The notes under the pieces are model-generated. The model was not told where the DNA came from, ran no database searches, and saw only the letters and a list, made by a program, of their open reading frames with translations. From Veillonellales bacterium (GTDB lineage Bacteria > Bacillota > Negativicutes > JAAYSF01), in contig JBDKTO010000025.1 of NCBI GenBank assembly GCA_039680175.1, positions 1 through 64,000 of the forward strand: a stretch of 64,000 nt of DNA. Direction: 5' to 3'. The position numbers and the translations under genes were made by a program. This document shows positions 1 to 64,000 of the stretch, piece by piece (within the stretch, counting starts at the first letter, position 1; each line of letters starts with the position of its first letter).

Positions 1-1
1 A

Positions 2-3000
2 ATCAGTCAGGCAGATGGTACAGTGATTACAGTGCCGGGAACAACAACGCTGATTGCCGGCGGCAACGACATTACTCTCAGCCAAGCCGGGAATAATTTT
101 GGCACAGTAGCAGTAACAAGCGGCAAGGATGTAACCTTAACCGATACCGACGGCATAGACCTTGGCGCATCGAATGTCACCGGTGATTTAACAGTAACGG
201 TAGCCGCCGGGAATATAACCAACAGCGGGCCGCTGAAAGTAACGAATGCATCGTCTACGGCATCCTTTGCGGCCAACGGATCAAGTTCATCCATTTCTAT
301 CAACAATTCCAGCAATGAGTTTGATGGTTCCTTATCTATAGCAGGTAATCATCTCCAAAATGTATCTATAGTGGATACTACGCCGCTGGAATTGCCGGCT
401 ATCACGGTAGCTCACGACCTTTATGTGTCGGCACTTGGTGTTACTCAGAACGGAGCACTGGTTGTCGGCGGAACGACGGATGTTGAAGCCGGAGCGGGAG
501 CCATCAACCTTGGCAATGACGGCAACAGCTTCACCGGAGCGGTAACATTAGGCAACAGCGGAACTACGAATGACATCATCCTGACGAATGCCACAACAAC
601 GGAACTGGCCGGGGTAACAGCCGGTCACAACCTGACGGTAACCAGCGGCGGAGATATCAGCCAGAGCGGAGCGATAGATGCTGCTAACGGAACCACAACA
701 TTGACGGCCGGGACGACAAACAGTCCGGCAGATATCACGCTGAACAATGATACGAACAACTTTAAAACAGTCACAATCAATCGCGGCGCAAACGTTAGTC
801 TGAAAGATGATAACGATATTGATTTGGGTCCGTCAACGGTAAGCGGGACACTGAACGTTGCGACATTAAACAACGGGAATATTACCCAAAGCGGGAAACT
901 GGATGTAACCGGAGCGGCAGACATTAACGCCGGCAGCGGGAACATTATCTTAGCCGAGGATACCAACGACTTTAAGAACAGCGTTGCCGTGACCGGTAAA
1001 AACGTTACGGTTCATGATGCCAATGACATCCGGCTGGGAACATCGAATGTGACCGGCGACCTGACAATTACAGCGGTTAATGGAGCCATCAGCCAAAGTG
1101 GCACTCTGGTGAGTGTAGGGCAGGATGCGGCCTATACTGCCAGCGGGACAACCGGCAGTGTAACCTTGGGAAGCCAAACTATCGGCAGAAATTTAACTAT
1201 TACAGCCGAACAGACCATAGGGCAGACAACGGGAACGGCGATCGATGCTCATAGTGGAACCACAATATTAACGGCAGGGACGACAAGCAGTCCTCAGGAC
1301 ATTACCCTGAACAATGATACCAATGACTTTAAAACAGTCACAATCAATCGTGGCGCAAACGTTAGTCTGAAAGATGCTAGTGATATCCAGTTGGGAACCT
1401 CGAATGTTTCCGGCAATCTGACGGTAACGGCAGCTGCAGGAGCAATTACTCAAAGCGGAGCAATAGATGCGCATAACGGAACCACGACATTAACGGCAGG
1501 AACGACAAGCAGTCCTCAGGACATTACCCTGAACAATGATACCAATGACTTTAAAACAGTTACAATCAATCGTGGCGCAAACGTTAGTCTGAAAGATGCT
1601 AATGATATCCAGTTGGGAACCTCGAATGTTTCCGGCAATCTGACGGTAACGGTAGCTGCAGGAGCAATTACTCAAAGCGGAGCAATAGATGCTCATAACG
1701 GAACTACGACATTAACGGCAGGAACAGAAGCGGTTCCGGCAAATATAACGCTGGACAATGCGGGAAATGACTTTGGTACCGTATCTGTCGTTCACGGCAG
1801 CACCGTATCTTTGAAAGATAAGAACGGAATTGATCTGGGTGCGTCCACAGTGAGCGGCGACCTGACGGTAACGGCGGCTAATGGAGCCATCAGCCAAAGC
1901 GGCACTCTGGTGAGTGTAGGGCAGGATGCGGCCTATAGCGCTAGCGGGGCAACCGGCACTATAACTTTAGGCAGCCAAACTATCGGCAGGAATTTAACTA
2001 TTACAGCCGACCAGACCATAGGGCAGACAACGGGAACGGCGATCGATGATCATAGCGGAACCACAACATTAACGGCAGGAACGTTAAGCACTCCGGCAAA
2101 TATCACGATGGATAACGATGCGAACAACTTTAAAACAGTCATAATCAATCGTGGCGAAAACGTCAGCCTGAAAGATGATAACGATATTGATTTAGGACCG
2201 TCAACGGTAAGCGGGACACTGGGCGTTGCGACATTAAACAACGGCAGCATCACCCAAAGCGGTAAACTGGACGTAACCGGAGCGGCAGAGATTAACGCCG
2301 GTGGCGGGAACATCACCTTAGCCGATGATACCAACGACTTTAAGAACAGCGTCGCCTTGATCGGCAAAACCGTAACGGTTCATGATGCCAACGACATCCG
2401 GCTGGGAACTTCGAACGTTTCCGGCAACCTGACAATTACAGCGGTTAATGGAGCCATCAGTCAGAGCGGAGCGATCGATGCTCATAGTGGAACCATAACA
2501 TTGACGGCCGGGACGACAAACAGTCCGGCAGATATCACGCTGAATAATGATACGAACAACTTTAAAACAGTCATCATCAGTCAAGGCAAAAATGTCAGTC
2601 TGAAAGATAATAACGATATTGATTTGGGGCAGTCGACAGTAAGCGGGACACTGGGCGTTGCGACATTAGGCAACGGGAATATCACCCAAAGCGGCAAACT
2701 GGACGTAACCGGAGCGGCGACAATTAACGCCGGCAGCGGGAACATTACCTTAGCCGATGATACCAACGACTTTAAAGACGGCCTTACGTTGACAGGCGGA
2801 ACGATTGATGTTCATGATGCCAATGCGCTGAAACTAGGAACTACCCAGGCAACAGTGCTGAACATTACCGCCCACGGGGATGTAACTCAGGCCGGCGTCC
2901 TGACAGTAACCGACACGACAAATATCAGCGCCGGAGCGGGAGTCATCAGCCTTGGCAATAGCGGCAACAGCTTCACCGGCGCGGTAACATTGACCAACAG

Positions 3001-6000
3001 CGGAACCAATGACATCAGCTTGACAAATACGAAAGCAACGAAACTGGCGGGAGTAACGGCTGGTCAGAACCTGACGGTAACGAGCGGCGGAGATATCAGT
3101 CAGAGCGGAGCGATAGATGCCCATAGCGGAACCACGACATTAACGGCAGGAACCGTTGGGAATGAAAAGGAGATCACGCTGCAGGATACCGGGAACAACT
3201 TTGGCAGCTTAGGAGCAACGGGTAGTGCAGTAAGCATTAATGATACCAACGGGATTACCTTGGATGATATTACGGCAGGCAGCCTGAACTTGACGGCGCA
3301 CGGAGCCGTAAGTCAGACGGGAGTTGGGAATAAAGTAATAGTCACCGGGGCAACGGCAGTGGATGCCAACGGCAGCATTATCACCTTGAACAACGCCGAT
3401 AACGACTTCGGCAGCTTCGGAGCCAAAGGCAGTGCGGTAACAGTCAATGATGCCAGCGGGATTACCTTGGACGACATTACGGCAAGCAGCCTGAACCTGA
3501 CAGCGCACGGAGCCGTGAGCCAGACGGGAACAGGGAATAAAGTAATAGTCACCGGGGCAACGGCAGTGACGGCCCAGAGCACGGATAGCGATGGCCATCC
3601 GGTAGCGCAGGTTATTACTTTAAGCAATAGCGATAACGACTTCGGTAGCTTTGGGGCAACCGGCAGTGCAGTAACGGTCAACGATAAGAACGGTATTATA
3701 CTGGACAACATCAACGGCAGCAGTTTGACACTGACAGCCGGCGGCAATGTGAGTCAGGTTTCCGGCCAGACAATAACGGCCACGAACCTGGCAGTAAGCG
3801 CCGGTGGGAATGTGAACCTGAAAGAAGCGAATACCATCGGTACGGCGGCGGTGGAGGCTGCCGGCCATGATGTTACGCTGCGGGATGACGGCGGCTTTAG
3901 CCTGGGAAGCGTTGTGCGGAGCAACGGAACGACGTTAAAGGGTATAGAGGCTAAGAACGTACACCTGATCAGTTCCGGTACAGTAAACGGAAATGCACCG
4001 ATTACCGCGAGCGGCCTTGCTTTGACGGGAACCGGCGGCGACTTCGAATTAGGAACGCAGAACAATACCATCAGTATCTTGGCCGCCCGTACCGGCAGCG
4101 TCATCTTGAACAATACCGGAGCAGTCAAGATTGGCACTGTGACGGCGAACGGAGTGACAACGGTCGGAGTAACCACCAGCGGCACGTTTAGCCTGACGGC
4201 AGGCGGCGATATTACGCAAGACCAGGCGATTGAGACGGACGGCACGGCGACGTTGGACGCCGGGACGCATGACATTGTCCTGAATAGCGGCAGCAACGAT
4301 TTCAAAGACAGCATAACGGCAGCGGGAGCAAACGTGACACTGGCCGACGCCAATGATATGGAATTGGGCAACATCAGTGCCACAGGGTTGCTGGACTTGA
4401 CGGCAGGCGGCGGAATCAGTCAGACGGCTGGCAAGACCATTAGTGCCACGAACTTGGCGGCGAGAGCTGGCGGCAGCGTCAATCTGAAAGAAGCCAACAC
4501 GATCGGTACGGCGGCAGTAGATGCCTCCGGTCATGACATCACTCTGCGGGATGACGGCGGCTTTGCCATAGGGGAAGTGACACGGACCGACGGGACGGTT
4601 TTGAACGGCATCAACGCCGGGAGCGGCAGCGTACAGCTGATCACTACCGGGACGGTAACGGAGAGTCAGCCGATCACGGCGAGGGGTTTGGAACTGACGG
4701 GTGATGGCGGGACGTTCGATCTGGAGCAGCCCAATAATATCGGGACCTTGGCGGCGGATACCGGCAGCATCACCTTGAAGAATAGCGGAGCGATCGACAT
4801 CGGCAGCGTTGCGGCGAACGGAGTCGAGACGGACGGCGTAAAGACCAGCGGCACTTTTAGCCTGACGGCCGGCGGAAATATTACCCAAGACCAGGCGATT
4901 GAGACTGACGGCACGGCGACATTTGACGCCGGGACAGGAGACATCCAGCTTGATGAGGCCAACAAATTTGGCGGTACGGTAAACGCCGCCGGTAATGATA
5001 TAACGCTGCATGATGCTGACAGCATAGACGTAGGGACTGTCACGGCGGGAGGCAATCTCAGCGTTGAGGCTGGTAATGGAGATATCATTGACAGCGGCGC
5101 AATTACGGTAGCCGACAACGCGCAATTCAGCGCCACGGGCGGTATGAGCCAGACCACTGGCAGCCTGACGATAGAGGGAACGACCGATATCGAGGCGGGA
5201 GCAGGAGCTATTGACCTGGGAAGCAGCAGCAATACCTTTACCGGAACAGTAACGCTGGCCAATAGCGGAACGAATGATATCAACCTGACGAATACCACAG
5301 CGACAACTTTAGGAGAAGTAACAGCCGGGCAAAATCTGGTGGTAACCAGCGGCGGAGCAGTGAGCCAAGCAGATAATACGACGATCACAGTACCGGGTAC
5401 AACGACCATTACGGCGGGAACTACAGGGAGTCCGGCCGATATCACACTGGACAAGGCAAACGATTTTGTAGGCAGCATTACGGCCGCAGGGTCAAACGTC
5501 ACGCTGCATGATGTGAGTACAAACGGTATGGAACTAGGCAATATAAATGCGTCGGGAGGCTTGGTAGACCTTACGGCAGACAACGGAATCAGCCAGACGG
5601 CCGGAACTAGCATGGATGCGGCCGAACTGGCGGCGAGTGCCGGCGGGAATGTGAATTTGAAAGAAGCCAACACAATCGGCACGGCGGCGGTGGCTGCTGC
5701 CGGCCATGAGATTACCGTGCGGGATGACGGCGGGTTTACGATAGGGGACGTACAGCGGACCGAGGGGACGACGCTTAGCGGGATCAACGCCGGAACGACA
5801 GGCAGCGTGCAGCTGATTACCGGCGATGCGGGGACGGTAACGCAAACTCAGCCGATAACAGCGGGCGGCCTGGAATTGACGGGCGCCGGCGGTACGTTTG
5901 ACTTGGAGCAGCCCAATAATATTGGGACATTGGCGGCGGATACCGGCAGCATCACCTTGAGGAATAGCGGAGCGATCGACGTCGGCAGCGTTACGGCGAA

Positions 6001-8221
6001 CGGAGTAACAACGGACGGAGTAACCACAACCGGAACCTTTAGCCTGACGGCAGACGGCGATATTACGCAAACCAAGGCCATCAGCACGACCGGAGCGGCA
6101 GCCATTAACGCCGGCGGTGGGAATATTACCCTAGCCGATGATGCCAACGACTATAAGGACAGCGTCGCCCTGACCGGCGGAAACGTTACGGTTCATGATG
6201 CTAACGATATCCGGCTGGAAACCTCGAATGTTTCCGGCGACCTGACGGTAACGGCAGTTGCAGGCGCCATCAGCCAAAGCGGCGCAATAGATGCCCATAA
6301 CGGAACCACGACATTAACGGCAGGGACAATGAGCAGTCCGCAGAATATTACGCTGAACAATGATAATAATGACTTTGGTACGGTTGTGATTTCTAATAGT
6401 TCTAACGCCGCCATAAAAGACCAAAACGGCATTACGCTGGGCAGCTCGAACGTGACCAACTTGCTGGATCTGACAGCCGGCGGCAATGTGAGTCAGGTTC
6501 CCGGCCAGACAATCAGTGCGGGGAATCTGGCGGTAAGTGCCGACGGAAACGTTAACCTGAACGAAGCTAACACCATCGGTACGGCGGCGATCACCGCCGC
6601 CGGTCATGACATCACGCTGCGGGACGACGGCGGCTTTGCGCTAGGGGAAGTGACACGGACCGACGGGACAGTACTAAGCGGTATCAACGCCGGCAGCGGC
6701 AGTGTGAACCTGATCAGCAGCGGAACTGTGGCCGGAAATGCACCGATTACCGCCGGCGGCCTTGATTTGACAGGGAACGGCGGTGACTTCGAGCTGGGAA
6801 CGCAGAGCAATACGATCAGCACCCTGGCCGCCAATACCGGCAGCATCGTCTTGAACAATACGGGAGCGGTCAATATCGGCATGGTTACGGCGAACGGAGT
6901 GACAACAGTCGGAGTAACCACCAGCGGAACTTTTAGACTGACGGCAGGCGGGAATATTACCCAAGACCAGGCGATTGTCGCGAAAGGGGCGGCGACGTTT
7001 AATGCCGGAGATAATGCAATCACGCTGACGAATGGTGATAATGACTTTAACAGTTTGGGAGCAGCCGGTAATACGGTAACAGTCAACGATAAAAACGGCA
7101 TTACGCTGAATGATATCACGGCAGGGAGTCTGACATTGACGGCCCATGGGGACGTAAGCCAGACAACCCCGGCAAATAGCATTGTGGTGACTGGAAACAC
7201 AACAGTGGATGCGAACGGCGGCAGCATTAATTTAGGCAATACAGTTAATGATTTTAATACGGTGTCGCTAAACGGCAGCCCCTTAGTACTGCGGGATTCT
7301 AACGGTTATATCATGACTAGTATTAACGGTGCCAGCGCCAGCGGCGAGCACGATGCTGTCAGCGACGCAGATAATCGAGCCGGGGAGCCGGATGTCCCCA
7401 CCACTACGGCGGAGAACAATCCTTCACAAATAGGACAAGCTCCGGCTTCACCAGTTACTATTATAAAGGGTGAAGGAACTACGGCGGGGACGACTCAGCC
7501 GGTATCGCCAAAACCCAGTCAGTCGAGTGCAGGCCAGGGAGGAACAGGCCTGCAGGGTGATGGACAGCAGCAGGGCATCGGTCAGCAAGCAGCAGGTTCA
7601 CCAAGCGGCAGTGACCAAGCAACAGGGCAGCAAGGCAGTAATGACCAGCAGGGTGATGGACAGCAAGATCCGACAGATGCAGATCAGGAAGAAAGTGGCC
7701 AGGAAACTGCACCGGGCGGTTCGCTGATCCTGACAGGAAGTAAAGGCGTTTCCGAAAATTACACGATAAACAGCTCCGGTGATTCAATGACGGTGAGTGC
7801 CGCTGCTGCAAATTCGTCTCCTTCGGCGGCACAAGAATCGCAGACAAATGAGATCCCGGTTTATAGAATGGAAAATCAGGAAAGACAGACTTATGGAGCC
7901 TATGCTGTTTCATCTGACGGTCAGCAAATAACGTTGGTTCCGTCATCGCTAAAATCCGAACCAACGGCGAATGTAAAGGCTGAATGCAAGACTGCTTATG
8001 CTACCGTCAGCCTGGATAGCGGTGCAACGGGGGTATATAATGTCGGTTTTAATGGTACAACCCTGTTAGTCTATCCTCTAGATGAAGGAGCTAAGAAGCT
8101 GATACAGGAAACAGACGATGTGAAGAACAAACCGATTGTCGCCGTCAGCCTGTTGACCGCAATGCATGATATGGGGCTTTCCCTTGCACAAATTAAAGCT
8201 GTATATATTTATACGAATTGA
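2..8221 (+). CDS. Giant repetitive filamentous-haemagglutinin-like adhesin, 5'-truncated by the window
   Basis: The frame is open from base 2, so about 2,739 residues of a longer protein are visible and the GTG at 23 is not a real start. Almost the whole length is short glycine-, threonine-, asparagine- and aspartate-rich strands (motifs such as ITQSG, TTTLTAGT, DITLNN, NVSLKD, GNLTVTA), the pattern of a right-handed beta-helix exoprotein of the two-partner-secretion type. Two repeat classes alternate: a 74-residue unit at bases 1247-1690 and a longer unit beginning NTIGTAAV at about 3830, 4500, 5665 and 6570. A Q/G/S/D-rich linker (about 7470-7720) precedes a non-repetitive C-terminal domain of roughly 165 residues. 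No membrane anchor is seen. Signal peptide, TPS domain and any TpsB transporter would lie upstream. Surface adhesion is inferred from family resemblance; no ligand can be named. Confidence 0.85.
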   Translation: MSQADGTVITVPGTTTLIAGGNDITLSQAGNNFGTVAVTSGKDVTLTDTDGIDLGASNVTGDLTVTVAAGNITNSGPLKVTNASSTASFAANGSSSSISINNSSNEFDGSLSIAGNHLQNVSIVDTTPLELPAITVAHDLYVSALGVTQNGALVVGGTTDVEAGAGAINLGNDGNSFTGAVTLGNSGTTNDIILTNATTTELAGVTAGHNLTVTSGGDISQSGAIDAANGTTTLTAGTTNSPADITLNNDTNNFKTVTINRGANVSLKDDNDIDLGPSTVSGTLNVATLNNGNITQSGKLDVTGAADINAGSGNIILAEDTNDFKNSVAVTGKNVTVHDANDIRLGTSNVTGDLTITAVNGAISQSGTLVSVGQDAAYTASGTTGSVTLGSQTIGRNLTITAEQTIGQTTGTAIDAHSGTTILTAGTTSSPQDITLNNDTNDFKTVTINRGANVSLKDASDIQLGTSNVSGNLTVTAAAGAITQSGAIDAHNGTTTLTAGTTSSPQDITLNNDTNDFKTVTINRGANVSLKDANDIQLGTSNVSGNLTVTVAAGAITQSGAIDAHNGTTTLTAGTEAVPANITLDNAGNDFGTVSVVHGSTVSLKDKNGIDLGASTVSGDLTVTAANGAISQSGTLVSVGQDAAYSASGATGTITLGSQTIGRNLTITADQTIGQTTGTAIDDHSGTTTLTAGTLSTPANITMDNDANNFKTVIINRGENVSLKDDNDIDLGPSTVSGTLGVATLNNGSITQSGKLDVTGAAEINAGGGNITLADDTNDFKNSVALIGKTVTVHDANDIRLGTSNVSGNLTITAVNGAISQSGAIDAHSGTITLTAGTTNSPADITLNNDTNNFKTVIISQGKNVSLKDNNDIDLGQSTVSGTLGVATLGNGNITQSGKLDVTGAATINAGSGNITLADDTNDFKDGLTLTGGTIDVHDANALKLGTTQATVLNITAHGDVTQAGVLTVTDTTNISAGAGVISLGNSGNSFTGAVTLTNSGTNDISLTNTKATKLAGVTAGQNLTVTSGGDISQSGAIDAHSGTTTLTAGTVGNEKEITLQDTGNNFGSLGATGSAVSINDTNGITLDDITAGSLNLTAHGAVSQTGVGNKVIVTGATAVDANGSIITLNNADNDFGSFGAKGSAVTVNDASGITLDDITASSLNLTAHGAVSQTGTGNKVIVTGATAVTAQSTDSDGHPVAQVITLSNSDNDFGSFGATGSAVTVNDKNGIILDNINGSSLTLTAGGNVSQVSGQTITATNLAVSAGGNVNLKEANTIGTAAVEAAGHDVTLRDDGGFSLGSVVRSNGTTLKGIEAKNVHLISSGTVNGNAPITASGLALTGTGGDFELGTQNNTISILAARTGSVILNNTGAVKIGTVTANGVTTVGVTTSGTFSLTAGGDITQDQAIETDGTATLDAGTHDIVLNSGSNDFKDSITAAGANVTLADANDMELGNISATGLLDLTAGGGISQTAGKTISATNLAARAGGSVNLKEANTIGTAAVDASGHDITLRDDGGFAIGEVTRTDGTVLNGINAGSGSVQLITTGTVTESQPITARGLELTGDGGTFDLEQPNNIGTLAADTGSITLKNSGAIDIGSVAANGVETDGVKTSGTFSLTAGGNITQDQAIETDGTATFDAGTGDIQLDEANKFGGTVNAAGNDITLHDADSIDVGTVTAGGNLSVEAGNGDIIDSGAITVADNAQFSATGGMSQTTGSLTIEGTTDIEAGAGAIDLGSSSNTFTGTVTLANSGTNDINLTNTTATTLGEVTAGQNLVVTSGGAVSQADNTTITVPGTTTITAGTTGSPADITLDKANDFVGSITAAGSNVTLHDVSTNGMELGNINASGGLVDLTADNGISQTAGTSMDAAELAASAGGNVNLKEANTIGTAAVAAAGHEITVRDDGGFTIGDVQRTEGTTLSGINAGTTGSVQLITGDAGTVTQTQPITAGGLELTGAGGTFDLEQPNNIGTLAADTGSITLRNSGAIDVGSVTANGVTTDGVTTTGTFSLTADGDITQTKAISTTGAAAINAGGGNITLADDANDYKDSVALTGGNVTVHDANDIRLETSNVSGDLTVTAVAGAISQSGAIDAHNGTTTLTAGTMSSPQNITLNNDNNDFGTVVISNSSNAAIKDQNGITLGSSNVTNLLDLTAGGNVSQVPGQTISAGNLAVSADGNVNLNEANTIGTAAITAAGHDITLRDDGGFALGEVTRTDGTVLSGINAGSGSVNLISSGTVAGNAPITAGGLDLTGNGGDFELGTQSNTISTLAANTGSIVLNNTGAVNIGMVTANGVTTVGVTTSGTFRLTAGGNITQDQAIVAKGAATFNAGDNAITLTNGDNDFNSLGAAGNTVTVNDKNGITLNDITAGSLTLTAHGDVSQTTPANSIVVTGNTTVDANGGSINLGNTVNDFNTVSLNGSPLVLRDSNGYIMTSINGASASGEHDAVSDADNRAGEPDVPTTTAENNPSQIGQAPASPVTIIKGEGTTAGTTQPVSPKPSQSSAGQGGTGLQGDGQQQGIGQQAAGSPSGSDQATGQQGSNDQQGDGQQDPTDADQEESGQETAPGGSLILTGSKGVSENYTINSSGDSMTVSAAAANSSPSAAQESQTNEIPVYRMENQERQTYGAYAVSSDGQQITLVPSSLKSEPTANVKAECKTAYATVSLDSGATGVYNVGFNGTTLLVYPLDEGAKKLIQETDDVKNKPIVAVSLLTAMHDMGLSLAQIKAVYIYTN
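1247..1690 (+). repeat. Tandem pair of 222-bp near-identical units inside the adhesin gene
   Basis: Bases 1247-1468 and 1469-1690 are consecutive 222-bp units (74 codons) with only a handful of substitutions by eye. Related but more diverged copies occur through the rest of the gene. The period is a multiple of three, so gain or loss of a unit keeps the reading frame. Confidence 0.9.
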
Positions 8222-8288
8222 GCGGAATTTTTCTGTGCTCTCTGTGGTTAAAAAAGCGCCGCATTCTCATATCAAACCGCGTCATTTT

Positions 8289-8329
8289 AAAAAATAGTCC
8301 GTATCTTGTTGATGATATGGACTATTTTT
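8289..8329 (+). terminator. Intrinsic terminator after the adhesin gene
   Basis: A 16-bp stem (arms at about 8290-8305 and 8314-8329, one G-U pair) is followed by T-rich sequence. It lies 70 bp after the adhesin stop and closes its transcript. Confidence 0.8.
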
Positions 8330-8493
8330 GCATGATTATGCTATGATAACATTTGTTAATAGTCTAAAAATGGGATTGACATTCATCGAGGGGGTTCTTT
8401 CATGTCATATTTTTGTCATATTTTTAGTGTAAAATAGAAAGGAAATTAACATTTCTTAAGCGGCAGCAATGGGCAGGGAAGGAGATTCATTAG

Positions 8494-9765
8494 ATGAACC
8501 ACCGGTTTTGGCAAGAGGGAAATAAGCGGAAGTCATTTCTCATTATTGGCATTTTACTGATTTTATGTCTGGCGATAACGGTGCAGATGACTCGCAAACA
8601 GGCTGCGGGTAAATCAGGGTCGGGAAATAAAGTGCAGACTACGGTGGATGTGTTAAGTGTTCCCCGGACGCAATTGATAAAACGCATATCGCTTACCGGA
8701 CAGACAGTGCCAAAGGCTCAGGTCGATATTGCGGCAAAATATCAAGGCAGGATTGCTGCGGTCAATACAGATTTAGGCCAGCGGGTAGCAGCGGGGCAGG
8801 TGCTGATAGTACAGGATACCGGTGATGCGGAATTGACAATTAAGCAAAATCAGGCGTCTTATCAACAGGCCTCTGCTGATGCGGCAAACAGTAATGTGGC
8901 GTTTAATGCTAATTATAATAAAGCTAAGGCGGATTACGATCGGGCTGCGGCCACTTACCAGCGCTATAAGACATTATATGAGGTAGGCGGAATAGCGAAA
9001 GACACTTTGGATATTGATGAGCAGCAAATGCTGGATGCCAAGGCGACTTTGGATGCTTTGGTAAATCAAATGAATTCCAATTATGTACCGGCGACAGTAG
9101 AATCTGCGCAGGCTGTGGCCGAAAAAGCCCGGCACGGTATTGCCGCCGCCGAAAAGCAACGGGATGATCTCATCTTACGGGCGCCATTTTCCGGAATGAT
9201 CGGCTATCGTCAGGCCGAAGTCGGCGCTATTGTTTCCGCCGGGCAAAAATTGCTGACGATTGTGGATAACAGCGAGATCCATGTGGATTGTCAAGTATCC
9301 GAGCAGGATTTGCCGGCTTTGTCCATCGGTATGGACGTGAATGTGCAAATTGAAACATTAGGGAGACAGTTTCCCGGTAAAATTATTTACATAAGTCCGG
9401 CCAGTGACAGCTCTAACTTGGTATTTTCTTTGCGTATCGATCTTACGGAACCGGATACTGCCGTTAGAAGCGGTATGTTTACCCGGACGATTCTGAATAC
9501 GGTTTTGCGGTCTGATGTTCTGGTAGTTCCCAAGACGGCGATATTAGAAAAGAACGGCAAGAGTTATGTTTTTGTTATTAATGAGCAGAATGCAGCGGAA
9601 GAGCGTACCGTTCAGATTGGCGCCAGAGGCGATCAAAATGTGGAAATACTGGCTGGATTAACGGAAGGTGAAAAAATTGCCCTCAATAATCTTTCCCGGC
9701 TGCGGTCAGGACTGACAATAGTACCGAATTTGGTTGCCCTGGATGGTGGGGGTGACAGTCAGTGA
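8494..9765 (+). CDS. RND efflux periplasmic adaptor subunit (HlyD/MFP family)
   Basis: This 423-residue adaptor links an inner-membrane RND pump to an outer-membrane channel. An N-terminal membrane segment (residues 15-30, FLIIGILLILCLAITV) is followed by a split biotinyl-lipoyl-like domain (AKYQGRIAAVNTDLGQRV; later LRAPFSGMIGYRQAEVGAIV), a helical hairpin of about 100 residues and beta-barrel/membrane-proximal domains. The length is typical of MdtA/AcrA proteins. The ATG follows GGAAGGAGA. The stop overlaps the next start by four bases, so adaptor and pump are translationally coupled. Substrate is unknown; no outer-membrane factor gene is adjacent. Confidence 0.92.
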   Translation: MNHRFWQEGNKRKSFLIIGILLILCLAITVQMTRKQAAGKSGSGNKVQTTVDVLSVPRTQLIKRISLTGQTVPKAQVDIAAKYQGRIAAVNTDLGQRVAAGQVLIVQDTGDAELTIKQNQASYQQASADAANSNVAFNANYNKAKADYDRAAATYQRYKTLYEVGGIAKDTLDIDEQQMLDAKATLDALVNQMNSNYVPATVESAQAVAEKARHGIAAAEKQRDDLILRAPFSGMIGYRQAEVGAIVSAGQKLLTIVDNSEIHVDCQVSEQDLPALSIGMDVNVQIETLGRQFPGKIIYISPASDSSNLVFSLRIDLTEPDTAVRSGMFTRTILNTVLRSDVLVVPKTAILEKNGKSYVFVINEQNAAEERTVQIGARGDQNVEILAGLTEGEKIALNNLSRLRSGLTIVPNLVALDGGGDSQ

Positions 9766-12700
9766 ACATCACCCGGTTTTCCATTCAGAAACCAGTCGGC
9801 ATATCGATGATTGTTATGTTATTCGTCGTACTGGGGTTATTCAGCTTTTATCGCATCGGCGTGGAATTGTTACCGTCGGTTAATATCCCTTATGTAACAG
9901 TGACGGTAAATTATCCGGGTGCCGGGACGGAACAAGTTGAGGAAGATGTTATCAAACCTTTGGAAAATGCCTTGTCATCTTTATCAAACCTAAAGCATAT
10001 TACATCAGTTGCCCGTCCGGAAAAGGCGCAGATAACGTTAGAATTTGAATTTTGGGCCAATGTAGCGACTTCGGCTATCGACGCGACCCAGTATGTCAAC
10101 GCGGCTATGAGCAAGCTGCCTACTGCGGTGAAGACGCCGTCGGTTATTAAAAGGGATATTAACGCTACCCCCATTATGGAAATCTCCGTTGTTTCCGGCA
10201 AGCCGCTGTCGGATGTATATACGCTGGCGAATGATGTATTTGTGGAACGGCTGCAAAGAGCCAGCGGCGTGTCTGACGTTACGCTGTTCGGCGGCCGGGA
10301 TAAAGAAGTGGCGGTTGAAGTTGATAAAGATAAGCTGTCTTATTACAATATTTCTCTAAGCCAGATTGCCAACCGGATTCAGCAGGAAAATGTACTGACT
10401 CCGGCCGGATCGGTTTTTACCGATAAAACGGAGACGAATGTGCGCTTGACGGCTCAATATGCTTCGCCGGAAGAACTGGCGGGCATTCATGTTACGAATG
10501 CCAAAGGTATCAATATACCGCTAACGGATCTTGCCACCGTTAGGGAACAGGATAAAAGAGTTACCCGTTATGCCCGCACGAACGGACAGGATGTAGTGTC
10601 GCTGACAATTTATAAAAATAGCGATGCCAATTTGGTGGATACAGTAAAAGCGGTAAAACAGCAATTGGATAGTTTACGTGCCGAATATCCGGACTATCAG
10701 TTTGTAACGATTACTGATTCTTCCACATATGTGCAGGATGCTCTTCATAATACGCTGGAAGCGCTGATTGAAGGACTGTTCACAACTGGCCTGGTATTAT
10801 ATCTGTTTTTGCGGGGCTGGCGTTCTGCTGCCGCTGTTTTGATTGCGATACCGACTTCCTTAATTTCTACTTTCTTTGTGATGTATATTGCAGGTTTTAC
10901 TTTTAATATGATGTCGCTGCTGGGAATGTCCTTGTGTATTGGCACGCTGGTGGATGATTCTATTGTGGTGCTGGAGAATATTCATCGCCATTTTCGCATG
11001 GGAAAGGATGCGAAGACGGCAGCGGAAGAGGGCCGAACAGAGATTGGCATGGCTGCTTTGGCGATCACCCTTTGTGATGTAGTAGTCTTTATGCCAATCG
11101 CCTTTATGACCGGAATGACCGGGCAGTTTTTCCGGCAATTCGGCCTGACAATTGTCTTTGCTACGTTATGTTCACTTTTTGTATCCTTTACCTTGACGCC
11201 GATGCTGGCATCCCGGTTTTATGCAAACGGAATTGTGGAACCGAGAGGCAAGCTATGGGATTTTATGGCGCGTTTGGAAAACGGGGCAATAGAAAAATAT
11301 GGAAAGATATTACATTGGAGCTTGAAGAATCCGGCAAAGATTATGGTAAGTATTGCGTTGATTTTTTTTGCCACCCTTTCTTTTATTCCTTTAGGAATTA
11401 TTGGCTCCGAGTATATGCCGAAAACAGATGAGGGCAGCTTCCGGATTATGATGCAGTTTCCGGTAGGCCAGAATATTGATCAGACGAATAGCGAAGTAAG
11501 AAAAATAGAAGAGTATCTTACGACAGTGCCGGAAATTACTAATTATCTGTCGAGTGTGGGAACTCCGGCTGGAAGCTATGGCAGTATCAGCGTGCAAATG
11601 GTTGATCGAAAAGAGCGGAACCGCAGTGTTTGGCAGGTCACTGATCAGATACGGCAGTATCTCAGGAAAAATTATCCCCAGGCCACATCGCAGGTCAGTG
11701 AAACTCAGTCTTCCGTTGCCGGGGTATCCGGCGGCAGCGGAACCGGCGGCGGCGGCCCTAACACTTCTCCGGTGCAGATTGAGCTGCGGGGAGCCAGCCT
11801 TGACAATATTATTAAGGCCTCCTATAGGATTCAGGATATTGTTTCTACGGTTCCCGGGGTAAAAGATGTTCGCAGTTCCTACAGTGAAGGTATGCCGGAA
11901 ATCCGTCTGGTGGTTGACAGGGAACGGCTTAAATTCTTTAATACTACCGTTAATGAAGTGAACAATGTATTTTCCGGCGCAGTAGCCGGGACACTGGCCG
12001 GCTATTATGCCAACGATCCTACCAATGACAGCCAGGATACCGATATTTATGTACGGATTAAAAACAGTGACGGCTTTAAGGCATCTGATATAAGTTCTAT
12101 ACCGGTTCAGGCCGGAACAGGGTTAGTCAGATTAAGCGATGTGGCCCGGCTGCAGGATAGTGTCGGACCGGTTATGCTGCGGCGGGTGGATAAGCAGGAG
12201 TCGATCAATATCGCCGCCAATATAACCGATCGTCCCTTGCAGGATGTATTGAATGATATTTCCAAGAGTATAAAGCCGGAAGATCTGGGGACAAATGTGA
12301 CTTACCGGTTTACCGGTCAGGCGGATAACATGAAAAGCACTTTCACCGAAATGGCGCAGGCGCTTGGTTTATCCTTACTTTTAGTCTATATGCTTTTGTC
12401 TACCTTATATGAATCTCTCTCTACGTCGTTTATTCGGATGTTTTCACTTCCCTTCGGCTTAATCGGCGCATTAACCCTATTGGCCATTACTCGCAATACT
12501 CTTAATCTATATTCTTTAATTGGAATCCTGGTAATGGACGGTGTAGTGGCTAAAAACGGCACACTGCTTTTAGATTATACGATGACGCTGATGGGGAGGG
12601 GGATGAATGCCCGGGATGCTGTCATTGAAGCCGGTAAAACCAGGCTGAAGCCTATTTTTATGACTACTTTGACGATGATAACGGGAATGCTGCCAATGGC

Positions 12701-12905
12701 GCTCGCTTTAACTGCCGGCTCGGAGACTCGGGTCGCCATGGCCTGGGTAGTAATCGGCGGCTTGACTTCCTCCACGTTTTTTACGCTGGTTGGCATACCG
12801 ATTATCTTTTTATATTTTGAAGGTAAGCCTTTCTCAAGATATAGGCATGCCATCAGTCATGCTTATAAGCGCTTAGCAGGCAAAGGACAGCAGTCTGCGG
12901 GATAA
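9762..12905 (+). CDS. RND family efflux pump (AcrB/MdtB-like inner-membrane transporter)
   Basis: The 1,047-residue product has the standard length and layout of hydrophobe/amphiphile RND pumps: an N-terminal membrane helix (SIQKPVGISMIVMLFVVLG), a large periplasmic loop, a block of helices, then the second half repeating the arrangement. Motifs such as GTLVDDSIVVLENIHR in the membrane domain support the call. A glycine/serine-rich stretch (GGSGTGGGGPNTSP) lies in the second periplasmic loop. The GTG start overlaps the adaptor stop. It probably exports drugs, detergents or lipophilic compounds by proton antiport; specificity cannot be read from sequence. Confidence 0.95.
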   Translation: MNITRFSIQKPVGISMIVMLFVVLGLFSFYRIGVELLPSVNIPYVTVTVNYPGAGTEQVEEDVIKPLENALSSLSNLKHITSVARPEKAQITLEFEFWANVATSAIDATQYVNAAMSKLPTAVKTPSVIKRDINATPIMEISVVSGKPLSDVYTLANDVFVERLQRASGVSDVTLFGGRDKEVAVEVDKDKLSYYNISLSQIANRIQQENVLTPAGSVFTDKTETNVRLTAQYASPEELAGIHVTNAKGINIPLTDLATVREQDKRVTRYARTNGQDVVSLTIYKNSDANLVDTVKAVKQQLDSLRAEYPDYQFVTITDSSTYVQDALHNTLEALIEGLFTTGLVLYLFLRGWRSAAAVLIAIPTSLISTFFVMYIAGFTFNMMSLLGMSLCIGTLVDDSIVVLENIHRHFRMGKDAKTAAEEGRTEIGMAALAITLCDVVVFMPIAFMTGMTGQFFRQFGLTIVFATLCSLFVSFTLTPMLASRFYANGIVEPRGKLWDFMARLENGAIEKYGKILHWSLKNPAKIMVSIALIFFATLSFIPLGIIGSEYMPKTDEGSFRIMMQFPVGQNIDQTNSEVRKIEEYLTTVPEITNYLSSVGTPAGSYGSISVQMVDRKERNRSVWQVTDQIRQYLRKNYPQATSQVSETQSSVAGVSGGSGTGGGGPNTSPVQIELRGASLDNIIKASYRIQDIVSTVPGVKDVRSSYSEGMPEIRLVVDRERLKFFNTTVNEVNNVFSGAVAGTLAGYYANDPTNDSQDTDIYVRIKNSDGFKASDISSIPVQAGTGLVRLSDVARLQDSVGPVMLRRVDKQESINIAANITDRPLQDVLNDISKSIKPEDLGTNVTYRFTGQADNMKSTFTEMAQALGLSLLLVYMLLSTLYESLSTSFIRMFSLPFGLIGALTLLAITRNTLNLYSLIGILVMDGVVAKNGTLLLDYTMTLMGRGMNARDAVIEAGKTRLKPIFMTTLTMITGMLPMALALTAGSETRVAMAWVVIGGLTSSTFFTLVGIPIIFLYFEGKPFSRYRHAISHAYKRLAGKGQQSAG

Positions 12906-12951
12906 GACGGTACGGCAGCCTGAAAACGGAGCAGTTGGTAAAAAAATAAGT

Positions 12952-13027
12952 TGTCATTGCGAACAATAGTGAAGCAATCTCGCTGTCTTTTTCAGCAGAT
13001 TGCTTCGTCGTCACGCCTCCAATGACA
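12952..13027. repeat. Palindromic intergenic repeat
   Basis: TGTCATTGCGAAC with GAAGCAATCTCGCTG on the left is mirrored by CAGCAGATTGCTTCGTC and CCAATGACA on the right, giving an imperfect hairpin of about 75 bp. Sequences of this TGTCATTGCGA...GAAGCAATC kind are dispersed intergenic palindromes in many genomes. It sits between the RND pump and glnS. Confidence 0.7.
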
Positions 13028-13192
13028 GTATATATATGCGGCGTTTGGGTAAAATAAGGGGATACAGGTAAGCAGTAAGGAAAAAATTAAAAGACTTTAT
13101 AGCAATGACGGCGATATGGAGATTTGTAAAGCAGGAAATATTCGACAAATGACGAACAAAGAATGGATATAACTGAAAAAGGAGCCATGAGG

Positions 13193-14887
13193 ATGAGCAC
13201 CAACCCTGTTTTACCTTCAAATTTTATTCAGAACATTATTAATGAAGATTTACAGAACAATAAAAACGAGAGCAGAGTCCATACCCGCTTTCCGCCGGAA
13301 CCGAACGGCTATCTGCATATTGGCCACGCTAAATCGATCTGTCTTAATTTTGGGATCGCCAAGGAAAATAACGGCCTTTGCAACCTGCGCTTTGATGATA
13401 CCAATCCCAGCAAAGAGGAAGTCGAATATGTGGATTCCATTCAGGCGGATGTTCACTGGCTGGGATTTGACTGGGATGACCGGATGTTTTATGCTTCCGA
13501 TTATTTTGAACAGCTTTATCAATATGCAGTTCAATTAATAAAATTAGGGAAGGCCTATGTCTGTGATTTAACGGCTGATGAAATCCGGTCCTATAGGGGT
13601 ACCCTTACCGAACCTGGTAAGGACAGTCCTTACCGGAACCGCTCGGTGTCAGAGAATCTTGCCTTGTTTGAAAAGATGCGAACCGGCGAATTCCCGGACG
13701 GTTCCCGGGTTCTGCGGGCTAAAATTGACATGGCTTCACCTAACGTAAATATGCGTGATCCGGTTATCTACCGGATTTTAAGGGCGACTCATCATCGTAC
13801 CGGTGATCAATGGTGTATCTATCCCATGTATGATTATGCCCATCCGCTGTCCGATGCTTTGGAGCATATTACCCATTCCATCTGTACCTTGGAATTTGAA
13901 GACCATCGCCCGCTGTATGACTGGGTGCTGGAAACTCTTAAGCTGGAATACCGGCCCCGGCAGATCGAATTTGCCCGGCTGAATCTTACCAATACAGTGA
14001 TGAGCAAACGTAAGCTCCGCCAACTGGTTGAAGGCGGCTATGTAAGCGGGTGGGATGATCCGCGGATGCCGACAATATCAGGTCTGAGACGGCGGGGTTA
14101 TACGCCGGAGGCAATTCGCGACTTCTGCGAGCGGATCGGAGTCGCCAAAAGCAACAGTACTGTGGATGTGGCTATGCTGGAGCACTGTATCCGGGAAGAT
14201 CTGAACGCCCGGGCTCCCCGGGCTATGGCGGTTCTTCGTCCCCTGAAGGTCGTCATTGACAATTATCCTGAGGGTGTGGTAGAAGAGCTGGAAGCGGAGA
14301 ATAATCCGGAATGCCCGGAGATGGGTACACGCAAAGTATCTTTTTCCCGGGAACTGTATATCGAGCAGGAAGACTTCTCTGAAAATCCGCCGAAAAAATT
14401 TTTCCGGCTCAGTCCCGGTAAGGAAGTGCGCTTGAAGCACGCTTATATCATCAAGTGCGAATCAATTGTAAAGGACGAAAAGACCGGGGAAGTAACGGAA
14501 GTTCATTGCACTTACGATCCTGAAAGCAAGAGCGGCGGGGCTACCAGCAGCCGGAAAATAAAAGGAACACTCCATTGGGTATCGGTTTCTCATGCTGTTC
14601 CGGCTGTGGTCCGTCTCTACGATTATCTGCTGCTGGCTCAGGCGGAAACTGAGGAAGAAGCGGAGGGAGCGGATTTTATATCCACGCTGAATCCCAATTC
14701 GCTGATTGAGCTTACGAACTGCAGGCTGGAATCCAGTTTGGCCGATTCGGCGCCGGGCAGCCGTTACCAATTTTTGCGGCAGGGCTATTTTGCGGTCGAT
14801 TCGGTGGATTCCCAACCGGGAGCACTGGTCTTCAACCAGATTGTGGGATTGAGAGATTCCTGGGCTAAGGCTCAGAAGAAGGGATAA
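13193..14887 (+). CDS. glnS: Glutaminyl-tRNA synthetase
   Basis: This class I synthetase charges tRNA-Gln with glutamine. The nucleotide-binding HIGH motif appears as [15 protein letters not shown] near residue 35, and the KMSKS equivalent is VMSKRKL, followed by the C-terminal beta-barrel anticodon-binding domains. The length of 564 residues matches bacterial GlnRS rather than the shorter GluRS. The ATG at 13193 is preferred because AAGGAG lies 8 bases upstream; an ATG at 13187 is too close to that site. The gene stands alone, ending in a terminator shared with convergent pflA. Confidence 0.96.
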
Positions 14888-14890
14888 GAG

Positions 14891-14939
14891 AAAAACAAAA
14901 GGTTCTAAACCGCTAAGTGGCTTAGAACCTTTTGTTTTA
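14891..14939. terminator. Bidirectional terminator between glnS and pflA
   Basis: Near-perfect inverted repeat of about 17 bp (arms 14891-14908 and 14922-14939) with A-tract and T-tract flanks. It can end both the rightward glnS and leftward pfl transcripts. Confidence 0.9.
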
Positions 14940-15662
14940 ATATAAGACAGAAATATCTTGCCGCGTTAATTGTTCTCTGACAGCTTGTACATCCTGCTCG
15001 TTGGCGGCCGGTACGTCCGCTAGTGAATATTTCCAACCAAGCTTTTCCCATTTGCTGCGTCCCAGAGTGTGATAGGCCAGCAGTTCAACCGGCACCGGCA
15101 GCGGCAGGGAATGAATGAGTTTGGCGAGAGCGGTGATATCTGCCGGTTCGTTATTCACTCCGGGGATAACGACATAGCGGAGGGTTACCGGCCGGATTTG
15201 GACAGTGTATCGGAGATTGTCGATAATTTCTGTATTATCATGGCCGGTTAGAAAATAGTGTTTAGACGGTTCAACCGCTTTTAAGGAGAAAAGAACTGCA
15301 TCCGTATAAGGCAGAACCTGACGCAGCTGATCCGGTGAGCAGTAGCCGGCGGTGTCCAGGGTAGTATGGATGCCCTGTTCCTGGCAGCTTTTGAACAAGG
15401 CAGCGACAAATTCCGGCTGCAGCAGCGGCTCGCCGCCGCTTACGGTAATGCCGCCGCCGCTGGCCTCGTAATAACGGCGGTATTTGTTAACAGCCGCCAA
15501 TACCTGGGCTGCCGTAATTTCTTTGCCGGAGCAGGACCAAGTGTCCGGATTGTGACAGAATTTGCAGCTGAGCCGGCAGCCGGACAAAAATAGGACCAGC
15601 CGTATTCCCTGACCGTCTACAGTGCCGAAGGTCTCCATTGAATGGTAGCAGCCTGTTAGCAT
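14937..15662 (-). CDS. pflA: Pyruvate formate-lyase-activating enzyme (radical SAM)
   Basis: The 241-residue protein uses S-adenosylmethionine and a [4Fe-4S] cluster to install the glycyl radical on pyruvate formate-lyase. The CX3CX2C cluster motif is visible as CRLSCKFCHNPDTW (about residues 30-43), and SGGEPLLQPEF is the typical SAM-binding segment. Size and order match other activases. It lies 20 bp downstream of pflB on the same strand and is presumably co-transcribed under the ZTP riboswitch. Confidence 0.95.
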   Translation of the reverse strand: MLTGCYHSMETFGTVDGQGIRLVLFLSGCRLSCKFCHNPDTWSCSGKEITAAQVLAAVNKYRRYYEASGGGITVSGGEPLLQPEFVAALFKSCQEQGIHTTLDTAGYCSPDQLRQVLPYTDAVLFSLKAVEPSKHYFLTGHDNTEIIDNLRYTVQIRPVTLRYVVIPGVNNEPADITALAKLIHSLPLPVPVELLAYHTLGRSKWEKLGWKYSLADVPAANEQDVQAVREQLTRQDISVLY

Positions 15663-15682
15663 AGGTGCCTCCTTATGGTTCT

Positions 15683-17911
15683 CTATATTGCCTGGTGGAA
15701 GGTACGGCTGACCACTTCCTGCTGCTGGGCACGGGTAAGATTGATAAAATGAACGGCGTAACCGGAAACCCGGATGGTTAACTGCGGATATTCTTCCGGA
15801 TTTTCCATGGCTTTCAGCAATAAGGATCGGTCGAGAACATTGACATTGATATGATGTCCTTTCTGGGCAAAGTAACCGTCTAACAGCGCCACTAGATTAT
15901 TGACTCTGACTTCCGCGCATTTTCCCAATGCTCCGGGGACAATGGAAAAGGTGAAGGAAATACCGTCGCGGCACTGGGAATAATCCAGACGGCAGATCGA
16001 ATGAAAGGCGGCTAAAGCTCCCAAACGATCCCGGCCGTGCATGGGATTGGCGCCGGGGGCGAAAGGCTCGCCGGCTTTGCGGCCGTCAGGTGTGGCACCG
16101 GTTTTTTTGCCATACATCACATTAGATGTGATAGTTAAGATGGAGAGAGTGTGTTCGGCATTCCGATAGGCAGGGTGGCGCTTCAGCTTTTGTGAAAACT
16201 CGGACGATATTTCTGCTGCCAGACTGTCAACCCGATCATCTCCATTGCCGAAGCAGGGATAATCGCCGCTTATCTCGAACCCGGTAGTAATACCCCGGTC
16301 ATCGCGGATCGGTTTGACCTTGGCATGGCGAATGGCGCTTAAGGAATCGGCGGCCACCGACAGGCCGGCAATGCCGAAAGCCATAAACCGGCCGACTTCG
16401 GTATTGTGCAGCGCCATCTGCGACCGTTCGTAGGCGTATTTATCGTGCATGAAATGAATCAAGTTCAATGTATTGACGTAAAGCTTGCTGAGCCAATCCA
16501 TAATTGTGGAATAGTTTTTTCTTACTACAGCGTAATCCAAATATTCACCCTGGGGGATGGGCAGTACCGGCGCCAATTGTTCGCCGGTCTTTTCATCCCG
16601 GCCGCCGTTAATCGCCAGCAGTAATGCTTTGGCCAGGTTGGCCCGGGCACCGAAGAATTGCATTTGTTCACCGATTCTCATTGCCGACACGCAGCAGGCG
16701 ATACCGTAATCATCGCCGTATACCGGACGCATGAGATCGTCATTCTCATATTGAATGGCACTGGTATCAATGGATACCTGAGCGCAGTATTTCTTAAAAT
16801 TTTCCGGGAGAGCGTCGGACCATAGTACCGTCAGATTAGGTTCCGGTGCCGGACCCAGGTTATAGAGAGTGTGCAGTATCCGGAACGAAGTGCGGCTTAC
16901 CAGAGTGCGGCCGTCTATTCCCATGCCGCCGATGGATTCAGTAACCCACAGGGGATCTCCGGCAAATAAATCGTTGTATTCCGGCGTACGCAGATGTCTG
17001 GCCAAGCGTAATTTAATGACAAACTGATCAATCAGTTCTTGAGCTTCCCCTTCATTTATCATGCCATTAGTCAAATCCCGCTGGATATAGATGTCGAGAA
17101 AGGTGGAAACCCGGCCTAAGGACATGGCCGCACCGTTTTGCTCCTTGACAGCCGCTAAGTAGCCAAAGTATAGCCATTGCACCGCCTCGCAGGCTGTTTC
17201 CGCCGGGCGGCTTATATCGCAGCCATAGCTGGCGGCCATGGCTGTGATATTTTTTAAAGCGCTGATTTGGGCAGCAAGTTCCTCTCGCTGCCGGATTATG
17301 ATTTCCGACATGGGCTTATCGGCCGATTGGCTGAAATCGGTTTTTTTTCCTTCGATAAGCCGGTCGATTCCATATAAGGCAATTCGGCGGTAATCGCCGA
17401 TAATGCGGCCGCGGCCATAGGCATCCGGCAGGCCGGTAATGATTCCCAGGCGGCGGGCATGTCTCATTTCCTCGGTATAGCAGTTAAAAACTGCCGTATT
17501 GTGGGTGGTGCAGTGGTTGTGATAAATACCGCTGATTTTTGGATTCAGCTTGCGTTCATAGGCTTCACAGGCTTGTTCCGCCATACGGATGCCGCCGTTT
17601 ACGATGACTCCCCGTTTTAAGGGAGCATCGGTCTGCAGCCCGAAGATAATCTCGCAGGTTTTATCAATGTAACCGGGTTGGTGAGAGGTAATGGTCGATA
17701 CCCGTTCGGTATCAATATCCAAAACGCCATTGTTTGCATGTTCCTGTTTGAGAAGTTGGGTGCATTGGGACCATAACTGTGAGGTACGAGTCGATGCTCC
17801 TGCTAAAAATTGTCCGTCTCCGTCATAGGGTTGGTGATTTTGCTGGATAAAGTCCCGTACGTTGATGGAGTTTTGCCAAAGACCGTTTTTAAAACCAGTC
17901 CATGCTTTCAT
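15683..17911 (-). CDS. pflB: Pyruvate formate-lyase (formate C-acetyltransferase)
   Basis: A 742-residue glycyl radical enzyme converting pyruvate and CoA to acetyl-CoA and formate. The two adjacent catalytic cysteines appear as [12 protein letters not shown], and the glycyl radical loop near the C-terminus as [13 protein letters not shown]. Length matches the PflB family. The start is preceded by GGAGGAGGATG. Formate made here can feed tetrahydrofolate one-carbon metabolism, which makes the ZTP-sensing leader biologically sensible. Confidence 0.96.
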
Positions 17912-17941
17912 TTATTTCATCCTCCTCCAAAATTGAATAAC

Positions 17942-18044
17942 AAAAAACCGTCCGGGGATAGTTTTACTATGCCCAGACGGTCGGCTTTTCACTAATGCAG
18001 TCCTCGTGGTTATTTCCACTTATCCGTCAGTACTGTATTAGCGT
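17942..18044 (-). promoter_or_regulatory. ZTP (pfl motif) riboswitch with intrinsic terminator
   Basis: Read on the minus strand, an outer stem pairs bases 18040-18031 with 18001-17993, enclosing GACGGATAAGTGG, a GTGG/CCAC hairpin and GAGGACTG. After a short linker comes GCCGACCGTCTGGGCA, the conserved 3' stem-loop/pseudoknot segment of ZTP riboswitches. The same CCGTCTGGG arm can instead pair with CCCCGGACGG followed by a T-run (down to 17942), forming a terminator. Ligand binding should therefore favour pflB expression when ZMP/ZTP signals shortage of 10-formyl-tetrahydrofolate. Assigned by motif and layout. Confidence 0.85.
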
Positions 18045-18316
18045 GTATTCATCATTAAGATGCCCTTATTATAACGAATGGATAGGAGTCCGTCAATAAA
18101 AAAATAAAAATCTTTTAAAATTGTATACAAGATACAAAATTCGTGCTAGAATATTCTATAAATTGGTGATGAAGTTGCTGCTATTGAAATTCATCATGTT
18201 TACTAAGAATAAATTTTGCTGTAGTTTTCTTCTTTGCAGGTAAAATGCGGCTTTATGATAAATACTACTATATATTAATTTCAAAAATTTATTCGATTAA
18301 ATGCGGGAGGTATTAC

Positions 18317-18754
18317 ATGATGGATTTGACAAAGGTATTAGCAGTTGGACAGAATGCGGTCATGCGTAAAATTGTGCAAAAGTCGGATACGGCGGGGAAT
18401 TACACGAATGTTCTAAATGAATTGCTGGCTACACCGGCTTGTGTTGCCATGGTTATTAATGCTGCTGTAGAGACCATTGATAAATATTTACCTGATGGCT
18501 ATATCAGCATCGGTTATTCTGTACAATTTTCGCATACCGCGCCAACCAGTCTGGGAATGACTATCAGTGTAAAAACAACCATTTCTGAAATTGACGGACA
18601 TCACATAGTGCTGGATATTCTGGCATGGGATGAAATGGGGGAAATTGGCCACGGTCGGCATGAGCGGACGGTGGTCAATCGGGATGCATTGTTGAAAAGA
18701 GCAAAGGAACGCACGAAGTTTTTAGTTCAGAGAAACCTACAAGAAAGAAGGTGA
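18317..18754 (+). CDS. Hotdog-fold thioesterase (fluoroacetyl-CoA thioesterase-like)
   Basis: The 145-residue protein resembles small hotdog acyl-CoA thioesterases of the FlK type: a ...TPACVAMVINAAVE... helix, then VQFSHTAPTSLGMTI and VDILAWDEMGEIGHGRHER-like strands (native text reads LDILAWDEMGEIGHG). The ATG at 18317 follows GGGAGG by six bases; an adjacent ATG at 18320 is equally possible. It lies six bases before the next small gene and heads a cluster with a decarboxylase beta subunit. Hydrolysis of a short acyl-CoA is inferred; the substrate is not evident. Confidence 0.8.
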   Translation: MMDLTKVLAVGQNAVMRKIVQKSDTAGNYTNVLNELLATPACVAMVINAAVETIDKYLPDGYISIGYSVQFSHTAPTSLGMTISVKTTISEIDGHHIVLDILAWDEMGEIGHGRHERTVVNRDALLKRAKERTKFLVQRNLQERR

Positions 18755-18760
18755 GCAAGG

Positions 18761-18907
18761 ATGACGATACCGGATACGCTGGAGGGGGCCGCAGCATTAA
18801 GCATTATTGATTTTATTCTTAGCTTCGTATTTATAGCGGGAATCGGGTTGGTGTTGTATCTGTTTCCTTATCTGAATCATCTGGGAGAAGTCAAAGAAGA
18901 TAAATAG
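18761..18907 (+). CDS. 48-residue single-span membrane protein, decarboxylase gamma/OadG-like candidate
   Basis: The product has one hydrophobic span (IIDFILSFVFIAGIGLVLYLF) after a short acidic N-terminus, ending in a charged tail (GEVKEDK). GTGAGCAAGG just upstream supplies a ribosome site. Size, topology and position immediately before a decarboxylase beta subunit resemble the small gamma (OadG-type) subunit that anchors such complexes, but sequence similarity cannot be judged for so short a chain. Confidence 0.65.
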   Translation: MTIPDTLEGAAALSIIDFILSFVFIAGIGLVLYLFPYLNHLGEVKEDK

Positions 18908-18948
18908 TGAATCAATCAGGATGAATGCAGTGGGGGGAGAATAAAAAT

Positions 18949-20079
18949 ATGTATGAGCAGATAGCCTCGCTTATGGTGGCTCTGCCGGAGCAAACCGGTT
19001 TGGCCCAAATGTGGTGGGGTAATGTAGTTATGATTGGAATTGGAGGCATACTGATTTATTTAGCGATTGCTAAAAAATATGAACCGTTTTTGCTTATCGG
19101 TATCGGATTTGCTTGTATTGTAGCCAATGTTCCAGGGTCTGATCTGACGCAGCCCGGTGGTTTATTTTATTACGCTTACCGGGGAGTCGAGCTGTTGATT
19201 ATTCCACCGCTGATTTTTTTAGGTGTGGGAGCGATGACTGATTTCGGCCCAATGATTGCCAATCCCAGCTTGGTTATCCTGGGTGCAGCGGCCCATCTGG
19301 GAATTTTTGTGGCGTTGATTGGGGCGAAATTAATCGGGTTTACATTGGCTGAAGCTGGTGCCATCGGCATTATCGGCGGCGCTGACGGGCCTATGGCAAT
19401 TTATGTTACTATGAAACTGGCACCTCATTTGCTGCCCCAAATATCAGTAGCCGCTTATTCTTACATGGCCCTGATGCCGTTGATTCAACCGCCGGTTATG
19501 CGGCTGCTGACAACTAAAAAGGAACGGGTTATTATGATGGAACAGCCGCGATATGTATCCCGACTGGAAAAAATTGTTTTTCCGATTGTGATTGCTGTTA
19601 TTGTAAATCTGTTTTTACCGCCGGTTGCGCCGCTCATTACGATGTTGATGTTAGGTAATCTGCTGCGAGAATGTTTGTTGGTTGATCGTCTGGCCGATAC
19701 AGCGGCGAATGATTTGATGAATATTGTTACGATTGTACTGACAGTAGCTATTGGTTCAACCATGAATGCCGATCAATTTCTCAATATTAAAACCTTGGAG
19801 ATTATTCTTTTAGGTCTCATCGCTTTTGTCTTCGGCACTGGTTCCGGTGTTGTGGGTGCCAAGATTATGAATAAGATTAGCGGCGGCAAAATTAATCCTT
19901 TAATTGGTTCGGCCGGGATTGCTTCTGTGCCTATTGCTGCCAGGGTATCCCATATTGTAGGTTTGCAGGAAAATCCCTATAATTTTTTAATTATGCATGC
20001 TATGGGGCCAAACCTGGCCGGGGTATTTGGCACGGCTATTTCCGGCGGGATCATGCTGGCCTTGTTAGGTGTTAAATAA
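18949..20079 (+). CDS. Na+-translocating decarboxylase beta subunit (OadB/GcdB/MmdB family)
   Basis: A 376-residue polytopic membrane protein. The conserved ion-pathway segment reads AGAIGIIGGADGPMAIYVT, and GSAGIASVPIAARV near the C-terminus is also typical of beta subunits. These proteins couple decarboxylation of carboxybiotin to sodium export. The ATG at 18949 follows GGGGGGAGA; the in-frame ATG at 18925 is less well placed. No carboxyltransferase alpha subunit or biotin carrier is in the window, so which acid is decarboxylated (oxaloacetate, methylmalonyl-CoA, glutaconyl-CoA or malonate) is undetermined. Confidence 0.92.
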   Translation: MYEQIASLMVALPEQTGLAQMWWGNVVMIGIGGILIYLAIAKKYEPFLLIGIGFACIVANVPGSDLTQPGGLFYYAYRGVELLIIPPLIFLGVGAMTDFGPMIANPSLVILGAAAHLGIFVALIGAKLIGFTLAEAGAIGIIGGADGPMAIYVTMKLAPHLLPQISVAAYSYMALMPLIQPPVMRLLTTKKERVIMMEQPRYVSRLEKIVFPIVIAVIVNLFLPPVAPLITMLMLGNLLRECLLVDRLADTAANDLMNIVTIVLTVAIGSTMNADQFLNIKTLEIILLGLIAFVFGTGSGVVGAKIMNKISGGKINPLIGSAGIASVPIAARVSHIVGLQENPYNFLIMHAMGPNLAGVFGTAISGGIMLALLGVK

Positions 20080-20095
20080 TAACGGGGGGCGTGAA

Positions 20096-20206
20096 ATGAA
20101 CGTAACTGCCTTTGTAATCGCTTTGGCTGTTTCGCTGGGATATTACTTTTATGCAAGTCGTAAACAACGAACTCCGCAGGCGATGAAAAAGAAAGAAAAT
20201 AAATAA
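20096..20206 (+). CDS. 36-residue membrane-anchored small protein
   Basis: ATG follows GGGGGGCGTGAA. The product has an N-terminal hydrophobic span (VTAFVIALAVSLGYYFYA) and a basic tail (SRKQRTP...KKKENK). It follows the beta subunit by 16 bp and precedes the operon terminator, so it is probably a small accessory subunit of the same complex. No named family recognised. Confidence 0.6.
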   Translation: MNVTAFVIALAVSLGYYFYASRKQRTPQAMKKKENK

Positions 20207-20222
20207 ATCCATGTTATAAAAT

Positions 20223-20263
20223 GAAGCAAAAAACCGCAGCTTCCGGCTGCGGTTTTTTGCTTC
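20223..20263 (+). terminator. Intrinsic terminator of the decarboxylase-beta cluster
   Basis: Perfect 18-bp inverted repeat (20223-20240 with 20246-20263), GC-rich at the loop and with a T-run in the distal arm. Confidence 0.92.
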
Positions 20264-20409
20264 ATTCTGCACGACATATATTATAAATATTTGAAGTCGA
20301 TAAAGGGATTTAAAAGAGACTGCAGAATTACTTCTCATGTTAATCAAGTATAGGCATTAGTGGTCAAGTCTATTGAATATTGCAGTCATTATAAGAACCG
20401 GAGGTAATT

Positions 20410-21360
20410 ATGGAGACACTGGAAAAAATAAGTAAAGCTATCACTAATTTGTTCCCATTGTGGGTAATTGTTTTTTCAGCCTTTGCCTTTTTCAATCCCG
20501 AACCTCTCAAGCCGTGGGCTCAGTTTATTCCTTACGGACTGGGACTCATTATGCTGGGGATGGGACTCACGATGACACTTGCTGATTTTAAACTTGTGCT
20601 TATTCGTCCCAAAGATGTATGCTATGGTATCTTTCTCCGTTATCTGATTATGCCTTTTGTCGGTTTTGGCGTGGCAAAGCTGCTGGGATTGCCGCCTGCT
20701 TTGGCGGCCGGTTTGATTCTAGTCGGCTGCTGCCCCAGCGGGACCGCATCCAATGTCATGACGTTTTTAGCAAAAGGCGATACTGCGTTATCGGTTACTG
20801 TATCCAGCTTTAATACGGTGCTGGCTCCGATTCTCACACCTTATATTTTTCTTCTGCTGGCAGGTACTTTGATTCCGATTAAAGCGGAAGCTCTGTTGAT
20901 TGATATTCTGAAAATTGTTCTTCTGCCAGTTGCTGTTGGCCTTGGCTTGCGTACATTCCTTTCCGCCTTCGTTGATAAAATTATGAAGCTTGTACCGGTG
21001 ATTTCCGTAGTCTGTATCGTAGGCGTAATTGCTATTGTTATCGCTTTAAGTGCCTCCAAACTGGCTACTGTTGCGATAATTGCTTTTGCGGCAGTTGCGC
21101 TGCATAACGCCATTGGGTTAGGGCTGGGCTATGGTGCTTCCCGGGCAGCGGGAATGAGCAACCATAAGGCAAGAGCGATTTGTTTCGAAATCGGCATGGA
21201 AAATTCCGGGCTGGCGGTTGCTTTGGCTTTGGCACATCTGGATCCCATTGCCGCAGTACCCGGGGCAATCTTCAGTGTATGGCATAACTTAACCGGCTCA
21301 ATGCTGGCCGGTTATTGGAGCAGTAAAAAAGATAAGGATTCCCTGATTGCCGAGGAATAA
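20410..21360 (+). CDS. Bile acid:sodium symporter (BASS) family transporter
   Basis: The 316-residue product has about nine hydrophobic segments. The family hallmark runs are present: LVGCCPSGTASNVMTFLAKG and EIGMENSGLAVALA, which in BASS proteins line the sodium and substrate sites. Bacterial members move organic anions such as pantoate or keto acids rather than bile acids. It has its own upstream GGAGG (seven bases before ATG) and is separated from its neighbours by terminator-like sequence. Confidence 0.93.
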   Translation: METLEKISKAITNLFPLWVIVFSAFAFFNPEPLKPWAQFIPYGLGLIMLGMGLTMTLADFKLVLIRPKDVCYGIFLRYLIMPFVGFGVAKLLGLPPALAAGLILVGCCPSGTASNVMTFLAKGDTALSVTVSSFNTVLAPILTPYIFLLLAGTLIPIKAEALLIDILKIVLLPVAVGLGLRTFLSAFVDKIMKLVPVISVVCIVGVIAIVIALSASKLATVAIIAFAAVALHNAIGLGLGYGASRAAGMSNHKARAICFEIGMENSGLAVALALAHLDPIAAVPGAIFSVWHNLTGSMLAGYWSSKKDKDSLIAEE

Positions 21361-21668
21361 GAGTATAGTAAAATTTTATAAAAATGTTTTTAATGCCATA
21401 GAAATACTGTATATCTGGTACATTCAGAATGCAGTATTTTTGTTGTACCACAGGTAAGACCGCTATTGGGCTAAAACTAACGCGGCAGGAATCTTTCACT
21501 GCTGCCAGGTTACCGTCACGTGCCAAAAATATGATAAAATCCAGCAAAATAAGGGAAAATAGAGGCGGGAGAAGGTTTTAATATGAATGACATAGTATTA
21601 TGTAGTTGTACAGTCAAGCCAACCATAGGATAGTATTATTTATTAGACGTTGAAAGCAGGGTACAAGT
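21361..21668 (+). other. 308-bp intergenic region with weak hairpin and a possible 16-codon leader
   Basis: Near 21402-21441 a short stem AAATACTG/CAGTATTT followed by T residues may end the symporter transcript. At 21583-21633 an ATG preceded by GGGAGAAGG opens a 16-codon reading frame rich in Cys/Thr/Val; whether it is translated is unknown. Nothing else is recognisable. Confidence 0.35.
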
Positions 21669-23312
21669 GTGAGCAATATATGGAAGCGGAAAGCAGTGGA
21701 AGGCGGCACGACTTTCTTAAAGGGAACACTGGTATTAACCGTTGCCGGGTTTATTGTAAAAATAATCGGTGCGTTAAACTGGATTTTTTTATCCCGGGTT
21801 TTAAGCGGTGAAGGAATTGGTTTATATCAGATGGCCTTTCCAATCTATTTATTGGCATTAAGCGTGTCTTCGGCAGGCATTCCGGTAGCCATTTCCATTA
21901 TTACCGCCGAGAAGTTAGCCCTTAAGGACTATCAGGGGGCAAAGCGGGTTTTTGCCATATCGCTGGGCATTTTGATTACTACCGGTTTGTTCTTCAGTCT
22001 GCTTACTTATCTGGGGGCCGGCTGGCTGATTGAATACCATGTCATTCGCGATCCCCGGGCTTATTATGCAATCGTCGTTCTTGCTCCGGCTATCTTTTTT
22101 GTAACATTGCTTTCCAGCTTCCGTGGCTATCTCCAGGGGTGGCAGGAAATGACGCCTACTGCTATATCCCAGATTCTGGAACAGCTGGTTCGGGTCATTG
22201 CTATGCTGTTTTTTGCCAACTTACTGCTGCCCAGAGGGCTGGCGTATGCGGCAGCCGGGGCCAGCTTGGGCGCTGCTCCGGGGGCAATAGCCGGTTTGGC
22301 GGTGCTGCTGTATTATTATTGGCGGCTTAAGAAAAAAATGAACAGCCGATTGGACTTTAGCGGTGAAAATCAGGTCAAGGAACCGGCAATGGCTCTAATT
22401 AGCAGGATCGTAAAGCTGGCATTGCCGGTTTCGCTGACCAGTATTATGCTGCCGGTTGTGGCAAATCTGGATTTGTTTGTCGTACCCACCCGGCTGGAAG
22501 CTGCCGGTCATACGGTTGCCCAGGCAACCGAACAGTTTGGCTATTTAACGGGGATGGCGGTTCCGTTGGTGAATCTGGCTACCTTGTTAACCGCCTCGTT
22601 AGCGACGAGCTTGGTGCCGGCGATTTCCGAAGCGAAGGCTCTTGGCAACCGGCGGCAGGTTTATCAGCGGACAGCTTCCGCGATGCGGATTACGGCTCTG
22701 GTCAGTTTTCCGGGCAGTGTACTCATCTATTTACTGGCGACACCGATTTCATCGCTTATTTATAATGCGCCCAGTGCCGGCGGCCCAGTCAGCGTTTTGG
22801 CGGCAGGCATTTTTTTACTGGGGCTTCATCAGGTCACTACCGGTGTGCTGCAGGGACTGGGACATACGGCAATCCCGGTTGTCAATATGGGAATTTCCGC
22901 CGTGATCAAGGTGGCTTTAAACTGGTTTTTAACAGCCATTCCCGCGCTCGGTATTAAAGGGGCGGCTTGGGCGACAGTAGCTGACTTCGGCATTGCGGCA
23001 GCGTTGAATATGGTGTTTGTATATCGGGAGGTAGGCTACAGCATTGATCTGAAAGAAATAGGTAAGACCGCATTGGCGGCAGGGGGTATGGCGCTGGTGA
23101 TTTCCTTCACCTATGATTTCATCTGGGCGGAATTTTCCAGCAATGCCGGGGCGGCATTGGCAGCAGCGGCAGCCGGCGGACTTGTCTATTTTGTCATATT
23201 AGTAGTCATTGGCGGGCTTAATGAACGGGATATTGAGCGCATGCCATTTATCGGCGAAAGATTGAACAACATGGTAAAAGGAGTAGGCTTATTTCGCTCC
23301 GGGAAGAAGTAA
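21669..23312 (+). CDS. spoVB: Stage V sporulation protein B-like lipid flippase (MOP superfamily)
   Basis: A 547-residue, 14-span membrane protein of the MVF/polysaccharide-exporter superfamily. The N-terminal pattern FLKGTLVLTVAGFIVKIIGA and the IGLYQMAFPIYLL segment are characteristic of SpoVB/YtgP-type proteins, which flip lipid-linked cell-wall or spore-cortex precursors. GTG is the start, with GCAGGG upstream. Its presence is the best single sign in this window that the organism forms endospores, although YtgP-like paralogues also occur in non-sporulators. Confidence 0.88.
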   Translation: MSNIWKRKAVEGGTTFLKGTLVLTVAGFIVKIIGALNWIFLSRVLSGEGIGLYQMAFPIYLLALSVSSAGIPVAISIITAEKLALKDYQGAKRVFAISLGILITTGLFFSLLTYLGAGWLIEYHVIRDPRAYYAIVVLAPAIFFVTLLSSFRGYLQGWQEMTPTAISQILEQLVRVIAMLFFANLLLPRGLAYAAAGASLGAAPGAIAGLAVLLYYYWRLKKKMNSRLDFSGENQVKEPAMALISRIVKLALPVSLTSIMLPVVANLDLFVVPTRLEAAGHTVAQATEQFGYLTGMAVPLVNLATLLTASLATSLVPAISEAKALGNRRQVYQRTASAMRITALVSFPGSVLIYLLATPISSLIYNAPSAGGPVSVLAAGIFLLGLHQVTTGVLQGLGHTAIPVVNMGISAVIKVALNWFLTAIPALGIKGAAWATVADFGIAAALNMVFVYREVGYSIDLKEIGKTALAAGGMALVISFTYDFIWAEFSSNAGAALAAAAAGGLVYFVILVVIGGLNERDIERMPFIGERLNNMVKGVGLFRSGKK

Positions 23313-23356
23313 GTTTGTATTATGAAAATAAAATGCATTGGAAAAAGGGTGGACAT

Positions 23357-24118
23357 ATGCTGCATAGATTTTCCCGTACCGAATTATTGATTGGTGCGGA
23401 AGCGTTAAAAAAACTGGCCGACAGTAAAGTTGCGGTATTCGGCATCGGCGGTGTCGGAACGTTTGTGGTAGAAGGACTGGTGCGTTCCGGTGTAGGTAAG
23501 TTTGTTTTGGTGGATGATGATTGCATTTGTCTCACCAATATTAACCGGCAGATTCATGCTACGACAAAAACAGTGGGGAAACCGAAGGTAGAAGCTATGC
23601 GCGACAGGGTCCTCGAGATTAATCCGCAGGCAGAAGTAACTGCCTATCAGGAATTTTATTTGCCGGAGAATGGGGAGCGTCTCATTCATGATGATTACAG
23701 CTATATTGTCGATGCGATTGACACGGTAACCGGCAAGCTTGATTTAGTTATCAAAGCCAAGGAACGCAATATTCCTGTTATCAGCTGCATGGGAGCCGGC
23801 AATAAGCTGGATCCTACTCAGTTTGAGGTGACGGACATTTTCAGCACATCCGTTTGTCCGTTGGCAAAAGTTATGCGTCAGCAGCTGCGAAAACGCGGAG
23901 TAACTTCGCTCAAAGTGGTGTACTCCAAAGAAGAGCCGATACTCCCCGTGGAGACAGAGCAATCCAGTTGTGCTGCAGGCTGCATCTGCCCCCAGGGAAC
24001 GACCCGCAAATGTACCGTTCGTCACCAAATTCCCGGCAGTGTTGCTTTTGTACCATCGGTAGCAGGGTTAATCATTGCCGGCGAAGTAGTAAAGGATATT
24101 ATCTTTGAGCGGGTATAG
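23357..24118 (+). CDS. tcdA: tRNA threonylcarbamoyladenosine dehydratase (TcdA, E1-like)
   Basis: The 253-residue E1-like enzyme forms cyclic t6A at position 37 of ANN-decoding tRNAs. The ATP-binding segment is VFGIGGVGTFVVEGLVRSG, followed by the acidic LVDDDCICLTNINRQ motif and SCMGAGNKLDP. A Cys-rich insert (CAAGCICPQGTTRKC) precedes the C-terminus. The ATG at 23357 is preferred because AGGGTGG lies just upstream; an upstream in-frame start overlaps no better ribosome site. It follows spoVB by 44 bp. Confidence 0.93.
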   Translation: MLHRFSRTELLIGAEALKKLADSKVAVFGIGGVGTFVVEGLVRSGVGKFVLVDDDCICLTNINRQIHATTKTVGKPKVEAMRDRVLEINPQAEVTAYQEFYLPENGERLIHDDYSYIVDAIDTVTGKLDLVIKAKERNIPVISCMGAGNKLDPTQFEVTDIFSTSVCPLAKVMRQQLRKRGVTSLKVVYSKEEPILPVETEQSSCAAGCICPQGTTRKCTVRHQIPGSVAFVPSVAGLIIAGEVVKDIIFERV

Positions 24119-24129
24119 AGTTTTTTGCC

Positions 24130-24921
24130 TTAGAGCAGTTGCCGGCTCAGCATAAAGCTGCGCATGGACACCGAAGCATTCTGTATGCCTTCGAAGATAA
24201 AGGATATCCGGTCTTCCGGCTGCTGCAGGGCGATGGTATATAATAGAGGGAGATAATGTTCGTTTGTCGGCACGGCTAAGTCCGCATGGTCGCAAAGTTT
24301 TTTATATTCAATCAGTGCTTTATGCCGGGCGTTCAGCAGACAATTTTTTACGGCAGAATCAAATTCTTTGGCCCAGGGGAATGGTTTGGCGTCAATATCC
24401 GCTGAATTTGCCAGGCGCAGGTTGTGAACGATATTGCCGCTGCCGATAATCAGTACTCCCTGCTGTCTCAGCCTGAGCAATTCGGCTCCCAGCTGATAGT
24501 GATATTCCGGTGACTTGGAGCAGTCCAGGCTCATTTCCAGGACAGGAATATCGGCAGCGGGATAGATATGCAGCAAAACTGCCCAGGCAGCATGATCCAG
24601 CCCCCAATGGTTGTCACAGGCTACAGAGGCGGACTGGACGATATCTTTAATCAATTGGGCGTATTTGGGACTTCCGGGGCAGGAATAAGTAAGTTGATAG
24701 AGCTTACGGGGAAAACCAAAAAAATCATATAATGTCTTAGGGTGCTGGTTGCAACCTACATGTGTACCGGTAGTCAGCCAGTGAGCTGAAATGACCAGAA
24801 TGGCTTCCGGCTTGGGGATCTTGCCGGACAGCGCTTTTAAGCTTTCGGTAAAAGAATTTTGTGTAATGGCATTAAACGGTGATCCATGGCCGATGAATAA
24901 GGCAGGCATGGTTTGTTGCAT
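24130..24921 (-). CDS. ygiD: LigB-type extradiol dioxygenase (YgiD / 4,5-DOPA dioxygenase family)
   Basis: The 263-residue product matches the single-domain LigB superfamily. Conserved metal-site stretches include LFIGHGSPFNAI at the N-terminus, VISAHWLTT near residue 45, NHWGLDHAAWAVL near residue 105 and GSGNIVHNLR near residue 160. YgiD-type proteins open catechol rings in vitro; the physiological substrate is uncertain. It is convergent with tcdA, 11 bp apart. Confidence 0.92.
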   Translation of the reverse strand: MQQTMPALFIGHGSPFNAITQNSFTESLKALSGKIPKPEAILVISAHWLTTGTHVGCNQHPKTLYDFFGFPRKLYQLTYSCPGSPKYAQLIKDIVQSASVACDNHWGLDHAAWAVLLHIYPAADIPVLEMSLDCSKSPEYHYQLGAELLRLRQQGVLIIGSGNIVHNLRLANSADIDAKPFPWAKEFDSAVKNCLLNARHKALIEYKKLCDHADLAVPTNEHYLPLLYTIALQQPEDRISFIFEGIQNASVSMRSFMLSRQLL

Positions 24922-25174
24922 AGCATTACCCCCTGTTTATGGTTGGTAGATATTTATTTCTTCAATTTTAATAGCGGAAATCCTCTTAAAAAATTGAATT
25001 TATAGAAAATTTGCTATTCTAACTTACTGCGGTGGAATGGTGGATTGAGCTGAAGCAGAGAATTTGACATATTTTACTTTAAAAAAAAGGGGAACTAATA
25101 TATTATGGATGTATATCATTTCGTTACATGGCTGGAAAATTTTATTGAGTAATTGGATAGGGTGGCGATAGAAG

Positions 25175-26263
25175 GTGAGAAAAATCCGTTTTGGTATTAT
25201 TGGCTGCGGATCCATAGCAGCCACTCATGTTCAAGCGATTCGAGCCATTCCCCAGGCAGAATTGATCGGAGCAGCAAGCCGGTCGGAGGAAAAAGCAAAG
25301 CAGTTTGCCGAAAAATGGGGCTTTGATTATTCCCCTGATGTTCAAGCTTTGCTGAGTAGAAAAGATATTGATGCGGTTACTATTTGTACACCCAGCGGGT
25401 TACACGGCGATATCGCAATAGCAGCAGCCCGGGCAGGCAAACATGTGGTCATGGAGAAGCCTTTGGAGATCACGCTGGAGAAGGCTGATGAGGTGATTCG
25501 AACTTGCCGGGAGTGCGGTGTGGAGTTGGGCGTGATTTTTCAGCGGCGTTATGCTTCCGGGATTATGCAGGCAAAGCAGCTTCTTGCTGATGGAATTATC
25601 GGCAAGCTTTGTTTTGGCGGCTGTTATGTAAAATGGTATCGCAGCCAGGAGTATTATGATAGTGGAGCTTGGCGGGGGACATGGAAAATGGACGGCGGCG
25701 GGGTATTAATGAATCAGGCCATTCATTATGTGGACATGCTGCAGTATCTGGCAGGGCAGGTTAAAAATCTGTCCGCCCGCTGCGGTACATACGCTCATAG
25801 CGGGATTGAAGTGGAAGACCAGGCAGTCGCCCATTTTCAGTTTGCCAACGGAGCATTAGGGGTATTGGAAGCTACTGCTAATGCCTATCCCGGGCTGGCA
25901 GCCCGTATTGATATTTACGGAACACAAGGCAGTCTGGTAATCGAAAATGACGAATTGCGGTTTGTGAAATGTCGGGATGGGAGGGTGATCACCGGGCCGC
26001 AACAAGTTGCGGAAGAACCGGTGGGAGGGCCTGTTGTTCCTTGTGATTTGCACCGACAGCAGTTGACAGAAATCGTGGCCGCCTTTTTGCAGTCCCGGGC
26101 ACCCCAGGTGGATGGCAGGGAAGGAAGAAAGTCACTGGAACTGGTTTTGGCGATGTACGACTCTGCTTTTCACAAAAGACCGGTAGAATTGCCGCTGCAG
26201 GATAGTTTATTTATGAATAATTTGGTAAAAGCCGCTGCCGGAGAGCAGAAATTTCCCCAATAA
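25175..26263 (+). CDS. Gfo/Idh/MocA family NAD(P)-dependent oxidoreductase
   Basis: A 362-residue sugar/inositol-type dehydrogenase. The N-terminal Rossmann motif is GIIGCGSIAATH (residues 6-17), the catalytic-lysine signature is HVVMEKPLEITLEKAD, and the C-terminal alpha/beta domain contains GGGVLMNQAIHYVDML. GTG is the start, preceded by AGAAGG. The substrate (a sugar, cyclitol or derivative) cannot be told from sequence. It is followed 67 bp later by an M20 amidohydrolase on the same strand. Confidence 0.93.
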   Translation: MRKIRFGIIGCGSIAATHVQAIRAIPQAELIGAASRSEEKAKQFAEKWGFDYSPDVQALLSRKDIDAVTICTPSGLHGDIAIAAARAGKHVVMEKPLEITLEKADEVIRTCRECGVELGVIFQRRYASGIMQAKQLLADGIIGKLCFGGCYVKWYRSQEYYDSGAWRGTWKMDGGGVLMNQAIHYVDMLQYLAGQVKNLSARCGTYAHSGIEVEDQAVAHFQFANGALGVLEATANAYPGLAARIDIYGTQGSLVIENDELRFVKCRDGRVITGPQQVAEEPVGGPVVPCDLHRQQLTEIVAAFLQSRAPQVDGREGRKSLELVLAMYDSAFHKRPVELPLQDSLFMNNLVKAAAGEQKFPQ

Positions 26264-26330
26264 GATAAAATAGTATAAACAGGCCGTTTTGGCGTGAATG
26301 CTGCCGTTAAAAATCAGGAGGATAACCAGA

Positions 26331-27497
26331 GTGAGAACACTGAAGGATATTATTAAAGCAAATGAAGCCTATGTCATTGATTTACGCCGGTACTTTCGCC
26401 AGAATCCGGAACTCGGCGGTCAGGAGGTAAAGACTCAGGCAAGAATTATATCCGAGCTGAGAGCAATGGGGCTAGAGCCGCGCGCTGCTGCCGGGACTGG
26501 GGTTATTGCCGAATTTCAGGGTACACGGCCGGGTAAGACAATAGCAATTCGGGCTGATATAGATGCGCTGCCGATTGCGGATGAGGCTGAGCAGCCCTAT
26601 CGATCTATTTACACCGGGGTTTGTCATGCCTGCGGCCATGATGGGCACACGGCTATGCTGCTTGGGGTGGCCAAGGCGCTGACAGAATTGGGCCGGGATA
26701 TGCCCGGAACAATTCGCTTTTTGTTTCAGCCCCGGGAAGAATGTTTCCCTGACGGTGCGGGGACTATGATTGACGAAGGGGCCTTGGCGGGAGTGGCGGC
26801 TATTATCGGGACTCATCTTTGGCAGCCATTGCCGGCGGGAAAGCTTGGCATTGCTTATGGGCGGTTAATGGCCAGTCCCAGCAAATTTACGATTACAGTG
26901 CAGGGTAAAGGCGGTCACGGGTCTATGCCGCAGCAAACAATTGATGCGTTAGCGGCAGGCGCTCAGATTGTCGTGGGACTCAGATCGATTGTGGGCAATC
27001 ATGTTGATCCGCTGGAACCGGCTGTACTATCAGTAGGAATGTTTCAGGCAGGCAATGCTTTTAATATTATTTCGGCGGCAGCAAAGCTGGAGGGAACGGT
27101 TCGCGCCTTTTCTTCCCAAGTTCGCGATGTAATTTTTGAACGAATTGATGCTGTTTGCAAGGGGGTCTGTGAAACGGCTGGCGCCAGTTATCTGTTAGAG
27201 CCGTTTTACGGTGTTCCCGCGGTGGTGAATCAGCCGGAAGTTGCTGCTGTTATCGCCCAGACCGGGCGTGAGGTTTTAGGCGAAAGCGGGGTAAAAGAAG
27301 TAGCGCCGGTAATGATTGGCGAGGATTTTTCCTGTTATCTTGAAAAGGTTCCGGGAGCTTTTATGCTGCTGGGAGCGGGAAATGAGGACAAAGGTATTGT
27401 GTATCCTCACCACCATCCCCGTTTTGATATTGATGAAACCGTTTTGGCTGGCGGCGTTGAAATTATGGCGCGAACGGCGTTGAAGTTACTAAAATGA
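26331..27497 (+). CDS. M20-family amidohydrolase (amidase/aminoacylase type)
   Basis: The 388-residue zinc hydrolase carries the family motifs AIRADIDALPIADE, VCHACGHDGHTAMLLG (metal ligands) and REECFPDGAGTMIDEG, with a central dimerisation domain (GGHGSMPQQTIDALAAGAQI). Such enzymes remove N-acyl groups from amino acids, indole-acetyl conjugates or related amides. The GTG at 26331 follows AGGAGG by nine bases; an upstream in-frame ATG at 26298 has no ribosome site. Substrate unknown. Confidence 0.92.
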   Translation: MRTLKDIIKANEAYVIDLRRYFRQNPELGGQEVKTQARIISELRAMGLEPRAAAGTGVIAEFQGTRPGKTIAIRADIDALPIADEAEQPYRSIYTGVCHACGHDGHTAMLLGVAKALTELGRDMPGTIRFLFQPREECFPDGAGTMIDEGALAGVAAIIGTHLWQPLPAGKLGIAYGRLMASPSKFTITVQGKGGHGSMPQQTIDALAAGAQIVVGLRSIVGNHVDPLEPAVLSVGMFQAGNAFNIISAAAKLEGTVRAFSSQVRDVIFERIDAVCKGVCETAGASYLLEPFYGVPAVVNQPEVAAVIAQTGREVLGESGVKEVAPVMIGEDFSCYLEKVPGAFMLLGAGNEDKGIVYPHHHPRFDIDETVLAGGVEIMARTALKLLK

Positions 27498-27544
27498 AAG
27501 AATCAATAGGTCGAATTATTTGGCGGGGAGGGGCGGTGTAAAAG

Positions 27545-29077
27545 ATGGAAGAAGAAACCGCAATAGAACAAGCGGAGCAGCACCAAGTCAAATTGGAAAT
27601 TTTGCTTGACGGTTTGAATGACAGTAACATCGCTAAGCTGAAATCCAGTGAAGCGCTGCAGGAAATTGTTCGGCAAGCCTGTTCGGTTATTGCCTGTGAT
27701 CACTTATTTATCAGCCGTTATGATGCGTCAGAAGAAATATTTAAAGCGGCAGCCTGGCACAGTACCATTGTTCCGGGCGAAGTACCCCTGAGCCAGAAAT
27801 TTATGGGAGATTGTTATACGGCGAAACAGTCGGTTAACATTGCCGACTTATCTACTCATAATTATCGGCTTCGTCCCGAAGTTGCCAGGCTGGGACTTCT
27901 GTCTCTCGTAGGGATTCCCTTAATGGATGAGACGGAAAAAGTTATTGGTGTTATGGAAGCATATGCTAAAGACGCCGATCATTTTTCTGAGCAGGACGAA
28001 AAAATTTTATCGCTGTTTGCTTATCAGGCGGCGATGGTTCTTGCTAAATGTCGGCTTGAGCAGGAGTGCCGGTATCTAACGGCTGAAAATGATTTTTTGC
28101 ATGAGGTGCTAAAACTGGAACAAGCGTCAGTTAGCAGACTGCTTTATAAAATGTGGGAGTCGGTGACATCATTCCTAGCTGTAGATGGAATTGCCGCTTT
28201 TGAAACGAAGATACAGGCGGGTGCTTTGCTGCTGCAGGAGGTTTTGGTCAGGGGGTTTTCTGTCGGCGATATCGACAACTTACGAGCGGTTTTTACTGCC
28301 GAGCTTTTGCAACGGTTTGCCGATGATTATTATACGGAACGAAAACAAGTAATTGTAAAGCAGACAGTAGGGAAAAGTAATTCTGAACATAGAAAGCTGC
28401 TGTATATGGTTCCGATAATTTGGCAGAGGGCAGTTCGCGGAATCCTCATTTTTTATTGGCAGCCGCCCCATTCGGAACTTGACATGGCAGGGCTGGAACG
28501 CTTTTTTACAAGAGTGCTGAATCATGTTTCGACAGCGATTAACCGGAAAATGCTGTATACACACAATCTGCAAAAAATCGGACTTACGGATACTCTGACC
28601 GGAGTGGCTAACCGCCGGTTGTTTGACTTTGTGCTGGACAGAGAATTTCAGCAGGCTAAGCATTCTTCCCGCCCGCTAAGTTTATTAATGCTGGATATTG
28701 ATTTGTTTAAACAAGTCAATGATCATTACGGCCATCCGGTCGGCGATCAAATTCTTCGCCAAATGGCGGTGCTGATGAAGCAGCGGTTTCGCCGCAATGA
28801 TATTATAGCCCGCTATGGCGGAGAGGAATTTGCCGTGATTCTGCCGGATAGTGATCGCGAGAACGCAGTAGCTATTGCCGAACTGCTGCGGGAGCAGATA
28901 GCCGGCTGGCCGTTCTTAGCGGGGGACCAGCAAATTCATATCACTGTAAGTATAGGTGTGGCAACTTATAATGGCAGCGTTACAAGTGTGGAAACATTTG
29001 TGCAGGTCGCCGATCAGGGATTGTATCAGGCCAAACAATTAGGCCGCAATCTGACTATGTTTGCCAGTACTGGGTAA
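27545..29077 (+). CDS. GAF-domain diguanylate cyclase (GGDEF)
   Basis: The 510-residue cytosolic signalling protein has an N-terminal GAF domain (about residues 35-180; LKSSEALQEIVRQAC, LVGIPLMDETEKVIGV), a middle region of unclear fold, and a C-terminal GGDEF domain (about 340-508) with intact active site RYGGEEFAVILP and the substrate segment DIDLFKQVNDHYGHPVGD. It should make cyclic-di-GMP in response to a small ligand or redox cue. No membrane segment or EAL domain is seen. It lies 47 bp after the M20 gene and may be in the same transcript. Confidence 0.93.
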   Translation: MEEETAIEQAEQHQVKLEILLDGLNDSNIAKLKSSEALQEIVRQACSVIACDHLFISRYDASEEIFKAAAWHSTIVPGEVPLSQKFMGDCYTAKQSVNIADLSTHNYRLRPEVARLGLLSLVGIPLMDETEKVIGVMEAYAKDADHFSEQDEKILSLFAYQAAMVLAKCRLEQECRYLTAENDFLHEVLKLEQASVSRLLYKMWESVTSFLAVDGIAAFETKIQAGALLLQEVLVRGFSVGDIDNLRAVFTAELLQRFADDYYTERKQVIVKQTVGKSNSEHRKLLYMVPIIWQRAVRGILIFYWQPPHSELDMAGLERFFTRVLNHVSTAINRKMLYTHNLQKIGLTDTLTGVANRRLFDFVLDREFQQAKHSSRPLSLLMLDIDLFKQVNDHYGHPVGDQILRQMAVLMKQRFRRNDIIARYGGEEFAVILPDSDRENAVAIAELLREQIAGWPFLAGDQQIHITVSIGVATYNGSVTSVETFVQVADQGLYQAKQLGRNLTMFASTG

Positions 29078-29131
29078 ATGCTTTGCAATGAAACCTTTTC
29101 AATTAAAAATCAATAATCGGAGGAGTTCATT

Positions 29132-30292
29132 ATGTTTCAACAGGCTGAACGTATGCAAGGTTTGTCATCAGCAGTTTTTTCTCAGGTCGCAGATTTACAG
29201 AAAAAGGCGGCCGCTGCCGGGCAGGATGTGATTCAATTGTCTATCGGCAGTCCGGATATGCATCCGGCGCCCCATATTATTGCTGCCTTGAAGAAAGCGG
29301 CAGACGGTCTTGACAATTACGGCTACACGTTATCAAAAGGGAAACCGGAATTGTTGACGGCAATTGCCGATTGGTACCGGGAGAAATTTGGCGTGGTACT
29401 GGATTCCGAAACGGAAGTTCATTCCTTAATCGGCTCACAGGAAGGATTGGCTCATATCGGGCTGTGTATGGTAAATCCCGGCGATGTGGTGTTGATTCCT
29501 GACCCCGGCTATCCTATATTCAGCGCCGGCCCTGTTATAGCCGGTGCACAGCTTTACCGGATGCCGCTTCTACCGGAAAATCATTATCTCCCCGACTTAG
29601 AGGCTATCGACGATAAGGTGCTGAGGCGGACGAAGCTGATGATCTTGAATTACCCCAATAATCCGTTGGCAGCTACCGCTACGCGGGAATTCTTTACCCA
29701 GGTAGTGGATCTGGCTCAGCGGTATGAATTTTTGGTTTGTCAGGATTTCGCCTATAGTGAATTGGTTTTTGATAATTACCGTCCTGACAGTTTCTTAAGT
29801 ATTCCCGGTGCCAGGGAGATTGGCATTGAATTTAATTCTTTGTCCAAAACCTATAATATGTGCGGCTGCCGGGTAGGTTATGTTGTGGGCAATTCTCAGG
29901 CGGTGTCTCTGCTGGGACGGCTAAAATCAAATTTTGATTATGGCATCTTTGCTCCATTGCAAATGGCCGCCATCGCTGCGTTGAAAGGGCCGCAGGATTG
30001 TGTGCGACAAACAGCCGCCGCTTACCAGCGCCGCCGTGACATCATTGTTGACGGTTTTAATCGTATGGGCTGGAAGGTAGAGCGTCCTAAAGCTTCCATG
30101 TATATTTGGGCCAAAGTTCCGACAAAACAAAATTCCTTCGATTTCACCGTTGACCTATTGAATCATACCGGAGTGGCGGTTATTCCCGGCAATGCTTTTG
30201 GCGAATATGGCGAAGGCTTCGTCCGGATTGCTCTGGTGCAGCCGGAAGACAGATTGGCAGAAACGGTGAAGCGAATTGAGCGGTGGCTTTAA
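29132..30292 (+). CDS. Class I/II PLP-dependent aminotransferase (LL-DAP aminotransferase-like)
   Basis: A 386-residue fold-type I aminotransferase. The PLP-binding lysine lies in FNSLSKTYNMCGCRVGYVVG, the NYPNNP substrate-binding motif is present, and SIGSPDMHPAPHII starts the mobile N-terminal segment. It resembles the DapL / alanine-type aminotransferases common in Firmicutes; the actual amino donor is not determined. GGAGG precedes the ATG. Confidence 0.9.
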   Translation: MFQQAERMQGLSSAVFSQVADLQKKAAAAGQDVIQLSIGSPDMHPAPHIIAALKKAADGLDNYGYTLSKGKPELLTAIADWYREKFGVVLDSETEVHSLIGSQEGLAHIGLCMVNPGDVVLIPDPGYPIFSAGPVIAGAQLYRMPLLPENHYLPDLEAIDDKVLRRTKLMILNYPNNPLAATATREFFTQVVDLAQRYEFLVCQDFAYSELVFDNYRPDSFLSIPGAREIGIEFNSLSKTYNMCGCRVGYVVGNSQAVSLLGRLKSNFDYGIFAPLQMAAIAALKGPQDCVRQTAAAYQRRRDIIVDGFNRMGWKVERPKASMYIWAKVPTKQNSFDFTVDLLNHTGVAVIPGNAFGEYGEGFVRIALVQPEDRLAETVKRIERWL

Positions 30293-30385
30293 AAATATTT
30301 TAATAGTGATATAAATGCAGTAAATTGCATAAGCAGGCCGCTGATGAAAACGGTCTGCTCATTTGATATCAGAGGAATTGGAAAA

Positions 30386-30643
30386 TTATCGTCTGGGATA
30401 ACAAATATAAGTAGGCGAGCAGGCAATATAAGGTGAGCAATTAGTAGGGTAGCAGCCAGTGCGGGGATAACACCAGTGGCGGGGGTGACATAAATATGCA
30501 CCTGTTGCCGCAATAAGCACTGCTCCCAGCGGCAGGCAGCGATCATTACGAGTGTTGAGATCGTCTCTATAATCAAAATCTTCTTCCCAGTCGTTTATTT
30601 CAGGGGCTTCCCACCGGCGGTAAGCTTCATCGGGATATGGCAT
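30386..30643 (-). CDS. Small Cys-Pro-repeat protein of unknown function
   Basis: An 85-residue reading frame with a strong ribosome site (GAGGAGG, seven bases before ATG). The N-terminal half is acidic and aromatic (YRRWEAPEINDWEEDFDYRD); the C-terminal half repeats Cys-x-Pro about every five to seven residues (CHPRHW, CYPRTG, CYPTN, CSPYIA, CSPTYI, CYP). Periodic cysteines of this kind are seen in spore-coat or crust proteins, but no family is recognised. The overlapping frame at 30289-30576 lacks a ribosome site. Confidence 0.6.
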   Translation of the reverse strand: MPYPDEAYRRWEAPEINDWEEDFDYRDDLNTRNDRCLPLGAVLIAATGAYLCHPRHWCYPRTGCYPTNCSPYIACSPTYICYPRR

Positions 30644-30771
30644 TCCGTTATACCTCCTCTTCTATAATCAAAATATTTTTATTACATAATATGCTTATTG
30701 GAAAGACAAAGTGCAGAGAGAGCCGGTAAGTGAGTGAATAAAAAGTAATCATCGGGAATACGGGGACTTTT

Positions 30772-30846
30772 AACCACAAAGAGTGCAGAGAGGGGTACGG
30801 GATTTTGAACCGCGAAGGCGCGAAGAAAGAACGCGGAGAGAAATTA
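30772..30846. repeat. Dispersed 'AACCACAAAG/AACCGCGAAGG' intergenic repeat
   Basis: Two related halves lie in tandem: TTAACCACAAAGAGTGCAGAG and then AACCGCGAAGGCG followed by GCGGAGAG. A reverse-oriented relative, CTCTCTGTGGTTAAA, occurs at about 8238 after the adhesin. Such sequences are short dispersed repeats in many bacterial genomes. Confidence 0.55.
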
Positions 30847-30875
30847 TGTGGGAAAAGGCTGCAGGAGGTGATTTT

Positions 30876-32045
30876 GTGGATTCGGTGGACAGTATTGTTA
30901 TCGGCGCAGGCGTGATTGGTTTGGCTGTTGCCGGTGAATTGGCCAAAAGATGGCCGGACAAAAGTATTTTGGTAGCAGAGCAAGAGGAGAAATTTGGTCA
31001 GGGGCTGTCAAGCCGTACCAGCGAAGTCATTCATTCGGGCGTATACTATGCTGCCGGCAGCTTAAAAGCCCGGCTGTGCGTGACAGGCAGCCGGCTGCTA
31101 TATGATTTTTGCCAACAGTGGCAGGTTCCTTATCAACGTCTCGGTAAATTGATTATTGCCAGAGATAAGCAAGATTTGGCGGCGTTGGCCGGGCTGCAGC
31201 AGCAGGCTTATGCTAATGGGATTCGGGATGTTATCCGACTGGATTCTGCAGATATTCAGGCCCTTGAGCCTCATATTCATGCCGAGGCCGCACTGTTTTC
31301 ACCGTCAAGCGGAATTATCGATTCGCACAAACTGATGGCTAGGTTGGAACAGAATGATCGGCAAGGTGGCGTAATGTTTGCTTATCATCAGCAAGTAAGC
31401 CGGATTGTTCCCATAGAGTCGGCTTATAATGTTTATTTTCACGGCCCGGATGGAGGAGAGGAGAGCATTCGCTGCCGCTGTTTGATCAATTCAGCCGGAC
31501 TTTTGTCGGATAAGATTGCAGCTATGCAGGGCATCGACGTGGATCAGGCCGGATATCGGATTTATCGTTGTAAAGGGGAATATTTCGCTGTTCACAATGA
31601 AAAAGCCGGCTGGGTGTCGCATCTTGTTTTTCCGGTCGCCATCCGGGAGTTGAAAGGCAGTGGAATTCCGGTTATTAAGGCGATGGACGGGCGGCTGCGC
31701 CTGGGGCCGGATGCACATTATGCTCCGGCCGGATTCACCAATTATAATGTAAATCCGGCCAATGCCGCTCAGTTTTTATCCGTAGTAAAGCCCTACCTGC
31801 CTTTTTTGGCAGCGGCTGATCTTCAGGCTGATATGGCAGGCTTACGTCCCCGGCTGCTGGTTCCCTGCGGCAGTCCGCCCCGTGATTTCGTGATTTGCCA
31901 TGAAACGGAACGAGGACTGGCGGGAATCGTTAATTTATTGGGAATTGAATCGCCGGGAATGACCTGCTGCTTTAGTATTGCCGCTATGGTTGCTGATTTA
32001 ATTCAGCCGAAAATGAACAACTGTAATGGGTTCGGTAATTTTTGA
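30876..32045 (+). CDS. FAD-dependent oxidoreductase, L-2-hydroxyglutarate oxidase (LhgO)-like
   Basis: The 389-residue DAO-superfamily flavoprotein has a dinucleotide-binding N-terminus (SIVIGAGVIGLAVAGELA), a SSRTSEVIHSGVYYAAGSLKA motif typical of LhgO-type enzymes and a C-terminal GIESPGMTCCFSIA. It should oxidise a 2-hydroxy acid to the keto acid, passing electrons to quinone or an electron carrier. The GTG at 30876 is chosen because AGGAGGTGA lies at ideal distance; upstream in-frame ATGs run through the dispersed repeat and have no ribosome site. Confidence 0.85.
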   Translation: MDSVDSIVIGAGVIGLAVAGELAKRWPDKSILVAEQEEKFGQGLSSRTSEVIHSGVYYAAGSLKARLCVTGSRLLYDFCQQWQVPYQRLGKLIIARDKQDLAALAGLQQQAYANGIRDVIRLDSADIQALEPHIHAEAALFSPSSGIIDSHKLMARLEQNDRQGGVMFAYHQQVSRIVPIESAYNVYFHGPDGGEESIRCRCLINSAGLLSDKIAAMQGIDVDQAGYRIYRCKGEYFAVHNEKAGWVSHLVFPVAIRELKGSGIPVIKAMDGRLRLGPDAHYAPAGFTNYNVNPANAAQFLSVVKPYLPFLAAADLQADMAGLRPRLLVPCGSPPRDFVICHETERGLAGIVNLLGIESPGMTCCFSIAAMVADLIQPKMNNCNGFGNF

Positions 32046-32064
32046 TGAAAAGAGGAGAAAAAAC

Positions 32065-32430
32065 ATGGAATTTAAGTTCGCCCACAATAACCTGAATGTG
32101 TTGAATCTCGAAAAAAGCCTGGCCTTTTATAACGAGGCGCTGCAATTGGTGGAAACACGGAGAATGGAAAAACCGGAATTTACGTTAGTTTTTCTGGGCG
32201 ATGGGAAAACTCCCCATAAACTGGAATTAACCTGGCTCAAGGACCGGACGCAGCCCTATAATCTGGGAGATAATGAATTTCACTTGGCATTTACGGTAGA
32301 TGATTTCGCTAAAGCGTATCAGTTCCATAAGCAAAAGAACTGGATCTGTTATGAGAACAAGGCGATGGGGATTTATTTCATAGCCGATCCGGATGGCTAC
32401 TGGCTGGAAATTATACCGGAACATCGGTGA
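32065..32430 (+). CDS. Glyoxalase I family (VOC) metalloenzyme
   Basis: A 121-residue VOC-fold protein with the usual opening (NNLNVLNLEKSLAFYNEALQL) and closing (IYFIADPDGYWLEIIPEH) strands, whose His and Glu ligands would bind the metal. Length fits lactoylglutathione lyase-like proteins of Firmicutes. AGAGGAG precedes the ATG. It lies 19 bp after the oxidase gene, probably in the same transcript. Detoxification of methylglyoxal is the family default, not demonstrated. Confidence 0.88.
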   Translation: MEFKFAHNNLNVLNLEKSLAFYNEALQLVETRRMEKPEFTLVFLGDGKTPHKLELTWLKDRTQPYNLGDNEFHLAFTVDDFAKAYQFHKQKNWICYENKAMGIYFIADPDGYWLEIIPEHR

Positions 32431-32460
32431 GCCGGCACCGTTTAATCATTGATAGTAAGA

Positions 32461-32503
32461 GAGCTTATCGCCGCATAGACATCTGCGGCGATAAGCTCTT
32501 TTG
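32461..32503. terminator. Bidirectional terminator between convergent genes
   Basis: Perfect 15-bp GC-rich stem (32461-32475 with 32484-32498) followed by TTTTG. It separates the glyoxalase gene from the leftward metallo-hydrolase. Confidence 0.9.
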
Positions 32504-32510
32504 TTATGCT

Positions 32511-33242
32511 TCAAAAGAAAAATTCCTGGCCTTTGTGGGTAATTTCAACGGTACTGAAAGGAAGAGCTGCGGTTTTTTGCGCGAACGCTTTCGTAGCTCC
32601 CAAGTCTTTGCCGAAATGCATGGGGAAAAGAATTTTAGGCTGCATTTTTTCAGCGAAATATTCGGCGCCGCCGGAATAAAATTCTTCCAGCCGCCGGTCT
32701 ACGGGGAAGAAGGCGATATCAATGGAGTGGCCGGACAGTTTCTCCATTTCGGCTTTGAATATTGCTTCGGCATACGATTGTTCTTCTTTGCTTTCCCCTT
32801 TCCAGTGCCACCAGTTCAGATCACCGGCATGAAAAATGGATAATCCGTCCGCTTGTACCAGAAAGGATATTCCTTGATCGGTGGAACCGAAAGTTTTGAT
32901 GGAAAGAGAGTCGACTTTCAGTTCTTCATACGCAGACAGGGAGTGGCAGGCTGGCTGGCCGGGGGGGATAGAAATGTCGCTGCTGAGTATGTAGCTTATG
33001 GAAGAATTGCTTTTTCCCCAGCGCCAAATCACCGGATCAAAGTGGTCGGCATGACAGTGAGAAACAAAAACACAAATATGGGATTTGTTTCGAAGCATAT
33101 CGGTGGTTATGATTCCGTTGCGGATTGAAGGATTTTTACCGGTAACGGGCTGATAGTAATCAAATATGAGAAAATGCTGTTTTGTTTCAACGGCATAACC
33201 GCTATGAAATAAATAGGTAATTTTTGCTTTGCTGTTTTCCAT
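32511..33242 (-). CDS. MBL-fold metallo-hydrolase
   Basis: A 243-residue metallo-beta-lactamase-fold protein with the zinc motif SHCHADHFDP near residue 55 and further histidine/aspartate ligands in IFHAGDLNWWHW and LFPMHFGKD. It resembles the UlaG/YycJ-like group of uncharacterised hydrolases. The ATG at 33242 follows AGAGAGGTGA by five bases; a GTG three codons upstream would overlap that site. It is 39 bp downstream of the acyltransferase gene on the same strand. Confidence 0.9.
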   Translation of the reverse strand: MENSKAKITYLFHSGYAVETKQHFLIFDYYQPVTGKNPSIRNGIITTDMLRNKSHICVFVSHCHADHFDPVIWRWGKSNSSISYILSSDISIPPGQPACHSLSAYEELKVDSLSIKTFGSTDQGISFLVQADGLSIFHAGDLNWWHWKGESKEEQSYAEAIFKAEMEKLSGHSIDIAFFPVDRRLEEFYSGGAEYFAEKMQPKILFPMHFGKDLGATKAFAQKTAALPFSTVEITHKGQEFFF

Positions 33243-33281
33243 GAAAGTCACCTCTCTGTATTTGTTTGCTAGGTAGGAGAA

Positions 33282-33971
33282 TCAGGACAATACCCAATGG
33301 CAGCAGTAGAGAATTGTCAGCAGCAGGGGCTGATGGATCAGGTAGATCAACAGTGAATACCGGCCAGGAACAGTAATAATGGCTGGATGTAAGAAAAATG
33401 GCAGCAGGCTGCTTCGATTCGCATAGAATCTCCTGCCGGTAACAACGCCGAGCAAAAATACCCCATACCAGGGCAGCAGCGGATAATAGTCCATTGCTTG
33501 AAATCCAGGCGGAGTCAAGCCCAAGGGCAGTAGGCAGCCGGTTGAAATACCAATAGCGGAAATTTTATTTCCCGCGAACAGCACAATCAGGCTTGATACC
33601 AATAAATTCGCTGAAGATAAACCGTTCAGAAGCTTATAGGACAGGATGCTGCTGCCGATCAGATGCAGAATGCCAAAGCGGATAAAAGTATAGGGGTTAT
33701 AATAATAAGTGATTATGGTCAGCACCATACCCCAGGAAAAAATTTTTAGCCCATGGGAAAGCGTTCTTTTGCTAAGTACACAACTTATACCGGCAAGAAA
33801 TATAAACAGGATTGCCGACAGCTTTCCTTCAAAGTACCAAAAACCGGATAAATATTCAAGGGGAAAGCCATAAAAGTCTTTTAAGTCAACAATCAGATGG
33901 AATAGAATCATTAAAAGAATGGCCAGTCCTCTGGCAAAATCAATTTCCCAGATTCGGTGATGTGGTTTCAT
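33282..33971 (-). CDS. Membrane acyltransferase, heparan-alpha-glucosaminide N-acetyltransferase-like (DUF1624)
   Basis: The 229-residue polytopic membrane protein begins with the characteristic RIWEIDFARGLAILLMILFH and has about seven hydrophobic spans, ending in SLLIYLIHQPLLLTILY. Members transfer acetyl or other acyl groups across the membrane to sugars. The acceptor is unknown. It shares a strand with the downstream metallo-hydrolase. Confidence 0.85.
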   Translation of the reverse strand: MKPHHRIWEIDFARGLAILLMILFHLIVDLKDFYGFPLEYLSGFWYFEGKLSAILFIFLAGISCVLSKRTLSHGLKIFSWGMVLTIITYYYNPYTFIRFGILHLIGSSILSYKLLNGLSSANLLVSSLIVLFAGNKISAIGISTGCLLPLGLTPPGFQAMDYYPLLPWYGVFLLGVVTGRRFYANRSSLLPFFLHPAIITVPGRYSLLIYLIHQPLLLTILYCCHWVLS

Positions 33972-34202
33972 GAGTGTGCGATCCTCTCCCTGCTTTTGCT
34001 GCGCATCAAGCCGCCTCTGATTTTAAAGATATTACTTTAACAGAATACCGCCAAATTCAATGCTGCCGCAAGAGAGATAATAAAAATAAGGCTGTTTTAC
34101 ACTGTAAATGATCAATTCGCAGGGAAAAGAATTTACTGTGTTGAAATTACAAAAGAGTGTAATGGCTGAAGACAATGAAAGCGAACGAGAGGCGGCTGCG
34201 AA

Positions 34203-35798
34203 TTGAAGCTAAAATTAAAAATGCAGACAAAAATTATCTGCCTGGTTTGCGGCGTGGTTGCTGTGGTATTAATCGTAACCAGTTTGCTCATTTCACGCAG
34301 TATTGATACCGAGGTAAAGGACAGCATTGGTCGTCAGGCCATGAGTGTTGCCCGGATGATGGCCCGGTCGCCTGTGGTCATCGAAGGACTGCTCGGCGAG
34401 CGCACCGGCAGCGAGATACAGCAATATGCCAATGAAAATAAGACGCTGACCAATGTTAAGTTCATTGTGGTCTTAGATATGGACGGCGTGCGAAAATCCC
34501 ATCCCACGCCCAGTATGGTGGGTCGCCATCTGGTGGGCGGCGATGAAATGGAAGCAATGGCAGGCAGGGAATACTTGTCAGAGGCAACGGGGACATTGGG
34601 TTATTCACTGCGGGCTTTTACCCCGGTCTATGGGCCTGACGGCCATCAGATCGGAGTGGTTTTGGTGGGAATTCTTATGGATTATGTAAAAGATGCGGTG
34701 AAACAGGCTCAGATGATTTTGTTAGTTGCGATGCTAGTTGGAATGTTAATCGGAATTTTTGGCGCATTGCTGCTGGCAAGAGATATTAAGAAAACTTTAT
34801 TTGGACTGGAGCCGGAGGTCATAGCCAAGCAGCTGGAAGAACGCAGTGCGATGCTGCAGTCGGTACGGGAAGCGATCATCGCTGTTGACCGTAACGGCAT
34901 CATTACTTTGCTGAATGAAGAAGGGAAGCGGATGCTTCGGTTAAGCGGCGTGAGTGCCGATCCTTTGGGCCGGCCGGTGAATGAGTTTGTGCCGAATACA
35001 CGCTTGCTGGAAGTAATTGCTGCCGGAAAGATGGAATTTGACTGTGAGCAGGATTTTTTCGGAGTTTCAGTATTGGCTAACCGGATGCCACTATTGGTAA
35101 ATGGCACAGTTGTCGGTGCGATTACGACTTTTCGGGACAAAACGGAATTGAAGCGGCTGGCCGAGGAACTTACCGGGGTTCAGGATTACGTAGATGCATT
35201 GCGTTCCCAGGCCCATGAATTTATGAATCAGCTTCACGTAATTTTAGGGATGGTTCAATTAGAAAATTATGATTTGCTGGCTTCCTATATTCACCGGATT
35301 TCTTCTGAATATCAGGCGGAAGTGACCGATGTGGGACGCCGGATTCGCAATCCGGTGCTGGCCGGATTCATTTTAAGCAAGCTGAGCTTGGCCAGAGAGA
35401 AACATATCCGGATGGAACTGTCTCCGGACAGTTTTTTGCCTGCCACTCAGCAGGAAGAAGTCACTCATGAATTGGTAACCATTATTGGAAATTTAGTGGA
35501 AAATGCTCTTGATGCAGTGGCAAATATGCCGCTAAAGGAAGTCTGTTTGTCCATTGACTATGAAGCCGGCTGGCTGTCCATTAAAGTAAAGGATACCGGC
35601 TCCGGTATTGCTCCGGCAATAGCTGGAAAGATGTTTGAGATGGGAGTTTCGGATAAAGCGGACGGGCGTGGATTTGGTTTGCATTTAGTCAAATTAAGCT
35701 TAGAACGGTTGAACGGCCGGATTGAATATAAACGACTGGAGAAAGAAACAGTATTTCAGGTTTCTGTGCCTTATGAAAGTGCGGGTGAAGCGGGATGA
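34203..35798 (+). CDS. dcuS: Sensor histidine kinase of the DcuS/CitA family
   Basis: A 531-residue kinase: N-terminal membrane helix (IICLVCGVVAVVLIVTSLLI), periplasmic PAS-like sensor (about residues 40-170), a second helix (MILLVAMLVGMLIGIFGALL), a cytoplasmic PAS domain (about 215-320), the H-box around His338 (SQAHEFMNQLHVILGM) and an ATPase domain (NLVENALDAV, DTGSGI, GRGFGLHLV). The domain order is that of fumarate/citrate sensors. TTG is the start, with GAGAGGCGG upstream. It overlaps the response regulator by four bases, and a Dcu-type transporter follows, so C4-dicarboxylate sensing is the likely role. Confidence 0.92.
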   Translation: MKLKLKMQTKIICLVCGVVAVVLIVTSLLISRSIDTEVKDSIGRQAMSVARMMARSPVVIEGLLGERTGSEIQQYANENKTLTNVKFIVVLDMDGVRKSHPTPSMVGRHLVGGDEMEAMAGREYLSEATGTLGYSLRAFTPVYGPDGHQIGVVLVGILMDYVKDAVKQAQMILLVAMLVGMLIGIFGALLLARDIKKTLFGLEPEVIAKQLEERSAMLQSVREAIIAVDRNGIITLLNEEGKRMLRLSGVSADPLGRPVNEFVPNTRLLEVIAAGKMEFDCEQDFFGVSVLANRMPLLVNGTVVGAITTFRDKTELKRLAEELTGVQDYVDALRSQAHEFMNQLHVILGMVQLENYDLLASYIHRISSEYQAEVTDVGRRIRNPVLAGFILSKLSLAREKHIRMELSPDSFLPATQQEEVTHELVTIIGNLVENALDAVANMPLKEVCLSIDYEAGWLSIKVKDTGSGIAPAIAGKMFEMGVSDKADGRGFGLHLVKLSLERLNGRIEYKRLEKETVFQVSVPYESAGEAG

Positions 35799-36493
35799 TC
35801 AGTGTCCTTATTGTGGAAGACGATCCGATGGTGGCCGAATTGAATCGCCGGTATCTTGAGAAAGTGGAAGGCTTTTCTTTGGCGGAGATGGTCAGCAATG
35901 GCGAGGAGGCATTGGCCTATTTGCAGGATAACCAGGTGGATTTGGTTTTGCTGGATGTATTCATGTCAGGGATGAATGGACTTGACCTGCTGGCGGCGAT
36001 TCGCCGCCAGCAGTATGGGGTCGATGTTATTTTGGTAACTGCGGCCAGAGACAAGCAATCGGTGCAGGCGGCTTTGCGTCAGGGAGCTGTCGATTATCTG
36101 ATTAAGCCCTTTGAATTTGAACGGTTTCAAGCGGCCTTGCTGGCCTTTAAACAACGGACTGATTTTATAAAAAATCAGGAGAATCTTTGCCAGACAGGGC
36201 TGGATGAACAAGTTTTCAATCAGAGCCGAATCGAAAAAAGCGAATTGCCTAAAGGGCTTGACAGGCATACGCTACAAAAAGTCTGGCGTCATATTACGGC
36301 CGCGCAGGGAGAGTTTACGGCGGAAATGATGGCCGGCCTTGTGGGAATTTCCCAAGTATCAATACGTAAATATTTAAAATATCTGGAAGCTGTGGATTTA
36401 TTGAATGTTACCATTAATTATGGGGCGGTTGGCAGGCCAATATCCAAATATCGCTGCACGAAACAGACAGTTCAGCCTGGGTTTATGGAATAA
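35795..36493 (+). CDS. dcuR: Response regulator of the DcuR/CitB family
   Basis: The 232-residue protein has a receiver domain with acidic pocket Asp9/Asp10, phospho-acceptor Asp54 (LVLLDVFMSG) and Lys104 (YLIKPF), then a C-terminal helix-turn-helix (AGLVGISQVSIRKYLKYLE) typical of CitB/DcuR. It is translationally coupled to the kinase and is expected to activate the C4-dicarboxylate transporter gene beginning 194 bp downstream. Confidence 0.93.
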   Translation: MISVLIVEDDPMVAELNRRYLEKVEGFSLAEMVSNGEEALAYLQDNQVDLVLLDVFMSGMNGLDLLAAIRRQQYGVDVILVTAARDKQSVQAALRQGAVDYLIKPFEFERFQAALLAFKQRTDFIKNQENLCQTGLDEQVFNQSRIEKSELPKGLDRHTLQKVWRHITAAQGEFTAEMMAGLVGISQVSIRKYLKYLEAVDLLNVTINYGAVGRPISKYRCTKQTVQPGFME

Positions 36494-36532
36494 GAACGGT
36501 CTGCTAGTCGGATCATATATGTGAAGGTATAT

Positions 36533-36557
36533 TAAAAGCCCGCGCCGCGGGCTTTTA
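36533..36557 (+). terminator. Intrinsic terminator after dcuSR
   Basis: TAAAAGCCCGCG pairs with CGCGGGCTTTTA around a one-base centre, followed by further T residues. It separates dcuSR from the transporter gene, which therefore has its own promoter. Confidence 0.85.
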
Positions 36558-36687
36558 TACTTTTTTTAATTAAAAAATATTGAATCAATTTATTTATTCT
36601 TTTTTGTATATTCAGTTAACTTTATAATAAATAAAGTGTGGTAGATACCAATAAATTCATATTTAAGAGAGGGGAATATAAGGTATT

Positions 36688-38034
36688 ATGATTATTGCTT
36701 TACAAATCATGGTGGTGTTGGGATGCCTGCTTCTCGGTACCCGGTATGGCGGTATGGGGCTTGGATTAATCAGCGGTATCGGTCTCTTTATTCTGACGTT
36801 TATTTTTGGCGTACAGCCCGGTCAGCCGCCAATTGATGTTATGCTGACCATTCTGGCGGTAATCAGTTGTGCTTCGGTGCTGCAAACCGCCGGCGGACTG
36901 AATGTTATGATGCGCTTCGCGGAGCGGCTGCTGCGCCGTCATCCTGACTACATTACGATTTTGGCTCCCATAACCACTTGGGGGCTGACTTTTCTGTGCG
37001 GCACCGGTCATGTGGTTTATACTATGTTTCCGATTATTTACGATATTGCGATTAAGAAAAATATTCGTCCGGAACGTCCTATGGCGGTTGCTTCCGTGGC
37101 ATCGCAAATGGGGATTGGCGCATCGCCCGTATCGGTTTCGGTGGTGTCGATGGTCTCCATCCTGGGGCAGGCTCATGGCATAGGTCATGCCATCGGTATT
37201 TTGCAGCTGCTGTCGATTTCAATTCCGGCGACATTTGCCGGAGTGGTAGTAGCCGCTCTGTGGAGTATGCGCCGGGGCAAGGATCTGGATAAAGATGAAG
37301 AATTTCAGGCAAAGCTTAAAGATCCGGCGCAAAAAGAGTATATTTATGGCGGTTCAGAATCTCTAATGGAAAAGGTATTTCCGAAGGAATCGTACTGGGC
37401 AACATGGATTTTCTTTGCCGCAATTCTGGGAGTAGTACTGTTCGGCGCCTTTCCCCATTTGCTTCCTTCCTTTGGAGCTCCGGGCAAGATGAAGCCTTTG
37501 TCGATGAATCTTGTGATTCAGATGCTGATGCTCATTGCCGGTGCGGTTATTTTAATGACTTGCAAGGTTAATACACGGGAAATTTCGAATGGCCCTGTAT
37601 TTAAGGCCGGTATGGTGGCGATTGTTTCAGTGTTTGGCGTGGCCTGGATGGCAGATTCCTTTTTCCATGCCCATTTCGCCTTATTAAAGGAATCCTTGGC
37701 GGGAGTAGTTATCAGCCAGCCATGGACGTATGCCATTGTGCTATTCTTGGTTTCCAAACTGGTCAACAGTCAGGCTGCTGCCGTTGCTGCCATTGCACCG
37801 ATGGGGATTAGTCTGGGCATGGACCCGAAGATGATGGTGGCTTTTTTCCCGGCGGCTTACGGTTATTTTGTTCTGCCGACGTATCCCAGTGATCTGGCCT
37901 GTATCGGTTTTGACCGCTCCGGTACAACTATCATCGGTAAATTCATCATCAATCACAGCTTTATCATACCCGGCTTTATTGGCGTAATTACAGGCTGTTT
38001 TACCGGGTTTCTGCTAGTCAGAATTTTTTGGTAA
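36688..38034 (+). CDS. dcuB: Anaerobic C4-dicarboxylate transporter (Dcu family)
   Basis: A 448-residue membrane protein with 10-12 spans and Dcu hallmarks: LISGIGLFILTFIFG, GTGHVVYTMFPIIYDIAI, a serine-rich SVASQMGIGASPVSVSVV loop and FPAAYGYFVLPTYPSD. Family members exchange fumarate or aspartate for succinate during fumarate respiration. Length and the LISGIG start fit DcuA/DcuB, and location behind a DcuS/DcuR pair favours a DcuB role. The long AT-rich leader (about 36560-36687) presumably holds the DcuR-dependent promoter. Confidence 0.92.
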   Translation: MIIALQIMVVLGCLLLGTRYGGMGLGLISGIGLFILTFIFGVQPGQPPIDVMLTILAVISCASVLQTAGGLNVMMRFAERLLRRHPDYITILAPITTWGLTFLCGTGHVVYTMFPIIYDIAIKKNIRPERPMAVASVASQMGIGASPVSVSVVSMVSILGQAHGIGHAIGILQLLSISIPATFAGVVVAALWSMRRGKDLDKDEEFQAKLKDPAQKEYIYGGSESLMEKVFPKESYWATWIFFAAILGVVLFGAFPHLLPSFGAPGKMKPLSMNLVIQMLMLIAGAVILMTCKVNTREISNGPVFKAGMVAIVSVFGVAWMADSFFHAHFALLKESLAGVVISQPWTYAIVLFLVSKLVNSQAAAVAAIAPMGISLGMDPKMMVAFFPAAYGYFVLPTYPSDLACIGFDRSGTTIIGKFIINHSFIIPGFIGVITGCFTGFLLVRIFW

Positions 38035-38063
38035 TAGGATTAATCGAAGAAGACGTAATGGTA

Positions 38064-38104
38064 GCAAAACAAGGACAGGTGAACGGCACCTGTCCTTGTT
38101 TTGC
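38064..38104. terminator. Bidirectional terminator between dcuB and the lipoprotein gene
   Basis: Perfect 18-bp inverted repeat (38064-38081 with 38087-38104) with A- and T-tracts on the two sides. Confidence 0.93.
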
Positions 38105-38115
38105 GAAAACGGTTA

Positions 38116-38562
38116 TTATTGTACAGTTGCCCAGAGATCTACTGCTCTGTCTGTTTCGTTTGTATTGGGAATGATGCTCAGCTTGCCTTTGCCAGGCTTT
38201 ATTGCTACAAATATTGCGGTACCGGCCGCTGCTGTGCCGCCCTGCTGCTGCATAATATCGCCCCAAAAATTTTCTCCGGCTGAGGTAAAACGGGTATTGC
38301 CGCTAAACCCGGACGCAGGCTGAATCACTAATTTTTGTCCGGTTTTGATAACAATATTATTGGCGGAAAGTTCAACAGGTCCGCTGTCACTGTAGTTGTA
38401 CGTGACAATATAGTCTTGAGTCCCGCTGGGTGTATCCTTGGTTGGAGTGCCTGAATAGGGAGCTTGGGGATCGATGGGATTTATGTTGGCACATCCACTC
38501 AGGGAAAAACTGCTGCTTAGCAGCAGGATGACAGTAAGAATTCGGATCAGTTGATTGTTCAT
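38116..38562 (-). CDS. Lipoprotein of unknown function
   Basis: A 148-residue protein with a lipoprotein signal peptide: hydrophobic span LTVILLLSSSFSLSGC with cysteine 25 as the predicted lipidated residue. The mature part opens with a proline/threonine-rich linker, then a compact beta-rich domain (IVTYNYSDSGPVELSANNI, GQKLVIQPASG, IFVAIKPGKGKLSIIP) reminiscent of chagasin-like/Ig-fold inhibitors, but I cannot assign that family. It is convergent with dcuB. Confidence 0.75.
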   Translation of the reverse strand: MNNQLIRILTVILLLSSSFSLSGCANINPIDPQAPYSGTPTKDTPSGTQDYIVTYNYSDSGPVELSANNIVIKTGQKLVIQPASGFSGNTRFTSAGENFWGDIMQQQGGTAAAGTAIFVAIKPGKGKLSIIPNTNETDRAVDLWATVQ

Positions 38563-38572
38563 GCTTTTGCCT

Positions 38573-38593
38573 CCTCATACTGATAGTATGAGG
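38573..38593 (-). promoter_or_regulatory. Small hairpin abutting the lipoprotein ribosome site
   Basis: CCTCATAC and GTATGAGG form a perfect 8-bp stem around a five-base loop. On the minus strand the second arm ends in GAGG and runs directly into AGG, 7-9 bases before the ATG, so the hairpin partly masks the Shine-Dalgarno sequence. Confidence 0.5.
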
Positions 38594-38832
38594 AACTTGG
38601 CAATTATTCATACCTCATTGTTCGCTTTGCTAACAGCCTGATGTTGTAACAAGACGCTGCTGGCAGAACATAAAAGATCGGTTTATCATATTTGAAGAAA
38701 TCGTACAGAAAGTACCGGTTCAGGCTGGTGCTTTTTTGCATATATGGATAAATGCAAAAAATGAATCCGTTGAACAACGGATCATTACTTGATATACTTG
38801 TAATTGCTATAAGTAATAATTAGGGAGAAATT

Positions 38833-40167
38833 GTGGACAATACAAAATTTTTAGAGGAAGAAAAAATATCAGCTTTATTATGGAAGTTTTCTGTGCCGGC
38901 TGTTGCCGGTATGGTCGTAAGCGCATTGTACAATGTTGTTGATAGTATTTTTGTCGGCCGGGGCGTTGGCGAGGTAGCGTTAACTGCGGTTACAATTGCT
39001 TTCCCCATTATGACCATACTCATGGCGGTGGGAATGCTTGTTGGCATAGGGGCAGCGACCTTGGTTTCTATTTGTTTGGGAGAGAAAAGGCAGGAACGGG
39101 CTGAAATGATTCTGGGCAACGCACTGACCATGATGCTTGTTTTTGTGCTGACGACTACGGGAGTAACTCTTTGGTATTTAGATCCTTTGCTGATTCATGT
39201 TTTAGGGGTCACACCGGAGGTTTTACCCTACGCTCGGGATTTTACCGCAATTATACTAGGCGGCAGTGTATTTTTGCATGTGGGTTTTGGTTTAAATAAT
39301 GTGATCCGGGCTCAGGGAGATCCCAAAACTGCTTTGGCGACTCAGTTGATAGCGGCAGTCATTAATGTCGTCCTTAATTATGTGTTGATTTTTGTCTTTG
39401 ACTTAGGCATAAAGGGTGCAGCAATTGCCACGATTTCCGCCCAGGCAGTGGCTGCGATATGGGTGGTAGCCTATTTTACCAAAGGACCGGGATTGTTGCA
39501 TTTTAGAAAGAAAAATCTGGCTATCCATTTGGATGTTGTAAAAGAAATCTTCGAAATTGGCGTGGCCCCTTTTTTAATGCAGGTAGGTGCAAGTGCAGTA
39601 ATGGTTGTGCTGAATCTCCGGATCATGGAGTTTGGCGGGACGACAGCTGTAGCGGCATTTGGTATCATCAATCGGGTTTTAATGCTGGTTATGATGCCGG
39701 TATCCGGTATTAGCCAGGGAGCACAGCCGATTATCGGTTATAATTATGGAGCCAGGCAATACAAACGCGTTATAGCGGCATTAAATAAGGCCTTGTCAGT
39801 ATCTACCATTATCTGCTTGGTCGGTTTTTTAGGGGTAGAGCTATTTGCTGAACAAATTATTCAAGTGTTCAATGACGGCCCGCAGCTCATCGCAATGGGG
39901 ACTCCCGGCTTGAGAATATTTCTGGTGATGCTGCCGATTATCGGATTTCAAATTATTGGCGCTAATTATTTTCAAGCGATTGGCAAAGCCTATTATTCTA
40001 TTATTTTCAACCTATTGCGGCAAGTGATTGTTCTGATACCGCTGGTGTTTATTCTATCTCATTATTTTGGCTTAATGGGGATTTGGGCAGCCGGACCCGT
40101 ATCGGATTTTGTGTCGGCGCTTCTTACCGGTGTATGTTTATTTTGGGATATAAGAAGATTGGGGTAA
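38833..40167 (+). CDS. MATE family efflux transporter
   Basis: The 444-residue, 12-span protein is a MATE exporter. It opens with LLWKFSVPAVAGMVVSALYNVVDSIFVGRGVG, the usual N-terminal half motif, and repeats the pattern in the second half (MMPVSGISQGAQPIIGYNYG). It exports cationic compounds by Na+ or H+ antiport. GTG is the start with AGGGAGAA upstream. The next gene begins seven bases after its stop. Confidence 0.93.
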   Translation: MDNTKFLEEEKISALLWKFSVPAVAGMVVSALYNVVDSIFVGRGVGEVALTAVTIAFPIMTILMAVGMLVGIGAATLVSICLGEKRQERAEMILGNALTMMLVFVLTTTGVTLWYLDPLLIHVLGVTPEVLPYARDFTAIILGGSVFLHVGFGLNNVIRAQGDPKTALATQLIAAVINVVLNYVLIFVFDLGIKGAAIATISAQAVAAIWVVAYFTKGPGLLHFRKKNLAIHLDVVKEIFEIGVAPFLMQVGASAVMVVLNLRIMEFGGTTAVAAFGIINRVLMLVMMPVSGISQGAQPIIGYNYGARQYKRVIAALNKALSVSTIICLVGFLGVELFAEQIIQVFNDGPQLIAMGTPGLRIFLVMLPIIGFQIIGANYFQAIGKAYYSIIFNLLRQVIVLIPLVFILSHYFGLMGIWAAGPVSDFVSALLTGVCLFWDIRRLG

Positions 40168-40173
40168 TTTTAG

Positions 40174-40986
40174 ATGAAAATAATTGATGCTCACATCCAC
40201 TTTTGCCAGGAGCCTTACTTTGACCGGATTGCGGAATTGGCGGGTCATAAAAATACCAGTGCGCATTTGAAAGGGCAATATGCGGCGCATAAAATTGTTC
40301 ACGGTGTGGTCATGGGTAACCGGAGTCTGCAGTTAAGCGAACACGATTATCCTGACTATCTTAGTTATTGTATCGGGCTGGACAGCACCTGCTTCAATGC
40401 GGCAGAGGTAGTGCAACAAGCGTATTTGGTCGAGAAACATTTGCAAAGGGAAAATTGTGTGGGCATTAAACTATATCCGGGCTACAATCGTGTTTATATT
40501 TATGATTCGATCTTTGACCCCGTTTATCAACTGGCAATGCAGTATAAAAAACCAGTAGCCGTTCATACCGGCTTAACAGCCACTAGCGATGCCTTGTTGA
40601 AATACAGTCATCCGATGATTTTGGATGAGGCCGAAGTACGTTATCCTCATGTTCAATTTGTTATGTGTCATATTGGCAATCCATGGCTTGTAGATGCTGT
40701 CGCAGTCATTGAGAAAAATGAAAATGTGGCTGCCGACCTTTCGGGAATTTTGGAAGGCCGGATTGACAGCATGCCTAATTTTTTTAAAAGAAAGCAGGGG
40801 TATATTCAATTTATAAAATTATGGCTGGAATATCTGGACAAGTATGATCGCCTGCTCTATGGGACGGACTGGCCCTTGGCTAATCTGTCCAATTATATTG
40901 AGTTTGTCGAACAGATTATCCCATCACGGTATTATGAAAAAGTGTTTTTTGACAATGCCAACAGGATTTATGCTCTGGGGCTTTGA
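40174..40986 (+). CDS. TIM-barrel amidohydrolase (ACMSD-like)
   Basis: A 270-residue metal-dependent hydrolase. The metal-binding HxH is in IDAHIHFCQEPYF at the N-terminus, with further ligands in PVAVHTGLTATS, VMCHIGNPW and LLYGTDWPL. It belongs to the amidohydrolase_2 group that includes decarboxylases and hydrolases of many small acids. Substrate unknown. It begins seven bases after the MATE gene and is probably co-transcribed with it. Confidence 0.88.
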   Translation: MKIIDAHIHFCQEPYFDRIAELAGHKNTSAHLKGQYAAHKIVHGVVMGNRSLQLSEHDYPDYLSYCIGLDSTCFNAAEVVQQAYLVEKHLQRENCVGIKLYPGYNRVYIYDSIFDPVYQLAMQYKKPVAVHTGLTATSDALLKYSHPMILDEAEVRYPHVQFVMCHIGNPWLVDAVAVIEKNENVAADLSGILEGRIDSMPNFFKRKQGYIQFIKLWLEYLDKYDRLLYGTDWPLANLSNYIEFVEQIIPSRYYEKVFFDNANRIYALGL

Positions 40987-41081
40987 GACAAGATGACGGC
41001 TTTTCCTGCCCTGATAATTAGTCATGGTTAGTTTTAATTAGATTATATAATAAATATATTATCCACAAAGGAGTGATAAAT

Positions 41082-41660
41082 TTGATAAGGATAGGTATTC
41101 TCATATTTCCTCAAGTCGAAGAGCTGGATTTTGTCGGACCGTTTGAGGTTTTAAGTTACGTGAATAAATTACAGCCAGAAAGTATAAATATGCAGATTAT
41201 AGCGGAAACGTTAGAGCCGGTATGCGCTTTTAATGGGATGAAAATAATCCCCGATATAACTCTCCAAGATTGCCCGCCGTTAGATATTATAATAGCCCCT
41301 GGTGGTAAAGGCCGCTTATCCGCTATGAAAAAACCTGCCATAAAAGAATTTATTTTACATCAAGCAAAAACTGCCCGGTTTATTGCGTCAGTCTGTACAG
41401 GAGCATTTTTACTGGCGGAGGCAGGGATTCTTACTGGGAAAAAAGCAACTACATATCATACCGCATTCCAAGAGCTAGAGTCATATTCTGTTCAAGTTAT
41501 CCGCTCCAAAGTGGTTCGGGACGGCAAAATCATTACTTCCGGCGGGGTAAGCTCCGGACTTGAGCTAGGCTTTTATTTACTGAAAGAGCTATTTAGTGAA
41601 AGTATCTCACAAGAGGTAGCAAAGAAGATAGAATACGAAATTGATGTCAAAGCTCTCTAA
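41082..41660 (+). CDS. DJ-1/PfpI family protein
   Basis: A 192-residue flavodoxin-like protein with the nucleophile elbow SVCTGAFLLAEAGIL (reactive cysteine) and the opening ILIFPQVEELDFVGPFEVL typical of the subgroup related to the N-terminal domain of GATase1-like regulators and isonitrile hydratase. TTG at 41082 is preferred because AAAGGAGTG lies six bases upstream; the in-frame GTG at 41073 overlaps that site. Enzymatic activity is unproven. Confidence 0.85.
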   Translation: MIRIGILIFPQVEELDFVGPFEVLSYVNKLQPESINMQIIAETLEPVCAFNGMKIIPDITLQDCPPLDIIIAPGGKGRLSAMKKPAIKEFILHQAKTARFIASVCTGAFLLAEAGILTGKKATTYHTAFQELESYSVQVIRSKVVRDGKIITSGGVSSGLELGFYLLKELFSESISQEVAKKIEYEIDVKAL

Positions 41661-41682
41661 AATAACCAGAGACCGCAGAATA

Positions 41683-42936
41683 TCAGTGGCTTCGAACCGC
41701 CCCCGCGAGTTTGGAACAGCGGGAAAGGGTAAATATATAGACTACCATCGCAATAAGAGATAAAACGGCACAGAATAGATAGGAAAACGTATAACTCACA
41801 TTTTCAATCATTACGCCCATAGCTACGGAACCGAGTGCCATGCCAAGATCAAGCGAGCCATTGTAGGCGGATGTTGCGCTGCCCCGCCTTTCTTTGCTGC
41901 ACCGGGTAATGCAGAAAACGCTTATCTGGGGATTAAATATGCCTTGCGCCAAACCAAGTGGAAAGGCGACTATAAAGAGCGACCAGAGCTGATGGCAGAA
42001 AGGAATCGCCACGTATGTAATGGCGGCAAGCAGAAAGGCAGGAAGCATGATTATGTCGGGGCCGTATTTGTCTGCAATACGCCCGGCAAACAGGCGGGCG
42101 ACCAACATGGCCCCGGCATACACGATAAAAAAAGCGCCCATATTGTCCCAACCCTGTGTTTTACCATAAAGAGGAAGAAACATTTGCACAGAGCTGAGGG
42201 CAAAAAGCATCAAGCAGCCGATGATTGCGGGCCAGACCACCCCTTTCTCAAAGCCAAGAAAGGTCCTGGGCAGCTTTTTTGCCGATAAACTTTTGCTGGG
42301 GGTATCATGTAAAATCTGTTTCTTTACGCCTGATGCGCCTACCTCTCTGTGGTGCAAAAATAGCATTAAAACAAAGGCGACGGTACAGACGCTAACGGTA
42401 ACATAGAATAGCCTGTGAAATTCGTTCATAGCGTTGCTGGGGATAATAGACAGAGCGATACCCGGACCGATGGCCATGGCTAATACAACCCCGAGCGTAT
42501 TGTAGCCCATGGCTTCTGAGAGCCGCTTGGGCGGCGAGATATTTGCGGCAGCTGTGGCACTGGCCGTGGTAAAAATACTGAAGCCCGTGCCGTGCAGTAA
42601 GCGACATACAATAAGGGCGGGGATAGTCAGCGCAAAATTATGGCAGAAGCAGGCGACGGCGCAGAGTACCGTGCTTACGATTAGCAGCGGACGACTGCCG
42701 TAGCGATCCACTAGAACGCCGTCAAGCGGCCGCATACCCAGCGATATTGCGAAAAAAGCGCCGGTTGCCAGCCCTGCGTAGCTCACAGAACCGGTAATTT
42801 TATTGGCGTAGATTGCGATAGTGGCGGAAAAAAAGTAATTTGCTATGGCGATGCAGAGAGTGCCAAGAGCGATCAGGGTAAAATCTTTAGTCCATAAAGG
42901 TTGCCGGGAGTTCACCGGGTTTTTATCACAATTCAA
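41683..42936 (-). CDS. Major facilitator superfamily transporter
   Basis: A 417-residue, 12-span MFS protein. The loop 2-3 signature appears as GMRPLDGVLVDRYGSRPLL and is repeated as VARLFAGRIADKYGPDI in the second half. The layout resembles multidrug or metabolite exporters of the DHA1 group. It converges on the DJ-1 gene with a 22-bp gap. Substrate unknown. Confidence 0.9.
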   Translation of the reverse strand: MNCDKNPVNSRQPLWTKDFTLIALGTLCIAIANYFFSATIAIYANKITGSVSYAGLATGAFFAISLGMRPLDGVLVDRYGSRPLLIVSTVLCAVACFCHNFALTIPALIVCRLLHGTGFSIFTTASATAAANISPPKRLSEAMGYNTLGVVLAMAIGPGIALSIIPSNAMNEFHRLFYVTVSVCTVAFVLMLFLHHREVGASGVKKQILHDTPSKSLSAKKLPRTFLGFEKGVVWPAIIGCLMLFALSSVQMFLPLYGKTQGWDNMGAFFIVYAGAMLVARLFAGRIADKYGPDIIMLPAFLLAAITYVAIPFCHQLWSLFIVAFPLGLAQGIFNPQISVFCITRCSKERRGSATSAYNGSLDLGMALGSVAMGVMIENVSYTFSYLFCAVLSLIAMVVYIFTLSRCSKLAGAVRSH

Positions 42937-43451
42937 GAAATCTCATCTCCATATCAAAAAAAAACGGCCCCACCCGATCCGCGAGGCATACAACTAAAAG
43001 GCTGCGGCTTTGCCTGGCATGCCGGTAAAATTGCGGTTAAGGGGAAATCCTGTAAAATAACGGCATCTTTCTTTGAACCCCGTATTAGTACTTATTTCCA
43101 TAGAATAGAGGGTTTTCCCTTCCGGGCTTGTTCATCTGTCCGGCGACACTATCAAAGTCGTTGTGCGCGCTATTATGTAGAAGCCATAGAGTAATTTCAA
43201 TATAGCTATTAGTTTCGGATAAATTATATTTTTTGTAAAAGTCTCAATGTGAAAATTATTTTAGCGCAGGGAAAAAGATACTTAGTTGATAAATATCATA
43301 TTTTTTTTCGAACTTCAGCCACGATTATCAGCTGGTCGCGGTCTTGGTAGGTATGTTATTGAAATATTTGGATAAAAGTGATAAAATAAAAATATGGGAA
43401 GTAATTTATGTTCTTTTTTAACAAAATTTTTGATCGAAATGGGGTTACATT
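42937..43451. other. 515-bp intergenic region at the change of composition
   Basis: No gene, RNA or clear terminator is recognised. The left half is GC-balanced like the flank; the right half (from about 43200) becomes strongly AT-rich, marking the left edge of the mosaic region. Confidence 0.5.
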
Positions 43452-43787
43452 ATGAATATAAATGGAATAGAAGCACAATATCAAAATTATTCAGCGTCTG
43501 GCAACTCCAGCAAAAGGAGCAATAGTAGTGAAAACACGTTTGGTACGTTCCAAAAAGAGATTGTGAATTGGGAAAAACGTATCAAGGAAACTATTGATAA
43601 AGAGCGGGAAAACGACAGTAAAGGCAGTATTCTGATGTCAGAAAAGCAATGGCACAAACTAACGAAAAAAGTGGACAATGCGATTAATACCTTAAAAGAA
43701 AATAATAAGGAACAGGAACAAAAAAGGGAAAAACAGTTGGAAGAGAAAAATTTGCTCCGAAAAGATTCTGTTGATGTCAGTCTCTAA
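43452..43787 (+). CDS. Small hydrophilic coiled-coil protein, unknown
   Basis: A 111-residue, highly charged product with no signal or membrane segment. Residues 30-100 are mostly Lys/Glu-rich helix (EKRIKETIDKERENDSKG, ISEKQW-like MSEKQWHKLTKKVDNAI). Similar short proteins with an EKQW...KKVD core are seen in clostridial genomes, without a known role. GGGGTT lies upstream of the ATG. Confidence 0.6.
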   Translation: MNINGIEAQYQNYSASGNSSKRSNSSENTFGTFQKEIVNWEKRIKETIDKERENDSKGSILMSEKQWHKLTKKVDNAINTLKENNKEQEQKREKQLEEKNLLRKDSVDVSL

Positions 43788-43836
43788 ATGTATAAAACTA
43801 ACATTTGATTTTTCATCCAAAATTAGTTTAAACGGT

Positions 43837-43858
43837 CACCAGTGGCATGTTATGAAAG
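43837..43858 (+). repeat. Recombination-site-like repeat A
   Basis: CACCAGTGGCATGTTATGAA reads H-Q-W-H-V-M in one frame, a variant of the CHWCHVM-coding motif shared by the other sites at 48382, 49202, 50616, 52567, 52657, 52744, 56763 and 58173. It is the leftmost copy. Confidence 0.55.
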
Positions 43859-43944
43859 TGGATTAAATAGGCGCAAAGCTAGGACCCTCACGGACCCAAC
43901 GTTCATGAAGTTTATTTTTAATAGCTTGAAGGTGCTCTGGGTGA

Positions 43945-43998
43945 CTATATAACAACCAAGACATTAGGTGGTTGTCTAATGTCTTGGTTGTTATATAG
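43945..43998. repeat. Perfect 23-bp inverted repeat
   Basis: Bases 43945-43967 and 43976-43998 are exact reverse complements around an eight-base loop. No T-run follows, so it may be a terminator remnant or a transposition scar. GGTGCTCTGGGTGA just before it weakly resembles the second intergenic repeat family (52446, 61233), which is also followed by a hairpin. Confidence 0.8.
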
Positions 43999-44187
43999 CG
44001 TGAACGACAAACCAATTTTCCTCGTCTGCGATTATCCCATAATAAATTTTATATAGCTACATTATTTGAGCCCCAATTAAGTTCTTTACCTACAAATCCG
44101 CATAAGCTTATTTTCGCATGCTTAGCTTGTTCGAAGAATTTCATATAAAACGTTAAAGTCAAATTGTAGTGAGGGAGAAGAACGTCT

Positions 44188-44925
44188 ATGAAACAAAACA
44201 TTTATGATAACGAAACGTTTTATCATTCGTATATGAATCTTCGGGAAACAATGACCGGTCTCAATGATGTTCTTGAGATTCCGGCTTTCAGGGCCTTGCT
44301 GTCGGAAATGACCGGTAAGGCGATATTGGACTTGGGCTGCGGTTATGGAGAGGCCTGCAAATGGTATGTCGGTCAGGGTGCTGGCAGTGTCGTTGGAATC
44401 GACATCTCGAGCCGCATGATTGAAAAAGCCAAGGCGACCTATAGCGACGAAAAGATTGACTATCAGTGTTGTCCCATCGAAGACGTCGAATTTTCAGACA
44501 ACCGGTTCGATATGGTTCTCAGTTCCTTGGCGTTTCATTATGTAGCCGATTATGGAGCGTTGGTCAACAAAATTGGGCGTTGGCTCAAACCGGGAGGGTA
44601 TCTTTTATTTTCCCAGGAGCATCCCATTGCGACCGCAAAAAAAGTTCCCGACGGTTGGGTAAAAGGGGATGACGGTCGGAAAATTCACTGGATTACCGAC
44701 AACTATAGCGAAGAAGGACTGCGAGAGCAAACCTGGTTTATAAACGGCGTAATCAAGTATCACCGAACCATGGCCACGCTTGTCAATACGCTCATCGATG
44801 AAGGTTTCCGCATTGCCAAAGTGGTAGAGCCTACGGCGCTGCCTGCGGCGGAAAAAATGAACTGCGAACTGAAAAATGAACGGAGGAGACCACCATTCGT
44901 TATAATCAAGGCCCAAAAGGATTGA
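44188..44925 (+). CDS. Class I SAM-dependent methyltransferase
   Basis: The 245-residue enzyme has SAM-binding motif I AILDLGCGYGEACKWYVGQG, an acidic motif II (VVGIDISSRMIEKA) and motif IV FDMVLSSLAFHYV. It resembles the UbiE/Tam-like methyltransferases acting on small molecules. AGGGAGAAG precedes the ATG. It sits alone between repeat sequences; substrate unknown. Confidence 0.9.
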   Translation: MKQNIYDNETFYHSYMNLRETMTGLNDVLEIPAFRALLSEMTGKAILDLGCGYGEACKWYVGQGAGSVVGIDISSRMIEKAKATYSDEKIDYQCCPIEDVEFSDNRFDMVLSSLAFHYVADYGALVNKIGRWLKPGGYLLFSQEHPIATAKKVPDGWVKGDDGRKIHWITDNYSEEGLREQTWFINGVIKYHRTMATLVNTLIDEGFRIAKVVEPTALPAAEKMNCELKNERRRPPFVIIKAQKD

Positions 44926-44935
44926 CCACCCGAAC

Positions 44936-44960
44936 AGACAAGGTGACGGTTCTCTTGTCT
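44936..44960 (+). repeat. Left REP-like hairpin of the transposase unit
   Basis: A 25-bp sequence starting AGACAAGGTGACGG whose ends (AGACAAG/CTTGTCT) form a 7-bp stem. Its exact reverse complement lies at 45805-45829 on the far side of the transposase gene. Confidence 0.9.
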
Positions 44961-45023
44961 TGACAAATTAGTCATCAAATTATTCATCCACAGTTAAACT
45001 AAAAAAATAAGGGGTGATAAAAT

Positions 45024-45806
45024 TTGCCAAGACGGCAGCGGGAAAAGAGCAATAGTGGATATTACCATATTATGATCCGGGGAAATGACCGAAACAACAT
45101 TTTTTACGATGAGGAAGATAAACTTCGTTTTATTGAAACCCTTTATCAAAAAAAGCAGGATAACGCATTTTTTCTGCATGCATTTTGCCTGATGGATAAT
45201 CATGTTCATATGATGATACAGGAAGGAACAGAGGATATAGCTAATGTTATGAAGCGGATTACGATTAGCTATGTCTTTTATTTTAATCATAAGTACAAAA
45301 GGGTTGGACACTTATTTCAAGACCGATTTAAAAGTGAGAAAATCGAAGATGACCAGTATGTCCTGGCATTGGTTAGATACATTCATCAAAATCCAGTAAA
45401 GGCAGGGATAGTGAAAACAGCTGGGGACTATAAGTGGAGCAGTTATATCGGATATATGCAAGACAGCCATTATTTTCATAAAGTTGTAGATACTTATATG
45501 GTACTTGGGCTTTTTTCCGCCGATAAAGTGGTTGCAAAACGACAGTTTGATGAATACATAAATCAGGAATGCACGGATAAATTTTTAGATATGAAAGAGG
45601 AAGTCTCGAAAATGGATGAAGAGGATGCAAGAATACTCTTTGCGGAAATGGTCAGAATGCAGGGTGAAGACAAAAGAAGGGAGAATGCGGCAATGATCGA
45701 AGACATGCTAAAAGAATTTAGCGGCAGGACCAAGTTATCCATTCGACAGATTGCAGCGATTACCGGTTTAAATAAGGATAAGGTAAACAAGATGTTACGC
45801 AGTTAG
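45024..45806 (+). CDS. REP-associated tyrosine transposase-like protein (RAYT, Y1/HUH family)
   Basis: A 260-residue HUH-family protein. The N-terminus SGYYHIMIRGNDRNNIFY, the metal-binding DNHVHMMIQEG and the VRYIHQNPVKAGIV segment with its tyrosine are standard for the TnpA_REP group. A C-terminal helical part ends in a helix-turn-helix-like IRQIAAITGLNKDKVNKML. TTG is the start, with AAGGGGTGA six bases upstream. The gene lies between mirror-image 25-bp hairpins, the usual RAYT/REP arrangement; the stop codon lies inside the right one. Confidence 0.93.
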   Translation: MPRRQREKSNSGYYHIMIRGNDRNNIFYDEEDKLRFIETLYQKKQDNAFFLHAFCLMDNHVHMMIQEGTEDIANVMKRITISYVFYFNHKYKRVGHLFQDRFKSEKIEDDQYVLALVRYIHQNPVKAGIVKTAGDYKWSSYIGYMQDSHYFHKVVDTYMVLGLFSADKVVAKRQFDEYINQECTDKFLDMKEEVSKMDEEDARILFAEMVRMQGEDKRRENAAMIEDMLKEFSGRTKLSIRQIAAITGLNKDKVNKMLRS

Positions 45807-45829
45807 ACAAGAGAACCGTCACCTTGTCT
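45805..45829 (-). repeat. Right REP-like hairpin of the transposase unit
   Basis: Exact reverse complement of 44936-44960. The transposase stop codon (45804-45806) overlaps its first bases. Confidence 0.9.
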
Positions 45830-46032
45830 ACTAGCTCAAATAGTTTATTCCTATTCTTGCCAGTAAGGAAGATGTTCAAACCTATTTACACAAGATTTTC
45901 TGCACCCTCTTATTGCCAGCTCCCGACGGGCTTTCTGGCACACGAGTTTTTGCCAATGGTAGTAGGTTTTACACTTCTTTTGCCTATAAAATATCTCTCT
46001 GCATCACCACTTTACTAAAAATGGCTCATTTG

Positions 46033-46671
46033 CTAGCTGTTCCTTTTTATTTCATCTAGATAACTGTAGACAGTTACTTTAGAAATATTTAGTTTTTCCG
46101 CTACTTTTTCTATATTTCCTTTAATAAAGAATAACCCTTTTTTATCCATAAAATGAATCAGTTCGATTTTATCTTTTCTTTTCATTTTTCCAATGTCGCT
46201 GTTGCTGATTATTTTATTAATTAACTCATCTGCTATTTCCGTAACATTTGCCAAAGGCTCGAAATCGTCCGAGATAGTCTCTTGTTCGACGGCCAAGAAT
46301 TCATCCAATAAACACTTTGCATTTTTAAAGTTTTCTAAATCGTAATTTATACATAGAGCACCGATGACTCTGCCTTCGATATTGCGTATTAAAGCGGTAG
46401 AAGACTTCATTTCTTTGCCGTTTTCTGTTGTCGTCACGTAATTTGCGGTGAAATCGTCTTCAAATTTTTTAGATAAAAGAACATCCTTGATCAAATGTTC
46501 AAAAGTCTGGCCGACTTTTCTGCCGGTTACGTGGTTATTAACGGTGTAGACTACAGAATTTTGCGGAATAGACAGGTCGTGGACAACTACTTCGCAGTTC
46601 GTGCCGAATGTTTTGGCGATCATGTTTGCTATAGGAATCAAATGTTGTAACTCTTTTCGTATTTGCGTCAA
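46033..46671 (-). CDS. YheO-like PAS/HTH transcriptional regulator (DauR type)
   Basis: The 212-residue product has an N-terminal YheO-type PAS domain (MIAKTFGTNCEVVVHDLS, SSTALIRNIEGRVIGALCIN) and a C-terminal helix-turn-helix (KGNIEKVAEKLNISKVTVYSYLDE). Related regulators control amino-acid catabolism. TTG at 46671 is preferred because GAGGAGTGA lies five bases upstream; the in-frame GTG at 46680 abuts that site. It is divergent from a PLP-dependent threonine-synthase-like gene, a plausible target. Confidence 0.88.
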   Translation of the reverse strand: MTQIRKELQHLIPIANMIAKTFGTNCEVVVHDLSIPQNSVVYTVNNHVTGRKVGQTFEHLIKDVLLSKKFEDDFTANYVTTTENGKEMKSSTALIRNIEGRVIGALCINYDLENFKNAKCLLDEFLAVEQETISDDFEPLANVTEIADELINKIISNSDIGKMKRKDKIELIHFMDKKGLFFIKGNIEKVAEKLNISKVTVYSYLDEIKRNS

Positions 46672-46828
46672 TGATATCACTCCTCTTGCATATAAAAAAT
46701 ATTTGATTATCCCACTTGAAATCTGTTGTAAAACTCATAAGATGCAGTTAAAAATCAGAAGAAAAGTTCACTCAAACATCCGATGAAATTGGGCATTCAT
46801 CTCGAATTATAGAATTGAGGTGAGTAAA

Positions 46829-47008
46829 GTGATAGGCAAACCAGCTTCATGGACGTGCAAACATGTCTTGAAAAACCCATTGTACAGCGACAGTATTTAC
46901 GGCTTACTGGCGGAATGGGGTGAACGGTTAATTCAAGAAGACAATTTCACCGAGCTGTTTAAAAGAGATAATCAGAAGAAAATATACATAACCATTGACG
47001 ATATATAA
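46829..47008 (+). CDS. Short hypothetical protein
   Basis: A 59-residue reading frame starting GTG with GAGGTGA five bases upstream. It contains WTCKHVLKNPLYSDSIYGLL and no membrane segment. No family recognised. It lies between the YheO-type regulator and the threonine-synthase-like gene. Confidence 0.45.
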   Translation: MIGKPASWTCKHVLKNPLYSDSIYGLLAEWGERLIQEDNFTELFKRDNQKKIYITIDDI

Positions 47009-47156
47009 AAAAATATATATTATTAAAAACATCAGATGGAATATGTGTATAAATATATAATATTTTATATAAAAAGTCAACTTTGCTTATAAATTTATAT
47101 AATAAAGCAAGACTTATGGTCAAGTCTTGTTTATTAATTACATGAGGGGTGGAAAA

Positions 47157-48287
47157 ATGAAGTTTGTATGTTCAGTCTGTGGTAAAACCTACGGGGCAGA
47201 TGAGTTGGTTATAAGTTGCTCTTGTGGTGGCTATTTAAAATTAGCTTTTCCTTTTCAAACCCTGAAAAAAAAGGATATCGTCACCAGTGACCATTCCCTA
47301 TGGCGCTATGAGAAGGCCTTACCGTTTCCTAAAAGCGAGATTTTCGCTAGCTTGGGTGAAGGGATGACCCCCTTGGTGCAGGCAAAGTTAAACGGTGTTT
47401 CGCTGCTGTTCAAAACGGACTATGTGATGCCAACAGGTTCCTTCAAGGACCGGGGCGCGGTCATGGTAATCAACTATTTGAAAAAGCACGGGGCTGCCCG
47501 GATTGTAAACGATTCTTCCGGTAATGCTGCCGCATCTTATGCCGGGTATTGCGCTGTAGCGGAATTGGCCTGCGATATTTTCGTCCCGGCTGATACCTCT
47601 GATGGTAAGCTTACCCAGATTGAAATGTATGGAGCACGCGTTACCAAAGTGCCGGGAACACGGGATGATGTCACAATAGCGGCTAAAAAAGCAGCTGAAG
47701 AGTCCAAAGGAACGGCCATTTACGCAAATCATAGCTGGCATCCGCTCTTTCTACAGGGTACCAAAACGCTGGCTTACGAGATTTGGGAGCAGATGGGCTG
47801 GGATGTACCGGATAATGTAATAGTACCGTTTGGCGGCGGGAGTTCGCTGATTGGATTATACTACGGATTTAGTGAACTACTGTCAGCGGGGGAGATAACG
47901 AATATACCGCGGCTTTATGCAATTCAGTCGCAAAATTGTAATCCTCTGTACGCCATATATATTGGCAAAGAGGATAGTGCACAATGTTTGCCAACTTTAG
48001 CGGAAGGATTAGCGCTGGCAAAACCGGTAAAAAGATATGAAGCGTGTGACATTGTGCGAAAAACAAAAGGAGCGGTCGAGGTGGTCAGTGAAGAGGAAAT
48101 CGTAACGGGGCTACGCTTGGCAGCCAAAGTCGGCTTCTATGTGGAACCTACCACAGCGGTTGCTATTGCCGGTACAATTCGTCTCCTCCAGAACAAGGTG
48201 ATTCAAGCTGATGAAAAAACGGTGGTTCTACTTACAGGAAGCGGGTTAAAGGCTACAGATAAGATTGCTTCAGTTATGAAATCCTAG
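47157..48287 (+). CDS. Threonine synthase-like PLP-dependent enzyme
   Basis: A 376-residue fold-type II PLP enzyme. The N-terminus carries a small zinc-ribbon-like motif (CSVCGKTYGADELVISCSCG), as in archaeal-type threonine synthases. The PLP lysine lies in PTGSFKDRGAVMVINYL, the phosphate loop in VPFGGGSSLIG, and DSSGNAAASYAGYCA is the substrate-binding loop. Threonine synthase, diaminopropionate ammonia-lyase or a related beta-eliminating activity are all possible. ATG at 47157 follows AGGGGTGG; the upstream TTG at 47127 has no ribosome site. Confidence 0.87.
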   Translation: MKFVCSVCGKTYGADELVISCSCGGYLKLAFPFQTLKKKDIVTSDHSLWRYEKALPFPKSEIFASLGEGMTPLVQAKLNGVSLLFKTDYVMPTGSFKDRGAVMVINYLKKHGAARIVNDSSGNAAASYAGYCAVAELACDIFVPADTSDGKLTQIEMYGARVTKVPGTRDDVTIAAKKAAEESKGTAIYANHSWHPLFLQGTKTLAYEIWEQMGWDVPDNVIVPFGGGSSLIGLYYGFSELLSAGEITNIPRLYAIQSQNCNPLYAIYIGKEDSAQCLPTLAEGLALAKPVKRYEACDIVRKTKGAVEVVSEEEIVTGLRLAAKVGFYVEPTTAVAIAGTIRLLQNKVIQADEKTVVLLTGSGLKATDKIASVMKS

Positions 48288-48348
48288 TTTGCCGCTTAAA
48301 ACAAAGAACAAGCGGGCGGTGGCTTTGAACGCGGAAAATGATTTGCTA

Positions 48349-48399
48349 GCTTTTCAATCTTGTAAATAGTTTTTGAATATATGCCATTGGTGGTACGTC
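48349..48399 (+). repeat. Recombination-site-like repeat B
   Basis: GCTTTTCAATCTTGTAAATA then GTTTTTGAATATA leads into TGCCATTGGTGGTACGTC (48382-48399; codons C-H-W-W-Y-V). The leader matches that of the E and F blocks, and the last 18 bases are identical to site C. Confidence 0.8.
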
Positions 48400-48808
48400 T
48401 ATATTGATATAAGAGAAGGCTTGGCTTGCAATATTTACCTGTTTCTATTTTCTCTGCTGAATGGATTGCTTTAGGTGAAGGCAAAGACAAGAACAAGTAT
48501 AAATCCTTCACCCAATCTGAAAAAAGAGTTCCATGTTTATTTTTAATAAGTTATATTATCCTTGTTATAGCTATTATTATTTATAAATTTGATGCAATTA
48601 TTAATTTTATAAAATGATATATATTGGCTTGATGAAAAATATAGGGATAGGAAGGGATTTTGTTTTTATTACCTCATGTGTGACGAATCAATATTCCTGT
48701 TTTCGTGGTTGTTTGAAAATCCTAACGGGAATACTAACGGGATAATAGGCGGGATAGAGATTTATATAAATTCTGGCGAGAGAGTTTGATTAAGCCGAAC
48801 ATGTTAGA

Positions 48809-48908
48809 AGGAGTGCTGAAGAAACTTTCAGTGACTACCCATCCGTAGATGGATAGTTACGAATTTATTTATAACTCCTGCATGGACAAATTTTCCATGC
48901 AGCTTTTT
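48809..48908 (+). promoter_or_regulatory. Structured leader with terminator before the DUF255 gene stub
   Basis: AGGAGT (48809-48814) can pair with ACTCCT (48874-48879), enclosing two small hairpins, and is followed at once by a terminator (9-bp stem 48878-48886 with 48894-48902, then a T-run). This is a riboswitch- or attenuator-like layout, but no known class is matched. The rest of the 668-bp gene-free stretch holds repeat B and a weak 63-codon frame at 48426-48617 with one hydrophobic span. Confidence 0.5.
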
Positions 48909-48955
48909 TCTTATCCAGGGCAATCTAACCATATAAATTATTGGGAGGAATACAT

Positions 48956-49168
48956 ATGGAAACAACGCCCTACTATGATCCTAAGACCAAGAATCACGAT
49001 GTAAACAGTTGTCATACCAACAAGCCCAATCGTTTAATCCATGAGAAGAGTCCATATTTGCTTCAACACGCATACAATCCTGTAGATTGGTTTCCTTGGG
49101 GTGAAGATGCATTCAACAAAGCACAACGGGAGAGTAAGGCTGTCTTTTTGTCCGTGGGATACTCATAG
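48956..49168 (+). pseudogene. yyaL: 5' stub of a DUF255/YyaL-type thioredoxin-domain gene
   Basis: The 70-codon remnant encodes the N-terminus of a DUF255 (YyaL/SSP411) protein: [46 protein letters not shown]. Intact relatives are about 600-700 residues and continue GYS-TCHWCHVMERES. Here the frame hits TAG directly after GYS, and 33 bases later the missing codons reappear in modified form inside repeat C as S-T-C-H-W-W-Y-V-R. The rest of the gene is absent from the window. The ATG has GGGAGGAA upstream. The break looks like a site-specific insertion or deletion at the CHWC codons. Confidence 0.85.
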
Positions 49169-49172
49169 CTAT

Positions 49173-49226
49173 GCTTGTAAATGGGGTTCTACGAGTCGAC
49201 ATGCCATTGGTGGTACGTCCGTAAAA
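49173..49226 (+). repeat. Recombination-site-like repeat C, at the broken DUF255 gene
   Basis: GCTTGTAAAT (shared with B and F) is followed by TCGACATGCCATTGG then TGGTACGTCCGTAAA. In the DUF255 frame this reads S-T-C-H-W-W-Y-V-R-K. The CGTAAA tail is shared with sites E, F and G. Confidence 0.82.
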
Positions 49227-49420
49227 ATCACAAATTTGCTTATCCTAATCTGATAAAAATAACGAGATCCTACATTACTTACGCTAAGTTATGCAGGATT
49301 TTTTTATTGTGAAGAGTAAGGTAAATATTAATACAGAATATTGTTAATTTGGAGGTTATATGAGAATAACTGTTTTACTAATGGTATTACGTGATAAGCT
49401 ATCTAAAGGAGTTGTTTTTT

Positions 49421-50584
49421 ATGGATGGAGATGAAGGCGGATATTATAATAAAGAAATTGCAAATTATACACGCAAAAAACCTTTCAAATGCGAGGTTGG
49501 TGAGATTAAACTTTTATTAAATGGTGATACTATAGAAATTTTTGAGTTTAGTTTTATTCCTTCTAAAAATATGGGGAAGCCTCCAAAATTGCGATTAGAA
49601 TTGAAACTTAATTTATCACAGCATTTAATTATTTTTGAGATGGTTAATCTCCCCAAAGAAGGTTTTTCTCTTATTAGAGCAATGAGTGTAAAAGGAAATA
49701 TATTGTATGAATCATCGAAGTGGAGCATTAAGGATTTATGTAAATGGACTGGCGAACATGTAAAATATAATGAAGAAGAAATCAAGGAATTGACTCAAGT
49801 AGTAACTCGAATCAATACGTTTTTAAAAAATAATATAAAAGAAAGAAAAATGATAGATAATAAAACAAATACGTCTATAAAGAGTTGCAAATTAATCAAT
49901 GAGAAAGATAAAAAGCTTGTGTCGGAAAAAATTAGATTCTCAAGTAAAGAAGTATCAATGATAAAAGAATTATCCTTAAGGTTTTGCAAAGAAGTTGAAC
50001 CTTTACACCCGTTTAATAAAAAAAAGTGGTTTCAAGGTGCTTACCAAACAATGCAACGCACCAAAAAAGGGGGTGTAGCCGCCGAAATACGAGAAAATAT
50101 AATGAATTACATCTTTTTAAATATTGCTAATTTACGAGTTATAGAGCCGAGTCAAGCTAATTTTGATGAATGGTTTTATGAATGCATATACTATATAAGT
50201 AATATTGGAAATCTTACATTTGGACAAGGACAAAAAATAGTTAATATACTCTTGAAATATCATTATTGTTATTACAATGCCGAGTTAAATCAGAAATGGA
50301 ATATAGAATATGATTACTTAAAATCATTTTTTCGTTATTTTCATGCTCCGGTAGATGGTATTATACTTAAAAATTTAAAACGCAGATTTAATGATAATAG
50401 AATTAACTTTATAAAAATATCCCAGACACCGAAGTTCGTTATAGGTTCTGAAGAATTTCCATGGTCGAAATTAGATAACATCGATTACTACAGAAAAATT
50501 CAAGATTATATAGGAGAGCTAACAAGGTTTCACTCGTTGGTAGATAATAAGCTTGCTTTTGAAATGGTTGAGCTCTGGTTGTAA
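49421..50584 (+). CDS. 387-residue protein of unknown function
   Basis: A soluble, charged protein without signal or membrane segments. The C-terminal third has a pattern I have seen in other uncharacterised bacterial proteins: GNLTFGQGQKIVNILLKYHY followed 30-40 residues later by FHAPVDGIILKNL. The N-terminal region is beta-rich (KCEVGEIKLLLNGDTIEIFE). The ATG at 49421 follows AAAGGAG by nine bases; an upstream GTG at 49391 has none. It is the only gene between repeats C and D and is strongly AT-rich. No function can be assigned. Confidence 0.7.
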   Translation: MDGDEGGYYNKEIANYTRKKPFKCEVGEIKLLLNGDTIEIFEFSFIPSKNMGKPPKLRLELKLNLSQHLIIFEMVNLPKEGFSLIRAMSVKGNILYESSKWSIKDLCKWTGEHVKYNEEEIKELTQVVTRINTFLKNNIKERKMIDNKTNTSIKSCKLINEKDKKLVSEKIRFSSKEVSMIKELSLRFCKEVEPLHPFNKKKWFQGAYQTMQRTKKGGVAAEIRENIMNYIFLNIANLRVIEPSQANFDEWFYECIYYISNIGNLTFGQGQKIVNILLKYHYCYYNAELNQKWNIEYDYLKSFFRYFHAPVDGIILKNLKRRFNDNRINFIKISQTPKFVIGSEEFPWSKLDNIDYYRKIQDYIGELTRFHSLVDNKLAFEMVELWL

Positions 50585-50615
50585 ATCTAACACAGGGGAT
50601 ACAACGGTACCACGT

Positions 50616-50738
50616 CATGTTATGGAACGATTTTAGTGACATGTTTTAGAACAACTGATAAAGCCTTGAAAACATTGGATCTAAAGGCTTTTTCCCTTTT
50701 ATAAACAGTTTTTAAATGCCATTAGTGGCATGTTCAAA
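50616..50738 (+). repeat. Recombination-site-like repeat block D
   Basis: Three core motifs: CATGTTATGGAACGA (50616-50630; H-V-M-E-R), TGACATGTTTTAGAAC (50637-50652; H-V-L-E after TGA) and TGCCATTAGTGGCATGTTCA (50717-50736; C-H-stop-W-H-V). Between the last two is a terminator-like hairpin AAAGCCTT/AAAGGCTTTTT and TATAAACAGTTTTT, as in blocks E and F but shorter. Confidence 0.75.
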
Positions 50739-50869
50739 AATAGTAACATTTTTCGTTAGAATATTTGATTGTAACAGGAAAAATTATGTAAAATGAAGAA
50801 AGATAGCCTTATCCTATTTTTAATTAAGGATATGACTATCTTTTTTAATTAATTTGTTTTGGAGGATAT

Positions 50870-51700
50870 ATGAAAAAGTATGATCGCAATGCATTGATTG
50901 AAATTGAGCAATGGAAAAATCCACCTAGAACATTTCTTACTAAAGTAGCAGATACAATAAATAAACCTTTAAGTAAAGTTGGAGAAATAATACTAGATAA
51001 TAAAGTTGGGGAGGTTATTTCTAATTCTATACAAGGAATTATATCTTTGTTAAATGATGCTTCTTCTTGGAGCGTTCGAACTGATGCAATCTTTAGGGAA
51101 TTTGAAGACAATGGATATTCAGTAAAAACAATAAGTGATATAGAAAAACTTCAATTGGAGGAGGTTGATCGAGTAGTAGGATTTTTAGGTGCTAAATATA
51201 AAACTACAGCTTTTGCAGAAGGTGCTGCGACGGGTGCTGCTGGAGGTCCAGGTATAGCTGCAGATATACCTTTACTATTTGGAATTGCCCTTAGAGCAAT
51301 AGGTGAATATGCTACATATTATGGCTTTGATATAAATAGACAAGAGGAAAGACAATATATTTTAGATATTCTTATGCTCGTATCATCGCCTACTCAGGCA
51401 GCTAAGCAGCAAACAATGGTTGAGCTGACAAAAATAGCAAGTGCTGTTGCGAAAAAGAAAACATGGAAAGAAATAGAGAAAATTGGTTTGGCAACAACGC
51501 TTAAAAAAATAGGCGAACAATTAGGATTTAGGATGACAAAAGCAAAATTAGGACAGATCGTGCCAATTTTTGGTGCAGTTGTTGGTGCAGGGTATAATAC
51601 CTATTTTATAAAATGTGTATGTGATGCGTCATATTTTTTATACAGAGAGCGTTTTTTAGCACGAACTTATGATTTTGAAATAGAATCGAAACTAGGGTAA
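50870..51700 (+). CDS. EcsC family protein
   Basis: A 276-residue EcsC-domain protein: ATGAAGGPGIAADIPLLFGI and RAIGEYATYYGFD form the glycine-rich central region, and VPIFGAVVGAGYNTYFIKCV the conserved C-terminal loop. EcsC domains are membrane-associated and occur in ABC-transporter operons and phage- or stress-related proteins; the biochemical role is not established. TTTTGGAGGATATATG gives a clear start. It lies between repeats D and E with a glycosylase-like gene. Confidence 0.85.
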   Translation: MKKYDRNALIEIEQWKNPPRTFLTKVADTINKPLSKVGEIILDNKVGEVISNSIQGIISLLNDASSWSVRTDAIFREFEDNGYSVKTISDIEKLQLEEVDRVVGFLGAKYKTTAFAEGAATGAAGGPGIAADIPLLFGIALRAIGEYATYYGFDINRQEERQYILDILMLVSSPTQAAKQQTMVELTKIASAVAKKKTWKEIEKIGLATTLKKIGEQLGFRMTKAKLGQIVPIFGAVVGAGYNTYFIKCVCDASYFLYRERFLARTYDFEIESKLG

Positions 51701-51882
51701 ATATATCTCGATTATAAATCATAAAATTCGTATTTTGGCGCCATAAGCTGTGATATATTGATTTAGTTAATTAAACGAGGTATGGAAAATTCGTGCTGGA
51801 TCTGCAAGGTGGATAACCATCGATGGTATAAGACTACTTCAGAGGTTGTTAAAACTGTAAAGTCACTAAAGGGGGCTTACTC

Positions 51883-52383
51883 GTGTCTTTAAATTATGTA
51901 GAGCTTTCTGAAAAATATCGTCCTACCCGGATAAACACACTATTAATTGGGGAAGCCCCGCCACCTTGTGGTACAAAATATTTCTATTTGCCTCAGAAAC
52001 TTAAAAGCAATATCTCTATTAGAGAAGATCGCTCATTGCCAGCAACTATTTTCTGGCATTACTTTCAGAGAAGACCTCAAGATGAGCAGGAATATACAGT
52101 GTTATTAGATAGACTAAAAAATGCGGGTATATTTCTCGTAGATATCTTGGATGAGCCGATTAAGATTAGGGGGAACAGGGAAAATGAGGCTAAGTTAGTT
52201 GCTGAAATCCCCAATTTGAAAAATAAGCTAGAGAATAGGAAAATTATCATTTCTGAAGAAAAAATGATTTTTTTACTGGCTCGAAATACATATAAAAAGA
52301 TTATTAAAAAATATTTTAAAAGTGCATCGTTAATTCCGTGGATCGAATATCGCTTGAATGCTGAGGCAACGAATATCAAATAA
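51883..52383 (+). CDS. Uracil-DNA-glycosylase-fold-like protein
   Basis: A 166-residue protein whose N-terminus INTLLIGEAPPPCGTKYFYL resembles motif A of the uracil-DNA glycosylase superfamily (GE.PP..G). The rest shows no clear second catalytic motif. GTG is the start with AAAGGGGG upstream. Function is uncertain; a DNA-repair enzyme or an unrelated hydrolase of the same fold is possible. Confidence 0.6.
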   Translation: MSLNYVELSEKYRPTRINTLLIGEAPPPCGTKYFYLPQKLKSNISIREDRSLPATIFWHYFQRRPQDEQEYTVLLDRLKNAGIFLVDILDEPIKIRGNRENEAKLVAEIPNLKNKLENRKIIISEEKMIFLLARNTYKKIIKKYFKSASLIPWIEYRLNAEATNIK

Positions 52384-52445
52384 TATAAGTTGCATTTTGG
52401 AGAATTTTCGTATTGCCTTGTGGAATCATGCCTACAGTTCAATAT

Positions 52446-52547
52446 ATTCCTATTAACTCTACTATTTAGGTGTTTCTAAGGGCTCAGGGTGATTCTGACT
52501 TACACCTAAAATAGACATTGGTCAAATTATTGACCAATGTCTATTTT
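52446..52547 (+). repeat. Second intergenic repeat family, copy 1, with terminator hairpin
   Basis: ATTCCTATTAACTCTACTAT, then GGTGTTTCTAAGGGCTCAGG and GTGATTCTGA, closely match 61233-61286. A perfect 17-bp stem (52508-52524 with 52531-52547) follows, as a hairpin also follows the other copy. It lies downstream of the glycosylase-like gene. Confidence 0.75.
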
Positions 52548-52566
52548 GGGTTTTCCAACGGCATCG

Positions 52567-52670
52567 TGGCATGTCATGTAAGTGAATTAAGGAGGTGCAA
52601 AATTAGATAAATCAAGAGCTCAGAGTTTGCTCGATTTAAAAGCTACGTTATCTAGTGGCATGTTATAGAA
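52567..52670 (+). repeat. Degenerate recombination-site-like repeats E1 and E2
   Basis: TGGCATGTCATGTAA at 52567-52581 (W-H-V-M-stop) and TGGCATGTTATAGAA at 52656-52670 (W-H-V-I-E). No reading frame lies between or around them; the rest of this gene-free stretch is unassigned sequence. Confidence 0.6.
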
Positions 52671-52740
52671 ATAAATTGAGAGAGGCTCTATAGCATATAA
52701 ATTAAGGACTTATCGTTCGTGAGGAGCGTATTTTTTCAAT

Positions 52741-52866
52741 GACATGTAATGGAATAAGAAATGACATGTCATAGAACAGAGAATGGAGCCTTGCAGAGCC
52801 TGGTTTTACTGGCTTTTTAAGTTTGTAAACAGTTTTTGAAGATGACACTGGTGGCACGTCCGTAAA
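52741..52866 (+). repeat. Recombination-site-like repeat block E (126 bp)
   Basis: Aligned without gaps to block F (56761-56886), 105 of 126 bases match by my count; bases 52801-52866 match 62 of 66. It contains GACATGTAATGGAATAA and TGACATGTCATAGAAC on the left, a terminator-like AGCC/GGCT hairpin, the TTGTAAACAGTTTTTGAAGA leader and CACTGGTGGCACGTCCGTAA (H-W-W-H-V-R) on the right. Confidence 0.92.
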
Positions 52867-52894
52867 AGTAATATTTTTATATTTGCCTTTTAAA

Positions 52895-53779
52895 TTAGTT
52901 GTTGCAAAAGTACATACCTTCGATTCTTACATTAGCTTTGCCACCGAAAAGAACCCTATTATTTAATGTCTTAAGCCAAATCATGTTGTAAGCCGAGTAT
53001 TCACTATTTTGCTCAATGGAAATAGGTCTGCCATCCCACATATTATACTTCAGCATATAATAACCAAATGCTGAATTTCCAGAGCCGGTGGCCTTATCTT
53101 CTAGGTACCCAAATTTGGGAGCAAATACTCGTGTTCTGATTTTATTGTTGCTATTAGACACCTCTGTTGTAAATGAAAGTACAATATCAATTGAATGATT
53201 TAAGCAAAACATTTTTAACAAATACTCATCAGGAGAAATCGAAAGCTCATTATTAAGACTGGAAATAGGAACAATTAGTGTTTTTAGTCCAGCGTTTATA
53301 AGTTCTATCGGATATTCTCTGGAAATTGCCTGCGGAGTAATTTTGAGAGCATCAGATACCAAGCTAATATTCAAATCATGGGTCAAATATTGTGGTTCCG
53401 GTGAAGTTATAAAAACTGCGTCTAAAGAGTCAATTTCATTATATACAGTTAGACTACTATGTTTTGTGTAAATTGTTATCTGAGGAATGTGCGTAAGATC
53501 TTTGGTGCCTTTTAGTAAGCTGTATATACAGGCAATTGTACCATGACCACAAAAGTCCACTTCACATTCGGAAGAATAATATTTTAGCCGATATTCTTTA
53601 TCTTTTTGTGGAGTGCAAAATACTACTTCAGACACAAAACCTTTATGTTCTTTAGCAATATTCAGCATTTCTATGTCTGTTAGTGTCTGGCCTTTTTCAA
53701 GGTAAATGCACGCAGCAGGATTGCCTGTTGAAACTTCAGTTGTAAAAGCATCAATTTTTTGGTAGTTTAATTTTTTCAT
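52895..53779 (-). CDS. PhzF family epimerase/isomerase-like protein
   Basis: A 294-residue PhzF-fold protein. It has IDAFTTEVSTGNPAACIYLE at the N-terminus, the glutamate-containing FVSEVVFC, SECEVDFCGHGTIACIYSLL and the second-half counterpart LEDKATGSGNSAFGYYML. Family members catalyse isomerisation or epimerisation of small carboxylates. Its start overlaps the decarboxylase stop by four bases, so the two are coupled. The stop lies only 28 bp from repeat block E. Confidence 0.92.
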   Translation of the reverse strand: MKKLNYQKIDAFTTEVSTGNPAACIYLEKGQTLTDIEMLNIAKEHKGFVSEVVFCTPQKDKEYRLKYYSSECEVDFCGHGTIACIYSLLKGTKDLTHIPQITIYTKHSSLTVYNEIDSLDAVFITSPEPQYLTHDLNISLVSDALKITPQAISREYPIELINAGLKTLIVPISSLNNELSISPDEYLLKMFCLNHSIDIVLSFTTEVSNSNNKIRTRVFAPKFGYLEDKATGSGNSAFGYYMLKYNMWDGRPISIEQNSEYSAYNMIWLKTLNNRVLFGGKANVRIEGMYFCNN

Positions 53780-55179
53780 AGTTTTTGACCTGCTTTTTCA
53801 CGGGATAAAGTAAAGGCTTCAACACATTCATCAATATCAGCTATAGTAGTTTGCCAAGAGCAAACACTTATCCTGATTACAGGCTCATTATTCCATATAG
53901 CACCGCCACACCAGCATTTCCCACTGGATTGTATATTCTTAAGAGTGGCATTTGTTTCTTGAGCAGACTTACATTTTATGAGAATTTGATTAAAAACAAT
54001 ATCGTTTAAGACCGTAAACCCTTTTTGTGATAATCTATCTGCAAAATATTTAGCATTTTCGCATAGTGTGTCGACAAGATCACCGACGCCTGTTTTACCA
54101 AGGTATTTGAGTGTTGCCCACAATTCGATGCTTCTTGCGCGTCTTGACATTTCAGGAGTATAAAGCATTCCGTCTCTAAATTCGCTGTATTGTATATATG
54201 ATCCGGTGGTTTGCATCGTGTTTACAATTGCTGAACGGTTTTTACATAAAACAATTCCACAATCATATGGGGCGTTAAGTGTTTTATGAGCATCCGTAGA
54301 CCATGAATCTGCTTTTTCAATACCTTTTAGTAAGTACTGTTTACTTTTTGAAGCAGCCGCCCACAGTCCAAAAGCTCCATCGATATGTACCCATGCATTT
54401 GCTTTGCCAGCAATATCACATAACGTATCAATTGGGTCAAAAGCTCCACTGTTGACGTTCCCCGCTTGTACAATTAACAGCGTGTTACTGTATACAGGAG
54501 GTAGCTTATCAATTATTATACGGCCCTGATTGTCAACAGGAGCAAGTTGTACACGGCCTTTTCCAAGACCCAGCAGAGATAATGCTTTAAATATCGATGA
54601 GTGTGCCTGCTCGCTAAGTACTACTTGAATGGGAGGCGCACCAAAAAGCCCTTTTTCATTTACATTCCAGCCTTGTCTTGAAAGAAGTTGATTGCGGGCA
54701 GTTGCAAGGGCACATATTATTGCAGTCGAAGAGCCGCTAACAAAGCCAGCTGCCGTACTTTTTGGTAATGCTAGTAAGTCTATTAGCCATTTTTCACATA
54801 TCTCTTCAAGCTTTGCAGATATTGGGGACATAACAAAAAGTGCACTGTTTTGATCCCAGGTGTCGGACATCCATTTTGATGCAAGTGCAACAGGAAGAAT
54901 TCCCCCGCATACAAAGCCAAAATATTTTCCGCCACCTTGTACGGAAACTGCATTTGATCCATATTTATGAAGCATGTTAAGTATTTTAGATGGGGAATTT
55001 GATTCTTCGGGCATAGATTCCTCAAATTCTTCAAGTTTTGATAATGCTTCATTTGACGGATATACATCCATTTCTGGCGATTTATCTATGTAATCGTATG
55101 CGAAGTTCTTTGCCTGCTCAAATAGCTCTTTAGAGTACAATTGATTTTTCATATCAATTTGCAAGTTTGTTTCTTTCAT
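53776..55179 (-). CDS. Group II PLP-dependent amino-acid decarboxylase
   Basis: A 467-residue fold-type I PLP enzyme of the glutamate/aromatic amino-acid decarboxylase group. The PLP lysine lies in SWSTDAHKTLNAPYDCGIVL, the cofactor aspartate in WVHIDGAFGLWAAAS, and GFVSGSSTAIICALATARN is the phosphate-binding region. Substrate not determined. GGAGGTAGA precedes the ATG. It is coupled to PhzF and divergently transcribed from a MocR-type regulator. Confidence 0.9.
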   Translation of the reverse strand: MKETNLQIDMKNQLYSKELFEQAKNFAYDYIDKSPEMDVYPSNEALSKLEEFEESMPEESNSPSKILNMLHKYGSNAVSVQGGGKYFGFVCGGILPVALASKWMSDTWDQNSALFVMSPISAKLEEICEKWLIDLLALPKSTAAGFVSGSSTAIICALATARNQLLSRQGWNVNEKGLFGAPPIQVVLSEQAHSSIFKALSLLGLGKGRVQLAPVDNQGRIIIDKLPPVYSNTLLIVQAGNVNSGAFDPIDTLCDIAGKANAWVHIDGAFGLWAAASKSKQYLLKGIEKADSWSTDAHKTLNAPYDCGIVLCKNRSAIVNTMQTTGSYIQYSEFRDGMLYTPEMSRRARSIELWATLKYLGKTGVGDLVDTLCENAKYFADRLSQKGFTVLNDIVFNQILIKCKSAQETNATLKNIQSSGKCWCGGAIWNNEPVIRISVCSWQTTIADIDECVEAFTLSREKAGQKL

Positions 55180-55200
55180 AGGATGTCTACCTCCATTTTT

Positions 55201-55265
55201 ATAATTGTATGACTATATACGTATTATGTGTTGACATTGTACCCTTGTCAATACATAATTGTATG
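55201..55265. promoter_or_regulatory. Overlapping divergent promoters with direct-repeat operators
   Basis: Plus strand: TTGACA (55231-55236), 17 bp, CATAAT (55254-55259), driving the MocR gene. Minus strand: TTGACA (55251-55246), 17 bp, CATAAT (55228-55223), driving decarboxylase-phzF. The two promoters interlock across the same 37 bp. Two exact copies of ATAATTGTATG (55201-55211 and 55255-55265) flank them, the second overlapping the plus-strand -10; these are likely MocR binding sites. Confidence 0.8.
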
Positions 55266-55293
55266 TATTACAATTATTGTAGGAGTGGATAAT

Positions 55294-56673
55294 ATGTGGA
55301 ACTTGAAAATAATAAATACAGACAAATCTCTTTATTTTGCAATTGCGGATGCCATAGAGAGGGATATTCAACTTGGAATACTAAAATCGGGTGATAAAAT
55401 GCCAACTCATAGAGATTTGGCAAAAACAGTGGGTGTCAATGTAACAACAATTACAAGAGCATATAAAGAAGCTGAGAAACGTGGTCTGATTACTGCAACT
55501 GTTGGTAGCGGTACATTTGTTACAGCCGATTTAGGATACAATCCATCGCTTATTAATACTGATGAAAACGAAAAAAAGTTAATTGAAATGGGACTTGTTT
55601 TACCACTTTATGGAATAGAACCGGATATCAAAACACTTTTGGAGAAAGTAGTCCATAACAAGAATCTGAATGAATTTATGAAATATACACCACCACAGGG
55701 AATTAATTGCCATAGACAGATAGGTGCAGATTGGATAAGACGATTTGGGATTAACGTTGCTGCTGAAAACATAATTGTAACAGCCGGTGCACAACATGCT
55801 ATTAATTGTATCTTGTCGTCTGTTTTTGAACAAGGTGACCGTATTGCCGTTGATTGTCTTACATATCCGGGTATAAAAACAGCGGCGAAACGTTGTGGTA
55901 TACGACTTGAAGCAGTACCAATGGATGAAGAAGGAATGATGCCGCAGGGACTTGAAGCTGTTTGCAGTCATAATGATATTAAGGGTATTTACACAGTCTC
56001 TGGCATGCAGAATCCGACAAATGCAATAATGTCAGAACAAAGGCGTAATGAGGTTTCGCAGATAATAAAAAGAAATAATCTTATACTGATTGAAGATGAT
56101 TTATATGGTTTTTTGGTAAATGGAGAAGTGAGTACTTTATCTGAAAACTTGCTAGAACAAAGTATATATATTTCTGGTATTTCAAAAGCCTTTTATGCAG
56201 GCCTTAGGATTGGATTTGTTGCTGCACCAAAAAAACTATGTAATAGAATATCACAGGCCGTGGTAGATACAATATGGATGGCATCTACGCTTAATGCGGA
56301 GATTGCTTGCGAGTGTATAAATAGTGGAGTTGCAGATGAAATAATAGATTTAAAACGGGCTGAAATAAAAAGAAGAGCTTTGTTAATGAAAGATAAGCTA
56401 CAATGCTATGACTATAAATATGCACCAGGTAGTATGTTTGCATGGTTAAAACTTCCTGACCATTGGAGCAGTAGTGAATTTGAAAAAATGGCTAGTGATA
56501 ATGGCGTTAATGTCATTTCTTCTGAAAAATTCACTGTTGGAAGTGTTGCTCTACCAAATTATATCCGGATATCATTGTCTGGTGCGGAGAGCATTTTAGA
56601 ATTTGAAAAAGGTCTTGATATTTTATTAAAGGTTCTTAACCGTGAACTTGGAACAGCTATAGGTGTTTTGTGA
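55294..56673 (+). CDS. MocR-type regulator (GntR HTH fused to aminotransferase domain)
   Basis: The 459-residue protein has an N-terminal winged helix (LGILKSGDKMPTHRDLAKTV, VTTITRAYKEAEKRGL) and a C-terminal class I aminotransferase-like domain from about residue 110, with its PLP lysine in ISGISKAFYAGLRIGFVAAP. MocR proteins bind PLP or an aldimine as effector. ATG at 55294 follows GTAGGAGTGG; upstream in-frame codons lie inside the promoter. It probably controls the divergent decarboxylase-phzF pair and itself. Confidence 0.92.
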   Translation: MWNLKIINTDKSLYFAIADAIERDIQLGILKSGDKMPTHRDLAKTVGVNVTTITRAYKEAEKRGLITATVGSGTFVTADLGYNPSLINTDENEKKLIEMGLVLPLYGIEPDIKTLLEKVVHNKNLNEFMKYTPPQGINCHRQIGADWIRRFGINVAAENIIVTAGAQHAINCILSSVFEQGDRIAVDCLTYPGIKTAAKRCGIRLEAVPMDEEGMMPQGLEAVCSHNDIKGIYTVSGMQNPTNAIMSEQRRNEVSQIIKRNNLILIEDDLYGFLVNGEVSTLSENLLEQSIYISGISKAFYAGLRIGFVAAPKKLCNRISQAVVDTIWMASTLNAEIACECINSGVADEIIDLKRAEIKRRALLMKDKLQCYDYKYAPGSMFAWLKLPDHWSSSEFEKMASDNGVNVISSEKFTVGSVALPNYIRISLSGAESILEFEKGLDILLKVLNRELGTAIGVL

Positions 56674-56760
56674 TTTGTGAGTGTCATGGGGATAGGGGTG
56701 GCGACAATCAAAACAAAGGATGTCGATAACCACGTCCTCCTGACACGCTGTGATAATCAT

Positions 56761-56886
56761 AGCATGTAAAGGAATGAGAAATGACATGTCATGGAACGGA
56801 CTATGAGGGTTTACGAGGCTTGGTTTTACTGGATTTTCAAGCTTGTAAACAGTTTTTGAAGATGACACTGGTGCCACGTCCGTAAA
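56761..56886 (+). repeat. Recombination-site-like repeat block F (126 bp)
   Basis: Ungapped counterpart of block E. Left motif TGACATGTCATGGAACGG reads stop-H-V-M-E-R; right motif CACTGGTGCCACGTCCGTAA reads H-W-C-H-V-R, the closest match to the DUF255 codons in the window. Downstream (56941-57036) a 31-codon frame overlaps a GAAAACGAC/GTCGTTTTC terminator-like hairpin and is probably not a gene. Confidence 0.92.
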
Positions 56887-57094
56887 CCGACATAGAACCT
56901 TTGAGGCTATATACCGCAAAGATTTATGGGATATAATATTTATGAAAAAACATGCTGAAAACGACTGCCTTTTAAATCAAGTGGTCGTTTTCTTATTTGG
57001 CAGGGTTCTGTACCTTTTTGAGGAATATGATAAATAGTTTTATTAATAAAAAATATTATTATGTACTTTAGGATACTGAAGAGAGGCTTTACTA

Positions 57095-58042
57095 ATGGAT
57101 AAATTAATTAATTCTCCTTATATGTTTTTTAACCGCACGGAATGGGAAAATTTACGAATGGCTACGCCGCTCCCATTATCGGAAGATGATTTAATTCGAA
57201 TTCATGGAATTAATGAGAAAATTTCTCTAGACGAAATATCACAAGTTTATCTTCCAATATCTAGACTTTTAAATTTATATGTATTAGATACACATAAGCT
57301 TTATAATGTAACTAATACATTTCTTGGTACTTTAGCAAAAAAAGTTCCGTACATCATTGGTATTGCTGGTAGTGTTGCTGTTGGGAAAAGTACAACGGGG
57401 CGTATTATTCAAGAGTTATTGAAAAGTTGGCCAACCAAGCCAAGAGTTGATTTAGTTACAACAGATAGTTTTTTATATCCTAACGCAGTATTGGAAGACC
57501 GAGGCATTATGAAGAAAAAAGGGTTTCCAGAAAGTTATGATGTTCAGCAATTAATGGATTTTTTAAGAGATGTCAAATCAGGTTGCTCAGATGTTAAAGT
57601 TCCGATATATTCTCATTCATTTTATGACATTATTCCTAACAAATTTAAAGGCATAAGTACTCCAGACATCTTAATTATTGAAGGACTAAACGTTTTACAG
57701 ACACCCAAGGTAGATTATATGATTTCTAAATCCCATTTATATATTTCTGATTTTCTTGATTTTTCCATTTACGTTCATGCAGATTCAAAGAATATTAAGC
57801 AATGGTATATTGAACGATTTCAGATACTGCGTCGTACTGCCTTTCAAGATAAAACTTCATATTTTCATCGTTATGCTCAGATGTCAGAGAAAGAGATAGA
57901 ATTATTGGCAGAAAAAATATGGGATGAAATAAATGGAGTTAATTTAGAGGAAAATATTCATCCGACGATGCGACGTGCGCGCTTGATTATTAAGAAGGGA
58001 GATGACCATTCCGTTCAAAAAATATGTTTGCGAAAGTTATAA
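57095..58042 (+). CDS. coaA: Type I pantothenate kinase
   Basis: A 315-residue bacterial type I PanK of the P-loop kinase family, performing the first step of coenzyme A synthesis. The Walker A motif is IIGIAGSVAVGKSTTGRI near residue 90, followed by LVTTDSFLYPNAVLEDRGIM and the FPESYDVQQLMDFL segment; HPTMRRARLIIKKG is near the C-terminus. Length equals the E. coli type. It is the sole gene between repeats F and G, suggesting acquisition as a cassette. Confidence 0.95.
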   Translation: MDKLINSPYMFFNRTEWENLRMATPLPLSEDDLIRIHGINEKISLDEISQVYLPISRLLNLYVLDTHKLYNVTNTFLGTLAKKVPYIIGIAGSVAVGKSTTGRIIQELLKSWPTKPRVDLVTTDSFLYPNAVLEDRGIMKKKGFPESYDVQQLMDFLRDVKSGCSDVKVPIYSHSFYDIIPNKFKGISTPDILIIEGLNVLQTPKVDYMISKSHLYISDFLDFSIYVHADSKNIKQWYIERFQILRRTAFQDKTSYFHRYAQMSEKEIELLAEKIWDEINGVNLEENIHPTMRRARLIIKKGDDHSVQKICLRKL

Positions 58043-58153
58043 CCATTTTACTAGGAATCCGCTGTAAAACCAAGTGATATGACGCCCAATATTGACAGTA
58101 GGGAACCTCCGATATAGTTGTCTAAGCTTGATTTGGCTGTATTGAGCCTTTTA

Positions 58154-58184
58154 AAAGGTACAAACATTTTTCCACGTCCGTAAA
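58154..58184 (+). repeat. Degenerate recombination-site-like repeat G
   Basis: TTTAAAAGGTACAAACATTT then TCCACGTCCGTAAAA: a shortened form of the right half of blocks E/F in which the HWWHV codons have been reduced to CACGTCCGTAAA (H-V-R-K). The remaining bases of this 359-bp gap show nothing recognisable. Confidence 0.6.
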
Positions 58185-58401
58185 AGAGCCATATTTTATT
58201 AGATACTGATTATGGATTTATCTAGCATATTGCCATTTCGATGAAAATAATAGTATCAAGATATAGAATGTGTATAGTGTTCATAAAGGGCATCACATAA
58301 TTATGTAGATGTAAAATGGGCAGACAATAATAATTTGGTTGTATATTACAGTTATAATAAAGAATTTATTAAGCGATAAGGTAAAATGTGGAGGTCGTAT
58401 A

Positions 58402-59001
58402 ATGATAAAGAGGAACATGAATTATCTTGAAAAAGCTATGAAATTACAGAAGCAAGCTGATAAGGTTATTAAAGATCTTCAGATTAGATGCCGATGGGAA
58501 TTGGTGGGTAAGACCATATTAGTAGGTTCGGCTAGTTTTGGTCTAATGACCAGCCCTAATTTGGATTTTGAGATTTATGTGGAAGAACCAGATGTTCGTA
58601 TAGGCTTTGATACGATACGTGAATTTGCATCTATTTCAGGAGTGAAACAAATTCAATTTCACAACTTTATGGGGACATACGATCCAGGACTTTATTGGCG
58701 TATTGATTATCAAGACCAACAGGGTCTTGTGTGGGATATTGACAATTGGCTTGTGCCTTTTTGCCACCCTTATGCTGGAATGGCTGATAGTTTTGCCAAA
58801 GCGATGAAACGGGCATTAACTGATGAAACTAAACAGTTTATTTTAGAGATAAAGTCCAAAGTGTCACCAGAAAAAAAGTTTCGTGGAATAGATATTTATA
58901 AGGCAGTTATGAGTGGTGGAGTACGGAACAGAGAGCAGTTTGAAAAGTGGATAGCAAGTAATCCTCCTGTTGAAATGGAAACATGGCAGCCGTCTGTATA
59001 G
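58402..59001 (+). CDS. Nucleotidyltransferase-fold-like protein
   Basis: A 199-residue protein with the minimal nucleotidyltransferase pattern TILVGSASFGLMTSPNLDFE followed by IYVEEPD: a GS motif and two spaced acidic residues. A third acidic residue may lie in IDYQDQQGLVWDIDNW. The ATG at 58402 follows TGGAGG; the upstream in-frame start at 58339 has no ribosome site. The partner or substrate is unknown. Confidence 0.65.
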   Translation: MIKRNMNYLEKAMKLQKQADKVIKDLQIRCRWELVGKTILVGSASFGLMTSPNLDFEIYVEEPDVRIGFDTIREFASISGVKQIQFHNFMGTYDPGLYWRIDYQDQQGLVWDIDNWLVPFCHPYAGMADSFAKAMKRALTDETKQFILEIKSKVSPEKKFRGIDIYKAVMSGGVRNREQFEKWIASNPPVEMETWQPSV

Positions 59002-59127
59002 ACGATATCCAGAGTTTGAAAAACGAAAACAGGGTCGGTGGTTCTTTCAATTTGTTATATTTTTATTAAGGAGAATTATTTAAATAATAATCATATTAAT
59101 AAAACAATAGCGATATCTCTTGATTAC

Positions 59128-59388
59128 TCAGGAGATATCGCTGTTGTTATTTTTTTCTTCCATTGGCATAAAAAACTTGATGACATCTACCTCAAGCCCA
59201 TCAGCAATAGCAAACAAAACGTCCAATGAGTAGGCTTTAGTAGAATTGGGTGCTTCGATCTTGCTTAAATAACTTTTACTAATGCCTATTTTATCTGCTA
59301 GTTCATCCTGAGAGAGTCCTTTCTTCATACGGTAATATGCAATTTTTTTAGCGATCTGCCTATACCGCTCATCATAGCTCGTCTTCAT
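59128..59388 (-). CDS. XRE-family helix-turn-helix regulator
   Basis: An 86-residue Cro/CI-type protein: KIAYYRMKKGLSQDELADKI and GISKSYLSKIEAPNST make the HTH, followed by LDVLFAIADGLEVDVIKFF. The ATG at 59388 follows AGGGGTG; the longer in-frame start at 59442 runs through the operator. It is divergent from the inverse-autotransporter gene and its upstream region holds CCTATA boxes, suggesting autoregulation. Confidence 0.88.
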   Translation of the reverse strand: MKTSYDERYRQIAKKIAYYRMKKGLSQDELADKIGISKSYLSKIEAPNSTKAYSLDVLFAIADGLEVDVIKFFMPMEEKNNNSDIS

Positions 59389-59399
59389 AAGTCCGTTCA

Positions 59400-59499
59400 C
59401 CCCTATATACATAAAAGTATAGGGGCGTTTTAATTTTCTCACATTACACCTATAGTGAAATAAAAATCTGCCAATTTATTGCACTTATAGTGAAATAAA
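59400..59499. promoter_or_regulatory. CYTATA operator boxes between the XRE gene and the barrel gene
   Basis: CCCCTATA (59400-59407) and TATAGGGG (59418-59425) form an inverted repeat just upstream of the XRE start. CACCTATAGTGAAATAAA (59447-59464) and CACTTATAGTGAAATAAA (59482-59499) are direct repeats with one mismatch, 35 bp apart. All share CYTATA and are candidate binding sites for the XRE protein. Confidence 0.6.
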
Positions 59500-59584
59500 G
59501 ATATAATAATTTTAGCATTAATTTACATATAAAGCATTTTCCGATAATTATTTGACATAAAATGATTTTGTTTACGTTTATCTT

Positions 59585-59627
59585 GTATTTGATATAATCT
59601 ATTATATAGGAATAATTTTCCAATTTT
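59585..59627 (+). promoter_or_regulatory. Conserved promoter element before the barrel gene
   Basis: GTATTTGATATAATCTATTA then TATAGGAATAATTTTCCAAT is nearly the same as 61399-61440. It contains ATATAAT-N2-ATTATAT, an inverted repeat whose first arm can serve as a -10 box. Confidence 0.6.
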
Positions 59628-59685
59628 AATATGAAACCGCTTATAGACGGTAACATATAGTATTTTCATAATCAAGGAGGAACCT

Positions 59686-60609
59686 ATGAAGAAACTAAGC
59701 ACCTTACTTTTGGCCTCAATGATAATGGCCACTGGTACAACTTCTGTTTTTGCAGAAGAAATTAGCGGAAAAGATGCTACAGTATCTATTACTAATGCTC
59801 TTATTTCGCAAGAAATTCAAAACGTTAAGATTAACAACAAAGCTTGGTTGGCTCGAACGGATATTCAGCTTCAAATGGACAATAATATGAAGCCCACGCT
59901 TTCGATCGAAACCGTTCAGCCTTTTCATCGAACGGATACGGAAGCTACATTTTATCAATTGCGTGTAGCCCGTAATCCACAAAATGGTACAACTACCAAC
60001 ATTGGTACAGGTTATCGTCATGTAACAGATGACAAAAATACTCTAACCGGTGTAAATCTGTTCTATGATCGTGCCTGGAAGTATGGTCATGAGAGAGTTG
60101 GCCTTGGTGGCGAATATTTCCATGGTTTACTGGAAAGTCGTTATAATATCTATCATCCGATTTCTGGAGAGAAGTTGGTAGATGCAATATCAGCTACTTA
60201 TGAGAAAGCGATTAGTGGAGCTGACTATGAAGTAGGTATGCCAATTCCTCATATGCCATATATGAAGATTTTTCTCCAAGGATATCAGTGGGACTATCAA
60301 TACAGTGACGATGTAAAAGGGTACAAGCTACGTAGCGAAATTCAAGTGACTCCTCAACTGCAATTAGAAGTAGGGTATTCTCATGATAATTACGTCAAAA
60401 ACAATCAATATGTAAATCTGATGTATACATTAGGCCAATCCGGCAAAGTGGCTATGCTCGAAGCGGGTAAACCGATCATTCGTCGGGAACGTTGGGAAAA
60501 AGTAGATAATTCGAAACGGTTGCTGGATAAGGTAGAACGGGAAAATGACATTAGGGTGGAACGGTATTCCAAGCAAGCAAATGGAATCATCGTATCACTG
60601 ACGAATTAG
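59686..60609 (+). CDS. Stand-alone inverse-autotransporter (intimin/invasin) beta-barrel protein
   Basis: The 307-residue precursor has a signal peptide (STLLLASMIMATGTTSVFA) and a barrel with family features: LTGVNLFYDRAWKYGHERVG, LGGEYFHGLLESRYNIYHPI and alternating strands with aromatic girdles to the end (YVNLMYTLGQ). A charged C-terminal tail of about 50 residues follows. Intimin-type proteins export a C-terminal passenger through this barrel; here no passenger is attached. The next gene, 14 bp downstream, encodes a small secreted protein. AAGGAGG precedes the ATG. Confidence 0.85.
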   Translation: MKKLSTLLLASMIMATGTTSVFAEEISGKDATVSITNALISQEIQNVKINNKAWLARTDIQLQMDNNMKPTLSIETVQPFHRTDTEATFYQLRVARNPQNGTTTNIGTGYRHVTDDKNTLTGVNLFYDRAWKYGHERVGLGGEYFHGLLESRYNIYHPISGEKLVDAISATYEKAISGADYEVGMPIPHMPYMKIFLQGYQWDYQYSDDVKGYKLRSEIQVTPQLQLEVGYSHDNYVKNNQYVNLMYTLGQSGKVAMLEAGKPIIRRERWEKVDNSKRLLDKVERENDIRVERYSKQANGIIVSLTN

Positions 60610-60623
60610 GAGGAAACTAGCGA

Positions 60624-61139
60624 ATGAAGAAATCATTGATTATCATATTGACTTGTTTTATGGTAAGTTTATTAATTACACCAGCCTTTGCAGCTCCAGG
60701 GGATATTACCAGTATGAATGTCGCGATTAAGGAAATGCAAGTATATAATGAAACAACCAATCAATGGGTTACCATTTATTCGACAGGGGCACCAACCACT
60801 CTTGATATAGTAAACACAAACCTGTTTAGCAGTACGACAATCAATTTGCCAGCAGGTCATTATACATATCTTCTGATTACGCAAAATCCCGCAATGAGTT
60901 GGACTGCAGAAACAACAACCGGGATTGTGAATAAAAACGTAGATAAAAGCTCTGATGGTACCCCTAGTTTCAATAACAATACAGGTTATGGAATGAGCGG
61001 GGGACATTATATGAAAGCTGGATACGTAAACTTTACGATTACTCCCAATACAACTCGTTTGAATATTAAATTTGGTGCTACAGTCAATTCCACTACAGGC
61101 GCATTGAATCAGCCAGTATTTCAAGTTCAATCATACTAA
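60624..61139 (+). CDS. Small secreted beta-rich protein, unknown
   Basis: A 171-residue product with signal peptide (LIIILTCFMVSLLITPAFAA). The mature part is Thr/Asn-rich and beta-stranded (ITSMNVAIKEMQVYNETTNQ, LPAGHYTYLLITQNPAMSW), resembling DUF4382-like extracellular domains without a firm match. GGAGGAAAC precedes the ATG. It follows the barrel gene by 14 bp and is almost surely in its operon; it may be partner or cargo of the barrel. Confidence 0.75.
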   Translation: MKKSLIIILTCFMVSLLITPAFAAPGDITSMNVAIKEMQVYNETTNQWVTIYSTGAPTTLDIVNTNLFSSTTINLPAGHYTYLLITQNPAMSWTAETTTGIVNKNVDKSSDGTPSFNNNTGYGMSGGHYMKAGYVNFTITPNTTRLNIKFGATVNSTTGALNQPVFQVQSY

Positions 61140-61232
61140 TAGAATTGCTTGAAATGTGTCAAATCAATCGATGGTATAAGGCATGAATAATAGGAATAGG
61201 ACGTAGAGAAATATATAATCATTCAGTAATAA

Positions 61233-61347
61233 ATTCCTATTAACTGTACTATCTAAAGTGCTTCTGGGTATTCAGGGTAATTCTGAGTAGTATGCAGAGT
61301 ATAGTTAAGAACTTTCGTCAATAAATTGACGGAGGTTCATTTTTTTT
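61233..61347 (+). repeat. Second intergenic repeat family, copy 2, with terminator
   Basis: ATTCCTATTAACTGTACTAT, then GTGCTTCTGGG and TCAGGGTAATTCTGA match 52446-52500. A hairpin (61309-61321 with 61326-61338) and a run of eight T follow, forming a terminator for the barrel operon. Confidence 0.75.
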
Positions 61348-61398
61348 GTTTATCTAAGCTTTGTCATTTAGCGGCAAACTACCGTTTACGCAGAGACC

Positions 61399-61440
61399 GT
61401 ACTTGATATAATTATTATATAGGAAATAATTTACAATTAA
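61399..61440 (+). promoter_or_regulatory. Conserved promoter element before the repeat-protein gene
   Basis: GTACTTGATATAATTATTAT then ATAGGAAATAATTTACAATT, the partner of 59585-59627. ATATAAT-N1-ATTATAT is kept. Confidence 0.6.
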
Positions 61441-61457
61441 AGCGAGGTATATTAACT

Positions 61458-61778
61458 ATGAGCAGTTATATTCGAGAGGCACTTTCAGGAAAAGTATTGG
61501 CATACTTAGATGGTGAATATGTACGAAATCTATCTGGTGAAGTACTAGTATCAATTGACGGCAATTATGTTCGGGAAGGTGTGAGTGGTGGTCGAGTTTT
61601 AGCATCTTTGGATGGCGAGTTAATCCGAGAAGGTGCATCGGGAGGTAGTATTATTGCTAGTATAAGCGATAATTATATTCGTGAAGGAACAAGTGGCGGT
61701 AATGTGATGTTTGAGGTTGATCGTTATTTATCTAATGTTGAAAAATGCGCATTGGCAATAGCTGTAGTAATGATTTGA
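61458..61778 (+). CDS. Small repeat protein resembling 5-fold beta-flower proteins
   Basis: A 106-residue product built from about four or five 20-22-residue repeats of the type YVREGVSGGRVLASLDGE, with conserved [YL][VI]RE-x-SGG and I/LDG turns. This matches the small 'beta-flower' repeat proteins of Firmicutes, whose function is unknown. No signal peptide. It shares an upstream promoter element with the barrel gene. Confidence 0.7.
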   Translation: MSSYIREALSGKVLAYLDGEYVRNLSGEVLVSIDGNYVREGVSGGRVLASLDGELIREGASGGSIIASISDNYIREGTSGGNVMFEVDRYLSNVEKCALAIAVVMI

Positions 61779-61881
61779 AGGCTGGTAACACCTAGTATAT
61801 ATAGATTTAATTGGGAGTAGTCGAAAGGATATTTTAATATGTTGTCGAATCCCCTAGTTATACATTCTAGGGGGGACGATT

Positions 61882-62196
61882 ATGGTTGTAGATGATAAAG
61901 ATTCTAAAAAAATGATTCAACTTGCCCGAGAGGGGAAGGGAATCAAAGAAGTATGGGAAGAAGATTTTTCTAATTATGATTATTGGGATGTTTATTGGAC
62001 AATAAAGAATGGTGGCGTTACCGCTGCACGGGAAATAAAAAAACAAATAACAATGAAGTTGAACCAAATAACGTCGGAATCTACTGAGCGCCAAAAAGAG
62101 TTAATAGACGAAATTCAAGAACTAATTTGGCAGTTATACTCAAGTCATAAAGAAAATCGAAAGAAATTAGAGGATATACGTAAAGTAATAGGTTAG
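61882..62196 (+). CDS. Small hypothetical protein with C-terminal helix
   Basis: A 104-residue acidic protein. An N-terminal aromatic motif (VWEEDFSNYDYWDVYWTI) precedes a long helical C-terminus (QKELIDEIQELIWQLYSSHK). GGGGGGAC lies before the ATG. No family recognised; size and composition would suit a mobile-element protein. Confidence 0.6.
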   Translation: MVVDDKDSKKMIQLAREGKGIKEVWEEDFSNYDYWDVYWTIKNGGVTAAREIKKQITMKLNQITSESTERQKELIDEIQELIWQLYSSHKENRKKLEDIRKVIG

Positions 62197-62273
62197 AATG
62201 GTTAAGCAAGATTGCAAATTTGGCTATGGCTAGAAAGTAATTCAGACAATTTAATATCTATATATTACAATAG

Positions 62274-62306
62274 AAACCGTCTCAAAAAATGATGAGACGG
62301 TTTTTT
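62274..62306 (+). terminator. Intrinsic terminator
   Basis: AAACCGTCTCA (62274-62284) pairs with TGAGACGGTTT (62293-62303), followed by a T-run, closing the transcript of the small hypothetical gene. Confidence 0.9.
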
Positions 62307-62460
62307 TATATTAACAAATAGTTTTGTTGAAAATTTTTGCGAATTTTAAAAATTGAATTGTTTTTTTTCTAGAGAAAAGATTTTTAAAAGTGTATGATAA
62401 GGGCATTGAAAGGGGGGATTAAAGATAAAAAAGGTTTGGATTGATGAGAATAAAAGGATA

Positions 62461-63354
62461 ATGATTGAAAAATTTGTTTTGCCATTTCACAGAATACACG
62501 AATTAGCAAATCGTTATCCACTAATGAGTGAAGAAGAAAGGGAGGTTTTAAAACAAAGCTTACTAAAATCTGGACAACTAAATCCAATCTATTTGTTTGA
62601 TAACGAAATTATCGATGGACGCAATCGTTATTTAGTTATGAAAGAGCTAGCTGAAAAAGGACAGTTGTCCTTTAAGCCAAAGATAGAAACTTATCCATGT
62701 AAGAAAGAAGACCTGCCTACAATTGTAGAAGCACTTAATGTCCATCGTAGGCATTTATCGCCTAGCCAAAAAGCTGCGATTGGCGTAAAAAATTATCTAC
62801 CAATTCAAAGACAATTGGCACAGGAACGCCAGCAAAAGGGGGTTAGCTTAAATTTAAGCGAAGGTGGTAAAACAGCAGAAATAATTGCAAAGATGGTTGG
62901 GGTAAGCACTACATATATTGAGAAAGCAATAAAAGTCATAACTGATACAGAACTATTTTCCTTACTCGAAGATGGAAAAATTAACGTTGTAGATGCTGAA
63001 ATTGTTGCTTCGAATGCCACTCCAGAACAGCGGCAAGAGATAATTAACAAAATAATGCATGATGGAAAGGGGGTCAGATATAATATTTCGTTAATTACCC
63101 CAAGGAAAAAACAAAAAGTTAAAATTGCTGAAATTCAACAACCATTACTTATAGTAATGAAAAATTTAGATGGAGATAATGATAAGACACAGTTAATAAA
63201 AGAAAAAATTCGAGAGTTGAGAGACTTGTTAATATCCGCAGGTGTTGAGAACTCCGAAATTTGGTATCAGCCAACTGATGAAGGCAACAGTGCTTTTAAA
63301 GGAGAGTTAGAAAGGTTATATAAAAAAATACAGCCTAAACGGTTGGGTGACTAA
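62461..63354 (+). CDS. ParB-like protein (first of a pair)
   Basis: The 297-residue protein has a ParB/Srx N-domain: LKQSLLKSGQLNPIYLFDNE and IIDGRNRYLVMKEL, where the DGRNR motif is the nucleotide-binding site. It is followed by a helix-turn-helix (TAEIIAKMVGVSTTYIEKAI) and a Lys-rich C-terminal region. No ParA is in the window. The ATG has only AAGGATA next to it. An alternative AUA codon at 62425, in frame and seven bases after GGGGGG, would add 12 residues. Confidence 0.85.
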   Translation: MIEKFVLPFHRIHELANRYPLMSEEEREVLKQSLLKSGQLNPIYLFDNEIIDGRNRYLVMKELAEKGQLSFKPKIETYPCKKEDLPTIVEALNVHRRHLSPSQKAAIGVKNYLPIQRQLAQERQQKGVSLNLSEGGKTAEIIAKMVGVSTTYIEKAIKVITDTELFSLLEDGKINVVDAEIVASNATPEQRQEIINKIMHDGKGVRYNISLITPRKKQKVKIAEIQQPLLIVMKNLDGDNDKTQLIKEKIRELRDLLISAGVENSEIWYQPTDEGNSAFKGELERLYKKIQPKRLGD

Positions 63355-63531
63355 GAAATTTCAATATAGAAGTAGAGCTTATGATCTTTGACAATTAAAT
63401 AGCAGCGAACAGATAGACCAAAGGCTTAGGTGGAAAGCATAGTTCCTTCTACCGGTCTGTCCATTTTAAATTTTAGGAATATTCTGATTTTATGTAAGTT
63501 AAATCTAAAATAGTTAAGGAGAGAAGAGAAT

Positions 63532-64000
63532 ATGGAAAATGTTGAATTTGATAATGCAAATATTACTAGTGAAATGAACTTAAGGCAATTCGTTGACACA
63601 AGTAATGAAAGCGACATGCAAAAATTAACGGACGGAAATTCTCCTAACGAATCAGCCTCAAATAATATTACTTCGTACTTTGGTCCCGTATATGAGACCG
63701 TTGAAAAATTTACTGCTCATCCGTTTGCTAATATTTATCCAGATACTACTCAAGCAGAATATGAAAGCCTTTTAGAAGATATGCGGATACATGGGCAATA
63801 TGAACCTATTATTATTTTTGAAGGCCAAATTGCTGATGGTAGGACTCGCCAAAAAGCTCAACAGGAATTAAATCACCCTATGTTAGCAAATGAATGGTTA
63901 GGAACACCAGAAGACTTGTTGAACTATCTCTATGCTAAGAGTCAGCATCGTAATTTGACTAGTCAACAGCGGGCAGTAGTTTCTCTGCAATTTCTTGAAG
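63532..64000 (+). CDS. Second ParB-like protein, truncated by the window edge
   Basis: 156 codons are visible and the frame is still open at the last base. After an acidic, Ser/Asn-rich N-terminal tail comes a ParB-like core: VEKFTAHPFANIYPDTTQAE, LLEDMRIHGQYEPIIIFEGQ, IADGRTRQKAQQEL and SQHRNLTSQQRAVVSLQFLE. The DGRTR motif matches that of the preceding protein, and both share the RxLxxxQ+A pattern, so they are paralogues in tandem. AAGGAGAGAAG precedes the ATG. Confidence 0.85.
   Translation, partial: MENVEFDNANITSEMNLRQFVDTSNESDMQKLTDGNSPNESASNNITSYFGPVYETVEKFTAHPFANIYPDTTQAEYESLLEDMRIHGQYEPIIIFEGQIADGRTRQKAQQELNHPMLANEWLGTPEDLLNYLYAKSQHRNLTSQQRAVVSLQFLE

Follow-up and report, generated by a model that had tools for sequence, protein, structure and literature searches.

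A candidate ZMP/ZTP riboswitch with an overlapping terminator in front of the pflB-pflA operon of a Veillonellales bacterium

The pfl locus and its leader

On the minus strand of the window, by which we mean the whole 64 kb stretch of Veillonellales DNA analysed here, genes for a pyruvate formate-lyase (PFL) and its radical SAM activating enzyme lie downstream of a leader that combines a ZMP/ZTP riboswitch aptamer with a predicted intrinsic terminator (Table 1), with a spacing of 52 nt from the aptamer to the pflB start. The likely promoter upstream of the aptamer comes from a scan by consensus only, which returned three sites in the region against a shuffle mean of 2.0, and is therefore weak evidence. 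Adjoining the leader on the other strand is a diverging ORF (18245-18754; 169 aa, or 145 aa from the second ATG), which we take to resemble a small thioesterase-type protein and whose 145-aa form has no NCBIfam match; beyond it lies the gene for the beta subunit of a sodium-ion-translocating decarboxylase (TIGR01109, 448 bits).

Table 1. Features of the pflB-pflA operon and its leader, with positions in the window
Feature	Position	Strand	Basis and remarks
Likely sigma-70-type promoter, TTGACG-17-TATAAT	18068..18096	-	11/12 consensus matches; 23 nt before aptamer
ZMP/ZTP riboswitch aptamer (P1, P2, P3, pseudoknot)	17964..18044	-	RF01750
P2, GUGG/CCAC hairpin; L3/P3 segment, GCCGACCGUCUGGGC	within aptamer	-	sequence
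Pseudoknot strand in J1/2, GACG	18025..18028	-	sequence; complements the L3 strand; both sides covary in relatives
Pseudoknot strand in L3, CGTC	17976..17979	-	sequence, fold; common to the terminator 5′ arm
Predicted intrinsic terminator hairpin	17946..17982	-	minimum-free-energy fold; overlaps L3 and part of P3
Terminator U6 tract	17942..17947	-	sequence; first two U also pair at the stem base in the fold
Shine-Dalgarno-like GGAGGAGG	17921..17928	-	sequence; 9 nt before ATG
pflB, pyruvate formate-lyase, 742 aa	15683..17911	-	TIGR01255, 1147.1 bits (cut-off 994.2)
pflA, PFL-activating radical SAM enzyme, 241 aa	14937..15662	-	TIGR02493, 262.5 bits (cut-off 231.75)

An aptamer that shares its 3′ part with a terminator

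A cmscan search of the whole 64 kb window against Rfam 15 returned a single match at the gathering threshold, namely to the ZMP/ZTP riboswitch family RF01750 at 17964-18044 of the minus strand, which scores 57.7 bits against a gathering score of 39 (E 9.5e-07) and covers the full model (positions 1-86). The match keeps the GCCG / CUGGGC core, has high posterior values across most positions and includes one non-standard model pair. Working from the letters of the sequence, the first-pass annotation had read an outer stem, a GTGG/CCAC hairpin and a pseudoknot/terminator segment, CCGTCTGGGCA, into this leader, and had predicted a significant minus-strand hit with the ZTP model; all three elements are present, the first two as P1 and P2, and the search delivers the hit. 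The limits it had set, 17942 and 18044, fall on the last U of the terminator tract and on the base where the aptamer match begins, respectively.

The 109-nt leader (17936-18044) has a minimum free energy of -38.9 kcal/mol; its shuffled versions average -21.95, and none of the 200 folds as well (z -5.58). In this fold, the 3′ part forms an 11-pair stem and a 5-pair upper stem that run into six U. Folded alone, the aptamer (17964-18044) forms P3 at -19.5 kcal/mol, a less striking result (z -1.93; six of 200 shuffles equal it) from a program that leaves pseudoknots out. P3 is thus formed without the terminator's 3′ arm and the terminator is formed with it, so that the leader encodes two mutually exclusive structures, as in a transcriptional riboswitch. 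A simple terminator pattern scan of the region returned no site, though the fold predicts one, probably because the pattern disallows mismatches within the stem.

Within the leader, these folds give the terminator the greatest stability, as would be expected if hairpin and T tract were a terminator or attenuator in their own right and the aptamer match a coincidence; this reading appears exceedingly unlikely, however, since L3/P3 of the aptamer itself supplies the hairpin's 5′ arm and the covariance-model match carries the low E-value given above. With a score above gathering, a pseudoknot between J1/2 and the P3 loop, a platform that overlaps the 3′ part of the aptamer and a one-carbon target gene, the element is instead assigned to RF01750, also known as the pfl RNA motif. 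Full aptamer, pseudoknot, overlapping terminator and pfl target are all common to the family and the window's switch, and nothing of substance differs: at one pseudoknot pair the window has A-U where the model has G-C.

ZTP sites and PFL loci among relatives

Across a set of 60 genomes, made up of the window's own and 59 related ones (two from its family, the rest from its class), we found 73 RF01750 sites in 51 genomes, with scores reaching 66.5 bits; as searches of more than 40 genomes ran with stricter filters, weak sites may be lost from this count. The sites form 71 loci, two of which hold two sites each, and the genes downstream encode PFL at 30 loci, an MFS transporter at 23, a PurH-type formyltransferase at 11, Fhs at five, and a dihydropteroate synthase fragment and a GTPase at one each. 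These genes were assigned by blastp against reference proteins from the set, with family names taken from hmmscan of representatives; the dihydropteroate synthase fragment and the GTPase served as their own references. The 30 PFL-linked loci come from 30 different genomes, and a ZTP site that recurs before PFL in 30 of the 60 genomes further argues against an incidental aptamer match beside an independent terminator.

The GTPase gene, presumably of the YchF type, lies 419 nt from its site (L026) and is a candidate target only. At another locus (L144, in genome G014), the riboswitch precedes a short dihydropteroate synthase ORF of 207 aa, a folate gene, whose product scores over the TIGR01496 cut-off.

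A second sample was based on PFL itself and consisted of the best 80 of at least 588 confirmed loci encoding PFL relatives in public genomes. An Rfam search placed RF01750 at 31 of these best 80, less than 400 nt upstream of the gene at 24, at 794-1056 nt upstream at six and downstream at one; the 24 include Pelosinus propionicus, Anaerospora hongkongensis, Pectinatus frisingensis, two Clostridium and six Agathobaculum records. No RF01750 match at gathering score was found at the other 49 of the best 80, two of the three Selenomonas ruminantium loci among them, and three of the 80 carry less than 300 nt of upstream sequence, where a site could be missed. Among the matches listed, the closest PFLs have 72-73% identity and belong to Pelosinus, Anaerospora and an uncultured Selenomonadales, which makes the Negativicutes the most probable source of the window. 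In Clostridium chromiireducens (L090), the ZTP site found (3411-3513) comes about 1 kb after the PFL match instead of before it, at a locus with only 194 nt of upstream sequence present.

The first-pass annotation had presented PFL as an unusual target for this riboswitch class, a view contradicted both by the neighbourhoods above, where PFL is the commonest ZTP neighbour, and by the literature. The available text of Binas et al. (2020, PMC7337938) derives the name of the pfl motif from its frequent association with pyruvate formate-lyase; that of Weinberg et al. (2010, PMC2864571) counts pfl among the motif's five commonest genes and lists purH, fhs, pfl, glyA and folD as purine or one-carbon genes of the class; and the pfl switch of C. 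beijerinckii serves as a well-characterised model (PMC10085676). As pfl is a long-known target of the class, the window's switch is a correct but ordinary new example. The rest of the earlier interpretation stands: a riboswitch merged with a terminator before PFL finds support in the covariance-model match, the predicted fold and the families of the two genes, and the link to one-carbon demand is upheld on the same grounds, with the ligand assigned by analogy. The annotation of a riboswitch-controlled pfl operon is thus confirmed and the idea of its unusualness corrected.

Covariation and platform in PFL-linked leaders

Pooling the 30 PFL-linked leaders of the 60-genome set with 24 from the public PFL records gave 54 leaders, or 52 distinct ones after two duplicates (L044 = L017, L033 = L121) were accounted for. 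The four-base L3 strand finds its complement in the 22-nt stretch around J1/2 in all 52 distinct leaders, and in 54 of 54 with the duplicates counted; the pseudoknot is of the type GGCG/CGCC in 34 and GACG/CGTC, the A-U form present in the window, in 18. When strands were paired across leaders, all 1428 within-type combinations matched, versus 52 of 1224 between types, which indicates that the two sides of the pseudoknot change together.

This conservation bears on the alternative of an intact-looking but inactive relic, or an altered-ligand variant, in which the fold is kept and ZMP sensing lost. The window's score falls below those of the best relatives (up to 66.5 bits), one model pair is non-standard, and ZMP binding is a prediction from class membership; against this, the match is full length with its core kept, the pseudoknot has been maintained through changes on both sides, and relatives show the same placement ahead of PFL, all of which makes loss of function or a change of ligand very unlikely.

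A terminator-like stem of at least eight pairs, built from L3/P3 and standing before a T tract, occurs in 40 of the 54 leaders (38 of the 52 distinct) versus 70 of 540 controls, which were leaders with shuffled downstream DNA. All 30 leaders of the 60-genome set have this overlapping stem versus 10 of the 24 public-record ones, a comparison in which treatment was slightly unequal, as the latter were cut about 10 nt into PFL and the former at a fixed length. The 14 of 54 leaders in which a strong overlapping terminator was not found are all among the 24 from public records; the platform is therefore not uniform across relatives, though it is clear in the window. A looser terminator test, passed by 54 of 54 leaders, was dropped as uninformative, since four pairs, obtainable from P3 itself, satisfied it.

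A model for control of pflB-pflA

We propose, with a probability of roughly 95%, that the element belongs to the known ZMP/ZTP class and controls the pflB-pflA operon as a transcriptional ON riboswitch. The aptamer match, the overlapping terminator, the gene identities and the conservation were computed for the window; a terminator whose 5′ arm overlaps L3/P3 and which ends in U6 counts for the riboswitch, and the points against it in the window are the non-standard aptamer pair, the weak promoter match and the lack of a site in the simple terminator scan. In its ligand, its ON direction, its path of strand displacement and its metabolic role, the switch would follow the characterised class, whose ligand was reportedly validated by Kim and colleagues in 2015.

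By analogy with that class, the switch most likely responds when one-carbon units run short and activates expression of the formate-making enzyme pair. Scarcity of 10-formyl-THF would leave PurH without its formyl donor, leading ZMP (AICAR) and ZTP to build up; ligand binding would stabilise P3 and the pseudoknot between J1/2 and L3 (GACG/CGUC), and the ligand-held aptamer would then resist the downstream invader strand, CCCCGGACGGU, such that no terminator forms and transcription reads through into pflB-pflA. The formate made by PFL could be converted to 10-formyl-THF by formate-THF ligase. When ligand is absent, the terminator would displace P3 and the pseudoknot, with low pfl expression as the predicted outcome.

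Such a path has precedents, one of them in Thermosinus, a related Negativicutes genus. The T. carboxydivorans ZMP riboswitch is described as switching transcription ON, with P3 nucleotides recruited into its terminator, as predicted in the window (Binas et al. 2020, PMC7337938), and follows a logic corresponding to that of the C. beijerinckii pfl ZTP riboswitch, an ON switch in which, except when ligand is bound, the terminator arises as an invader strand breaks up P3 and the pseudoknot (Bushhouse and Lucks 2023, PMC10085676); the likeness to the latter is one of description and concerns another organism. That PFL formate feeds the formyl-THF needed by PurH is the rationale given in the available part of Weinberg et al. 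(2010, PMC2864571).

The rest of the window's genome is consistent with this role. A whole-genome search found one ZTP riboswitch, that before pflB, and no second one, for instance on fhs or purH; with the window's PFL as query, no second PFL outside the control of the switch was found in the genome, so that the one PFL found is the one under the switch. The genome also holds one Fhs gene (PF01268, contig C43) and one PurH-type gene (PF01808, contig C16), neither on the contig of the ZTP site. With both genes present, formate would be usable for the purine ring. Having the only ZTP switch found on the only PFL found suggests that PFL serves here in biosynthetic formate supply and not in fermentation alone.

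ZTP sites before OFA-type transporters

At 23 of the 71 ZTP loci in the 60-genome set (L002, L003, L004, L009, L013, L015, L024, L027, L028, L117, L123-L125, L128, L130, L134, L135, L138, L143, L148-L151), the riboswitch precedes an OFA-type MFS transporter, a target outside the five commonest genes given in the available text of Weinberg et al. (2010, PMC2864571). By blastp, the transporters at these loci are at least 58% identical to that of L002, whose full-length protein passes the L-lactate MFS transporter model NF049980 (SfMCT) with 391 bits (cut-off 320) and also matches oxalate/formate antiporter models, though short of their cut-offs. The same test of at least eight pairs detects an overlapping terminator in 21 of the 23 transporter leaders, a set run without a shuffle control. 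Broad literature queries, covering top-ranked results only, found no ZTP switch before such a transporter, and we claim no novelty for the arrangement.

We tentatively raise the possibility, which we hold to be rather less probable than its negation, that the ZTP switches of this bacterial class, the Negativicutes to judge by named relatives, form a formate-supply regulon extending beyond the five commonest genes, with pfl, fhs, the PurH-type formyltransferase gene and often an OFA-type MFS monocarboxylate transporter gene as members, in which the transporter would move formate, or swap it for a different acid, when formyl-THF is short. A formate-related transport role of the OFA-type protein would fit such a regulon and is a guess on our part; if the regulon exists, the alarmone would steer not only purine synthesis but also the end products of fermentation. 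In the window's own genome, the PFL branch alone was found under a ZTP switch, and the best match to an SfMCT-like transporter, at 244.3 bits, stays below the cut-off of 320 and lies on a contig other than that of the ZTP site.

Two relatives (G023 and G033) carry tandem complete ZTP aptamers before the MFS transporter gene, at 1384-1583 of L028 and 1375-1582 of L024. Tandem ZTP riboswitches are known, the available part of a 2022 review (PMC9481103) giving five instances, four with genes of THF metabolism and one with moeA. In L028, each aptamer is followed by a terminator-like hairpin, the second predicted by folding and the first read by eye from the sequence.
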